64,000 nucleotides of DNA from Syncephalis plumigaleata. Lineage: Eukaryota; Zoopagomycota; Zoopagomycetes; Zoopagales; Piptocephalidaceae. The stretch covers positions 620,001 to 684,000 of the forward strand of contig JAIXMF010000004.1 in the NCBI GenBank assembly GCA_025201365.1. The letters run 5' to 3'. The notes beneath the pieces are model-generated. The model saw only the letters and a program-made list of their open reading frames with translations, ran no database searches and was not told where the DNA came from. Below are positions 1-64,000 of this stretch, one piece after another. Position 1 is the stretch's first letter. Every line of letters begins with the position of its first letter. A program made the position numbers and the translations under genes.

Positions 1-658
1 ATATGTATGTACTACTAAAGTTATATGTGGCGTGTTCTACAATAACTGTTATTGTTATTGTAAACGAAGAGAGCTAGAGAAAGACTGCCTCATACCACGC
101 ACGTAGCATCGTTGTCCTACATGCTTCATCTATCACATCGCCTGTTTTTGTAACTGACATAGGCACAACGTTTCATAAGTTGATTTAACTATTTAGCGTA
201 CATATATATTGTTGAACCATACTTACATACTTACCTACATACATATTTGCATACTTACTTACTAACATTTTATTACTATTATTGCTTATTACTCTTTGTT
301 CTCTCTCCTTCTCCATCATTTAGTTGACCGCCTTACAGTTGTTAGGCGTAAGCGCCGTTTACTACTATTCATCTAAATTAGCTAGTGTTCACCAATATTT
401 CAACAAGTCTATTTCAACCGTAACTTATATTGCGCCTACATTAAACTGAAGCGTAATTGAAAAAAAAGGATTCCATCAATTATCAGCTATTATATGGGTC
501 ATTTTCTCGTTCTTTTTGATTGAATATCACAAAAGACATTAGGCAGACGATATAGCGCGTTTAACATCTTTGATCATCATCATCGCCATTATCATTATTA
601 TCATTATTATTCTCGTTATTTAGTAGATTGTTACTAGCAACATTATCGACACGTACTA
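1..658. other. Intergenic region upstream of the Kelch gene
   Basis: No coding frame with convincing composition was seen on either strand. The stretch is AT-rich and ends in a low-complexity ATT/CAT-rich tract (about 575-620) just before the Kelch gene start. It probably holds that gene's promoter and 5' leader. I could not identify a TATA box with confidence. Confidence 0.5.
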
Positions 659-3600
659 ATGTTGAAAAGAAAGAGCAAGAAGGAAAAGGAGCGCAAAGAG
701 CAACAGCGCGAACAATGGGCGCGTGAGCAGCAACAAGCACGCGAGCAAAAGGAACTGGAAAATCAATTGCTGGCTGATGCCGTTGCGCGTACCACCAGCC
801 CTCCTGTACAATCACCGGCAAGTAGCAGTGGTGGCGGTATGGCACGTACAATGAGTCCCCCTATGATGAGTGGTACATCATCGCCAGGTCCATCGATTAC
901 CGCTGCTATTACGTCAACTGGTCCCAATGGTCCTAACAATGCCGGTATGCCACGTCCAAATGGTCCAAATGGTCCCAATGCCGTAGGACGCGTGCTGGTG
1001 GCGGACAACCGTTAAACTCGCCCGGTACAGGTCCAAACAAAGGTCGTCCGCCCTCTTATCCATGGTCTATCCGTCAATTGCAGCATTTAACGCCGTTTCC
1101 TCGTTGCGACTACGCGCTTTGTAGTGTAGGACCGCAGGAGATGTGTCTATTCGGCGGTCTATGCAAGGAGGGTCCGCAGAATGACGTCTACCTCATCGAT
1201 ACGCAATCACTCATTGTGACCCCTGTCCAAGTGGAGGGTGACATACCGATGCCACGCGATGGACACACCGCCGTATGCTCAAGTCATTGGGTGGTCATAT
1301 TCGGCGGTGAATCCGATGACGGTAAATGCGAGGACAGTCTATACGCGTTGAATCTAGAGACACGACACTGGATGCGTGTCAATGTTCAAGGAAACATACC
1401 GATGCGACGACGTGATCACACGGCAGTGATGGCCAACGGTGTCATGTTCATATTTGGCGGTCAATCCGACGGCTACTTCTTTAACGATCTCATGGCGTTC
1501 GACACTAGAACGCTTACTGCACCGGTACCACGCTGGGAGTTCTACGAGCCCGCTAATGATGGACCATCGGGACGTGCCGGCCATTCAACTACCGTATACC
1601 AGGATAGACTCTACGTGTTCGGTGGTACGGATGGCGAGACGTTCTTTAATGAAATGTGGTGCTACGATCTACACACATGCGTCTGGGAGCTACTTAATGT
1701 TACCGGGCACACGCCACCTGGTAGGGCGGGACATGCAGCCGCCCTTGTGGATGATTGCATTTACGTTACAGGTGGTAAAAGTGCCACCGGTAAAAATCTA
1801 AGTGATGTTGTTGCATTTCGTATTAGAAGTAAGTGATAACGTATACTAGCTAATTAACTGATCACTTATAATTAACCTATTGTATGATGATGTTTAGCAA
1901 TGCGTTGGTATACCTTCCAGCGTATGGGACCTGCTCCCACATCGAGATCGGGACATTCCATGTGCGTATTTGGCTCAAGAGTATATGTGTTAAGCGGAGA
2001 AGCGCGTGAAGGAGAGGATCCCGCTGCTATTCATGTATTAGAAGCAGGTGAGTATGACCATTCTCGTTATTATTAGTATTATTCTATTTTGTAACAATTG
2101 TAATAGGTAAAATTCGTTATCCTGCTGCACCACCTTTACAGCCACGTATACCTGCCAATCCAGATGGTCCACATCAGTACCCGACTAGACCACCGCAATC
2201 GGTGAATATGCCATCCTCCTTAGCATCACCATCACCGATGCATAATGATCCAATGTCGCATGGCGGTAATAATATGCCACAAACATCACAGCAACAATTA
2301 CCGCCAGGTGTATCGCATATCATGTCACCTACACAACGGTCTACACCACCACCGCCGACATCGACATCGTCAACATCGTCAATATCGATGAATCATCAGC
2401 GTCGTATATCAACCGATCAGCATAACGGTCATATCATGTCACCGCCCATCCGACAAGGTGCATCGCCACAATCACACAATCAAGCAGGAGCAGCAGCAGC
2501 AGCACAACGTTGGCCAAATGTACCAGGTAGCAATAGCAGCAGTGTGGTAGGATCACCAATGGATTATCGTCCAACATCACGTACAGATTCACCTGCTATC
2601 CCTAGTCCATCCAGTTATACGCATCATCAATCGAATGGAAGTATAAGTGGCAGTGTAAATGGCAGTAGTTACCGGAGCAATGATCCACATAGTAATATGG
2701 CAACTAGTCATTCTGGTATGAATCATCAGCAACAGCAACAGCCAGCAACATCTTCAAGATATACCAGATCCAGTAGTATCTAGAGCAAGACAGGATACTT
2801 TTGGACATGAAGCTGATCTACCTGACGTTTTACGTAATGATGCCGATCGATCAGAAACGGAACGACTTCATTCACCGGGTCAACCGACAAATTATCATAA
2901 TGGAGCAGTGGCGAACAATGCAACCGCATCTACTTCTACCATGAACGAGAAAGAGCATTATCAGTCATCACCACCACATAGTAGTGCGACAACAAGTCCA
3001 CCACGATCTTATAATCAGTATAATTCTACTGCTGCTACTACTACTACTACTGCATCTCATGGTTCAACAACTGAAGTAGCTGGAGGAGATACACACAACA
3101 ACAACTATCATCCACCTAATAGTAATAGTAGTAATCAGAGTGCACAATATAGTAATAATGCTAATGCCAATCGTGCACGATCCGATTCACAAAGTTCCAT
3201 CAGTAAGGGATATGCCACACCAGAGGATGTCTATCATAGACGTGTAACTCAAACGAATGAATCGCAACCACCTGCATCGTCTGCATCGTCTCGTTCTAAT
3301 ACATCTGCATACACTACAGCCGCTGGCAATGCCATCAATCATGCCAATCAATATCGTGCATCGCCTAATCATGAAAAGACAGCATCGCAATCAACGACCA
3401 CACGTCATTTAGATTTGGATACCGATCTCGAATTACCTGAACCCATTCCACGTATTGAATTAGATCAAGTTGATAAATACGATAAATACGATCGAAGTTC
3501 CACCGTGGATGGTAGTCAAATGAGTAATGATGATCAACACTCAATGATGATGCTAACAGCTGACGACGATGATGATGACGATGACGACGATGATGACGAG

Positions 3601-5725
3601 GATAACAATGATAATGGCGGTCGTGATAGACAACTTCACCTACAGCATGGCCATATGAATAATACTCATGGATCATACAATAGGCAGGATGCTTATTATG
3701 ACGACATGCTAGATCCTGAAACGCCTACATCAGCCTCGCAAGGACTACGCTCACCGATGAGTCCTAGTTATCGTAAACAGGGAAGCTTACTCTCTCATCG
3801 TAAGGAGAAACGTAGCTCACGTATCGGCGTGAATGGTGCCGGTGCATCCAATCCATACGGTGGCACTCATTACAATCATGGTGGTGGCATGTCAGCCGGT
3901 GGTGGCAAGATGGCTAGACGTCGATCGAAACGTCTATCGACCCATCGTCAATCTACGGGTCCATCACTTACCATGATTGTCGACAAGCTACGCACGAAAC
4001 GACAGGAGATAGAGTCACGCTACCAGCAAGACTCACCGTTGGACGACACGAACAGAGATGGCGGATTTAATCATCGTCCCGTGCACTATCGAACGGATAG
4101 CAACAATGCTGGCGGTGCACTACATCAGAAACGACATGAAGAAATACTACGTGGTCCAGTTGAACTGGCCAGCGGCTCATTAGCCAGTCTCATTGCCACC
4201 AATGAAATACCCGTACTACCTGCATTCGCCACTGATTTAGAAGCGGATGCCAACTTCCAAGCGGAACTCGGTCCATTTGATGGTCCTCGTCATACATTAT
4301 ATCGTAGTTTTATTCAACTAGCCAAAGAGTTGCAACAGGCAAAGGTAAGCAGCAATACCAGATATGTAAATTAGTATATTTGCTAATGATTGTAATAATA
4401 ATAATAATAATAAATAGATGGCCATAGCGGAAAGTGCACGTGAAGCAGCGGAACGTGTACGAGAAGCGGAAAAGATCAAACAAAGTGCTCTACACGAGAC
4501 TGCTTATTTAAAGGCTAAGATGGCCGCATTATCCAATGGATCAACACGTGAATTGACGCGTATAGGCGAGGAGCGAGCGGCCGACCTCGATCGAAAATTG
4601 ACCGCCGCTCTAGCGGATAATGATCGTCTACGCACGGAATTATTGGAACGGGATCGAGTGGCACCGCGAGATGCTGAATTACGTCGTCGTGCCACCGAAT
4701 CAGCGGAAGAAGCCGCGAATAGAATTCGTGAATTGGAACGATTACACGCGGAGGCGCGTGATCAAGCGGCCAAGGCTCGTGAGGAGCTGGCTCAAGCCAC
4801 TGCCGCGTCACGCGATGCGGTATCCCGTTCATTGGCCGCCGATCAAGCAACGGCCAATAAGAACAGTAAATTAGAGGAATTAGAACGTCAACTGGAACAG
4901 CATCGACGTGCGGCAGATGCAGCGGCACAAGCTGTTCGATCGGCCAACGCTCGTGCCGATGAATCGGAACGTATGTGGCAACAAACGGAGGAACGAGTAT
5001 CCGGACTCGAATCGGAACTCGACGAGGTACGCGGTGAATTGCAGGCTAAATCGGCCGAGTTGGAACGACAACGTACGCGCACCTCCGACATGGAGCGTAT
5101 GTGGCGTTCTGCTCGTAATCAAGTCACCGAACTGGAATCGATTCGTGATATGTTTGGCGATATTTCTTCCGCTAAATCAACACCACCCGGTAGTAGTCGT
5201 AGTGCAGGTGCAGGTGATAACAGCAACAGCAACAATGGTAATACCGCTCATAATGGTACATCCGATGAGCATCGACGTGATCTAGAACAACAAGTGCAAT
5301 CGTATAAAATGAGCGTGGAACAACTCAACGAGGCGATACGTCAATCGGAAAAGACGCGACAAGATACGGAACATCGTGCCGTCCAGGCTGAGAAACTCTA
5401 CGCTAAGGCACAATCTGAACTGGCCGCGTTCCGCCGTCGTTCCGTGTTCCGCCACGATCAACAAGCGAATATGTCGGCCGAATTAGCGGCATTCGAATCG
5501 CGTATCCGTGCCAAACAAGCAGAATGCGATGAAGCACAAGCGCGTGCCTCTGCTCTTCTCGCACTAATGAACGACTCGCCACCTCGTGGTATGGATGCCG
5601 ATACACGTACATTAGTAGATCGACTTATTCAACTGGAACGTGAACGTGAACAATACGAATCATCTATGAGCAGTCTACGTGCTGATCTATCACGATTACA
5701 ACACGAACGCACTGGCTTTATTTAA
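659..5725 (+). CDS. Kelch-repeat / coiled-coil protein (Tea1/Kel1-like)
   Basis: A basic, Glu/Gln-rich start (MLKRKSKKEKERKEQQ) and a low-complexity Pro/Gly linker lead into about five Kelch repeats (1078-2047). Their motifs recur as FGG followed by a paired W or Y. A Ser/Gln/Asn-rich and acidic disordered middle follows (2107-4344, with an Asp run near 3565-3600). A long heptad-rich coiled coil (4418-5725) ends the protein. Introns with good signals lie at 1829-1897, 2048-2106 and 4345-4417. N-terminal Kelch plus C-terminal coiled coil is the layout of fungal cell-end polarity factors Tea1 and Kel1, which act at cell tips. The frame changes near 985-1015 and 2719-2783 without plausible introns, so the reading assumes small indels there. 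Family call is good; exact orthology is not certain. Confidence 0.85.
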
Positions 5726-5767
5726 TATATATATAGTGTGTGTGACAATTAATATGATCACACATAA

Positions 5768-5953
5768 TCATCGTTTCCTATGTTCTTCCAACCAATTAGC
5801 GCATTTATCATTTAAATTTCGCAGTTTATTAATAAATGGATTTGTATAATTGTTAACACCATTACCATCATAGAAATGCCAATTGACACAGCATGATAAT
5901 AATAACAATCCATGTTTAGTAATGGATTCTATATTGATGGCGATAACTATCAT
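5768..5953 (-). other. Short ORF of uncertain status
   Basis: A 61-codon minus-strand frame ends in a charged tail (CANWLEEHRKR) with ordinary-looking composition. No upstream exon could be joined in phase: the only good donor nearby (about 6023) would create a stop on joining. It may be the last exon of a damaged gene or chance. No homologue recognised. Confidence 0.15.
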
Positions 5954-5976
5954 CATCAATTCTATAAGGTAGATGA

Positions 5977-6240
5977 TACAAGTGTACTAGTATAGTTGGA
6001 TATTGCCATGTCATGTACTTACAAGTAGCTATTGAGTATCGTGTATGGAATCGGGATATGGCAGCATGTCTGAATTTTATTCAGATTATCCGCAGTCATC
6101 GTGCTGATGGTCGTATTCCAACACAATTCCAACGAGGTGCCGTTCCTTCTAAGCGTTCAAGGAGAGGAGACAAGGACAACGGGGGTCCAAACAACAAAAA
6201 ACAAATTAACCGTGGCGTTATCGCGACCACACCCAGATAA
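5977..6240 (+). pseudogene. C-terminal fragment of a Fanzor/TnpB-like nuclease
   Basis: One open frame carries the motif VWNRDMAACLNFIQI followed by a short basic tail with IPTQFQRG. In eukaryotic Fanzor and other TnpB-like nucleases the third RuvC catalytic motif looks like WNRDxxAAxN, directly after a zinc-binding knuckle. Two Cys-containing positions sit just upstream here (KCTS and YCH), as expected for a worn knuckle. Nothing upstream on this strand encodes the RuvC I and II parts; the space belongs to the 3' flank of the Kelch gene, and stops close the frame at 5974. The fragment is therefore a relic. The frame could also be an unrelated small ORF, and the family call rests on one motif. 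Confidence 0.4.
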
Positions 6241-6381
6241 TATTTATTTATTCATAAAACAGAAGGCTAACTGGCAAATTGGATGGAAATGCCTGTATTT
6301 TTTAATAAAAGTTTATTATTTTTTGTGCAACTATTATATTTCCTTGCTTCTTCTTCCTCTTCTAATCTATTTTATTTAATT

Positions 6382-8394
6382 ATGGCACTTGAATGTAACT
6401 ATAGTTCAATTTATAGCGCATTAGTACAGGCACCTTCAGTTGACTATCAGACACCTGAGGCACTACAACTGTCATTGACACGGTAGTCTACCAACAAGGA
6501 CGACCACTTGTTATTCGTATGCAAGATTGGTGTATGCGTTGGCGTGAACTATTCTCGCTAAGCTGGCTACAACAACACTCGCGATATGGTAAACAGCGTG
6601 AGTAATAATTGCTGCTAGTGATAGCTCGTTCCTATTTATTTATTCCTATCATAGAGATTGAACTATATCATGTCGATAAACGAGAAGCTATAACCGATTG
6701 GACACTCGGTCAATTCACAGCGTATTTACAGGATGATGCCTCTAGTCTGTCAGCACCGATCTACGCTAAAGATATGCGCTGTCCAATCGAGTGGAAACAA
6801 ATATTAGCAGCTTGCTTGCCTGATTATTTGATTCATCTAGGTTCACATGACTTAATGCGTAAGTATCAATGAACATATCAGTAAATGTGTAGATAGCATG
6901 ACTCAATAGACTAGACGCTAATCTAATGCATTCATAGAGCATTTACCCGATATTTATAAAGCAGAAAATCTAATGTGTTATCTAGGACGAGCGGGTACAT
7001 TGTAAGTAAAGTCATAGTAAACATATTAGATACTAATAATAATGATGACGATGATGCTAATAGTACACCAGGACATGTTGATCCATGCGGTAGTATTGGT
7101 CATAACATTATGATGAATGGTGGTCCAGGTAAGATGGTAAAACAATACAACGCGTATCTGGCTATATGCTCTATTTAGTTACTAGCATGATTAATGATTA
7201 TAATGAATAATGGTAAGAATAGAAGCGACAGCAGTATGGTATATAATAGCACGGGAGAATAAACAGAAAGCCACGCAGTTCTGGCAACTTCATTCAAATC
7301 AAGAGCATTCACTCGACCTTGATAACTACTTTATGCCAATTGATATATTGAAGAAAGCGCCATTTCCTGTGTATAAAATTGAACAACGCGTAGGTGATTT
7401 AATTATTGTAAGTAGCTATCTAGTCTATGAAGTATCTATAAAATAGACATGATACATATACATATACATATAAATGTCAATAATAGATACCATCGGATGC
7501 TACACATCAAGTCATTAATCAGGTAATAACAATGGCTAGTGTATAGAATGTATTAGTAATAATAGCTTATATATATATATATATATATATGCATGTATGT
7601 ACGTACATTACACTAGGGTGACTGGTCAGTTAAAGTAGCATGGAGTCGTATTACGGTGGATTCACTCGATTATTGTATTCATAATGTACTACCAGTCTAT
7701 CGTAGGTATGACATCTATTAGTAATTGGCTATTGACAATGAGGCCGCTAATGACGATGATAATGGCAACAGTATTATGAAACCGGAGATATATCGCGCCA
7801 AGACGATTGTCGAGTATGCATTACGAGCATCGACAAACCATCTACAAGGAGTGTATCATGTAAATCAATGCAAAACATCGACAGAAATCATACGAGAATT
7901 ATTGGGTAAACATGCCGTACTGATGCGATTGCTAAGGAAACAAATGGCCGAGGAATGGCTCGAGTTAGACGATGACACGGGTAATGGCAAGGATATTGAG
8001 CTTGATATTAGTCGACCGCAAGATCATGAACGTCTACGTAAATGCGACTTTTGCGAAGCTGATATATGGAATAGATGGTATCATTGCTCACATTGTACAA
8101 CGAATGAGTTGACTGATAATGCGACACAAGGAGAAACAGCAGCAGCTGTTAACAAATCTGATGGCTACGATCTATGTATCGCATGTTTCTCCATGGGTCG
8201 AGGTTGCCGTGATCCACGTCACTTACAAGTATGGGATTATAAGCAAGCGTGTCATTTCATTCAATTGTATCAACAAGCAATCAGCGTGTACAACAAGGTA
8301 ATTGAACTGTATGCGATACCTTCACTTAATAAATGGCCTAGTTTCAATATTACACGGTAAGTGAATCAACATGATCATTCTTGATTTGTTAATA

Positions 8395-8425
<31 letters not shown>

Positions 8426-9554
8426 AGTGATCTACATAGTGAACAATTATCAGCGATGACAGTAGCGCATAAAATATACAATCACTTAAGAGATAGACGA
8501 TTTGCCGGGCATTGTCAATATTGTCAAAAAGTATCTGATTACACGCTGGTATGTAAGAAGCATGGCACAATATGTGCACGCTGCTTATGGCATCGATATC
8601 AATGGCATTTCTTTATGTGGTTGTATGAACGCAATCTCACTTGTCCCGAATGTCAGCCAAATGATAAACCAGCACTCCAACGAGGAGAGATAGCATGTAC
8701 ACAACCATTATTACGCTACAATCTACCGGAAGAAGATCCGGTACATACATTAAGTATAGTGGATCAAGAACAATGGCAATTATCCAATCATGATGATATA
8801 CAAAATGGAAATGAAGAAGAGAAGGAGAAGGCAGCAATATCAGCATCAACATCAGCATCATTGCTATCAACACCACCCTATCAAGTATGGGATACAACAT
8901 CGGTAAGCGTGTTCTTTAATTGAATAGACAGGATTAACTAATGAATTATACCATAGCTGAGTATTGCTCTTTCTTTATTTACCGAGGAACAAGGCAAGTC
9001 ATTCTGTGCCTTTCTACTTCGTTATCGATTTATCAACACACTTGGCATGCTACTTGATCGGATCGAACTAAGAGAGTGCAATTATAAACAGCTTTTCCTA
9101 TGGTATACATATCTATTACAAATGCCATCGGTAATGGCTCGTTCATTCGCTGATGTACTAGCGAGTGAGGCGTGTACATTGTATGGTAAATCACATGGAA
9201 CATCACATTCATTGGATGCATCCTCTGGGGACATTGTAAGTAAACGAGCAACTATGAACTATCAATAGTATACTTATATATATATATATATCATAGATTA
9301 AATCACCAAAAATACCCATGTCGGAAGAGCAAGAGCAAGAGCTGGCCTTATTTCTAATTGTACATCATTTTCGAAAATGTATCGTTGCTTATCCGGGTAT
9401 CGAGCATGCGCCTGCGATCACCTATAAGGATATATTCCATTGGCATGGTATTCTAGCGCATACCACTCAAGGTTATATCACTCAGTTACGAATGGTATTC
9501 GAAAAGGAGGCAAAGCTAATTATGTCACAATGTCATACAGCAATGGTATCATGA
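6382..9554 (+). CDS. JmjC-domain histone demethylase-like protein with C-terminal Cys-rich zinc modules
   Basis: Eleven exons can be joined (introns 6598-6654, 6859-6937, 7002-7063, 7129-7222, 7408-7486, 7523-7616, 7706-7771, 8357-8427, 8903-8956, 9236-9296). The JmjC core contains TPGHVDPCGSIGHNIM, whose HxD supplies two Fe(II) ligands, and DATHQVIN, whose His supplies the third. All three metal ligands are therefore present, and 2-oxoglutarate-dependent demethylase activity is expected. Two Cys-rich modules follow: one at 8040-8200 (CDFC, CSHC, CIAC) and one at 8505-8660 (CQYC, CARCLWHR, CPEC). The second resembles the R1/CDCA7-type finger of plant and fungal JmjC proteins. A single frame break occurs at about 6483 (cgGgta if one G is restored). 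The start ATG was chosen because it follows the last upstream stop-rich leader. Nuclear chromatin role inferred. Confidence 0.85.
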
Positions 9555-9721
9555 CTAATCACGTAGAAATAGATACAAATGTCATATGTTTATTGTCGTA
9601 TTAGAATAGAGGAATGATGCATACTTATAAAATAATCAATGCTCATTATTTATTGCTTATTGTTCATGTTTGCTTAGTTTCTTTTTCTCGGCTGCTTTTA
9701 CATTAGTACCCGGTGATATCA

Positions 9722-10756
9722 TCATGAAGCAGTAGTAGGTGCATCTATTAAGCTACTATAAAAACAATGTAATCGTGTAAATGTACGTTATTCGTAAGTA
9801 AATAAGCAACGAGTACTTGCCTGTCAGATGGATTGGATGATGAGCTATGATGATTAGGGCATGGCATAACAGTAGGATACGGATTATAATATGGTGTCGA
9901 TGATAAGACCGGATTAATAGGGTTGTCCGAGCAATACGATACAAATGGATTTGCACGATACTGACTGCTATTCGTTACATAGTCGGCTAGTAATGTATCT
10001 ACATTGGATGTATGATCATTTACATGATAGGGCAATGTAGTAGGCATGGCGTTACTATGAGTTACTAGTGATGAAGATGAAGATGATGATGAGATGAATA
10101 ACTTGTGTCCATGGTAGATCCATTGTAGTGATCGGCATCTTCTTGGCTAGAATAGCGTTAAAGCGCTGTCTAGTTCTTTGTTGTAACTCATTAATTGCAA
10201 CGACTACTCGATTCATACTATCACGTCGGATGAGTAATTCGGCAGCTTGTCGTATATTATCCTCCATGGCAATCTCACGATGATGACGAGCAAGCAGTGA
10301 GAAACGTTCTTGTTCTGCTGCTTGCACTAATTCCATCGAGGCAAGTACACGATTCGTATAGAGTTCTCCTAGTGCTCGACCACGATTAGTAACACCCCAT
10401 TCCAAGTGCTGGTTACGAGTATCCTGTCCTAGTGATTTGATAAAATCAGCGTGTATTACTGCATGTTCCGTCGTTTCAATACGTCGACGTTCCATGACTA
10501 ATCGATTACGACGCTCGCTGCCTGTAGGCCATTTAGTAGATTCGATAACCGCGTTGAATAAATCCATTGGTGTATAGCCTGTTGCACTAGTGGTGTCACT
10601 CGTCCTGGATTAAATCGTTCATTAATGGCAGAATATTGCCTTCAAGTAGTGTTAGCTGTTCACCCAGTATATTCAAATAGACATCACCCTCATCATTATT
10701 ATTATTGTTATTGTTATTATTATTAGTATTTGCTGCTCTATTAGATGGCTTATGTC

Positions 10757-10793
<37 letters not shown>

Positions 10794-10838
10794 ACTATTA
10801 TGATTTGGTAGAAAACGCCGGCTACTCTTTTGCTTCAT
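9722..10838 (-). CDS. Unknown Asn-rich / helical protein
   Basis: The N terminus has two Asn runs encoded by GTT/ATT trinucleotide repeats (on the + strand 10690-10793). A charged alpha-helical region follows (10120-10567) with many Arg/Glu pairs and probable coiled coil, then a Ser/Asn/Pro-rich tail. Frame changes near 10600 and 10080 separate the pieces without clear introns and look like indels. A GC-AG intron (9756-9820, donor GCAAGT) would join the tail to a short last exon ending at 9722; without it the frame stops at 9748. The start was set at the first real ATG (10838). I do not recognise the family. It lies tail to tail with the JmjC gene. Confidence 0.55.
10758..10793. repeat. (GTT)n microsatellite
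   Basis: About twelve GTT units, read as an Asn run on the minus strand inside the unknown Asn-rich gene. Length variation here would change the protein without shifting frame. Confidence 0.9.
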
Positions 10839-11393
10839 ATTGTGGACACAGCTCAATTGATAATAGACAAGAAGAGAGAATAGTAGAATGTTATAATTTT
10901 AGAGTAGACCAGCAACTTAGTTAAAGAGAGAAGCAACAAAAGAATAAGCCGTGATAAAGAAAAGAACACTCGTTACTGTATTGATTGATACGAGTATAAA
11001 TACGTTAGTATTATGCTAATCACTACTATCAATACAGTTACTACTACTGCTATCTGAAGCTATTCTCTTGATAACAAAAACAACAAAAATAATAAGATAA
11101 TACGGTAATAATGATGATGATGAGGGTACAGACGACGTCACACAATGTTGACAGCTGATCGTTAACGAGTGTTTATTGGTGAGAATGGATTTACTTTTAT
11201 TTACATGGAGAGATGCATGCTATGTGTGTGCATTATCGCCAGTTTGGCACTTGTTCCTGCATATCACTGCTGCTTCTCTTTCTCTCTCTCTCTGTTACTC
11301 TCTCGCTTATCGTTCCTCAATCTAACGTGTCTGTATATTCATATTCACAGTAGTGACTTGACTTCTTCCAAATAGGTTCTATTTTCCTGCATC
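10839..11393. other. Divergent intergenic region (Asn-rich gene / VTA1)
   Basis: No coding signal. It contains ATG-rich and AT-rich tracts, a CT-rich stretch (11276-11300) and probably the promoters of both flanking genes. No clear TATA box or operator was seen. Confidence 0.45.
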
Positions 11394-12719
11394 ATGTCAT
11401 CCATGTCAATACCGGCTGATCTTAAATTCATTTCTCCTTTTCTCACTAAGGGCAATGAGATGCAGACTCATGACGCGGTTATTGCCTATTTCTGTAAGTA
11501 ATACGCTGTACGGTTAGGGACAGTTGGCTTTCTTACTCACTCTCACTCACTGCTGAATAGGCAATGTGTATGCCGCTCAGTTGGCAGTTGAAAAAGGCGT
11601 CACTGACACTGAGAGTCGTGCGTTTCTTATAGGATTATTGGAACGATTGGAACAGGTAAGTGCTGGCAATAGTCACTTTTCATTTTCTATTGTCTAATAC
11701 GAACACACATACACACTTGTATTGGTATTTAGGAAAAGGCAGCATTGGCGGACATGAAGCACTAGAGAACAAGACGGTATCAAAGGCGTATGTCGAACAG
11801 TTTGCGCTAAATATATTTAAACGAGCGGATGATGAAGATCGTGCTGCAAAGTCGAACGCGTAAGAAGCGGAATAGACGTGAAACGAGTATGATTAAATAG
11901 TATTAATGCGTATCATACATTAGAAATACTGCTCGATCATTTCAGGCTGCATCGGTATTTTTGGAGACATGTAGTACGTTTGGAGAACTTGATGAAGATG
12001 TACGTTACATAGATATTATATATATATATACATGTTAACATTGATTTCATGTAGATTGCTCAAAAGATAAAGTATGCCAAATGGAGGGCACTTGAAATAA
12101 TTAAAGCAATCAAAAGTGGACAACCTGTAAGACCGGTAGAATCAGCGGACACCTCAACCTCAACTGATAATGAAATGTACGTATCAAATAGTCAAGTAAT
12201 GGTGATATACTTACTAACTTGTTACCACTATTAGATTTACAGTTACTGCATTGCCACCAGTAGCTGGTGTAACAAAGACATCAAATGATGATGCTGGATG
12301 GCAAGCTCCTACATGATAGAACTGAATCGACCATTACTCCCAATGTTAATACGACAGATAACAACATCAGTAGTAGCAGTAGTAATACTACTAGTCCAGT
12401 TGTAGTGAATACCACACCAACATCACCTATTCCTATAGCATCTATATCTTCTACTGCTACTACTGCTACCACCACTGCTACAGCAATGATACAGAATCAG
12501 ACCACACATACCACGAGTGCGTCTTTATCTGCAACAACAACAACAACTACAGCGACAACAGCTGCTACTACTACATCATTACCTGATCATAAGATCATTG
12601 CAGCAACACAGAAACATGCAAAGTTTGCAGTGAGTGCATTGCAATATGAGGACATTACAACGGCAGTATCACATTTACAACAAGCATTGGATCTACTACA
12701 ACCGTACATCTCTAAATAG
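11394..12719 (+). CDS. VTA1: VTA1-like ESCRT regulator (Vps4 cofactor)
   Basis: The N terminus (MSSMSIPADLKFISPFLTKG, then DAVIAYFCNVYAAQLAVEKG) matches the Vta1/LIP5 microtubule-interacting N domain. It continues with the exon reading NTARSFQAASVFLETCSTFG and then IAQKIKYAKWRALEIIKAI. The middle is a Thr/Ser-rich linker. The end carries a helical C domain with QKHAKFAVSALQYEDITTAV, the part that in yeast dimerises and stimulates the AAA ATPase Vps4 in multivesicular-body sorting. Introns: 11494-11560, 11656-11732, 11860-11923, 12000-12054, 12177-12234. The frame breaks at about 11759 (one G short) and at about 12290-12310. Strong family identification. Confidence 0.9.
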
Positions 12720-12782
12720 AATCATTGTTTTCATTAGAATCATTGTTCATTGTTCACGTATATTATGTAATAGCAGTTGAGA

Positions 12783-14338
12783 TTATAAATGTCCATTTAT
12801 TCTTATCGTATCATTCGTGTCATCATCAATTACAACTCGACAATCTGTGTTCCTTATCATCATTACTGCGGATGTTTCTTGTGTATGAGATTCATCACGC
12901 ATAACAATTGCACGATTTCCTCTATAACATCCTTGATCTTGTCATTAGACTCTGCCAAATGCAAAGTCTTTATAATGGGATACACTTTACGTTGTCGCAT
13001 TACTTCACGTCCTGCTCGAGTTGATGCCAGTAAGAGTATTGTTTCCAGTAGTGTAGTACGTAAATGATCATCAGCCTCTCGTTTCTACATTATAGTCATA
13101 CATGATAATTAATATTATATAAATATTATATATATATAGATATGATTACCTTATCATCTGGTAAGAGTTGTAATCATCAGGCATACCCTCCATATCCTAT
13201 TATATTTATCGTTAATATACGTATATATACATATATATATATATATATGTTACATCTTCATCGAATTCTTCAGGTCCACACAATGGCAACAATATTTGTG
13301 GTAAAAGACCCAATCATCTGATAGTAAAATGGCCTGTTTACTAACATCAAAGCAGCAATTCCTATTGAATGGATTAGTAATGTTATTAATGATTACTAAT
13401 GATAGTGATATAGCCTACTTTATCGTAACAATCACACCTCCACGTCGAATAACCGCTGGATGTTCCGTGAAACATATGAGCTTTACTATGGGTAGCATAC
13501 CACCCTGCTCTGCATCTTCCTCTAGGAAATAGGCTCGACCATCTTTGGTAAGAGTGATATTAGCGAATACACTGGCTAAAAAGTGATAATCCGCCTGCTT
13601 ATTGTATTGCTTATTGCTTCCTCGTACAATACTTCAAGTAGTTGTGTGAGTGCTCGTGCCGAAGTACTCAGTCCATCAACAGGTGGCACGGCAATTGCAC
13701 CAACTTGTCTGCAATAATAGTGTCTTTGGTTAGATTCGAGAGAAGCATACAAGCAAGATCGGCTAGTACATGAGTGGGAGACTAGACGTGAATAGAATAA
13801 ATACTCATTATCATTATAAGGTAACTATAATTGCTTACCGTAATCATCTTCATTAATTGAACGATAAAATCGGAACTACTCATAAAGCTGCGTAGTGTTT
13901 CATCACCGGATAGATTGATGAGTGCCTTGAGTGCATCATGTGCAGTGATCTAACATGTAATTATTTATTAAGTATGTAATGAAATGTATATATACATGCA
14001 TACTTACCGGATCATCTTCACATAATGCCATGATATCGGGGATAACCTTCTGTGCTTTCGCCTTGAAGAAGGGTAAGCAGTTGGCACTAGCACCTGTAAA
14101 CCAGAGACATGCTGTATAGCAAGTTGTCTAACCTATCATTGATAACAATATAATACATATCATGTAATTATTAGAATAAAGGGAAACCTAGTGTGTATTC
14201 ATAATAGTAGTAATGGATATACCTCTGGCTTGGGATCGTGCAAGAAATGAACTAGCTATTATCGATATTAATATACAAATATTCACTACTACTGCTACTA
14301 GTTATGCTACTATTTACCTCGGCCAACTGATTCTCCAT
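12783..14338 (-). CDS. HGH1: HGH1-like eEF2 chaperone cofactor (Armadillo-fold)
   Basis: Starting from MENQLAEL, the exons read HFLHDPKPEVRQLAIQHVSG, then ANCLPFFKAKAQKVIPDIMA, ALKALINLSGDETLRSFM, HFLASVFANITLTKDGRAYF, EHPAVIRRGGVIVTIKNCCF and LLPLCGPEEFDED. The last part has REVMRQRKVYPIIKTLHLAE. These are the landmarks of Hgh1, an armadillo-like cytosolic protein that in yeast links TRiC and Hsp90 to folding of elongation factor 2. Several one-base breaks occur (for example near 14097, where TTTA-CAG lacks an A, and near 12895). The last codons are set in the frame ending at 12783. It is tail to tail with VTA1 (64 bp apart) and head to head with ULP1. Confidence 0.88.
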
Positions 14339-14497
14339 ATTTAAGTATGAATCAAAGTGATTAAGCTAGATCAGGATAATAACAATAATATAAGAAAATA
14401 CGGAAAAAAAGAAAGAAATCCACAAGTGATATCATTGAGGCAATATCAATCAGTTTACTTTTTTTTACTTACCTTTCTATTCATCTACATTTTACTA

Positions 14498-17469
14498 ATG
14501 AGAAGTTTTCGTGATCATCATTCGCTAGAAGAACAGCGACAACCCACACAGTTAGCGTCTAGTACTGCGGTTACGAGTACAAACGACGAGACTGAATCCA
14601 GTTCTGTACTAGCATTTCTACGTGAATTTGCCTTTCCGGGTTGGTCGTTGAATCGCGACAGTAACCATAACAACCATAGCAACACCGATGATGACGCTTC
14701 CCCTATCAACATGACTAGACAATATAAGCCAACTACTATTGCTGACTGTACAACAAGAGTGAAGAAACATCATACAAAGCATAGGACAAACGATAAACAT
14801 ACTGATGTATTGCCTGTTATTGCCACTAAGAGTGACAATTACAAGCACGTAGTACTCCACGTAGCAATGGATATTCGATTGAGTCATCAATCAGTAGAAC
14901 GAGTAGACGTGTCAATGGTGCAAGCTCACCTCCTAATAATCAGCATAATACCACGATTGTCATTGATGATTCATCAAGTGAAGCAGAACTGGATAATAGC
15001 AATGATGATAATGATGATGATATACAAGTCAATTCACGATTATCTTCATCATCTAATAGTCGTCCTACTAAATCAACAATATCACAGAATACATGGCGTG
15101 ATAAGCATACACCAATCAATCGATCAACAAAACAACAACAACAACAGCAGCAGCATTATCTCCATCAACATCGCCATCTGATTTGAATAGAACATGGAGA
15201 TTTGTTAATACACCATCTTTTAGTACTGTAAACAATACACGACGACTATCAACGATTAGTAATAGTAGTAGTATAGCTAGTAGTCATACTAGTATTAGTC
15301 GTTTGAATGAAGGTCGTATAAGTAAAACACCAATGCCTCGATCTAAGCGTAGAGGATTATTTCATCGACAGGTAATATGACATAGATGCACATCATATAT
15401 ATATATATATATATATATACTAATAATGAAGTAATAATGTAGTCAGAGCAACAACGTCGACAACAATTGGCTGAAATGATTGAACTACAACGTAGAGCAT
15501 TTAGTCGTGCTGAATCAACGACATCATCACTTAAAGGTAAGTAGTAGTAGTAGTAATACAAGCATATGAGTAATATAATAAACATGATATATCTATATAA
15601 ATACAGGAAAGGAAGCACTCGTTGAGGCAGGATTCGATCGAGAAGGTAGAATACTATTACAACACTAGTACAATAACAATGCTAATGATTATATAATATC
15701 AATCATTCATACTTAGGTTTATTACGCTATACACAACAAGTATTCTCTGCATCATCCCAATTATCCAGTAATGCATCCACTCAAGGTAGATCTATTTAAT
15801 TATTAGTATATGTATATATATAATCTACATAGTAATAACTATCATTATATATATAGGTTCATATTCATTACAATCAAGTGTAAATGGTTATACATCACCT
15901 GCATTGTCGACACGTTCATTTAGATCGGGTTCTATTAGTAGTACTGGTACATTGAATTTATCTACATTAACCATTACACCTAGAGTAAGTCATTTATCTA
16001 TCTATCTATCTAGTTAGTTAAATGTATTCATACTATTTGTAATGAATAGACACGCTTAACCGCATCAATATCTGCTGATAAACAAACATGTGCCGATATA
16101 TCACAAAAGATTAGACAAGTATTAGCAAAGTGAGTGGTTCATTCTATGTAATACGATATATAATATATATTAATTGTTATTATTAGTAAATCTAAACCAC
16201 CCATTCAAGTTAGTACACCCTACTTTGATCGATTACACATACGTGATACTAGTCTTGATACTCAGGTATGTATTACAATAGATAAATAGTGTAAATATCT
16301 AGATATTCATGTACAGTATTACTAATCGATACAATAATAGGTGGATAAACTTCGTCAACAAGAAAGGAAATCGGTAAGATATGATTATTCATTCATCTAT
16401 ATTAATAATAGTAACAACTTGTATCTAATATTGATTCATGTAGAATCTACCTGTACTTGATGATGTTATGCAGAAGAAGGTAAATACATCATTTACTATT
16501 CTATTACTTACTAACTCATACACTTTGTTATTAATAGATTAAATGGGCATTAACAGAAGCTAAAGGTCCTATTATTGCCAAGTTTAATATTACAGTCAAT
16601 TGTCATGATATACACACACTACGTGATAGACAATGGTTAAATGATGAGGTAAGTAGATTATTACTATTATTGTTATTGCCCTTGTTCATTTTATTATACT
16701 TGTAGATTATTAACTTCTACACACAACTACTAATGGAACGTGCGAATAATGATGAGAAACGACCAAAGATTCATTGTTATAACACATTCTTTTACTCTAC
16801 CCTTAATGACACTGGTTATACACGGGTACGACGATGGACTAAACGAGTAAGTAATCATATATATATGTATATATATATATATGTATAGTGCTCTATTATA
16901 ATTAGCATACTCATACATGTATATGAATATTAGGTGGATATATTTACAAAAGATTTCCTTATTATACCTGTACATTTGGGTATGCATTGGTGTTGTGCCG
17001 TGGTTAATTTCCGTAAAAAGCGTATAGAATACTATGATTCATTATTCGGTAGTAATCGTCATTGTTTCACGGTAAGATGATAGTAAATGATAAGATGTGA
17101 TTTGCTTATATGATTGTATTGCTTCTATTTAGTTATTACGTGACTATCTACAAAAGGAATCTCTAGATAAACGGAAATGTGAATTTAACATGGATGATTG
17201 GCAAGATTATGAGGCTAAAGTACGTAGTATCAAATGTGTATTCCCTACTTGTATACTAATGCATTATAATGATGATGATCTAATAGGATATTCCAGGACA
17301 AGCCAACGGTTATGATTGTGGTGTATTTGCGTGTACATTCGCTGAATATGCAAGTCGTGCTGAACCATTTGATTTCACTCAGAAGAATATGAAGCATCTT
17401 CGAGCAGTGATGGTATATGAAATTGTATCAGGATCATTATTGGAACGACCACCCACATCCAATTTATAA
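14498..17469 (+). CDS. ULP1: Ulp1/SENP-type SUMO protease
   Basis: The C-terminal C48 peptidase domain is complete. [18 protein letters not shown] marks its start. The His is in [15 protein letters not shown], the Asp in [10 protein letters not shown], and the oxyanion Gln and catalytic Cys in [18 protein letters not shown]. The long N-terminal part is disordered. It contains a probable SUMO-interacting motif ([14 protein letters not shown] at about 14953-14994), hydrophobic then acidic as in known SIMs. Many short exons cover 15183-17469. The frame changes around 14850-14900 and in the CAA/CAG run at 15130-15160. ATG 14498 is preferred to 14357 because the sequence between reads as a T-rich leader. 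Expected role: SUMO maturation and deconjugation at the nuclear envelope. Confidence 0.88.
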
Positions 17470-17705
17470 TTCATCATGATTGTTATACATATCTATGTTG
17501 TTTGTTTGTTGTGTGGTTAATTATATCATTCATTTATTTTATTACTGTATCTTCTGCTTCATCCTATCCATCATTAGCAATCTCTTCTCTTTTGCTTCTT
17601 TTGCTTCTTCATTGGCTTGAACCTTTTCAAACGTGCACACACCACACACAACATGCATCTTTTGTGTGTGTGTGTCATGTCATCGACAATAAATCAGTTT
17701 GTAAT

Positions 17706-20700
17706 TTAAAATAAAGTACGAATGCGTCGTTGTAATTGTTTTAACGTGTCAGTGAGCTGTGTTGCTTGTAGTGTATTGACAGTTAACAAGTATTGATTAA
17801 GCATTTCATCTATCCATGCAGCAGGGAAATCAGATCTACGTATTACATTCATATGATTGTTATTAGGATTGCTATGATGAGTATGATGATTATTATTATA
17901 ACTACTTACTGATGACCTGATATAATCAATGGTAACCACAACTCCAATAGAACACATATCTCTGATAGCAAGTAACGCATTCTAATCGGTTCATTCCATG
18001 GATTGGCTATATAAATGGATTCATTATTAGTATTAGTATTTGTTTCTCTTGTTTCTCTTACTTTATCTTCAACCAATTGATTTAATGCAGTAAATATAAG
18101 ACGTGGTGGAATATGTGCCTCCATCAATGATTCGGCCATCCATGGTGTCATGTCATAATTCAGTACACTCGTACCACTTTCTTGTTGACGTACGGTATAG
18201 GCCAATTGACCAAGGAAATCGCATATTGTATCTGTGTAAATGTGTATGTCATCGATTAATTAGTTTGATTGATTCAGTAAACATGAACTATGTATAAAAG
18301 TATTCTAGGAGGTTATTCCTTCTTACCAAGTGGGAAAATGAAATCATGATGTAGAAACTTTTCAGCCAATTCACCAACACGACGTGTTACTAGCAGGTGT
18401 GTATTCACTTGACCGCTATACTCATCGGTAACTATATCATGCGCGTATATAATAGTTGATTAGTTTATTCGTGCTAGATAGTCTTACACGCGTTAACTTA
18501 CTCTTTTGTAATAATCTACGCCAAGTTGTCTTGATAGCTGCTGCATCGCTATAGCCTGATATCGTGAATATCATCAATTGACATTCGTATAGTTGGAATT
18601 GTCGTGCATAACGATGGAAGAGCTATACATGCCGGAATGTTAGTAAAAAGAAGGCATAATGTCATTATTTCATATTATGCACGCTTACTTCATTCAAATC
18701 CATGAGTTGTCCTTGTAATTCCTGAGCTGACTTGGTCTGACCAATATCTATCAATTGTTTTACTAGATAGACTTGAATTTGTGCCACCTAATTCGTAGCA
18801 CACAAGCATATGCATAAAGATGATTAGTAAATATATATATATATATATATATCTTGACAATCACTTACTTCTAATTTCTCTTGAATATCACGTAGACGTT
18901 CTGATTCCTCGCGATCACGTCCATCCAATGCACTACGACCATTGGCAATGGATCGTGACAAATACTCGACACGTTTATCCAGAGTGATCTCGTAACTTGT
19001 AGGCAGCAAGTTGTTAGTCAATAGAATAGATCATATAATAATAACGCTACTTACTCGGTGGTCATGGCCAAGCGTTCTTGTAATCGTGATGCTTTCGAGA
19101 ATTCATTGTGACGAATGTAATACTGCCATAACAGGTCGAGTTTCTCTAATGAATCGCCTTGTGCCAAATATGCCTCCATATAAGCACTATCAATCTATAA
19201 ATGTGTATGTAGTCAATAGTTATCATTGTTATACTACACTACTACTACTAATTATATGACTACATACTCGTGTAAATAAATCCAAGTAGCGTTGATTCAT
19301 ATACCAATCGTATAAAGCAAAATGGAAAGCTTGATCTTTCGATGCCAATACTCTGTTTAGTACTAGTGAGATAAAGTCCTCGATATCTAAATGATATAGC
19401 ATGAACGATTAGTATTCAAAACATTGTACGAGTCATCCGCGTGACTTACCCTTGCCAAATCGTGTTTGTGCAGCGAACAACGCTTCAATGGCTACTTGAT
19501 AACAGTCATCGCGTCGTTCTTTATTTGCCTCAATCGATAGGGCTGGATTAGGAGTGGCACATGCAAGTGCAAACTCAATTGCACCTAATAAACATATATC
19601 GCGGCAACGATGCCGTTAGTATGTCACCATCAATACAACTAGTCAAGGGGTACAAACCATTGTAGAAGCCAAAGTCTTTGAATGAATTGGCAATCTTTAT
19701 GATCTTTGACTTGCTTGGAACATTAGGAATGGTCGTGTACAATCTAAATGTAATACATGTGTTGATAGTTTTATCATCATTATTATTAGTAGTAGTCAAT
19801 TATAATATGCTTATTTCCTCATTTACCGTAGAGCTTCCTTAAGATTTCTTTCCGTCTCACTTGTTGTGGAGGCAATATTGGCTTGTCTCAAACATTCTTG
19901 TGCCTATTCGTTTATTAGTTAGCGATGAATGTCAACTGACCAGATATGTGCCTATTAACTAACCTGGAATAGTACGAGATTATCACCACTGCAGAAGTGT
20001 GGACAACGTTCACGTAGCACTTCACTGATGCTCTCCAGCTTACGCATAACGTTAGCATCATCATAACCTGTTTACGAGTGGTTAGCGTGTAACACTTCAC
20101 TTACACTACGTCCTGCTGATTGATCAATAATGGTGAGAATTAATTCCTGGCATAGACCTAGTCGATTGCTACCGGCCAATAACGATCTAAATGTCAATTC
20201 TACAAGCTCGTTTTTACTACTCTCCGCCAATCTATTAGTGAAGTTGAAGACGAGATAATTGCTTGTTAGCGCTGTATGTTTATTTGGGATAGCTATTCAC
20301 TTACTGTGCCGCTTTCTCGGGCAATTTACGATGACGAAGGAATTGCAAGAACGATATAGCCTCGATAGCCTGCGTCAATAGCTGTTTCATGGCTAGTAAA
20401 GATTGTCGTTCGGTCTAAGCGAGAGAAGAAGAGAAAAGAATAAGTTAGCAAATAATAAAATACTACTTAATTGTTCAGCTTACCTCTAAAGCACGATGTT
20501 CAGCATTCAACTTGGTAATATCGGTTACACCTTGCAAGGCGATGTGTGGCTTTTCAATGCCATGCATATTGCTAATAACGATGTTGCATTGTGAATAACT
20601 ACTACTTGATAAGTTAGCACTACACTTACTGAACCATGAATTGACGTATGTAGACGAGACCTTGTTGGATTTGTAATAACACAGGTTCTGGTATAGCTAC

Positions 20701-23045
20701 ATCATGAGTAATGCTAATAGGGGACATGTTAGATGATGATGGATTAGTCTTGGTGTAGCATTACCTAATCAACTTTGTATGCCAGATAGGACGTAGTAGT
20801 CGTATGATGGTTAGTGCAATACCGTCATGCTTACCGCTATAGATGACAGTGGGTGAGGATAATGCTCGTCCCACGCTATTGTCACCGCCAGCGATAATGG
20901 TTTCCTGGAAGCGTGGTACACCACCCACTTCAAAGAACATACGGGATGCCATTTGGCTTGCTACATCCTTGCGATTACCATCGTAACTAAGCGTGTTGCA
21001 GCATAGCATTAAACACATGCTGCACACCTCGCTAGCACCGTACATATCGACAAACTGTTTGGTCTCTGGGCTTTGTGGCGAGAACTCATTTAACAACCAG
21101 CGTAGCTGATCAATGGGTCGCGTTTTAGAGATTAGATTGACACCGGCATTCGTAGCACGATGAATTGTCTTGGTTCGCAAACAAGTTGCGTGGCAAGTTC
21201 ATTGCTTTTACGAAGTCTAACGGCGGCATTAGTGAATTGCTCGGATATCTTCTCGTCTCTTGCACGTATTTCCGCAATAGCCGATGTTTTACCGTCAACT
21301 GGAATGACCGAGTGTAGTTCGGACATTCTCATTGAGGAATTCTAAATGATCATAGAGTAACAGATTAATACGACGATATAGCGTATTGAATATGGAATAG
21401 GTACACCTACAATGGTTGCATTCTTGGCAATGGCACCCACGTCAAGAGCAGTGCAAACAAGTTGATCAACTTCGTTGGATGCTGTATGCGAAGCAAGGAA
21501 AACATCGCTACTACAATCAGCGGTGTGAACGGTCAATGAAGCTAGTTGGAATTCAACGGCATTGGCCGAGACACCGACTGGCTGAATTGGGATACCGGGG
21601 GAGTCGAACGTGAACAAGGCGTAGAACATCGGGTACATGCGACACGGATGTGGCACCCATGCTAATCGGATTGTAACGAGATTGTGAGGCAAAATAAAGT
21701 CGACAACCTAATAAATGCAACTGCATTAGTATACAGTCCTTTTATCTATCATGATGCTACTCGCCATTAATGGTGACACCCATTAAATAAATGCTCGACG
21801 ATTCGGAACTAGTCACCGGATGTATCGACACCAGTTGCAATGCTCTAGTATCATACGCTAATGATGGGCAAAGCGATGCAGCCACTTGCGGTATATCACT
21901 ACATGTGGATATGTAATGGAATTCTAGGCCATTACTACCAAGGTTGAACAATTCAATGCTGCTGTTTTGCGTGAGACCATATAACAAATGACGTGAATTA
22001 TCCACTGCCACATGCTCAATTGGATCAGCACGAGTTGTAGAGAAGAAGGGAAGGAATGTAGGGACAAAGTGCGTGTATAGCGGCAAAGTAAGATTGATCT
22101 TGCGGAATCCACGATTGATCCAGCCATCATCCTAGTATAGATGTATTAATTACATGTGTATGTATGTATGTATGCATATTGTACATATTACTTACACCAT
22201 AACATAACTCATAAATGTGTCCATCACTGCCACAGGTGAATATTCTTCCCGTGTCTGTACCGATAACACTCGTCATGATAATGTTATCGGCGGGAGTTGA
22301 CATTTTCGTAACGTAAAACACGACTTCATTCTGTCCGCCTGCTGCATTTGATCCCACCGAGATACCAAGTAGAAATACCTCGAGTGCCGTTGTTACCACC
22401 AACAAGTGTTCTATGTACTTTGGAACACACCTAATAATGACATAATAAATATACATACAGACTAAACAAACATATAATAAATACTCACCAGGCCGTGGTT
22501 TAACTAGTCCTACACTCACAATTAGTGTTCTTGCTCTTCAAATGCGTAAAAGTCATTTCTATACAATTGTTATGGTCATTATTCTTTTAAATATATCGTT
22601 ATACACATAGAACCTACCCATTCTCATAATTCCAGATAAACAAACGATGATCAAGTGTGAACCAAGCACAACGGATTTCGGGGAATACACCGGTAAAGTT
22701 ACGACATTGTAGCACTTTCATGGATTGACACGTCAGCATTTATGACATTAACGAAAGATGGATCATTAGACTTACGATCGTATTGCTCGAAAAGAGCATC
22801 TGGCAACGCGATAAATCGATTCTTTTGATATAATGGTAGATTACGTGGTGCACTTGTGTAAGTAGCCGATGAATTACCTAGTAGCAAGGCGTTAACTACG
22901 CGTTACTTCCCGTATAACAACAGCTGCACTGCTGATATGTCTACTTGCCTAGAACTAGATCTGCAAGCTCAGGAAACTTTTGGTCACGTTCCAAATAGGA
23001 ATCCAAGAGCTTGGCCGCTACTTCAATAGGTTCGCTGGTGGCCAT
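17706..23045 (-). CDS. NUP170: Nucleoporin Nup155/Nup170 family (inner ring of the nuclear pore)
   Basis: The first exon begins MATSEPIEVAAKLLDSYLER. The next exons read LPLYQKNRFIALPDALFEQY and FPEIRCAWFTLDHRLFIWNY, a hallmark of the Nup155 beta-propeller. Propeller blades continue through 21750-22500 (for example EHVAVDNSRHLLYGLTQNSS). The helical solenoid covers 17706-21345 with PIDQLRWLLNEFSPQSPE. The first intron (22878-22948) uses a GC donor (GGCAAGT). Numerous further introns of 50-70 nt are present. The length, over 1,300 codons once introns are removed, suits this family. The product is a scaffold nucleoporin binding Nup53/Nup35 and Nup192/Nup205 partners. Exon boundaries near the 3' end are approximate. 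Confidence 0.88.
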
Positions 23046-24250
23046 GATAAATGCGTTCAACAGTTGTACTGATTTGTCTAGCAACACTACCTACTACTGG
23101 AAGTAGCTGTATAAACGATAGTAGTAGATATGCTGGAGAAAGTATCCACAACAACAGTGATCGAAATCTTTGTTGTGCTAAACAAAAAAGAAGACGCGCA
23201 TATGGACGCAGAACGAATGATCTGGTGCTGATTTGCAATTAAAAACAAAACATTTCAATCCCGATTGAATCAAGATTATTTGTGAAACTGGGTTGAAGTT
23301 AAGTAAAAATTCTAATAGGAGATTTGACATTTTATCTTCCTCCTAATTCGCCATTCTTGTAAAAGCATGCTGATACAAGGTCATTCGCGATCTATTACAT
23401 AAATATGAAACTGTTTATTGAATAAATATGTGTGGTATTCTGACCATTATAGTTATGGATGATGTTGATACAATATTTTGATAATATTATGGCATGGATA
23501 GTAACAACATTGAATGTATAAATATTCGACGATAATCATAGCTAGGCATACGTAAGAATGATTGATGATTGTGCACACACTAGTGACTGAATGTCATGCA
23601 CTATGATCTACACAGCACACTGTTCATATGACCTGCTTATACACGTGATTGTCGATCATGTCACGATTACAACCGTATGATTTGGTATTGGCTCGTGATC
23701 CTAATCAGCTGCATTAGTATGCATCTGTGAATGATCAACTGATAGCCTAGCCATTTTGATACTCGTCAGTCACACGTACAATCTAGCTGTATGGTTTGGA
23801 TGCATCGAATCAGCCATTGTTTATCGCATGATCCATGCAGTATTCCTTTGTGCATAGATATTGTCTGATGAATCTGAACAAGAATACCGATATAGTCATA
23901 TGCTGACCAACTTGATCATTCCATCTAGGTGCTACATCATCATGTGTCTATCGGATGATATTGTCAGTTAACAGAAAGAGGTCAGTATGTCTGATTACTG
24001 CTTACATATCTGGTGTGATACTAATGTGATAAATTGACACTGTGCTCACACACGAATACTAGATGTCAGTGCGAGTATACATCTATTAGCCGTGATCTAT
24101 TTGTCAGATGATGAACTATCGTTAAATGCCAATGTCGTTACATTATCGCATTCAAGTTGGAAACAGCATCCATTGACAGATGTATCATGTGGAAGTAGGC
24201 TGACTTGCTATAACAACATCAATTTGTTCTATGTAATAGCTTGCTACTAT
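23046..24250. other. Gene-poor spacer before the small secreted-protein pair
   Basis: No convincing gene. An AATAAA-containing block (TTATTGAATAAATATG, about 23414-23430) recurs with small changes at about 24850, 25195 and 27330, near probable transcript ends or unit boundaries of the secreted-protein duplication. The rest is unique-looking AT-rich DNA. Confidence 0.4.
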
Positions 24251-24256
24251 TTCATC

Positions 24257-24299
24257 TATAAATAAGCACTATCAAGTAGCTTGACTTGCCATCTTCATA
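24257..24299 (+). promoter_or_regulatory. Core promoter of secreted gene A: TATAAATA plus initiator-like block
   Basis: TATAAATA (24257-24264) is followed about 20 nt later by GACTTGCCATCTTCATA (24283-24299), 110 nt before the ATG. The same pair, at nearly the same spacing, precedes paralogue B at 25802-25845, while sequence in between differs. The position relative to the TATA box fits a transcription start region. Confidence 0.6.
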
Positions 24300-24408
24300 T
24301 TCATTCGCTTTTCATTTCACGCTTACTACTCTCTATTGCTACGATCACTTGTATCATCCATTTCGCTGTGTTTATTTCTGCCCATTCATCCACTAGGCCA
24401 ACATCAAC

Positions 24409-24674
24409 ATGAAGTTCTCTGCCATATCACTATTACCGTCGCCGTTGTCGCTGTCGCTAACATGATCGTCGTTGTCGAAGCCAAGCCCAATAGGATCCGC
24501 CATCCCGTCGTGGAACGCCGTTCACCTAATCCCAATCCCAATCCTAGCGTACTCAGTCAAGCCAATGCCAATTCCATGACTGTCGCTCAAAATGCGCAAG
24601 TCGCTCGTACTGGAAGTCGGCTACAAGCTATGGATTTACTGCGAGTGGACGACTACCAACTATGTTCAAACTAG
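24409..24674 (+). CDS. Small secreted protein A (MKFL family)
   Basis: The ATG sits in the block AGGCCAACATCAACATG shared with paralogue B. If one T is restored in AAGTT(T)CTC (24413-24415), the protein opens as MKFL and runs into a Val/Ala-rich hydrophobic stretch ending VVVEAKPN, a plausible signal peptide with cleavage after VEA. The mature part has a dibasic site (VVERRSPN), a PNPNPNP run and an Ala/Asn/Gln-rich tail, and stops at 24674. As printed, the same frame can only start upstream at 24336 with an unlikely leader. Short size, signal peptide and a possible Kex2 site suggest a secreted peptide or effector. No homologue recognised outside the window. Confidence 0.55.
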
Positions 24675-25801
24675 TAATGGTATACTGGTCTAGTTCGGTA
24701 TTGTTATTAAAGCCCATGTCAAGATTTGAAGGGGTCAATTGAGTGCCAATGCCCATCGATGTCCATGTTACTCAAGTCGCTATTCCATTGTTCATTACGT
24801 AAATATCAACATGTATCTGATGCTGTTGTCCCCAATCAAGCATCCTAGTTCATATTGAATAAATACATAGTAATTTCACCTTTCTTTTAATGTTGCCGTA
24901 GCTTATTTTATTATAATAAACCAATTGACAACATTCAAATGAATGATCATATGAGATAAAATAGAATACATGGATATGATCGTTTGGGTTATTGAAGTGA
25001 GTGGTTATCGAGAGTCGTTAGGTCGTGTATTATTATGTTGCGTGTTTAATGCTGTTGGTAGTGCATTATTGAATAACACTCTACCGTTGTAAGCATTTCC
25101 ACCTGACTCGAAAACAAACCATTGACACTTTATCCGTGTCCACGACTTCTCGAACCTCTTCATGTTGTTAAGTAATTTTGAATGATTCAGTCATTTATTG
25201 AATAAATATGCCTATCTTATTCATGTACTGTTGTTCAATACAACATTTCAATAGAATATAACCAGCCATGATGGTTGTAACAATGTACGTGTCATTATTG
25301 ATGGAGCATTCTGAAATAATGATGATGTGTAGGTTCAAACAATTGCAGACACACGGTTACACGACATGACATTCATCATTCATTCATTCATCACTAATTG
25401 CTATGATGATTAAACAGATGGATAGCTTTCCTTACATTTCCACTTTAATCGACATCCATATGCATCGTGTACATCTAAATGGAATTAATGATAGTGACTA
25501 TCTTAACATCACCCGATGCATGTCAAATTCAATTGTAATAGTTATTTGTTGTATTCATGTGGGAGAGGAATGATACATGATACATTGTAAGCAAAGGTGA
25601 CAATGCAATTATACGATAATTGACGTGAACAGTCCTATCATATTGCTTCCTTATATCTATTTGGATTGCATTACCGGTTAGCCAAAACAGGTTGTCACAT
25701 ATTCCTCCATATAATTGGTACTAATCTACTCCGTGTACCATCTACTGTTCGTAGATTGATGGTTCGACTATACCAACATCCGCCATCATCATCATCTCAG
25801 C
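24675..25801. other. Spacer between the two MKFL paralogues
   Basis: No gene seen. It contains two further AATAAA-bearing blocks (about 24850 and 25195), small CATT direct repeats (25377-25392) and the upstream region of paralogue B. It is comparable in length to the spacer upstream of paralogue A, as expected for a tandem duplication. Confidence 0.4.
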
Positions 25802-25845
25802 TATAAATCGAGTACTTTTTGACATATCGGCTTGCCATCTTCATA
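25802..25845 (+). promoter_or_regulatory. Core promoter of secreted gene B: TATAAAT plus CTTGCCATCTTCATA
   Basis: TATAAAT (25802-25808) and CTTGCCATCTTCATA (25831-25845) repeat the arrangement seen at 24257-24299, 91 nt before the ATG at 25936. Conservation of these two blocks in otherwise diverged flanks supports a functional core promoter. Confidence 0.6.
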
Positions 25846-25935
25846 CTCGCTCTTCTACTCTACTCTACTCTACTACTATCTATTCTCGTTCTAGTCAACT
25901 TATTTATCTATCCATTCCACCAGGCCAACATCAAC

Positions 25936-27185
25936 ATGAAGTTCTCTCCGTTATCGCTATTGCCGTCGTCGTTGTCGCTGTCGCCAGTCTGGTTGCCGTT
26001 GAAGCTAGTCCCGCTTGGAACGTCGTGGTATGTCTGGCCGTGACCCTATCAATTGATGTACTAATCGTAGTTTATGTTTCATTGTCCACGGATGATTACC
26101 GATAGCCGTAAGTTCATGTATATTAATGGTTGTTTTGACATGTAATCACGTTGCAATGGTTATTCTACCTATCAAATTGTTAGCTCAAAACAGTAAGTTG
26201 CTTTATTGTTATAACAAGTACTATGCTAATCATAATATAAATTAAATCATACGTGCTGCCATTTATAAGGAGATGTAAGTTATCATTTCGATCATAATGA
26301 CGGAATACTAACCACAATCTGTTACACGATTCGTATACTTGTTTATCACAGTGCGTAGGTTACCATTCTGATGGCAATAAATGACGTACTAATTATGATA
26401 TTGCCCATGGTCCACATATGTTTATGTATAACAGAACGTAAGTTACTATTCCGATCATGATACCTGATGTACTAATATCAACGGGGCTCATTATCCACCT
26501 ACGTTCATGTATGATAGTTTGTAAGTTATCATTACAATTGTAATCTATGAATGAATAATAATCAAGCTATGACATATGATTCACGTATGTTTTTCGTATG
26601 ATAGGGCGTAAGTTATCATTCTGACTGCAATATGTGGATGTACTAACTGTTATGTGGTACGCAATCATCTATATTTCTGTATAACATGATGTAAGCTATC
26701 ATTCTGACTACAATGTATCAATATACTAATTACGCTATGGCACATTATCCACGTATGTTCGTGTATGATAGCGCGTAAGTTATCATTCTGACCGTAATTT
26801 GCGTCACGCTAATTATAATATGCACACGATCTATATATGTTTCTGTATGATAGGATGTAAGTTAACATTCTTACCGTAGTGAATGAGATACTAATAGTAA
26901 TATGACACATGATTTCCATACATTTGTGGATAACAGTGCGTAAGTTACTATTCCCAATGATAACGTATGAGTGTATTGATATTAATATGGCACACGATCC
27001 ACATACGCACACGTATAGTAACCCGTAAGTCATTATTTCAATCGTCATCTACGATATATTAATCACAATACAATCCACGTTAATTGAATGATAGGAAGGA
27101 TAAGCGGTAAATAATAATCCACAATAATCATACCATACTAATCCATTATGCTACAGAACAAGACAAGGACATCATCATCAAGTAG
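25936..27185 (+). CDS. Secreted protein B: putative micro-exon gene
   Basis: Exon 1 (25936-26027) encodes a signal peptide. With one T restored near 25941 it reads MKFLSVIAIAVV and ends LVAVEASPAWNVV, paralogous to gene A. From 26028 the sequence becomes a chain of intron-like segments. Candidate exons: 26106-26107 (CC), 26184-26192 (CTCAAAACA), 26270-26274 (GAGAT), then TGC 26352-26354, AAC 26435-26437, TTT 26518-26520, GGC 26605-26607, CGC 26772-26774, GAT 26854-26856, TGC 26937-26939, TAACCC 27019-27024, GAAGGATAAGCG 27095-27106, and a last exon from 27157. Joined this way the frame stays open to TAG at 27183-27185. With acceptor 27104 instead (2-nt exon CG) the last exon reads in another frame, open to about 27320. 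The exon chain is inferred from splice signals only, and its true 3' end is open. Confidence 0.5.
26275..27106 (+). repeat. Tandem array of about 83-bp intron-like units with 3-nt linkers
   Basis: Donor positions are 26275, 26355, 26438, 26521, 26608, 26691, 26775, 26857, 26940, 27025 and 27107, a spacing of 80-87 nt. Each unit starts GTAAGT (or GTAGGT, GTAAGC). Most carry TACTAAY or a near relative 30-50 nt in, and end in TGTATGATAG or TATAACAG. Exactly three nucleotides usually separate that AG from the next GT. Unit middles differ strongly from one another, yet the splice signals are kept. Two earlier, more diverged units start at 26108 and 26193. The unit beginning at 26608 ends ATAACATGAT and lacks the AG. 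Confidence 0.85.
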
Positions 27186-27499
27186 ATATTATAGGTATTC
27201 AAGTCAAGAATGTATTGATGCAAGACCCTTTAGTGTCCATGCATTCAAGTCATTATTCCTTGGACAAAACTATATCTACAAGTCCCTTGGTCTATTCATC
27301 CATGGTCCTATTACATGAATATCAATCATTATTGAATAAACATGTGATATTAACTACACTCTGCTGCATTAATCTTTTCATTCCATCATCGATACTTGTA
27401 TTGCTAGTGGCATTAATGTTCATTAGTACAATTATTGCATGCTAACATCTTCGGCAATACTATATCAGTCATTTATTATCGGATTGCTTCCCTCCTTCT
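27186..27499. other. 3' flank of the micro-exon gene
   Basis: It may be 3' UTR or an alternative reading of the last exon. From 27157 one frame is open for about 55 codons and another to 27445, the latter ending in a hydrophobic stretch. An AATAAA-bearing block lies near 27330. Only transcript data can decide. Confidence 0.35.
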
Positions 27500-28975
27500 T
27501 TATGAATAAATCATCGCCAAGTAGAATGTTTCCATACGCTGACGGAATGCTTCAAGTTCAGCCATACGTTTATCCGCTTTCTCTTCGAACGTCATATGAT
27601 CATTATAGACCTGTGGCGTATCTCTAGCACTAATCAAGGTATGCACGAGTTTTTTGAGTTGCTCGTGCTCTTGTACCAATAAACGAACATCAACATTGAC
27701 AAGTTCATTGTTGATAAATTATTAGATGTGTCATGGCGATAGATCGATCAGGAATGTCTACCACAACCGAGTCTGACTCGTATTACTTCCTATGGCATAG
27801 CCTTGCTGTAGCCTACTCGACTGCTTCTCTTGTTGTGAAGTAGCCTTTGCTGTATTGTAATGGTGGAATCGACTAGCGTGTCGGATGAGTTGATTTTGCC
27901 ACTGGCTTTGGCACTTGATCGAGTAATTGCTTTCGAAATACATATGTCTGAACGAGTCCCCATGGACGAAGTCGTCTCTGTCCGAATAATAGGGCAAACA
28001 CATAGAGGGCAATGGTGAATGCACCTCCTATAGTACCATAACATCGGCAAAGGTGAAATTCTTGACTGCATTTCGTATTTCATACTTGAAACCATTGCTA
28101 TTGTCTGCAGGCGTATTGTACGGTTCTAACGATACTCTGATAATATCTGGCCTCGTCGGGCTCTTTGTTTGCCAAGTGGCTGACTCTTGCTGAGCTAGAT
28201 TTGTTTTGAGATTATATCTCGGGGAGGTACGGCCCTTTTTCTCATCTTCAGAGTATTCAATCTTTATCTTTTGCTCATAATCCTTGTAGGCAAGTGTCTT
28301 CAGATTGTTGCTTAACAATCTAACGTCGACAGGCTTATTATTACGCCTTGCCGAGTAAGAGCTCGGCATCTTCCAATACACTATATCCAACTCGCCCTGC
28401 CCTTCAATGCCAGATGACTTATTATCAGTTTTGCGACCAATTATCTCGATAGTTATATCCGTGTAGTAATGTTGATCCGCGGTGTCTGACGTATCTCTTT
28501 TACCAGTTGGTGTAAACCTGTATGTAGGCGGGTTGAAAACTCCAGACAGTAGTGTCATTTGCTATCACTACCGTTCCATTTACATTACTAGCTGAACTAT
28601 CGATGACGTCCTTTCCCCAGGTTAGTTGTTTAAGCAACGACATCAATCCTTGGTCTAGCTTGTTTTCCGCTCCATTGTACCTTCCTTTACCTCTATGGTA
28701 ACATCTAGTAATGACGCACCTTTAGAGTAGAATATCACGGTCGGCATTGGTATTGGCATTGTTGACTCTCTCGATTGGTATATGTACACGGGGTTTCTTA
28801 ACTTCAGAAACTGTATAACGCAACTGCAACGATACTGCTCAATATTATGATAATCACCAGTACACGCACTATGATCAAGTGCTGCGGTTCTTTTTAATCT
28901 TTTCACTAAAGAACATGTTGAATACTGATGTACTGATAATGTGGAAATAGCAAATATGCTAGACGTATTTGACAA
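27500..28975 (-). CDS. Conserved fungal membrane protein with extracellular domain and coiled-coil tail
   Basis: An N-terminal domain (CTGDYHNIEQYRCSCVIQFL, then VYIYQSRESTMPIPMPTVIF) and a second part (YYTDITIEIIGRK, RPDIIRVSLEPYNTPADN, GFKYEIRNAVKNFTFADVM) precede a transmembrane helix read as GGAFTIALYVFALLFGQRRL. Next comes the basic juxtamembrane motif RPWGLVQTYVFRKQLLDQVP, and a coiled coil ending DKRMAELEAFRQRMETFYLA. I associate this layout with an uncharacterised family common in Mucoromycota and Zoopagomycota. At least four frame breaks (near 28560, 28035, 27880 and 27760) interrupt the printed frame; several could be one-base losses. The first exon upstream of 28975 is not resolved. 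A TATA-like CTATAAAAT (minus strand, about 29034-29043) lies upstream. Confidence 0.6.
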
Positions 28976-29709
28976 ACTAAAATGAAGAATTAACTAGCGA
29001 TACTGACGAATGCTTGTCTCCAATGGCGATTCTATTTTATAGCCAGCCGCGGTTATGAAGTAAATTACAAAGCAATGGATGCCAAAGTCCGTACCAGGCC
29101 TTTTCAGTCATTCCCAGCCAATAATCCTATAGTAACTATTTATATCGCATTCAGTACATGTATTTGGCTCTATTCCATGTTATGCATTGATTGTTACTGT
29201 ACTACATTCTGGATACCGGTATTACTTTTTGTCATTTGCTATGTGGATGTAAAAGATTACTACTGAAGTAATTGCTTGTAATTTACTTGCAACTACTCTG
29301 TACCATTCAACAAGTTTGTCAAATCAAAGCTACATCGATATTAAGTAATCGTTTACATGGTACATTGCGGAACTCTGATATAACACTCTATTCAGCAAGT
29401 AACATTCTTGCTTAATTTACGTCAAGTTGACTTTATTCATACTATGTATTTTAACATATTAGTAACATGAATGACCATATCCTTAGCATTTGCACGTTCA
29501 TCATGGCAAGATAAGTTATGATAATGGCTGAAAGAGAAGTTGTCCTACTAGATACAATTATTGGGCGTGATACAAATCATCCTTTATTGGTGGAATAAAC
29601 GTCTATTCACTTGGCAACACTATCCTTGACTGCGTCATCTTTTCCTTATTGTTTATTTGATTGTCTAGCACTACTGTCGTATTACTATTACTTGTTACTA
29701 CTCTTCACG
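28976..29709. other. Divergent intergenic region (membrane protein / VPS16)
   Basis: No gene with support. A short plus-strand frame at 29075-29266 is hydrophobic and Cys-rich but has no context. The region should contain both promoters. Confidence 0.4.
29034..29043 (-). promoter_or_regulatory. TATA-like element
   Basis: Minus-strand CTATAAAATA lies about 60 nt upstream of the first recognisable coding sequence of the membrane-protein gene. It is similar to the TATAAATA boxes of the nearby secreted genes, but no initiator block is seen here. Confidence 0.35.
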
Positions 29710-32700
29710 ATGCCTGATTCTACAACGCATCCAGCGACCGAATGGTCAATGCTACACGACAAGTTCTATCGGTAAGCTGTGATAATGATAACTGCAGATA
29801 CTTGTATACTTATACCGCCATACTCATTAGACGAGTATCGCTCTACGAAATGGAGTGGCAAGATATCGACTTGGAGAACTATGATGTTATTGGAGCACCA
29901 TTCGGTGGACCTATAGGTACATAATATGTGCTCTAGTGTAGTACGGATGAGCTAACTGGCAACATTCTATAGCGTTAATTAGAGCTGAAAACCGACTACA
30001 AGTAGTTAGGGATCATACCGCGACAACACCTGCTATTATGATTTTTACGGCATCAGGTCAACTTCTCAGTAAGATTAACGTAAGCCAATAGAAGAAGAAG
30101 AATGACATCGTATCAATATGCTAATCGAATAACAATGTATATATGTACATTATAGTTGGATACAGTAAGAATTGTCAAACTTGGATGGTCGAGCGATGAA
30201 CGTCTCGTTTGTCTATGCGCCAATGGTATTGTTCGTTTGTATAATCTATTCGGTGAAATGACGCAATTCACTCTATCCTCGGTAGGTAACTAGTGATGAA
30301 TATCGAGTAGTATAGACTAAGCGTCATTTGATATATATATATATATGTATATATGTAGGAGGCGAGTGAGGAAGGCGTCATTGATGGTCGTATATGGGGC
30401 ACTGGCCTAGTGGCATTGTTATCCAACTATCGATTTGTCGCTATTACACGATTCACAGATGCGCGTGCTCGTCAATTGGCCAATCCCGGTTAGTAGTGTC
30501 ATTGCTTGTTAGACACACTTACCATACTAATTAACTAGCATGAATTGTCATTTAGAATTGTCGGCACCTCCATCCGATTGGGTAGTGGTACCGCCCTCAT
30601 TATCCATTAGCCGTGACGTAGAATTATACGCTTCTGTTGGTTCAACGATACTATTATAAATCAGGAGGAAGTACAGGATCAGGTAAGATGTTGATGTACA
30701 TGTATACTATCATGAGATATTATTCGCTTATACAATCTACGTTAGCTATTAAACGACGGCCCTTCTCTCGAATGGCACTATCGCCTAATTGCAAACTAAT
30801 GGCTCTATTCAACAAGGAGGGTAAAGTGAGTGTGACATCGGCCGACTTTCAGCGATATCTCTCGGAATTCCAAACGGAATCGGTACTCCACCGAAACAAC
30901 TAAGCTGGTAAGCATTGCTACAATGACAGTTCTATGTAACTATTACTAATAATGCAGCATCATTTGACTAGGTGTGGTGTTGACTCGGTGGTCATGGCCT
31001 CGGATGATGAACTCACGGTGATCGGGCCATTTGGTGACTGTATCGTGTAAGTAGGAATGTCATAGTAATCATGCTATTGTAGAGTATCATATGTATGTAT
31101 TAATAATAACAATGATAGGTATCCAACATGGGTACCACTCATCTAGTCACTGAAATCGATGGAGTACGCGCTATATCTTCCAAGGAAAGCTACTTCATCG
31201 ATAAAGTACCACGTGAGTACATGTTTACTTACAAGTAGCATGTCATAGTATAATATTAACAATCTTGTATGTAGAGGCATCTGAAAGACTATTTCGACTT
31301 GGATCCACCGAACCAGGTGCACTATTACTAGATGCCTATGATTGTTCAAGGTATGTGCCATAACATAGTAATAACGGTTATTTATCAAATTGACTAACAA
31401 GACTGCAATAGAAAGAGAATCCAAAGGCTCAAGAGCATATTCGCAACTTGAAAGATGATCTAGCCACAGCCATTAATGATTGTATCGAAGTGGCCGGTCT
31501 TGAACCATCGCCTATTGGCGACGCAATCTACTCAAGGTAATGATGACTTGAGATCGATTACTAGGTAGCATAATATACTTATCCATTCATCGTCTAATAG
31601 GCTGCTTCATTCGGCATGTCATTCATGGATACTTACAATGCGGATACATTTGTTGATATGTGTAACTATCTACGTGTATCAGCAATATCAATCATCATGA
31701 AACAGGCATTCCTATGACTTATCCACAGTAGTGTAAATGAAGCATGTCAATTGATCTACCTTACTAATATTTACTGCATCTTATCTAGATTTATGCATAG
31801 TAAACCGAGACACTGATACAACGCTTAGTGGGTCGACAAAGCATTTGTTAGCAGTACGTATCGCGGAACATCTTCATCTACCCACCAATGATATCATGGT
31901 AGATTGGGCATGTAATAAGGTAATAGAGATCATGTATTACAATGTAATCATCAATTGATGCTTACCTTTGCTATTATTACTATGATCAATTATTAGATTA
32001 AACGATTGAATCTAGAAGAGGAAGCGGTTGCTCGTATTATCTATCGAAATTATCGGATCATCCCGGTCTATCCTACGTTGAAATGGCAAAGACAGCCTAT
32101 AGAATGGGTAAAATAAAACTGGCCACTACAGTAAGGAGGAATAACATGAACATATCTAGTTATCTGATCAACTACTAATCTCTATGCTCACTATTAGTTG
32201 ATAGATCATGAACCACGCGCGTTAGATCAAGTACCATTGCTATTGAATATGAATGAACCACAATTGGCGCTTATTAAAGCGATTGAAAGTGCCAACACCG
32301 ATCTAAGTAGGTGATCTATTATGATGCAAATGTAAACATACTAATTGATATATGTATATATATATATACGCGTAGTTTATTATGTACTCTTTATGTTAAA
32401 ACAAAAATATTCACTTGGCGATTTCCTTCTTTACATTAGCGATAAACCCGTAGCCAGTGATCTATTAGTGTGCTATGCTCGGGAACAAGACCCACAACTA
32501 TTGGAGAGCTTCTTTTTCCAAGCTGATCAACGATCCGAATTGGTCAATCTCTATGCTCGAGCAGCTTTTCAATCATCGGTAATACACACGCACATGATGA
32601 GTCTATTATCTTACATCAATTGATGATTAACTATGATGATATGATCTATTAGGATGTATCAGAGAAAACTGCCAAATTACAAATGGCCCTTAAGATGTAT

Positions 32701-33504
32701 AATAAATCACGTACATTTGATGCAAAGGTAAGAAGTGAACGAGTAGTGATATTACGACTATTCCCACTTGCTAACGAATAGGCTCATTAGTGTATTGAAG
32801 AGCAAGCACGTCTACTTCATCTTCAACAACAATTCCAAGATAAATATAAACGACCATTTGTGGGATTATCAGTGAGCGAGACGTTAAAGCAATGCATTCT
32901 TGCCGGTGATCACAGTCAGGCCAATAAGATCAAGACAGACTTTAAAGTGCCCGAGAAACGGTGAGTGCTACAATAATGACTTACTATATAATAATAATAA
33001 TAATAATCTATTTATTTCTATTAGATTTTGGTGGTTAAAGATCAAGCATTGGCCGAATTACGTGACTGGGAAGGATTAGAGCAATTCTCTAAATCGAAGA
33101 AATCACCCATTGGTTACTTGGTAATGTGTATTGACTAGTCAATTGTTTACATCCTTTCCTTCTCTAACTATATGATGATCATGTAGCCATTTGTCCAGTT
33201 GTGTATTGCAGCACCGCAATATGCTGAAGCAGCCAAGTACATTGAACGATGTGATGCCGGTATACGACCCGGTCTTTACGTGCGTATCAAATGGTTTGAC
33301 GAAGCGGCCAAACATGCCTTTGCCAATAAGGATGTTGCAGCATTAGAGTAAGTGATGCATTCCATTATAATACGCATTACAATGATCACTAATCATTTAT
33401 ACATTTACTATTACTATTGTCAATATAGGGAGATACGTGGACTATGTAATTCTCAACAATTAGGTCAAGAAATTGGCGGATACATTAGCCAATTAAGTAA
33501 ATAA
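29710..33504 (+). CDS. VPS16: VPS16, HOPS/CORVET core subunit
   Basis: It starts [20 protein letters not shown] and continues [20 protein letters not shown] and [18 protein letters not shown]. This is the N-terminal beta-propeller of Vps16, with [20 protein letters not shown] and [12 protein letters not shown]. The C-terminal Vps16 solenoid is seen in 31900-33504 (for example [40 protein letters not shown]), ending [17 protein letters not shown]. Vps16 is the shared scaffold of the HOPS and CORVET tethers and binds Vps33 for vacuole and endosome fusion. There are more than a dozen short introns. One-base breaks occur near 30650 and 30880. Identification strong; exon ends approximate. Confidence 0.88.
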
Positions 33505-33760
33505 ATTATGATAGTAGTAATATTGTTATAATTAGTAAATAGTCGATTATAAATAATGAATAAAGGAAGATGTTGTTCTGGTTTATTCAAATGACAATCA
33601 TGATTAGCAACTGTCTAGAAGATATCAGTTGAATAGATAGATGCTGTAATCATCATTTAAACTATCAAGTCCGGAATAGTTCATTAGTTTAGATTTGATC
33701 TACATATTCATTCAATATAGATGAGTATAAATGAATATTGCTACATTACTACTACTACTA

Positions 33761-34655
33761 CTACTTACCGAGCAACATCTTGTTATACTTTGTAATCTTG
33801 GATGACACTGACACGTCAATGGTCTTGTCGCCACTTCAACGATGAGACCACCTAGAATGGCTGGATTGACCTACATGACGTGATATTAGTAATGATGCAT
33901 GTCAATATCTATTACTACTACTACTTGCTTTATTCTCCATCTTAAGTGTCTTGCCAGCAGCCAATTCACTCTTGCTCAAGCTGTCCTTCAATTGGCGTAG
34001 GGTATTAGCCTCCAAAGCCTATTATGATTTGCAATATTATCGATTAATATCACTACTAACAATGGATTGAATGATGCACTACCATCATACTACACGTAGC
34101 TTACCTTGGCTGAAGTGACCACGGCCAATACTTCACCACGATGTGCCATCATCAATGACTGGTAGGCACTGATGATCTTTGTGGTTTCAGCCAAACGACC
34201 ATTCTCGGCAATAGATCGAACAAGTTCGTGGTGACTTCCGAGTACTTGCCCTTCTTCAATAGCGAGTCGACACCTTGACGCTTTTGAACACGATCAACGG
34301 TGGGGTTGCTCAAGAAGCTTTGGATACCCTCGTCTTATCGACAATAGTCTTAATACGGTTGAGATCACCTTCCACGGCATCTAGCGCGTTCTTCTTTGCC
34401 GCGGCAGTGAACAAAGCACTAGCATAACGACCATCAATACCGTGTAATACGAGTGGAGGCTATGATAACATTAATATGTAGAATACTAGTTGAATCCAGT
34501 ATAACTCACTTGAACTGAACCTGATGCAGTGGCATAACCGCGTGCTACCTATTCGCGTATTAATATGCATATTCGTATCTATCATAATATGTGAGATCCA
34601 ATAGAATAAATACTTGCCTGACGCAAAAGTGATTGACCGAACGCATTGAAGACAT
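33761..34655 (-). CDS. ATP5: ATP synthase subunit 5 (OSCP), mitochondrial
   Basis: The N terminus looks like a mitochondrial presequence (MSSNAFGQSLLRQVARGYAT if one C is restored near 34648). The body reads GIDGRYASALFTAAAKKNAL, then AETTKIISAYQSLMMAHRGE followed by VLAVVTSAK, the OSCP signature. It ends VNPAILGGLIVEVG then SSKITKYNKMLLGK. OSCP joins the F1 head to the peripheral stalk of the F1Fo ATP synthase in the matrix. Intron 1 (34549-34617) has a GC donor (GCAAGT). The frame breaks at about 33831, where one G is lost in GTGG(G)CGAC, and near 34230-34340. Length is normal for the family. Confidence 0.9.
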
Positions 34656-34987
34656 GATGTACTAGTTGCAACAGCAGCAGAGATAGTAGAGGATAGTAGT
34701 AGCAGTATAGATCAAATAGATGAGTTGATAAACGAATCTCAGCTACAAGTAACGAATAGAGAAAAGAGGCGGAAGGGTGACGCTAATCAGTCGGGTGTTA
34801 AAGGAAGACGCGCGGCTTCTTTTTTCCTAACCTTACACGCATACACACTCATACAATTATGACGAGATTGAATTCGTGAAACTGTTAAACTTGCAATCAC
34901 TTTGATTATTTATTTGTTAGACAAACATTAATAGTCTCTCTCTTTATATACTATCCTCCTTGCTATTATTCCTAGTAGTCACTCAAT
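34656..34987. other. Divergent promoter region (ATP5 / Iec1-like)
   Basis: 332 bp between divergent start codons. It contains CAG/AGT-rich and CT-rich tracts and a TTTTTTCC stretch (34821-34829). No defined operator recognised. Confidence 0.4.
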
Positions 34988-36007
34988 ATGAATAGCAGTA
35001 GTATGAGTCCAGAAGAGTCATTACATCCTTCAAAGTATGACTATGATTCGACAACTCGTCAGAATAAACGAATACAACGCAAGATCTAGCGGATAACCGA
35101 GCAACAACAGAATCTACTTTACTAGTCAGTGACTCAAACGATATGTCCATAGATATACCAATCGCTAGTGCACCGGAAGTAGGAACCTCCGAGTTATCGG
35201 CCACCTCACCTACTAGTAATGATATTGTATGTCGGTGGAATGATTGTAACGAGAAGTTTACAGATTTACAAGAGTTGGTAGATCATTTGGCGTCATCGCA
35301 TATTGGACGAAAGCGCAACAACTACGCTTGTTACTGGGCAGATTGTTCGCGTAAAGGTGCATTACAAACATCGCGATTTGCATTGATATCACATATGCGA
35401 GGTCATACGGGTGAGAAACCGTTTCATTGTCCAGTACCCGAGTGTGACAAGAGCTTTTCCAGGTAGATATCATAATATATAGTGTATATAGTTATTGACT
35501 AGTGAATAAGCTTACACTAATACAAATGCTATGCTATCTAGATCGGATGCATTAACGAAACACTTGAAATGTCAGCATCCTGATGCACCCGAGGCAGAAG
35601 ACGTGGCATTCGGTCCTAATGGTACAACAACACCAGTAGTAAAACGTACACCACCAGTGGTTCTAGAGGGTCGTGCACTTATCGAGTCGATGGTATCATC
35701 GGAGGACGAGTTCGAAGCATCGTATGATGTACAAACATCACAGGATTCCGATGAAGATGATCTCATTGATTTACCAATGGCTGAACGTTACGCTCATATG
35801 AAAGATCGATTCCATTATGCGAAACTACAGCATCTACAACTGGCCAAACAACATGATCGTGCTCGCTACAAATTACGTCGATTCTTATTAGAACGAGATA
35901 TCTTATTAAGTAGTTTCCTACAGCGTGTACATCGACGTCAACGAAAGAGTCGTTCAGTAAATGAAACAGCAACAAAGACAACAGCAACAACACAAGAACA
36001 ATCCTAG
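34988..36007 (+). CDS. C2H2 zinc-finger protein similar to INO80 subunit Iec1
   Basis: Three clustered zinc fingers are visible: CRWNDCNEKFTDLQELVDHL (with SSHIGRKR), then CYWADCSRKGALQTSRFALI (with HMRGHTGEKPF), then CPVPECDKSFSRSDALTKHL. This spacing and the GRKR/QTSRFALISH text match the fission-yeast Iec1 group. An acidic patch (SSEDEFEASYD) and a basic helical tail (YAHMKDRFHYAKLQHLQLAK) follow. One intron (about 35465-35541) interrupts the third finger. The frame changes once near 35083. Nuclear role in chromatin remodelling is inferred from the family; a GLI/Zic-like transcription factor is the alternative. Confidence 0.75.
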
Positions 36008-36148
36008 ATGATGTCGATATTAGTAGAATGTATATGATGCTCATAATAACAATAACAATAGTAATAATATGCTTATATATAGTTTGTTTTATTATTATTA
36101 CTACCAATGTAAATACGTGTTCAATTGATATCAATATGAATGTGTTGA

Positions 36149-37639
36149 TTATTTGCTACGCTTGTAGACTTTAGCTACGAATTTCGTAAATACACAAGGT
36201 GTCACTAGACTGGCATCAGCATTGTCGATGAGTTCAGTCAATTCCTTGTAGCTCTTCTCCTCGTAAGCATGATAGACACTGGCTAGATCCAGTTCATTAT
36301 AGACTTGTTTAACCTTGGCTACATCATCGGCATTGCGCCGACCATAATGCGTCTAGATGATGAATGTGAGTACATACATGTTACAGCAAATAAGAATCGA
36401 ATCAACTTACATCAAGTATTTGACGTTGTTCCGCGTTAGCACGATCCAATGCTTGTACGATAAGCCATGAGCATTTATTATCTTCAATGTCGGTACCTAT
36501 CTTGCCAATGACTTCAGGTTCACCGAAACAATCAAGATAATCATCCTGTATATGTACATGTATAAGTTATGATTATTTATACAGGCAATCCATTATGATA
36601 ACTTGCCTGAACCTGAAAGTATACACCAAGTGGAATGAGAATACGCTTTGCTTGTTCAAAGGCTGCATCACGTTTTTCACCATTCTAATGTGCATATATA
36701 TATATATTAGTATGAATAACAATACTAATAGAACAATATAGAGTATAATTGAGCCTACCATTATCATTGCCATTGCTACAGGTAGATAGAATGAGTAGTA
36801 TGCTGTTTTATAGGTGACAATCCAACGATGTCTACATAATGTTTAGCATGACATGGTATATATACATACATGTATAAAGGTCAATTTGCTTACTTTTCAA
36901 TAGAGAATCGCTTCAGGTCAACATCATCTTCGGGAGCAGTCAACAGATCCATCAACTGGCCTAGTTCTGTTTGATAGGTGGTCTCATGAAGTAAATCCAG
37001 TAGATCGACATAGTAATCATTTTGTCGAAAGTATTTCTTTAACAAGCGGTAAATACACGACTCGAGAATGAACGCGTCATTAATAGCAATGGTACCGACT
37101 TTCTCCTAATGAAATGATTAATGATAATAGCTCATTTCTATTACTACTACTATCATTGTAGAGTGTGCTTACTCGTTTATACCAGCATGGCATACCACGA
37201 CGTGTTTTTGAACTATCCATGATATCATCGGCTACTAGGAAGAATGCTTGCAACTAGTACAGATACATGATGATTAATATACATGATAGGACATACTATG
37301 ATTATTGTCTATTAGTTACCCATTCAACACACCAGCCAAGTACGCGTGCTTTATGCAATTCTTCTGGTGTAATAGCTGCATCACCACGAAGTGAACGTAG
37401 TGTATCGACTACACTTAGACCACGATTCATTTTACCACCAGGTACGGTGTATTGCAAACACTATACTTGCAGTATTAGCCATCTCTACAGGATGATATCT
37501 ATTGTTTGTATTGATGAATCAGTTAACCTACTTCTTTCATCCATGCCACTCCCTCTGATGGCATATTGAACTGAGGTAGTTCAGATAGGATATCCTGTAG
37601 TAGGATATCAAATGTATTCTCAAACTCGGTACGTTCCAT
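36149..37639 (-). CDS. ERG20: Farnesyl pyrophosphate synthase
   Basis: Both aspartate-rich motifs are present: [20 protein letters not shown] (first DDxxD, with the substrate-binding Arg pair) and [20 protein letters not shown] (second DDxxD). It starts [20 protein letters not shown] and has [19 protein letters not shown] (pyrophosphate-binding region). It ends [13 protein letters not shown], as family members do. The enzyme condenses IPP with DMAPP and GPP to give FPP, feeding sterols, dolichol, ubiquinone and prenylation. Several short introns are seen (for example near 37100-37160 and 36715-36840). It is head to head with HMG-CoA synthase, another mevalonate-pathway gene. Confidence 0.93.
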
Positions 37640-38476
37640 GATGATATACTGCTTATAAACAAGCTGCTAATAACTCGATACTAACTAGAATGGAACAGGA
37701 CAGAGAATAGAGAAATAGTAGTGAAAGGCAAGAAGGGAAAGAGAGAAGAAGGTGGAAAGCCGGAATAAGACGCGTGTTACTCACATCGACGTCAGCCTAT
37801 TTAATAGACTGGTCATTATCATATACTTTTCATTGTCGTTGTAACTCATTCAACGCTCAATCATTCTCAATGACATGCTTCAACTCAGTTTACAATCTAC
37901 ACATTGATGATTTCACTCGTATCTACATGCATGCTGTCATGTCATTGTTACATGTATATTGCCTTCCATTCTTTGCTTTGTTTCTATTTGCGATATTGAA
38001 ACTAATCAGGCCATCTGTCATTGTAGTGTCGTGATACGCCATATTATCATTCGATGCTCGACAACCCCAATCGCATATCATGGTCAGTGTGAGGTGATCC
38101 AATTGATGAGCCAATGAGCATCGTTGCTGTTTTCTAGTAGACCTCACACCATACATTCACCAATGGGAAAAGAAAGAAACCAAGGCCTTCCGATATTAGT
38201 AAAGTAGATCTAACACACCACACATACGTACATGTACATATACGCACGTTCCTATTCAATACTATCCTAGTACTACTTGCTACTACTTACTACTACCAAG
38301 CTATCTTCATTATCAGTCTCGTTTGATATTCGTTCCTTTATAAAGGCATCGGATATTCAGTCAAAATTATCTAGTTTTACTTTTTTTGCTTATCAACTTT
38401 TATACGCTATCAATTATCGGTACTCTATTCTATTCCACTCTACTTCTTCTTTTCTATTGTTTATTGTCTTGTCAAC
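37640..38476. promoter_or_regulatory. Shared intergenic region between ERG20 and ERG13
   Basis: 837 bp separate the divergent start codons. A palindromic TATA-like CCTTTATAAAGG lies at about 38336-38347, some 130 nt upstream of ERG13. I searched by eye for a clear sterol-response element and did not find a convincing one. Two genes of one pathway sharing this region makes co-regulation plausible. Confidence 0.5.
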
Positions 38477-39905
38477 ATGACTGCTGCTGCTTTCCACAAT
38501 AATAACTATAGCAACGGTACTACTAGTACTACTGCTTGCAAACAACAATGAGGATCGTAATCAACGTCCAGCCAATGTTGGTATACTCGCCATGGACATT
38601 TACTTTCCAAAAACGTGTGTCGACCAAGCTGAACTAGAGAAACACGACGGTGCCTCGACTGGAAAGTACACGATTGGTCTAGGACAAACGAAAATGGCCT
38701 TTGTTGATGATCGTGAGATATCCACTCCATTTGCTTGACGGTGGTCAGTTCCTTATGGAAAAGTACGGCATCGCCTACACTGATATTGGTCGTTTGGAAG
38801 TGGGCACCGAGACCATCGTGGATAAGAGTAAATCGGTCAAGTCCGTGTTAATGCAACTATTCGCGGATAGTGGCAACTTCAACGTGGAAGGTATTGACAC
38901 GACCAATGCTTGCTACGGTGGCACGAATGCATTGTTCAACGCCATCAACTGGGTCGAGTCCTCGTCGTGGGATGGTCGTCTAGCCTTGGTGGTAGCGGGT
39001 GATCTCGCCATCTACTCCTCGGGTAGTGCTCGTCCTACTGGTGGTGCGGTGCAGTAGCCATGCTTATAGGACCTAATGCTCCCGTGGTGATTGAGCATGG
39101 TGTACGTCACACGCATATGGAACATTTATACGACTTTTACAAGCCGGATCTCTCCTCGGAATTCCCCGTCGTGGATGGTGCACTTAGTGTAGCCTCTTAT
39201 CTCAAGTCATTCGATACTTGTTACGAGGGTTACATCAAGAAGTTGGAGAAGAAACTCGGCGTACACCATGCCAACATCGACCTGATCGACTACTTCGTGG
39301 GACATTCACCGTTCACGAAACAAGTACAAAAGGCGGTGGCTCACATCTCGATGGTTGACTTTAAGCGTGATCCTAACAACGAGATTTACAACTCGGTACG
39401 ACAAGCGTATCTCGACGTGCCCATCTCGCAATCCTACACGGACAAGGTGATGGAACGAGCATTCGTCGCTATCTCCAAGGATATCTACAAGAGCAAGGCG
39501 GACACGGCATTGTATGCGGCAAAACAGATTGGTAACATGTATTGCGGTTCTGTTTACGGTGGTCTAGCCTCTCTATTGTCACAAGCATCGAATGCCGATT
39601 TGTTAGGCAAGCGTATCACTCTATTCTCGTATGGTTCCGGTTCTGCCGCTAGTATGTTCTCATTTAAGGTGGTGGACGACACCTCGAACATTGCACAACA
39701 GTTGAACATTGTGGAACGACTTGCCTCACGTGTGGATGTACCTCCCGTTGAATACGAGAAGGTAATGGAACTACGAGAGAAGACGCATCAACTACGCTCG
39801 TACACTCCCGTTGGTGATTTGAATAATCTCTTCCCGGGTACATTCTATCTCGAACACGTAGATGATATGTTCCGTCGACGATACAGCCGTACACCATTGG
39901 CCTAA
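38477..39905 (+). CDS. ERG13: Hydroxymethylglutaryl-CoA synthase
   Basis: It contains [20 protein letters not shown] near the N terminus, the catalytic Cys in [15 protein letters not shown], the loop [19 protein letters not shown], and the active-site His region [15 protein letters not shown]. It ends with the usual [20 protein letters not shown]. The enzyme condenses acetyl-CoA with acetoacetyl-CoA, the committed step towards mevalonate. No introns are needed. The frame breaks near 38540, 38717 (one G short), 38752 (one C short) and 39049 (one G short); restoring these single bases gives the textbook protein, so the gene is almost certainly intact in the organism. Confidence 0.93.
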
Positions 39906-40154
39906 GTAAGCTACTTGCATGTTGTTAGTTAGTTCATATATATACATATACATATATACATATATCTTCTTCTTTGTTGTTTAATCGTGTGTTTTGACTT
40001 TACTCCCTCCCTCCTTGTTTCCATTAGTATATATATATATAACTAGTATGAACACAGCATAGCAAATGATTATTTGCATATTATTATTCACTTGATCATC
40101 ATCATCATCATCCTATTAATATAATAAATTTAATTGATAATAATATTAAGCTAT

Positions 40155-42350
40155 TTATTGATTACGTGATCGTTTAGCACGAGCCTTTGGTCCCCAATTC
40201 TTCTCGGGATTCTCTTGATAGCGTACTAGTTTATGCTTTCTTGATTCAGGATTCGCATTAGGATGTTCAGTGAAATCAACTTGAATGCTATGATTACACT
40301 CGTTGATTAGTACAGATAGATATAATTACATAGTAATTAGTACATACCTTGGTTCAACGGATAGTAAGCGTGATGCAGCCGAATCTGTTCTGGCATTCTT
40401 TGATTCTACAGGATGAGCTTTCATCTACAATATAGAATAGTTAATATCATGATTGTTGGTATATCATTCACTGCTATTTACCCATGCTCGCATAATATCC
40501 CATATAACTTTGGTGGTGCATCTGTCTTGATGGAACCTCTTGTCGCATGTGATACGAAACTTTATAGCCTGATTAAGAATAGCGAGCTATAAATGAGGAA
40601 TGAAGTCATTAGAATGATTAGTGGTATCTATATATGTATGTATACACTACAAGAATACGCTAAGTGGTGGATTATCACCTCGTACAGCACTTCCTAGTGC
40701 GGATAACGTATAATAAAATGGCACATCTAATTCCTATTACTTTTAATGAGTAATCACTAGCAAATAATACCAGTATAGTTGCTTACTTCAGATGCTACAC
40801 TAAGCATACCAATCATACGTGGACGTGTCACGTATAGACCTTCTGCTGCTTTAACGTGTTCTAACATGCGACTAAGGAAATCGGCATCGTGAATGGGCGC
40901 ACTCCAGAAGGGACCGCCTACCTAATCATGATGAAGTGTGTATGATACATAGCAGCAGTTATATGAGTGATTCGCAGTATGGATCAATCTATCAACTTGG
41001 CACTTACATGCATCGTATGTCCACAGTGTTCACATGGTCCATTGGCAGTAGGACCTGCAGACACACCAAATTTCTTTGTTCATTAGGGTACGATATTTTA
41101 CCTAATGGCTGTTAGTGAATGAACGACAACCGGTACAATGGTAAACCATGGCTGTTTTACTATGAAGCATCGTGTAATGCAAGTTAGTAATAATATGGAT
41201 ATATACATTGGCTGTTTTAATTACCTAGCCACCATTTAACATCCTTGGTGAAGTGTGTACTCGAACAAACATGCGAATGTAGAAATCGATGCTAAATGAT
41301 GCTAACGGTGTAATACAGCGCTTGTATCGTGCAGCCGATGTTTGCAATGCATGCAACACTAGACGTAAAGCCTATGTCGTGTTATTTCGTATTAGAAACA
41401 GGCTAATATACTCTGATAAATTACAACATACCATTTCATGACAGAATTCAGCTCGAACTGGTGTACCACCGTATTTGGCAAAGCTAAATAGTAATAACAA
41501 ATGTTACAGGTTAAGTTACATGTAATGATGACAATCAACAATGATCCTACCATGTCTCAGGATGATTACTACCGCTTAATACGGCCAGATCCGTGCAAGT
41601 TATACACAGTAAACCTAATTGTTTACGTAAGTTACATGCTTAATATGTCATGAATTGATTAGGGCTTACCGCCATCAGCTACTGCTTGAACAGCACCATC
41701 AAGGAAAGGTACCGCCGAACCATAAGGATCAAGATCAATGACATCGAATTGTTTATCAGGATCACGACATTCATACATGAGTGCGCTATGTATCATTGTT
41801 AGCGTATACACAATTGTAATACACCTTCTGTATAAATGATATTAACAGACTAGGGATGATTCGCTTACCAAGCATCACGTTCACTAGGACGTACTTTCTC
41901 CTCTGACACACCATTATGAGCAATATTACGCTTAATTGCCTTGACAGCATCCGGCTCAATGTCATTGGCCACCACATAGTCCATGTTCTCTATCTCTTTG
42001 GCATAACGAATGGAGCGTAAACCGGTGGCTGACAATGCCTCCAACACCGAGAATCCACGCTTATCCACAGGTGTATTAAGAAGAGCGCGTCGTTTAGGAT
42101 TGACCAAGTACTCGCTGCCCCATGTTTTTATTGCTGCAATCGACATATCCCTACATATAAATATAAATATACATACATGTATATATATAGAGTGTTAACT
42201 GAACACTTACCGATTAAACTGTTGCACTGGATTATAGAACACTTCATTAGTATTTGGGAATAGTATAGTGGCCTTTCCTTCCGTGATTGGATGGTAATTA
42301 TCAGTACTATCCGTTGAATCCATATTGAATTCGTGTTGAATTCTATTCAT
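40155..42350 (-). CDS. TRM1: tRNA (guanine26-N2)-dimethyltransferase
   Basis: The N terminus reads [20 protein letters not shown], then [12 protein letters not shown] and [20 protein letters not shown], followed by the S-adenosylmethionine site [20 protein letters not shown] and [20 protein letters not shown]. These are hallmarks of Trm1, which forms m2,2-G26 in cytosolic and mitochondrial tRNA. Downstream exons give DLIDLDPYG-type text (about 41700-41750). A Cys-rich segment near 41010-41160 could hold the zinc ligands. The C terminus is basic ([12 protein letters not shown]). More than ten short introns. A start further upstream, outside ATG 42350, could add a mitochondrial presequence. Divergent from CDC123 (132 bp). 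Confidence 0.88.
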
Positions 42351-42482
42351 AAACTTAGTGGGTAATATACTACTACTACTACTATCCACGATAGTAACAA
42401 CTAATAAATAGAATGTCGCGAAAGAAAGAGACACAAAATAAGTGTATTCTTTTTTTTGCTTTTTTTATATCATTACGCAACA

Positions 42483-43846
42483 ATGTCTACTGTAACGAAT
42501 TTGCAATGCCCAACAGACGACGCTATCACACGTTGTTCACTCGCTAATTGGTATAAGCAGTTTCGTGGACATACGTTTACTTCCAAGACTATTCCACTTT
42601 CAACGGAATTTACAGAGTTTCTACTAGCAGACGGTATTGTTCTAGATCATCAGCAATTGTACGTGTATACATACTATTTAGATAGAAGTGATAATACTAA
42701 TAATGGTTGATGTAGGACAGCAGTTTGGAGTGACGACTCTGATAATGAAGTAGACAATGACGACGACGACGACAATACAGAAGCTGTAAGTGTATTCCAT
42801 GATAGATACTTGTAGATCACATACATATTTATATATCAAATTATAGTTGCAGTCTACATCATTTCCAGCTATTGAGGAACAAGTTACAACGGCTATTCGA
42901 CAACTAGGTGGATCGGTATTTCCTAAACTAACATGGAGTGCACCAAAGGTAAGTATGCTATAACATAGTAATATTCCTTTCATTTAATAACTCAATATTG
43001 CTGAATAGGATGCAGCATGGATTGCCACTACACGCAATTTGAGCTGTACCAATTATTCCGATATCATTCTACTATTGAAAAGTTCAGATGTAGTAGTGCA
43101 TGATTTACTACATGCTTACGATGATTGTAATACATCGATTAATGTAAAAGCACAACCCACTTTGATACTACGTCAATGGCAGACCATTAATCCAGCTCAT
43201 GAATTCCGTTGTTTCGTACGTGATCGTCAATTAATCGGTAAGCAGTATACTGTAATAATTAACAAGTGTAGACTCATATGTCATTGCAATTAGCTATATC
43301 ACAGCGTGATATGACATATTACGCATTTCTCGAACCAATGAAACAACAAATCATTGATGTCATTCAGCAATTCTATACAAATGTAATCAGTCAATTTACA
43401 TTGAATGATTGTAAGTAGTTTATTAATAATGTAGATTATTTCTAATTCATTGTAGTTGTATTCGATGTCTACTTTGAACAGTTAACCACATCAACACATC
43501 AACCAAGATTAAACTGGTAGATTTCGCACCATTTGGTGGTTCTACTAATCCATTACTATTTACATGGAATGATTTGATAATGAATGGTAAGTAATGCTTA
43601 TTATTACGTGTGTGTATATTACTACATATTAATACACTTCATTATCAATTAGATTCATCTAGCATCAATGTCATCTACGTCTAATGCCTACTGAGGCAGG
43701 ACAAATGAATACAGGAACGGCATTATTAAATCAATTCCATTAGAAGTGGTCGATCTTGCCTATCAACAATTATACCTGATTTTGATCAATTGGCACAACA
43801 AGCAAGGAGTAACACGAATAGAGATGATGAAGATGATGATAATTAA
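42483..43846 (+). CDS. CDC123: CDC123 (eIF2 assembly factor, ATP-grasp-like)
   Basis: The text fits Cdc123/D123: CSLANWYKQFRGHTFTSKTI, LQSTSFPAIEEQVTTAIRQL, FPKLTWSAPKDAAWIATTRN, SDIILLLKSSDVVVHDLLHA, TLILRQWQTINPAHEFRCFV, ISQRDMTYYAFLEPMKQQII and KLVDFAPFGGSTNPLLFTWN. An acidic insert (SDDSDNEVDNDDDDD) is normal for the family. Cdc123 binds eIF2-gamma and promotes eIF2 trimer assembly, so it controls translation initiation. Five or more introns. A frame break near 43500 and others near the 3' end (about 43740) interrupt the printed frame. Confidence 0.9.
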
Positions 43847-43883
43847 ACGTAATTTACCTATATGTGATTATTATATTTTTACA

Positions 43884-45649
43884 TTAAAATATGGTACCAA
43901 GACATTCAAACCAACTCATTAGTTGTGAGTCTGCCAATACAGCTCGTCTGAAATCTGTACGTGACAATCGATCCGAGTTGAATTCCTTGTAGACTTGATT
44001 GACAAAACTGTCGACAATCTCTTGTGTGAACGAGTGTAACGCTGGTTGCTTTTGATTCTGCGTAACAATCCTGGATATTGATTGTTTGGGTACGATTATC
44101 TCAGTGGATGTCTCAAATCCTGCATAATTAGTGAATGCCGATGAGACTGGTTGACTTAGCGAATACTCGTAAGTGGCTGCTCGTGCTAGATTGGCAGCTG
44201 TAACATTACATCGAGCCACTAGATGATGAGGAATACAAAAAGAGAGAAACAGGTCAATTCATAATGAATCTATGGTGTAATAACGATTACTAATTACATA
44301 CACTCCATGCTTAATTGAACGAATGATGAATAGACGGCGTGCATCTCACTTTTACTTATATAGCCATCTTTATCCAGATCATATCCCTCGAATACATCTG
44401 ATGATTGATTAGTAAAAGAAAGTGTCTATGTCATAATGTCTTAGTAAATCATTGCTTACATCGTATTTTCTCTTCGAAATTGCCTCGACCTAGTGTGGAA
44501 ATACCAGATACGAATTCCGCAAATGATATGAGACCATCTTCATTTTGATCAAAGAAATGAAATAGACGATCAACAACGAGGAATTGTCGTTCTCCAAGTC
44601 GACGAAGACATCGTTGAAAATCAGTTCGATTAATGGCTGACTCTTGTGAATCGGGTAATTCCGCCGATGATAATGCTTTAAACTAGCATCAATGATGTCT
44701 ATTTAGTATTCTACATGTTATATGTAATACACTTAATGCTTACCTGTTCGTATAATGCTTCTACTTCTGATTGTTCAACTACAGTTATACAAATAAACAA
44801 GTGGATATTAGTATATTACCTTCTATCATTATCATCATTGATACTTACAACGTGTATTATTCCTGATATTTCGTAATTGATCCCATGCTGGTACTGCATC
44901 ATTAAATGGACGACCTAATATAACATTATAACTAATAATGCACTAGTAAAAGAAGTAGAATCTTACCTGGATAAAGTGGTTGCAGCAATGGAACACTAGG
45001 ATTGGCGAGTGGCGGTATAGGAATACGAATCTTTAGGAATACATGTGTACGATAATGACAATCAGGTGCTTGTTGTTCACAACTAGAAGAGGGAAAGAAG
45101 GTGTCATTCGTCAGTAGTGCATATATACTATCATTACTAACTAACTAGCTAGATATATAGATATATATAATTACCTTTCGCATAAATCGAAATCTGCACA
45201 TATACCGCATTTATATCGAATACCACGTATAGGTGAAGTTGAACAAAGATTACATGAGACACCATCTAGTAAATAGCGTAAAGTGAATGGTATGATTATC
45301 AGAATAACTATAGCGAATGACGTAGTCTATCAACAATGCACCTACAATGAACGAAACCCTCTACGTGAATGATTGTATTAGTGTTCATTTCATTGCTTTG
45401 TATCTAGCATACATGCTATATATCCTTACCTTTACGCGCTTGTTTCTCAGCAATAGCATAGAGCAGATTAAGCAAATGCTGTCCTTCACGCGATCCTGAT
45501 GATTCCGGGTCCAATTCATTCCTTTGACTATTTCCCTCAGCGTCCGTTCTCCTTCTATAGCGACCAGTCAACTTCCAAAGTGCATACATACTGAGGGCAC
45601 ATGTGCTAAAGGCACTTGCTAACACTAGTAAAGATGGTTTTGTCATCAT
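43884..45649 (-). CDS. ZZ zinc-finger plus EF-hand protein with N-terminal membrane anchor
   Basis: An N-terminal hydrophobic segment (PSLLVLASAFSTCALSMYAL) is followed by a basic stretch, as in a type II or signal-anchored membrane protein. A ZZ finger follows (VSCNLCSTSPIRGIRYKCGI, CADFDLCESC, then paired His). Then come at least two canonical EF-hands: FDQNEDGLISFAEF and YDLDKDGYISKSEM. Calcium-coordinating Asp/Glu positions look intact. The C-terminal region shows no known domain (ends SWFECLGTIF). Several introns of 50-70 nt. The combination suggests a calcium-responsive adaptor on an internal membrane, perhaps the ER or mitochondria; function is inferred only from the domains. Confidence 0.75.
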
Positions 45650-46281
45650 CAACGCGTATATATGTATATATGTGTATATAGAGTGGTAGGCAGACGTTCT
45701 GCTTATTCAAACGCGAACTGAACCGCACGCGGAATAGTGCTATTATGCCACTACGGTGATATGCTTAATAGTATAATAATAAATGATATGATAAATGCAA
45801 GAAACGATAATAGCACAAAGCAACGGCAATGACAATGTATCACGATTTAATTCTGGATTGATGTGATGCATCTCATCGATACAATGAAGGTTCTTGCATT
45901 GTAACATCACGTGATATAATTATATTATGTACGGTGATGATTGCGGCTTTACAGAACTTTCCAACCAAGTCTTCTCCTCTCTTTTCTTGCCTTCTTCTTT
46001 TGTTCATTTATTCGTTCGCTTATTGTTTGTGAATTCACTTTTATTCTTGTTTCTACCAGCACTAGCGTGTATCGTTGTTGTTCTCCTCTTTCTTCTTGTC
46101 TTATTTGACTGTGTGAGTAGCAAGGTTATTAATTCTACATTAGTATACCACAATATACTGGCAAGTTCTCGTTTGCTTGTTCCTTTATTTCCCACTGTAA
46201 CTAGAAGCTACACAACTGGTAAGTATGCTGAGGATAGGTGAATCCATGAAATAGATTGTCTAATACACATCTAGTAGAATC
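45650..46281. other. Divergent intergenic region (ZZ/EF-hand gene / SNX3)
   Basis: It includes a T-rich plus-strand leader (45927-46240) whose open frame is hydrophobic and has no homology signal; likely 5' UTR. A GTAAGT at 46219-46224 followed by CATCTAG (46268-46274) could be a 5' UTR intron of SNX3. Confidence 0.4.
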
Positions 46282-47052
46282 ATGACAAGCAACGGTAGTG
46301 AGGCAACCTCACCCGCTATGGCTCGTCTCGAGTCGCGGGATCAAGATGTTGACGATATGTATGGCATACCAGAGAATTTCCTAGAGATTGAAGTACGTAA
46401 TCCGCAAACTCATGGTAAGTATATCAATTGCATAGCATGGAATAGACTATATAATTTAGCTATTGTTACATGATAGGTATTGGACGTAAAATGTATACAG
46501 ATTATGAAATTGTTTGTCGAGTAAGTGAATACACATTGTTACCTACGATAATGGCACTGTTCACGAATAGAACAATTAGACACATGCATGATGCAGCATG
46601 TGATTACACCGTCTGACGTCATTGTGTTATCTCTTTACAATAGACGAACATTCCGGCCTTTAAAGTGTCAAACTCGGTGGTGCGTCGTCGTTATAGCGAG
46701 TTCGAATGGCTTCGCGACATGCTAGAACGAGAGTCAACCCGTGTTAATATTCCACAATTACCGGGAAAGGTGTTCACCAATCGATTCCTCGATGAAGTGA
46801 TCGAGTCACGTCGTGAAGGACTCGAGCGTTTCCTACAAATGTAAGTACACTAGTCAATGATCAAGTACGAGTTGTAACAATCATGTATCCTGTAAATGAT
46901 GAACACTAATCGTGTAATTACCATTTCAATTCTGTTGTACTTGCTCATCTTTATTTAGTGTGGCAGGACATCCTTTACTGCAAACGGGCAGTAAAGTCCT
47001 TGTGGCATTCATTACAAATCCCAATTTCTCTAAAGACTCGTATCAGTATTAA
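46282..47052 (+). CDS. SNX3: Sorting nexin 3 / Grd19-like PX protein
   Basis: [20 protein letters not shown] leads into [65 protein letters not shown]-like [20 protein letters not shown], and [20 protein letters not shown]. This is a single PX domain with the RRYSEF phosphoinositide-binding motif, the size and order of SNX3/Grd19. These proteins bind PI3P on endosomes and recycle cargo through retromer. Introns at about 46415-46476, 46519-46643 and 46841-46959. Ends FSKDSYQY. No frame breaks noted. Confidence 0.92.
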
Positions 47053-47420
47053 CCACAACTGTACGATTGCTACCTCTTTATGATGATGATGATGATGATG
47101 ATGGGTATACCCATAATTATTAGTATATTGTTCATATTATGCTTTAGGATGACTTGTAGTGTAGTTACACCATACAACGCGACTAGATTGTATGCATGAC
47201 TATGCTATACTTGCCTATCTACCTCATCCTAGCTAGCTATGTCAAGATTGTTTTTCTGTTGATTTGTTTGTCATCTACCTGCCATCTATCCTACATCTAT
47301 TCTACCATCTATTCTACATCTATTTCGATACAAATTTATGATGCACGAGATGGACATATCTCGTATACGCAATTACTTCATGAATTTGAATTGTTTATAG
47401 TAGTGTAGAGTTTCGCGTTA
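47053..47420. other. Short convergent spacer (SNX3 / SED5)
   Basis: 3' UTRs of two convergent genes. It holds a (GAT)n tract (47081-47103) and CATCTATTC repeats (47285-47325). No gene seen. Confidence 0.45.
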
Positions 47421-48781
47421 TTACATTACAGTTACAAATAGCAAGAAAAACACGACCAAAACGATAAATATTTTAAGCATGAGCCATCGATTCGATGTGA
47501 CATTAGCGTATAACTTTAGCAGTTCCCGTTGTGCTCCACTAATATTGGCACTCATATCGTCAACGTTGGCTTCAATTCTATATTTATCGCGGATAAAAAT
47601 AAAGATTATCATTGTTAATAAACTGTTTGTACCGCTTTCTTTCCTATACATATGTATGTAGATATATATATATATTGACATACCTTTGTACTGTATCTCG
47701 TTGTTCAGCCACCATATGGGCTAGTTGTTGGAAGATACTACCCAGTTCAGCAATCGTAGATTCTATAGACTCGATGGCTGTAGCACGTCCCTCCAAGTAC
47801 TCGTCCTATTATTTGTAAATGATTCATACATATACATTATTAATACCATTATGAATAGAACATTCTAAAGTAGGATCACCTGACGTTCGACCACGTCCAA
47901 TTGTTGCATTGGCATATCAATGGCTATACTCTCGCTTTGATTGCCGTAACCTTCATGTGAATTGGGCGGTCGTCGATCTGTTGTATAAAGTGGTGATTCC
48001 CCTGTTAAAAGAAAGTAAGTAAGTATGTCATGACTAATGTTACTATTATTGCTATTGCTACTTCATTACATACGATATCCTTGATTCATTGTGTTAGAAT
48101 CATCTTGTACGCCCACTAGTTGTTGACGCCGATCTCGTGATACTCGCATATTCTACCGCTAGTTAATACACATGTATTCATTTACCGTAATGGATCTACT
48201 AACCTCTGTGCGCACTTCCAACACATCCTTAAATGTCATCGATGTATTGGCAAGACGCGATTGTAGCGATACAACGACGTTGGATGAATGCTCCAGTGCT
48301 TGTTTGTCACCTGACGAGGATTGTGCATCATTTTTCATTTGTTGTTGTAGCGAGGCAATCTGTCCATTGAGACTAGCAATATCGCGCTTAATTACTTGTG
48401 TCAATTCCTAGAGTACACCCAGTTAGAACTGTATAGTAAATACCATTGTATTATACGACTATATATATATATGAACATACGTTGATTTCCACTGGACGAT
48501 CGTCGAATAGAGTTTTACGCTTGGCCACTGTATATTATACGTTAACAACAGGTTATCACTATGTATATCTATTACCTCTACTTACACGCGCCAAGTTTCT
48601 CCAACTTTGCTGCTGTTGCGTGAATATCCCGCGCGATAGTAGATGCCCGTTGACTAAACTGGGAATGACGTTCTCGCAATCGTTGATTGTTATCGCCTGC
48701 AAAATTATGACGTGGTGCCACTCGATTCTGCAGTGAATTCACTGTCAGGAGGAATTCACGCGTTCGATCGCAGCGAGCCAT
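47421..48781 (-). CDS. SED5: Syntaxin-5/Sed5-like Qa-SNARE
   Basis: The N terminus (MARCDRTREFLLTVNSLQNR) matches the Sed5/Syntaxin-5 peptide that binds Sly1. The Habc region includes DDRPVEINELTQVIKRDIAS. The SNARE motif contains the zero-layer Gln in AELGSIFQQLAHMVAEQRDT followed by VQRIEANVDDMSANISGAQR. The tail anchor is WLMLKIFIVLVVFFLLFVTV. It is the t-SNARE for ER-to-Golgi and intra-Golgi fusion. Introns at about 47578-47689, 47810-47880, 48002-48070, 48155-48205, 48410-48480 and 48528-48590 are approximate. Start chosen at 48781 (MARCD), because the extra upstream residues lack conservation. Confidence 0.92.
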
Positions 48782-49282
48782 TGGTTTCAATAACAACAAA
48801 AGTCGAACAAGTACTTAGGATAGATGCAAGTAGTAGTAATAGTAGTAGTAGGGAAATAGGGAAATAGATGAGCGCGTGTATGAATATGACAACAGGGTAA
48901 ACCCGTAGTAATGTGAATCGGTATTTATTCACCAAGAAAAGGATTAAACGATTAATTGTCAAATTTCGTTATCATTATCCATTTACGAGTGATCTTGCTG
49001 TTCTCTTCTTTTCATTCGGCATAGTATTAAACATGGATTATTATATGATAATTACTTGTAACTAGCATCGATTAAAATAAACATGTATGCTATTTATTAT
49101 GTTATATTACATTGAAGCTATGTGTGTATAATATGGAATATGTAGTTAATATCATTGACATTTGCATATTTCATTATGAAAAGATTGGATGGTAGCTGCA
49201 CGGTATGCCGTAATTTAGCATTCTTGCGTGTATAAACATTGATAGCTGAGTGATCTATATTGGAAATGATCATAATTCGACC

Positions 49283-49320
49283 GTCAACACATTGTATGTG
49301 ATCATTCTCAATGTGTTGAC
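49283..49320. repeat. Inverted repeat, 12-bp arms
   Basis: GTCAACACATTG (49283-49294) and CAATGTGTTGAC (49309-49320) are perfect reverse complements around a 14-nt loop. The position, downstream of the Cdh1-like gene (convergent side) and far upstream of SED5, gives no clear function. Confidence 0.7.
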
Positions 49321-49396
49321 ATCATTGTAATAATCTATTCTGCTTTAGAGGTAATATACGAACAATATATGAATCATCATGTACAAGTACTGATCC

Positions 49397-49480
49397 AAAT
49401 GTCAACGATATTGACTGCATACTATTTTCATTCTATTCAGTAAGTTGACATTTTTATTCATTGCTAATACACGAGACAAC
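49397..49480. repeat. Dispersed repeat family 1, copy 1
   Basis: About 84 nt, from AAATGTCAACGATATTGACT to a GACAAC end, resembling 53559-53642 at most positions. It contains ATACTATTTTCATTCTATTC. No coding content or terminal structure seen; may be a worn non-autonomous element. Confidence 0.65.
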
Positions 49481-49677
49481 ATACAGATAACAATAAAGAC
49501 AAGCTGTCCATTGTTTCATACGATTGACTATTTCACTAAAATGTAATTGTTTATTGGTAATGAATGCACATATTTGTATCAAGTCAAATGTTAGTAATTG
49601 CAAAGTATTGTCGTGCATTATCATTAATGAATGGCCAAGTTAGATGGTGCTATGTTGGCTTAAAGCGTATTAATACG

Positions 49678-51717
49678 CTAATGGTTGAACACGTCCCATA
49701 AACAAATATACTCATCAGGCGAGCCTGTTGCCACCGTACGACCATCCGGTGACATTGCCATGTAAAGAACACCTTTTGCGTGTCCCTTGAATGTATTCAC
49801 TTGGTGTGGATCGGGATAATGCCAGATGCGCAAATCGTTTTGCGCGTATCCATGAGTAGATACCAGTTCGTTACTATGAGGTGACCATGCAAGATTGCAT
49901 ACCTGAGATTGTGTGTCGACATAATCAAGGGATTGACCATCTAGTGTATTCCAAAATCGAATGTGCCCATCTTGTGTGCCACCACCCGTGGCTAGCAATC
50001 CTCCTTGATGTGGTGACCATGCGATAGCCTTCACAGTATCGTTATGTCCTTGGAATTGCCGTAAGGGTCTAGAGAAACGACGCTTGTCCCATATAAGCAC
50101 CTGCTTGTCATCGGCACCGCTGGCTAGCTGTGTACCGGATGGGCTCCAGCGTAAAGTACATACTTCCCCACGATGTCCTCTTAATGGTTGCATCGCGGCT
50201 AGTGGATGATGTATATCTCGTTGTGTAAGTCCTTCGCCACGTCCACCCGATACAAGTATCGAATCGCGCCACGCCATCGCACATATGCGGTGATCCTGTT
50301 GTTGGTACTCTTGTAATATAGTTTCGCTCTCTACATCCCATGATTTAACTATGCCCTTTTCTGTACCGACGAATAAATGCTCGCTCTAAATAAATGATAA
50401 GTATCAATGTTTCTATTGTATAATAAAATATTCTATACTACTTACCTGCGGCTCCCAACTTAAACATGTAACCGAATCGTCACGGTCTACTTCGCCTAGT
50501 TTTGTTACAGCGCTTGTTGCCGCATTCCATATGTAAACATCTCGTCCCAGTCCCACACCCAATAAATTGCTACTAGACCAATCTAGTAGATTTATATGGT
50601 AGTCATCGGCCATTCCTGGTGCATGTAACACTTTGGTTGGACGTGATGATGCCGACACTAATGGCATGCGTGGTTGTGCCAAAACACTAAGGCTAGTTGG
50701 TCTGAAGATATTACTTGACGCGGCCAATGATGATGCAAACTGTCTCGGTGATACACGTGGTACATCAGTGTAATCTATATTGTCGAATATATTGTAATGT
50801 CGGTAATTGGTCGATCGAGATGGTGAACCGAAATTTAGCGTAGTGGTACGGGACACACGAACTACGTCAGATTGATAACTATGTGCTGACGCATTGCTTA
50901 GTCGACTATCTCCGTCGTAATTGTTGGTCAACGACCACTGCGATTCTATATCTCCATTAGGTGTCATAAAAGTTGATGGTAGGCTGGCTCGACGATAGCT
51001 TGAATAGAACGGAGGTGTATTTAGTATTACCGTATGAGGTCGATAATACGGGTCCTCACCAAACAAGGCAATATGCGCATCTCTATCATCAACATCATAA
51101 TAATGGCCTAAGTATTAATTTGTTAGTAATCATTATAATAAAGAAATTAGATGATATCATCACTTACTAATAGCGGACTCTGTCGAAGTCTTCGACACAA
51201 GATATGTATCCCTATCGGAGGATGATCCTGCTTGTGACAATAGCCATGAACTAATCTCTATTGATGCACTTGTTGTCGTTGTTGTTGTTGTTGCTGATGA
51301 AGATGGCGATGAAGATGGCGGTGATGTTACGTCTGCTGTTACTGGTGTAGATGATGAAGATGGCAGCAATGCAGCTGCAGCGGTCAATAGATTTGCCGTG
51401 GTAGCCTCTTTTGTTGCTGTTGCTGCTGCCGTCAGTATTGCTGACATCGCACAGGCGGTCGCCGTTGAAGCCGGTAATTTTGCAACCGCCATGGTTGCGG
51501 CTGTAGCCTCCATTAGTGCTGCAGCTTCTGTTGCTAATACTAATGATGCTTCTGTTGTCGTAAGTGGTGGTGATAGTCGCGATGCCACTCTATCCAGCGA
51601 CGACAATGAAGGAGATCGTAAGGTGGCAGCGGCAGCAGTGGCCGTTCGGTTTCGTCGGCTTCGTTGAGAGCGTCTTCTCCCTCGAGCCGTAGCTCCTCTG
51701 TCACTCACTTGCTCCAT
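49678..51717 (-). CDS. Cdc20/Cdh1-like WD40 activator of the anaphase-promoting complex
   Basis: Seven WD40 blades can be traced from KVLHAPGMADDYHINLLDWS through NLLGVGLGRDVYIWNAATSA, SVTCLSWEPQ, LSVGTEKG-like FVGTEKGIVKSWDVESETIL, GHRGEVCTLRWSPSGTQLAS, GHNDTVKAIAWSPHQGGLLA and GHAKGVLYMAMSPDGRTVAT. KVLHAPG corresponds to the RKVLDAP link of Cdc20/Fizzy proteins. The N terminus is long, Ala/Thr/Ser-rich and basic (MEQVSDRGATARGRRRSQRS). I see neither an obvious C-box (DRFIPxR type) nor the C-terminal Ile-Arg tail; the protein ends CLWDVFNH. It may therefore be a divergent, perhaps meiotic, family member. Introns near 50393-50446 and 51102-51168. Confidence 0.82.
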
Positions 51718-53822
51718 GGTAGACGTGCTAGCTTAATGCTACTATAGCGTATAAAGCTACAAGAAAGGTATGTATATGAATGGTTGTGGAATGTGATAGG
51801 GAATATACAGGCAAGGAAAGGTATTGTGGTCGTAAACTATACAAAAAACAAGAAGGAAAGAAATATAAACGAAACGGAGAATATTGCACGGATGTATACA
51901 AAATATACGATGGTAAGGAAAGGTAGTTCGAGTATATGTTTTGCAAAGCAAATAGTATTCGTATACTACACGGTATGCTTTGTATCGTATTTTTATACTT
52001 GCTTATTGCTGCTTGCAAGTACATGACATGTGAATATGAAGCTATACTGCTACGCTTGTATCGTCACGAATGCTATAAGGTAGACGATTGCTATCGCTAT
52101 CACTGAAACATTTATTACCAAATACTGAAATTTGTATAACCTAAATGGCCAATGATGACGGCATCATAGCACTCACTACATAGTGAGCTATTCAATGACT
52201 CACACCACTTCTCTTCTCTTTATTCTTCTCTTTACTCTTCTCTTTACTTCTTGCTTCTCTTCTTCTTCTCTTCTTTGTCATTCAAATGAACTATTTATTC
52301 TTTTCTTTGTTTAAACATACACATAGTAAAGTAGGTCAGTGCTCTGTAAACTGTTTGCGTTTAGCGTAGCGCTGAATATTTGGTAATGAGCGTAGTTGAC
52401 TCTTTTTCAACTCAGTGTAATATCGATACCTGTAACGGGTGTCGGTCTTCTACGCTACTTGCTTGCGGACATTCATATACTTGTATAATATGAAGCTACT
52501 GCAAAACAAATGGTGAAACTAAATCTGAGCTTACAGGGTTTAAAGCGAATGCGGTTTCCTTGTGGAAGGAAAGTCACCATTGTTTCTACAGGTCATTAAG
52601 TTGCTAATGTAGCCCGGTAGCCTCTCTATTATATGAATATTATGAAATGTATCAGTTTGCAAATACTTGAATACGTATCTTTATTCTATATTGATATGTG
52701 TTTGAGATAACTTGCCATCATAGTATCATTTAAACGACGCTTTGCCGTGATATTTGACCATCATGTTGCTGCCTTCGCTGGGAGAAGGGAAGCCTAGTTT
52801 ACTTGATATTGTGGTGACTGGCACTATTTAATGATATGTTTTTGTGTATGTTTAATCATTCTTTATTTGCGCTATCCTATCGCATTTTAATTGTATCTTT
52901 TGTTCATATCTCCACTTCCCAATCCCCTCATTTATTATGTTATGTCCCATTAGCACAAATACATTTGTATAAATGTGCTAATTCACTGATCCCTTTTGTA
53001 CGTACTACAGTTGAATATATCGCGAAACACTATGGATGCGGCAACCATTGTCTATGGCGGTGATGCTTAGCCGACATCACTACTGTATTGTCAATGCGTG
53101 TATGGCCATTGGTAATAAATGGTTGTATACCTGCCCTCCATAGTGCCTATTGCTTGATGCTATTGTAATGCTCATTTGCGAAGCATTATAATGCTAGCTG
53201 CGCCATGGCTCTATGGCATTGACGGTCAGTTAATGATCTCTGCTATAGATCCATGGTTTATAATACGGTCTCCAGCAATGGATTGATAGTATTCAGCAGC
53301 TGTCTGAAAAAGACTAGCAAATGGCATTACATTAGTACTCAACAATATAGCGATATATTGTCGCAAGGCTTTCCAACTGTTTTAACGTAGCATGTCCGTG
53401 ACCATCCAGCATGGCCGAGGACGCGGCTGCGGATATGATGGGGACATAACATACCTTAACACTTTATTATAATCCATTCATTCATTCATTCATAAGTATT
53501 AATTACAGGTAAGTTCATTTATTACAATGCACTAACAATATTACAATTAGAATACTCAAATGTCAATAACATTGACCACATACTATTTCCATTCTATTCG
53601 GTAAGTTGTCATTTCTATTCATTGCTAATGCAAGTGACAATATCCAGATAATATGTACTAATTCCCATTCTAAATGTCAATCAACTAATATTCAACAATA
53701 ACGACAACATGCCGGGATAATCAACCATGCTAATGCTTACTGCCAACACGCATTACCATCCATCGTTGACAAGTATCCACTAGCAATATTAATAAACGTG
53801 AATCAATTTGATCTATATCGAC
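51718..53822. other. 2.1-kb gene-poor region
   Basis: No gene with support on either strand. It contains a CT-rich run (52206-52280), a TA/GTATA-rich start, CATT repeats (53476-53492) and dispersed repeat family 1 copy 2. Relative to the intact IleRS family, the missing 5' two thirds of the downstream gene would be expected here and is not found. Confidence 0.5.
53559..53642. repeat. Dispersed repeat family 1, copy 2
   Basis: It matches 49397-49480 with scattered substitutions (both share ATACTATTTYCATTCTATTC and TTCATTGCTAAT). Same orientation. Divergence suggests an old duplication. Confidence 0.65.
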
Positions 53823-54072
53823 ATGCACCTTTTACTTTTACCACTCTTTTCCGTCATCTGTTTGTATGCCACCCTTACGTCATGCTTTTATTTGTATTTT
53901 ATTTGTTTACTGCCATCTCCATACTCTATTTACCACATACAAGCATACGCTGCTTCTTCGAATAAACTGGCATACGTGTTCGTGCACCCTTCCTTGTTCT
54001 TTCCTTGCTCATTCGTGACAAGTCAGTCATTCTACTAGTTACTGCTTGTTTATTACATTGTTTATCGTGTAT
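53823..54072. repeat. Dispersed repeat family 2, copy 1 (about 250 bp)
   Basis: A near-identical copy lies at 59915-60161 in the same orientation, with only a handful of substitutions and short indels. Shared landmarks: CCTTTTACTTTTACCACTC, GTATGCCACCCTTACGTCA and GTTTATTACATTGTTTATC. No TG...CA ends or long internal coding sequence. It directly abuts the truncated IleRS, so it may mark the break point. Confidence 0.85.
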
Positions 54073-54120
54073 TCTATTTGTTCACTCGTTCACTTGTTGC
54101 TACTTATATGCAATAATGCG

Positions 54121-55353
54121 CATATTGAATACATCAACTTTTTGCATTCTCTTCGTTACTTGATAGACCAATACATCTTACATGGGCTACATTGTTCTGC
54201 CACGTTAATTAGCAATGCCTACGAGGTATTCTCGTTCAATAAAGGTATGTTGATAAGAAGTGTGAGTAGCATACGCAACGGTAGAACTAATATTTGCCTT
54301 GTTTATTGTAGTTATTCAAGAATTGAATCGCTTTACCAACTCACAGTTATCGGCGTTCTACGTTGAATCTATCAAGGAGCGGCTTTATGCTGACGACAAA
54401 TTATTGTTGGCACGAATATCAGCACAGACTGCCGTATACCACGTAAGTCATCGACACTTGGTATGCAATTGTAGCTAAGCAAGGAATGCCGCCTAGATAA
54501 TTGAGATGTACACACGCGCACTCGCACCAATTACTTGTCATTTAGCCGAGGAGATTCAGCTTTTCTCCTCGTCGAGTTGGTCGACACCACTTGATAGCGT
54601 ATTCCAGTCGGGATGGATATCTCTGGTAAACACTTGCAATTACTGAGCTATGTGTGGACTAACACTCGAGCATTGGTATGAATAGGATGATCGTTGGCAT
54701 AATATTGTTTTGGAGCAAGACTGGACAGTGCTACGACACCTTCGTAGTCAGTACTACCAGCTAGTCGAGAAGGTGCGGCGGGCCAAGTAAGTGCTATCTG
54801 CAGTATACCAAATGATTTATTTACAAATCTCATTGACTGACAGGCGAATCAAGACAAGCGAGCAAATCGATCTGTCACTAGAACTAGAAGACAATACAAT
54901 GTCTCCACTAGGCCAATTACTACATAAATACGGTAAGACGACAATAATAATAATAGCGATAGTGATATCGGTTGTACATATTTTATTAAGCACTATGCAT
55001 TAGCATCACAACTACCTGAACCGTTCTTATGTGCATCGGTTAATATTGCTGCACAGTCGACATTAACCACGAGAAATGACACTGTCCTTATTAGTGAGAC
55101 GATATCATTACCAAGTAAGGATGAAGGATGAAGTATGAGTGTGCCATGATAATGACTATTGATCGACAACGTAATAGACACTATGAATGGTGCATCTGGT
55201 CAAATGATTCTACGTTTATCGGCACGACATAAATGTCCTAGATGTTGGAGCTATCGATCTGATCAACCGGAATGTCTATGCAATCGATGCCAACTTGTTG
55301 TGAACAATAACAAGGGACACGTCATTGACACTGCTATGCATTCATGTAACTAA
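54121..55353 (+). pseudogene. ISM1: 3' part of a mitochondrial/bacterial-type isoleucyl-tRNA synthetase
   Basis: The text begins SLRYLIDQYILHGLHCSATL and continues NAYEVFSFNKVIQELNRFTN, SQLSAFYVESIKERLYADD, QTAVYH, APITCHLAEEIQLF, WTVLRHLRSQYYQLVEKVRR. It ends with a zinc knuckle HKCPRCWSYRSDQPECLCNR then CQLVVN. This is the anticodon-binding and C-terminal zinc region of bacterial-type IleRS. The catalytic Rossmann domain with HIGH and KMSKS, and the editing domain, are missing upstream; that space holds dispersed repeats. Introns (54245-54311, about 54443-54545, 54626-54686, 54787-54841, 54933-55012 and 55114-55176) still splice in frame without breaks. Either a recently truncated copy or an expressed fragment. 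Another full copy is expected elsewhere. Confidence 0.75.
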
Positions 55354-55601
55354 TAGCAACATCCCATCAATGGTGTCCTAGCAAGCCTATTGAATAACGA
55401 CCTAATTCATTCGATCATCATGAACACATGGAACCAAGTTGTCAGATGCATACCAATTATAAACTGTTACTTTATCATACTGTATTCGCGTACGATATTC
55501 ATTATTAGTTGAATGGATTAGAATGATCAGCTAGCAATTACTACTACCAATGATACCATCATCATTATCAATCTATAAACATCCAGATGATATGATCAAT
55601 T

Positions 55602-56012
55602 ATGGATATTGATACACGCGATACTACTATTATGCAATCTATGCTACATTAATTACTGCCAGCATAGCGAACACTCGATTATTACCATTGACGGCATTCT
55701 ATATGAGTATGGGCAGTCGTCATCTCAATCAATAGATAAAACTGGGCATATCACATGGCTGACATACCGCAGCAAGTATTTGGCAATTAGAATGGAGTCG
55801 GATGTTATTCTCGGTCAGTAGGTGGACTAGCCATTTCAGTCATCGTCAAAACCCAGCAAGGCTAATCATCTAGTATAGATTCATCTATGATATACACCAT
55901 TTGCATCAATGTAGAACAGCAGTTGCTCGAAGAATCAGCATATAGTTGTTGTAAAGAGGGATGTTTATTGCGTAAAAGCATTGGCAAGAATATCATAGCG
56001 AGTACATCATAA
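55602..56012 (+). CDS. Small secreted Cys-containing protein (candidate)
   Basis: ATG 55602 gives a signal peptide if one T is restored near 55609 (MDILIHAILLLCNLCYINYC). The mature part includes IITIDGILYEYGQSSSQSID, HITWLTYRSKYLAIRME, then, across an intron (55814-55878, donor GTCAGT), SSMIYTICINVEQQLLEESA and YSCCKEGCLLRKSIGKN. About 120 residues with a CCKEGC cluster suggest a secreted disulfide protein. The phase across the intron is kept, which supports the model. No family recognised. As printed, the frame opens only at the TTG codon 55609. Confidence 0.4.
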
Positions 56013-56164
56013 TAAAATCTGTGTTTACGCTGTAATGGAATGTGCAAGCAATTTTGTCTGCTTATTTTTATTGTTATGTGTATAATACAAGTTAATCATT
56101 TATTTAATAATAAAGCAGTTAAATAATAATATAATAGTTTATTGTTAATTTATTTTACGAGACA

Positions 56165-56998
56165 TTACAAAATTACAGACAGTAGCCACCAAAGGCTATT
56201 CATTTGCTGCGGCGTTTTTTTTGAGGGAACAATGCATGTGTTGTCGCAATCGCGACGACGGGCTTCTTTTGGTGATGGAGCTGGTGTAATAGGCAATTGA
56301 ATTTGTCGATCCAAGTTTAGTGCCTGTTTCACCATGCCATGTAGCGCCACATGGTGATTTCTCCATATTATTAACCCGTTTAAGGTTGACTCAAAATTCT
56401 TGAGGTCGGATAATTTTTCGGGCATTTTAAGATCACATATATGATTGATGCTGTATACGTCATCAACCTTGTGTACCTGAAATAAAATACCTTTTGAGCC
56501 AACCCAGTCCATAGCGATAACTCTTGGTGAGTATCCTGGACTTAGCGATAGTTTGCTGATTTCAACTAAAATTGCTTTGTTGATCAGTATACTTTTTATA
56601 CGTTGCTGTGCAACCGCCTTCTTGCCAACGCCGCCCTTCTTCCACTCGTTAACACCAAGCTCCACGCCCATCGTCTCCATCATCAGGTCAATGCGATGGC
56701 CAAACGCTATAAACTTTTCATTGACATCAAAATATTGTAAGTTGTTTTCTTGATATCTCTTTGATACATAGCTGATCTGTTCACCATCTGTCAGCCGTAA
56801 CGTAGTGCCACGTAACAGAGTATCAAATATATATGAAAGTTTACGATAGTACGTTGTCTCGCTTATAGGGCGGGTTGTTGTAATTGTTATTCCTACCCCT
56901 ATCTCTTCCTCCTCTCTTACCGGTGTTGTATTTGGGCCATTACTGGCGTCGATACAAACATTTGCCGCTAAATATTCAAGAATCTTCAGCATTTGCAT
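56165..56998 (-). CDS. Unknown 277-codon protein, possibly secreted
   Basis: A single uninterrupted frame, which is rare in this window, starts MQMLKILEYLAANVCIDASN and ends NSLWWLLSVIL. The first 18 residues are weakly signal-like (cleavage could follow CIDA). The middle contains FIAFGHRIDLMMETMGVELG, the basic KKGGVGKKAVAQQRIKS and a central SPGYSPRVIAMDWVGSKGIL. The tail is Pro-rich then Cys-containing (RRRDCDNTC). No domain recognised. It sits among other candidate secreted proteins and mobile DNA. The absence of introns may mean recent gain or a lineage-specific gene. Confidence 0.6.
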   Translation of the reverse strand: MQMLKILEYLAANVCIDASNGPNTTPVREEEEIGVGITITTTRPISETTYYRKLSYIFDTLLRGTTLRLTDGEQISYVSKRYQENNLQYFDVNEKFIAFGHRIDLMMETMGVELGVNEWKKGGVGKKAVAQQRIKSILINKAILVEISKLSLSPGYSPRVIAMDWVGSKGILFQVHKVDDVYSINHICDLKMPEKLSDLKNFESTLNGLIIWRNHHVALHGMVKQALNLDRQIQLPITPAPSPKEARRRDCDNTCIVPSKKTPQQMNSLWWLLSVIL

Positions 56999-57962
56999 CC
57001 ATTAGACCATGGTAGCAATTTCATAAACGCATTATCCCTCTATACCTGAACCGAGTAATTACCTTAGTAAATGGTTTAGTTAAAAGTAAGTAAAAGTTAT
57101 TCATTTTGTCTTTCGACATAACTAAAGCAGGTAAGAGAGAGTAGTCAATATGCTTTGCAATAAAAGCAGTAAAGAGCAGATGCACCAGCTTACTAGCTGC
57201 TTGTATAGCTTCGTTTTTATATGTAAATTCTCGTAGTTCGTATGACTAAGATGACACATTGCTATTGCTAATCTACGCGTCAACTAACACATCACGTCAT
57301 GCCACGTCATTATGCTGACACCATTGTAACAATATCTTTATTGTAATTAATCTATACACATGAGTTATATATGCAAAGCACTGCATTGTCATTCAAATAG
57401 AACCATTCAAAGATGCTCAATAAAAATATATCTAGTTTATTCATCTATTACTAGTAATCAATAAGCACTAATACTAATTGACATGTTTGTTACTAGTGTC
57501 TAATGACATTAACGATCTACTAATCCATTTCTAAGTATCCATTTCATTGCTGTTTCCTTTACTTCTTTATCAACGCCGTCTTCTTAGTCTTGACTGCATT
57601 CTACTTGTCGTTGACTTCTTTCACATACTGTCTTATTCGTGCCAACTACATTCCCCCGTCATTTCCCTTACCACTAAACAGTAAGTGCCTTCTTTGTGTC
57701 AACTACATTCCACTTGTCAGTAAACAACACGCGTCCACTTCCTCTTAACTATATGCTAGATATTCCTCTTTCTTTTATTCACTTTCTCAACAATACGCGT
57801 CTTCTTCGTGTCATTCGTATTCCACTTACTCCATCTTTCACTTTAGCATACACCTTCCCAATAGCAACTATTCTGCCATACGATCTCTATGACTTTTATT
57901 TATCTCTTTGTTTTCCTCTTCCTCTAAACTATCTACATGCTCACTTGTCGTTATTATTACTA
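56999..57962. other. Gene-poor, pyrimidine-rich spacer left of the transposon
   Basis: No gene seen. From about 57550 the plus strand is CT-rich, with loosely repeated phrases of the type GTGTCAACTACATTCCACTT (57600-57720, 57810-57830). Possibly worn repeats. Confidence 0.45.
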
Positions 57963-58172
57963 CAGTGAGGGAAAGAATTGTTCACGTGTTTCAATTTTTT
58001 TTACTTTTCCAATCATTACACAATTAATACACAACATATTGCTTAGTACTTTTACATGTTAATAAAGCTATTAAACCTCTATCTAATGATATAAAATATG
58101 TGCATACTTTATTATAAAATTCTTAAGATATTAGCGTTGAAAGTCACGTGGTGCACGTGAACAATTTTTTCC
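57963..58172. repeat. Left terminal inverted repeat (210 bp)
   Basis: Reverse complement of 59604-59813 with no mismatch found by reading. The inner end contains CACGTGGTGCACGTG, itself nearly palindromic. Confidence 0.93.
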
Positions 58173-58399
58173 AAGCACTATAAAAAATTTAATATCGCGT
58201 TGGACCTCCCTGTGATGAAAACATTTTCCTCTTACTTATATTTTTCATGAGAATAGTTCGGTAACGATAACCGAATCGTGAGTACGATTACAACTTGTTT
58301 GTAAAACATTTGTAATCACAATTTATTATAAATACTCTACACATTTATTAAATAAAAAGATTATCTTATCCTTGAACTATTCAGAGCACGTATAGGTTG

Positions 58400-59410
58400 T
58401 TACACTCCCTTTGCGTCTATGACAGCGCGAATTCTTTTTGGCATACTGTTGTAATAACGTTGGCACTCCTCCTTGGTGAAAGAAGTCCACTCTTTGTCGC
58501 ATCTTTCCCAGAGTTCATGCACTCCTTTAGCTCTTGTAGGATAGGCAGCGAGTTTGAGTTTCAAATGATGCCACAAGTGTTCAATTGGGTTTAAATCCGG
58601 GCTCTGTGCAGGCCAGTCTTCCAGCACGCCGATCTCCATCTCCTTTATCCACGCTTTTGTTGCGTTAGAACGGTGTTTTGGGTCATTATCGTCTTGAAAA
58701 TACATTTCTTTCCAATCCATATTATAGAATATCATGGTTTCTTTAAGCGTTGAACCAAGAATATAGATGTAGTCTTCCGATTTCATAGTTCCATCGTATA
58801 TCTGACATCCATAGCCTGGTCCCTCGTAAGTCATACAGCCCCACATCATCAAGCTTCCACCGCCATGCTTAACTGTAAAATCAATGTGGTGAGGTTTAAG
58901 TTCATCACCAGGTCTACTCCAATAGAATTTACAGCCATCTGAGCCCCAAACATTGATTTTTGTCTCGTCAGAGAACACTACTCTCTTCCAATCATCAATG
59001 GTCCAGTGCTCGTGGCGTTTGGCCCAGGCAAGTCGCGCTGCCCTGTGCTTTACAGACAAAAATGGCTTCTTCTTTTTTATAGCACTCTGGAAGTTCATTG
59101 ATTTGAGTACATTTGCTGCTGTTTTAACTGACAATTTGTATCCCATCTTCGCTAGTTCTTCATGAACATCCACAGCGGTAAGTAGTTCCCCCTGTAGTAC
59201 CTTCCTACGGATGACTGACTTGGTACAATCAGACACAATAGCAGGTCTACCAGCTGCATTACGCTTGCGGTTCGGGAACCACTTGCGAGAGTATTTTGAA
59301 ATCACCCCCTTAGACACTTCCAATCTTTTCGCAATAACTGCAACGGGTGTATCGCTCATCAGCAGCACTTTCATGTCCATACACACATCAGCGGGGAGTT
59401 GACGTACCAT
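58400..59410 (-). CDS. Tc1-like transposase (DD35E)
   Basis: 336 codons from the ATG at 59410 (MVRQLPADVCMDMKVLLM); the frame is open up to 59530 but Tc1 transposases are usually about 340 residues. Two helix-turn-helix parts lie in the first 120 residues, with a GRPR-like GRPAIVS between them. Catalytic residues: Asp in VVFSDETKINVWGS, Asp in MYFQDDNDPKHRSN, and Glu in SPDLNPIEHLWHHL. I count 35 residues between the second Asp (of QDD) and the Glu, against 34 in classical Tc1. It catalyses cut-and-paste transposition at TA sites. No internal stops or breaks. Confidence 0.95.
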   Translation of the reverse strand: MVRQLPADVCMDMKVLLMSDTPVAVIAKRLEVSKGVISKYSRKWFPNRKRNAAGRPAIVSDCTKSVIRRKVLQGELLTAVDVHEELAKMGYKLSVKTAANVLKSMNFQSAIKKKKPFLSVKHRAARLAWAKRHEHWTIDDWKRVVFSDETKINVWGSDGCKFYWSRPGDELKPHHIDFTVKHGGGSLMMWGCMTYEGPGYGCQIYDGTMKSEDYIYILGSTLKETMIFYNMDWKEMYFQDDNDPKHRSNATKAWIKEMEIGVLEDWPAQSPDLNPIEHLWHHLKLKLAAYPTRAKGVHELWERCDKEWTSFTKEECQRYYNSMPKRIRAVIDAKGV

Positions 59411-59603
59411 TTTATAATGAAATATTCGAAGAATAATAGAAAGAACAAATGTAATCATTTTATGTAATAAAGTTAGCCTCTTTATAGTTCTTTTTACCCT
59501 TAAAGTGCACAGCTGTTTACATTTAACCATTTATATACATTATTACACGTTTTTATTAAATAAAAATTGATTAATGTTAGAAATTAGAAAATATTTTCGT
59601 CAT

Positions 59604-59813
59604 GGAAAAAATTGTTCACGTGCACCACGTGACTTTCAACGCTAATATCTTAAGAATTTTATAATAAAGTATGCACATATTTTATATCATTAGATAGAGG
59701 TTTAATAGCTTTATTAACATGTAAAAGTACTAAGCAATATGTTGTGTATTAATTGTGTAATGATTGGAAAAGTAAAAAAAATTGAAACACGTGAACAATT
59801 CTTTCCCTCACTG
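59604..59813. repeat. Right terminal inverted repeat (210 bp)
   Basis: Partner of 57963-58172, ending CCCTCACTG before the TA at 59814. Inner start GGAAAAAATTGTTCACGTG mirrors the outer end in inverted orientation. Confidence 0.93.
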
Positions 59814-59815
59814 TA

Positions 59816-60926
59816 TACCAATAAGTATTGTTTATTGTTCGTTCTAGTCCTTTGTTTTCTATCACTGTCCTGCTTATTTATCAATGCATAAGCGTTCACT
59901 GCTCTCGTTGTAATATGTACCTTTTACTTTTACCACTCTTTTCCGTCATCTGTTTGTATGCCACCCTTACGTCATGCTTTTATTTGTATTTTATTTGTTT
60001 ACTGCCATCTACATACTCTAGTTACCTACAAGCATACACTGCTTCTTCAAATAAACTGGCATACGTGTTCGTGCACCCTTCCTTGTTCTTTCCTTGCTCA
60101 TTCGTGACAAGTCAGTCAGTCTACTAGTTACTGCTTGTTTATTACATTGTTTATCCTGTAGTTTATTAGGAAACAATTAAAAATTGAGTTTGCTTACACA
60201 ACTGCCGGAATGCAGTCATCATTTTGAAGCATAAAAAATAAACATAGTTCAATTTCATAGGAAGTCATTGTTCATATGATTGGCATTACTCGATGTAGGA
60301 AGGAAGTAGATAGAGCATAACGGGTGGCTTGACTTGTACATGACGCGTAAGGTATTCGATATTCATGCTGGGCATATGGGGTACTTCTTAGCGAGCATGG
60401 CGAGGGCGTAAAGTACTCTTATACGGCGCATAAGGTACTGCTCACAACAGATACTGGACCGTTAACTATGGATTACATGCGTTACACGTTGCATTTATTT
60501 ATAGATGGTATCCATTTTCATTTTCCAAATGGTCCATGGAGCATTCTTAATGAGTACTTTATCGGCAAATTTTAGCATGGCCTCCAAAAACAAATATTCA
60601 CAATCATGGTTGAGCTCAAATATGGCAGATGGCATATGTGCTTTAATGGGCTGCATGTATTATTGTAAGAAGCTTAGAATTTTATCATTTCATCTACAGC
60701 TATAAGTAGGCTATCAAAGTGTCAACCATTAGCTATTGATAGTAGTGTACGCTTTCTCCTCTTTAGTTTGCCGTAGCCGAGTCCCCTCATAGAACTACGC
60801 GTTTGAGCCATTCCATTTAGTATACGCAATACACTGCACTAGTCGTCGATATAGATCAGCACAAGTGTGGCTACAAGAACCAAGTTTATTGACGACATAT
60901 CAAGAAGTTACTCGACCGGGATAACC
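59816..60926. other. Spacer between transposon and pseudokinase gene
   Basis: It holds dispersed repeat family 2 copy 2 (59915-60161). The rest lacks a supported gene; the open frame at 60505-60705 has no sign of selection. The phrase GCGTAAGGTAYTC occurs in three loose variants near 60346, 60408 and 60428. The 3' part should contain the promoter of the secreted pseudokinase. Confidence 0.45.
59915..60161. repeat. Dispersed repeat family 2, copy 2
   Basis: Near-identical to 53823-54072, same orientation, 6.1 kb apart. Differences are mostly single bases (for example CATCTACATAC against CATCTCCATAC). Confidence 0.85.
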
Positions 60927-62222
60927 ATGAAATACAGCACAACTTCATTATCTGCTATCACACTATGTGTATGCATGATGTTATCTCATCACGTAAATGG
61001 CATGAATATGCGGGGTACACCATTTCCATTCAGCAATAACAACCTGAATCAAATGCCAATGGCAGGACAACCATGGAATCAGCAGCCAAATACAAATATG
61101 CAATTTGGAAGCAATACCTGGAATACTGCAGCTACGCCAATGCATCCAGCACCTCCAAGTAACCGTCAACCGCCAGAAGAGATAACTATAGGTGTGACAG
61201 TAGATCAAATGACTGAGAATTTATATATCCATTTCCCTATGGAGTATAATCGTGGACGGATGCAATGGCCACGTAATTCCGGAGCTGCCCGACATTACGC
61301 GGAAATGAATTGGGGTAATAGAAATGCCATTGTAGCATGTTACAAGGGAAACGAAAGATATGCAAATGCAAAGAAATTCTATGATGTAAGTTACAGCTAT
61401 AATACTTGATATCATTGACTTATACCATCATCATTATTATTGCTATCTAGAATGTCGACAAAGTAGGCAATACGTATCAGAAGGAGGAATTAGACTCCAT
61501 TTTATTTAAACGTATAGCTAATGGCCAAACGGCAAACAAGGAAATGGGATGCTTAGTATTTGAGCTGCCCCCCAACCACGAAAACTTCCGAGCTTTCCTT
61601 GGGCGAACCCCTACATTTGCTTCGACTAAACGATTACCGAGCATAGTTGCTCGAATTATGGATGGTATGTATATCATTAGAAGCAATGATTTGAGTAGTA
61701 ATGCTAACCATAACACTGTTTAGCTGTTTCATATATTAATGGAATAGGAGTCGTCTACAACAGCATTGTAGCAGATCGTAAGTCATTGCCATTATTATAT
61801 GAATGAATCTAACCACTATCATAATAGATATTTGGGTTGCTAGAAATGCTATGAGGGATGCGTATGACATCAAGCTGCTCCACTTTGATCGTTCAATTAT
61901 CCACGAGGATTACAAAGAATTAGCAGCCAAACCCGATTTCTCACCAACATCTAAGTTGGCACAAATTTACAAATCTTTTATTGATGATGTTCGACAGACT
62001 AGCAAATTTATCGCCTTACTATTTTCCAGCTACGGGAAAAAACTAGCCGAAGAATTTACTCCTGGTCCCGCTATTACACCTGAGGAGCTTAAGAAACACA
62101 ACGAGAAACGGAAAGCCCTAAGCGATTTAATAACTTTAATGAGCGATGCTAACTCACCTCCGCTGATGATGGGCTTCAAATATACTGCCCAATATGACCT
62201 AATAAGTGGAAATCAAGACTAG
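60927..62222 (+). CDS. Secreted protein-kinase-like protein lacking catalytic residues (pseudokinase)
   Basis: Signal peptide MKYSTTSLSAITLCVCMMLS then HHVNGMN. An Asn/Pro/Gln/Met-rich linker follows, then a kinase-like fold: AIVACYKGNERYANAKKFYD (Lys of the ATP site), a hinge-like MGCLVFELPPNHENFRAFLG, the helix RLPSIVARIMDAVSYINGIG, and GVVYNSIVADHIWVARN where kinases have GVVHxDLKPDNI. Next is YDIKLLHFDRS where kinases have KLxDFx. So the catalytic-loop Asp and Asn and the metal-binding DFG Asp are all replaced. Introns 61386-61450, 61665-61725, 61780-61828 (approximate) splice in frame. A secreted pseudokinase, perhaps an effector; target unknown. Alternative: an unrelated fold that resembles a kinase only locally. 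Confidence 0.65.
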
Positions 62223-62899
62223 AGAATAGCCTACCTATTGCGCTTAGGATTCAACCAAAATGAAATAAACCATTTGTTTGAACGATTTTGTATAGTAGCG
62301 AGCAAACAAATGCCCATTGATTGTGTATAAATGTCAAACATAGATTGATGTCAATAGCAGTCGATGTAAAAGGGTTACAATGAAATACAGGACTTTTCTC
62401 TCTGATTAGTGCAGTTATCCTTCTTTTTCTACTAATAAATAATAGTCATGATAATAAAACTTACGTATTTAGATGTGTGGAGGCAATAACCATCACAGAT
62501 GAGTTGTTATTTGTTGTTTGATGCCCCGTTGTCCTTGTTATTTCCTTGAACGTTTTATGGACGTACAAGAATCAATGGAAGGAACATCACTTTATTGGAA
62601 TTGTGCTGGAACACATTTCTTATCATAGTTTATTCAATGCATACACGATTACAATGCTCATCGGATACAACATATGACTATGGAGTATGCGAATATTTGT
62701 AATGTGCATCCGATTTATTTAGTATGGTATAGTTGACACTGTAAACTATCATTGAAGCATTTGGTAAAATCGAGCATTGCATTCTTGTTGTAAGCATATA
62801 TGCATACGTGGTCATTCCATTCACTAGTTTGCTAGCCATTAAATCGTTAATAACATTAGTCGAATAGGACTACAAGACAGCACAAGACTTACGGGTAAG
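62223..62899. other. Spacer downstream of the pseudokinase gene
   Basis: AT-rich, no gene seen. AATAAA occurs at 62265-62272 (AAATAAACC), near the likely transcript end. Confidence 0.4.
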
Positions 62900-63166
62900 A
62901 TGATAGCAAAAGACATGTATATAAATCCATTAATAAATTGTACTAGATTTATTGATTTTGAATCGAATAGAGTAGTCCCGGTGGCCATAGCAGCAATGAA
63001 TGGATTTGAACTAGATGACAATAATCTTCATGTTATTACAGTCATGATACCTAGCATATTAATCAAAGGCATGAAGACATTGAAAGAATTGGGACCACAT
63101 CAAGCACCATCTGCTATAATCAATCATATAATTCCGACAATTGAAGCCAATAGAAATCGACCATGA
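62900..63166 (+). CDS. Hypothetical protein of unknown type (weak)
   Basis: An open frame reads TRFIDFESNRVVPVAIAAMN, GFELDDNNLHVITVMIPSIL and KGMKTLKELGPHQAPSAIIN, and ends in NRNRP. It stays open upstream to about 62850 (NISRIGLQDSTRLTGKM). Composition is protein-like rather than random. No family recognised, no signal peptide at the start. It could be the last exon of a gene whose first exons I could not find, or a remnant. Confidence 0.35.
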   Translation: MIAKDMYINPLINCTRFIDFESNRVVPVAIAAMNGFELDDNNLHVITVMIPSILIKGMKTLKELGPHQAPSAIINHIIPTIEANRNRP

Positions 63167-63283
63167 TTAATCACAGTAAAAGTAAAAAAATAAAAATGCT
63201 TACTTTCCGATCATTCGCATGTGTGATGGCGATCGTCGTGTTTTTTTTAAATATTTCTTTTTTTCTTTCATACATTGTACGCA

Positions 63284-64000
63284 ATGGCAACACTTTCCGA
63301 TCGGCGTTTGCCTGCCTCCATGCTTAGCACGGAGAATAGACGGATACGACAACAGAAGGCTATACAACCACAACCATGGTTACATTTCATAGCTGGCGGG
63401 TAAGTAATAGTGAGAGACTAGAAGGAAACAATAGTAATAATATTTACATTCTCGTATTACTCCGTGACTAATTAACCTGAATATATGCTCATATGTATTA
63501 GCGTGGGCGGTACAGCTGGTGCTGTTTTAACCTGTCCACTAGAAGTTGTAAAGACACGAATGCAGGTAAGGAATAACTACCAGACTAGTATAGACCATAA
63601 GTATAATCGGTGATTAACGGTGCTGTTTGTGTAGAGTTCACTGTATCGACATACATCCAACATTAATCGTTTACCTCTACTATTACGCCCCTTTAGACCG
63701 TTCCTTGACATTGGCCATACATTAGGGTGAGTAAGGGGATAGCTATTATTTAATTGATACTGATACTGATACTAATACTGATATATATCTGCGTGTGTAT
63801 GTGATCAGTTCATTCTATCGTAGAGAAGGATTTTCTGCTTTATTCAAAGGATTAGGACCTAATCTAGTTGGTGTTATTCCATCACGGTATGTAACAATAT
63901 ATACACACATCTAAATGCAGATTAATGGATCGTATTGCATACTGATTGCTTATGCATTATAGTGCTATTCAATTTGCAGTCTATGGTAATGGTAAACAAC
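63284..64000 (+). CDS. RIM2: Mitochondrial pyrimidine nucleotide carrier (RIM2/SLC25A33-36 type), 5' part
   Basis: MATLSDRRLPASMLSTENRR and WLHFIAGG lead into GVGGTAGAVLTCPLEVVKTR, the first PxE/D-x-x-K/R carrier signature (PLEVVKTRMQ). Then come SLYRHTSNINRLPLLL, a linker, and FYRREGFSALFKGLGPNLVG followed by VIPSRAIQFAVYGNGKQ, typical of the Rim2 group (ARAINFxxYGNGK). Introns at about 63401-63501, 63567-63633, 63728-63808 and 63888-63960. The carrier imports pyrimidine nucleotides into mitochondria. The gene continues beyond the window. Confidence 0.9.

Follow-up and report, generated by a model that had tools for sequence, protein, structure and literature searches.

Syncephalis plumigaleata appears to carry a large family of small secreted-peptide genes with most mature residues on individual 3-nt exons

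Introner elements and tandem intron duplication multiply many similar introns in a genome, and the bicycle genes of aphids are characterised by a paired-cysteine motif. The micro-exon genes (MEGs) of schistosomes are 35 genes for secreted parasite proteins, with a signal peptide and many short, mostly symmetrical exons (PMC10526429); each gene has 10-20 exons, introns are 0.1-5 kb long, and the exons, mostly of 15 bp, range over 6-81 bp in the body of the paper and 3-81 in its abstract. PMC9168663 describes the bicycle genes as fast-evolving putative effectors with an average of ~17 exons, the small internal ones in phase 2. Isolated exons of 1-3 nt can be spliced, as described for Arabidopsis APC11, Fusarium CYP621A and plant and Drosophila microexons (PMC4674806, PMC12940212, PMC8831610, PMC8042270). 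Syncephalis itself, of the Zoopagales and Piptocephalidaceae, is placed among the mycoparasitic Zoopagomycotina in a review (PMC10386755).

Judging from its genome sequence, S. plumigaleata appears to carry a large gene family for small secreted peptides in which most mature residues each have their own 3-nt exon. As in a schistosome MEG, a putative signal-peptide exon is followed by many short symmetrical coding exons, but the Syncephalis exons are mostly of 3 nt, with up to about 50 per gene, and the introns are ~80 nt long and paralogous to each other, which sets them apart from the MEG descriptions. No sequence relation to MEGs emerged from the Pfam search of 12 members or from the protein matches listed. 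The family also resembles the bicycle genes, as far as the accessible description of these goes, in comprising fast-evolving putative effectors with many tiny internal exons in the same phase. However, its array exons lie in phase 0, not phase 2, and no array of 3-nt exons alternating with repeated introns appears in the passages on bicycle genes that were consulted (PMC9168663). While the 1-3 nt exons in the accounts consulted stand singly within ordinary genes, Syncephalis appears to have tens of them in a row. Similar introns are multiplied here as they are with introner elements, but what Syncephalis copies is an intron plus one codon, in tandem and inside one gene family. By analogy, the family may work like a micro-exon effector family; its predicted architecture differs in that it is the intron that is repeated, with a single codon as the module. 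Neither a gene of consecutive 3-nt exons nor the Syncephalis family was recognised among the open-access papers covered by the search.

The window, that is the whole 64,000-nt stretch of contig JAIXMF010000004.1 that was analysed, holds a copy of the family. It is highly likely that this copy is a degraded member of a large, dispersed and diversifying family encoding secreted, probably Kex2-processed disulfide peptides from tandem units of an intron plus one codon. Its parts are as follows.

25936..26027 (+): exon 1, signal-peptide exon, largely out of the family frame
26028..26105 (+): intron 1, GTATGT..TACTAAT..TAG; its first 38 nt fit the family intron-1 pattern with 0 mismatches
26106..26107 (+): exon 2, 2 nt
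26108..26183 (+): intron 2
26184..26192 (+): exon 3, 9 nt
26193..26269 (+): intron 3
26270..26274 (+): exon 4, 5 nt, brings the phase to 0
26275..26351 (+): intron 4, with which the tandem array opens
26352..26354 (+): 3-nt exon TGC (Cys)
26355..26434 (+): intron 5, GTAGGT donor
26435..26437 (+): 3-nt exon AAC (Asn)
26438..26517 (+): intron 6
26518..26520 (+): 3-nt exon TTT (Phe)
26521..26604 (+): intron 7
26605..26607 (+): 3-nt exon GGC (Gly)
26608..26687 (+): intron-like unit 8, 3' end not AG, probably unusable (placed by eye; bridged differently in the chain model)
26688..26690 (+): triplet GAT in register, probably skipped (acceptor missing)
26691..26771 (+): unit 9, GTAAGC donor (placed by eye)
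26772..26774 (+): 3-nt exon CGC (Arg)
26775..26853 (+): intron 10
26854..26856 (+): 3-nt exon GAT (Asp)
26857..26936 (+): intron 11
26937..26939 (+): 3-nt exon TGC (Cys)
26940..27018 (+): intron 12
27019..27024 (+): exon TAACCC, stop in the array frame
27025..27094 (+): intron 13
27095..27106 (+): exon GAAGGATAAGCG, counterpart of the relatives' stop-bearing last coding exon
27107..27156 (+): 3' UTR intron, GTAAAT..TACTAAT..CAG (placed by eye; the chain model preferred the acceptor at 27194)

The first-pass annotation had described a tandem array of intron-like units behind a signal-peptide exon, and this is borne out: the signal exon at 25936-26027 is followed by 14 such units starting at 26028, of which 13 are 70-84 nt long and the last is 50 or 88 nt depending on the acceptor. 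The spacers it had listed (TGC, AAC, TTT, GGC, CGC, GAT, TGC) are present, and most gaps in the array are of 3 nt. The open frame it had traced from 25936 to 27185 could not be confirmed, since an acceptor at 27018 gives an exon, TAACCC, with a stop in the array frame; TAACTC likewise carries a stop in relatives L023 and L050. Exon 1 is 92 nt in this copy versus 94 nt in 40 of 43 other parsed loci and exon 2 is 2 nt versus 3 nt in other parsed loci, and therefore most of the signal peptide of the window copy lies in another frame. Furthermore, the unit preceding GAT at 26688-26690 has a 3' end without AG. The window copy has probably decayed or been mis-assembled; intact copies of the family are present elsewhere in the genome. 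A structured RNA family was rejected, a search of the window against Rfam having given nothing at gathering scores. Elsewhere in the window, an HMG-CoA synthase lies at 39060-39905 and shares 100% identity with a deposited Syncephalis protein, and an ORF at 58400-59530 on the minus strand has Tc3-type HTH and DDE_3 domains and is Tc1/mariner transposase-like.

When the region was compared with its own genome, at least 133 matches were found, 40 of the 264 candidates having been scored. With up to 3 mismatches allowed, the genome has 83 copies of the exon-1/intron-1 junction pattern versus 0 of the reversed control; these include near-duplicates on short contigs, so that distinct genes are fewer. 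The unit junction TATRAYAG-NNN-GTAAGT occurs 1057 times versus 2 for the reversed pattern, and no stop was seen among the triplets of the first 100 of these 1057 places, read by eye. Unit-junction matches also extend over 4 kb at C1:1411445-1415630 with no match to the exon-1/intron-1 pattern nearby, and arrays with another head may therefore exist. Every organism-named protein match, among the matches listed, is from Syncephalis, and those with BDF22DRAFT tags are from S. plumigaleata. A known domain or solved relative was ruled out: a Pfam search of 12 family members gave no match at E 0.01, and the two PDB sequence matches had E values of 0.11 and 0.86.

For segmentation, the 39 best matches to the window array, five loci from the junction list and the window copy gave 45 loci, of which 44 were parsed, L058 being left out as its first junction is absent. 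The chain model used dynamic programming over donor, branch and acceptor weight matrices, required GT or GCAAGT and AG, and was given a flat exon-length prior of 1-30 nt that was blind to reading frame; the matrices were first trained on introns preceding 3 nt and a donor, which brings some bias toward such units. It placed 1122 introns and 1078 internal exons in the 44 loci, and 941 of the 1078 exons were exactly 3 nt. From 203 control starts (the rest of the window on both strands and the antisense of family loci) it produced 18 exons, none of 3 nt, and the mean score was 18.6 bits per intron in family loci versus 3.6-6.9 in controls; chance splice motifs as the source of the array were ruled out by these control chains. 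The predicted family introns have the canonical U2-type features of GT donor, branch motif and YAG acceptor, GT/GC and AG being imposed by the model and the rest not. A branch-like motif is present in 1079 of 1122 introns versus 13.8% of shuffled segments, with the branch also scored by the model. Information content across 844 array units is 1.5-1.9 bits at donor positions 3-6 and 0.03, 0.05 and 0.12 bits at the three positions of the exon; what is conserved in the repeat is the intron, and what varies is the codon. The longest run is of 45 consecutive 3-nt exons, in L044 and its near copy L047. In L025, L029, L033, L037 and L040, TGG codons precede GCAAGT, forming GC-AG introns within arrays.

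After removal of eight near-duplicate loci, 737 3-nt exons remained, which include a single stop versus 21.5 expected from base frequencies (Poisson P 1e-8), the lone stop triplet lying in L062, a short copy. On this depletion a non-coding satellite was rejected. All 20 amino acids are represented. Once joined, the exons of 32 of the 44 loci form an ORF that starts at the ATG of the signal peptide, passes through Arg-Arg and stops in either of the last two exons. The remaining 12 (the window copy, L022, L024, L025, L027, L030, L042, L054, L057, L059, L060 and L062) are in some cases frame-broken, in others cut by a contig end or foreign sequence, and some are perhaps mis-parsed. In L022, an array resembling that of L031 breaks off after an ATG codon into unrelated sequence, possibly through an insertion. 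Array exons lie in phase 0, and most translations show a hydrophobic leader and RR. The complete ORFs have 905 internal exons, of which 804 are of 3 nt. The absence of in-frame stops from their 840 codons follows by construction and is not a test, and 25 of the 32 are also stop-free in one of the other frames. Seven of the 32 are near-duplicates, and the 25 distinct complete genes have four Cys in 12 cases, two in four and none in nine, but never an odd number. A CC pair is found in 15 of the 32 complete ORFs, and all 15 have exactly four Cys (C-CC-C type). The array of L066 (C1:1742300-1744000) spells ALKAKAKAKL, with single-codon AAG and GCC exons by turns, and probably arose by expansion of a two-unit repeat.

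Codon choice in the arrays also bears on splicing, since YAG, a false acceptor, arises wherever a codon ending in CA or TA meets the G that begins the donor. Among codons of the six NYN four-fold boxes, those with such an ending number 3 of 163 in the arrays versus 161 of 527 ordinary codons (P 3e-18). This P value is indicative only, as the units share ancestry, so that it overstates their independence, and as the reference set is small, consisting of four long window ORFs. As a matched control, in the GGN and CGN boxes, in which an A ending cannot give YAG, A-ending codons are 17 of 83 in arrays versus 47 of 193 ordinary (P 0.54, with the same kinship among units). CAG accounts for 0 of 20 Gln codons in arrays versus 19 of 70 ordinary ones, and G-ending codons in four-fold boxes are also rarer (7/246 versus 129/720), while TTT and TAT are strongly favoured over TTC and TAC. 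The avoidance of YAG-forming codons points to selection for accurate splicing.

Of 27 database relatives, three share array residues with the prediction at the score cut. P0121 (BDF22DRAFT_685685) repeats 41 residues predicted for L036 with 6 missing (...PPIHWKD-KTYEMHFENGKGCMFSNG--PGWISPSD-IGPVQ...), P0124 (BDF22DRAFT_685769) repeats 41 predicted for L044 with 5 missing (...NPINGSMDYVYWKPIVPGYWGPIN-GL-CY-TPSMEK-ECAPEK), and P0133 partially matches the prediction for L035; these three deposited models could have been made ab initio. Another three of the 27 match a downstream stretch only, and P0122, on the L026 contig, has a few predicted residues and then runs into other sequence. A further 42 relatives (P0138 and P0140-P0180) comprise P0155 from S. 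plumigaleata and others from 'jgi' and 'ena', which are presumably environmental. Environmental gene calls generally ignore introns. A pattern for a direct read into intron 1 is matched by 10 of the 42; others continue unbroken. RRAPQ, which is created by the joining of exons 1-3 in genes including L028, L038 and L053, is uninterrupted in P0142, P0147, P0149, P0150 and P0162. In P0139, P0142, P0156, P0162 and P0172 a similar signal peptide sits atop long uninterrupted predicted bodies, so that intronless genes may have the signal exon in common with single-codon-exon genes. The first-pass proposal of a secreted-peptide gene with one residue per exon thus gains support from family-wide stop depletion, terminal in-frame stops and even Cys counts, together with the splice-tuned codon avoidance, the partial match to deposited protein models and the uninterrupted RRAPQ of some relatives.

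The visible diversity is between gene copies within one genome. Unit alignment revealed gains and losses of whole units between the paralogs L028/L051, L053/L055, L030/L038 and L043/L053. L029 and L032 form a mosaic in which intron identity is 61-89% over the bulk of the array but rises to 95-99% at its tail, in two mid-array units and in the first intron. L034 and L048 differ at 12 of 94 bases of exon 1 and at 0 of 75 bases of the 3-nt exons, which suggests that signal exons have been exchanged between genes. Divergence was binned by unit pairs picked with their exons masked, the pairs not being independent.

Intron difference 0.000, exon divergence 0.008: 83 unit pairs, 1 of 83 differing in the exon
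Intron difference 0.010, exon divergence 0.023: 71 unit pairs
Intron difference 0.028, exon divergence 0.109: 55 unit pairs
Intron difference 0.052, exon divergence 0.199: 52 unit pairs
Intron difference 0.112, exon divergence 0.237: 132 unit pairs
Intron difference 0.158, exon divergence 0.329: 395 unit pairs
Intron difference 0.213, exon divergence 0.603: 1778 unit pairs

These bins put the rate of codon change at about two to four times that of the flanking introns, consistent with diversifying selection. The binning is preferred over a separate comparison of 13 locus pairs since the latter were hand-chosen after similar exon chains had been noticed; that comparison is weak and not relied on. 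In it, five near-identical pairs had 2 exon differences versus 8.9 expected from introns, seven more diverged pairs had 42 versus 20.4, and the thirteenth, L054/L059, with 0 of 12, lies outside both sums.

As parsed, an intact member begins with a signal-peptide exon, usually of 94 nt, ending at a dibasic Arg-Arg, followed by a few short exons, in most cases of 3, 3-12 and 2-5 nt in that order, and by 4-45 consecutive 3-nt exons of one phase-0 codon each, divided by paralogous introns of ~80 nt with GTAAGT, TACTAAY and YAG. A stop-bearing exon and then a 3' UTR intron follow the array. What the sequence itself shows is a repeat of introns, exons of one codon, constraint on coding and a hydrophobic leader whose end is dibasic. 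We propose that the spliceosome would take out each short intron sequentially by intron definition, so that the coding sequence is built codon by codon. The product would enter the secretory pathway, where a Kex2-type protease could cut after Arg-Arg, and the cysteine types may fold with one or two disulfides. Comparison of the copies suggests that recombination between similar introns makes an array grow, shrink or mix, and that single residues would thereby be gained, lost or swapped with the frame kept. On balance we favour an architecture in which exon equals codon: the tandem introns would act as recombination spacers and the codon as payload, single residues could be inserted, deleted, swapped or accelerated as modules with the frame kept, and the result would be a genome-encoded combinatorial library of secreted disulfide peptides, possibly with extra variety by skipping. 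From lifestyle, secretion and diversity, the likely use would be in the fungal-host interaction, as an effector or toxin-like repertoire.

It could be argued that the whole array is spliced out in one piece as a long intron, or that it is a non-coding repeat whose splice sites are decoys, such that the triplets never appear in protein. The decay of the window copy and the hypervariability of the exon triplets (0.03-0.12 bits) are in keeping with this, but it is very improbable given 1 stop in 737 triplets against 21.5 expected, a terminal stop in frame in 32 of 44 loci, the exclusively even Cys counts of 25 complete genes and the match of triplet residues to deposited models. If the triplets are translated, splicing might still be deliberately leaky, with the skipping of 3-nt exons yielding in-frame peptide variants from one gene and variety as the purpose. 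Skipping any 3-nt exon is frame-neutral, some units have weaker donors (GTAGGT, GTGAGT) or GC-AG introns, and single residues are missing from the deposited models; nevertheless, the conserved splice signals and the avoidance of YAG at junctions imply selection for accuracy, and the even Cys counts suggest full inclusion, so we regard purposeful leakiness as decidedly unlikely.

The variability of the codons could also reflect a targeted mutational process that alters them, as opposed to selection on ordinary mutation and recombination. Some codons differ at 2-3 of 3 bases between flanking introns that are both 96-100% identical (for example in L032/L046 and L026/L033), in keeping with such a process, but at flank divergence below 1% just 1 of 83 unit pairs has an exon difference, so that nothing very rapid has to be invoked and positive selection suffices; we give the targeted process very little credence. 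As for function, the peptides might serve self/non-self recognition or mating signalling within Syncephalis instead of host attack. A signal peptide, a dibasic site and short diverse peptides fit pheromone-like signals, whereas 83 heads and the C-CC-C type in 15 of 32 complete ORFs suit a repertoire over a single signal; we consider such a role within Syncephalis fairly unlikely.

If cDNA confirms the predicted splicing, the spliceosome can faithfully assemble a message from tens of consecutive 3-nt exons, with consequences for the question of intron versus exon definition and for how small an exon can be. Introns would then have a simple evolutionary role, that of keeping single codons apart as spacers for recombination, and the family would offer a natural system for residue-by-residue peptide diversification. 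It would also expose a secreted-peptide family of an early-diverging mycoparasite, one that annotation seems largely to miss.
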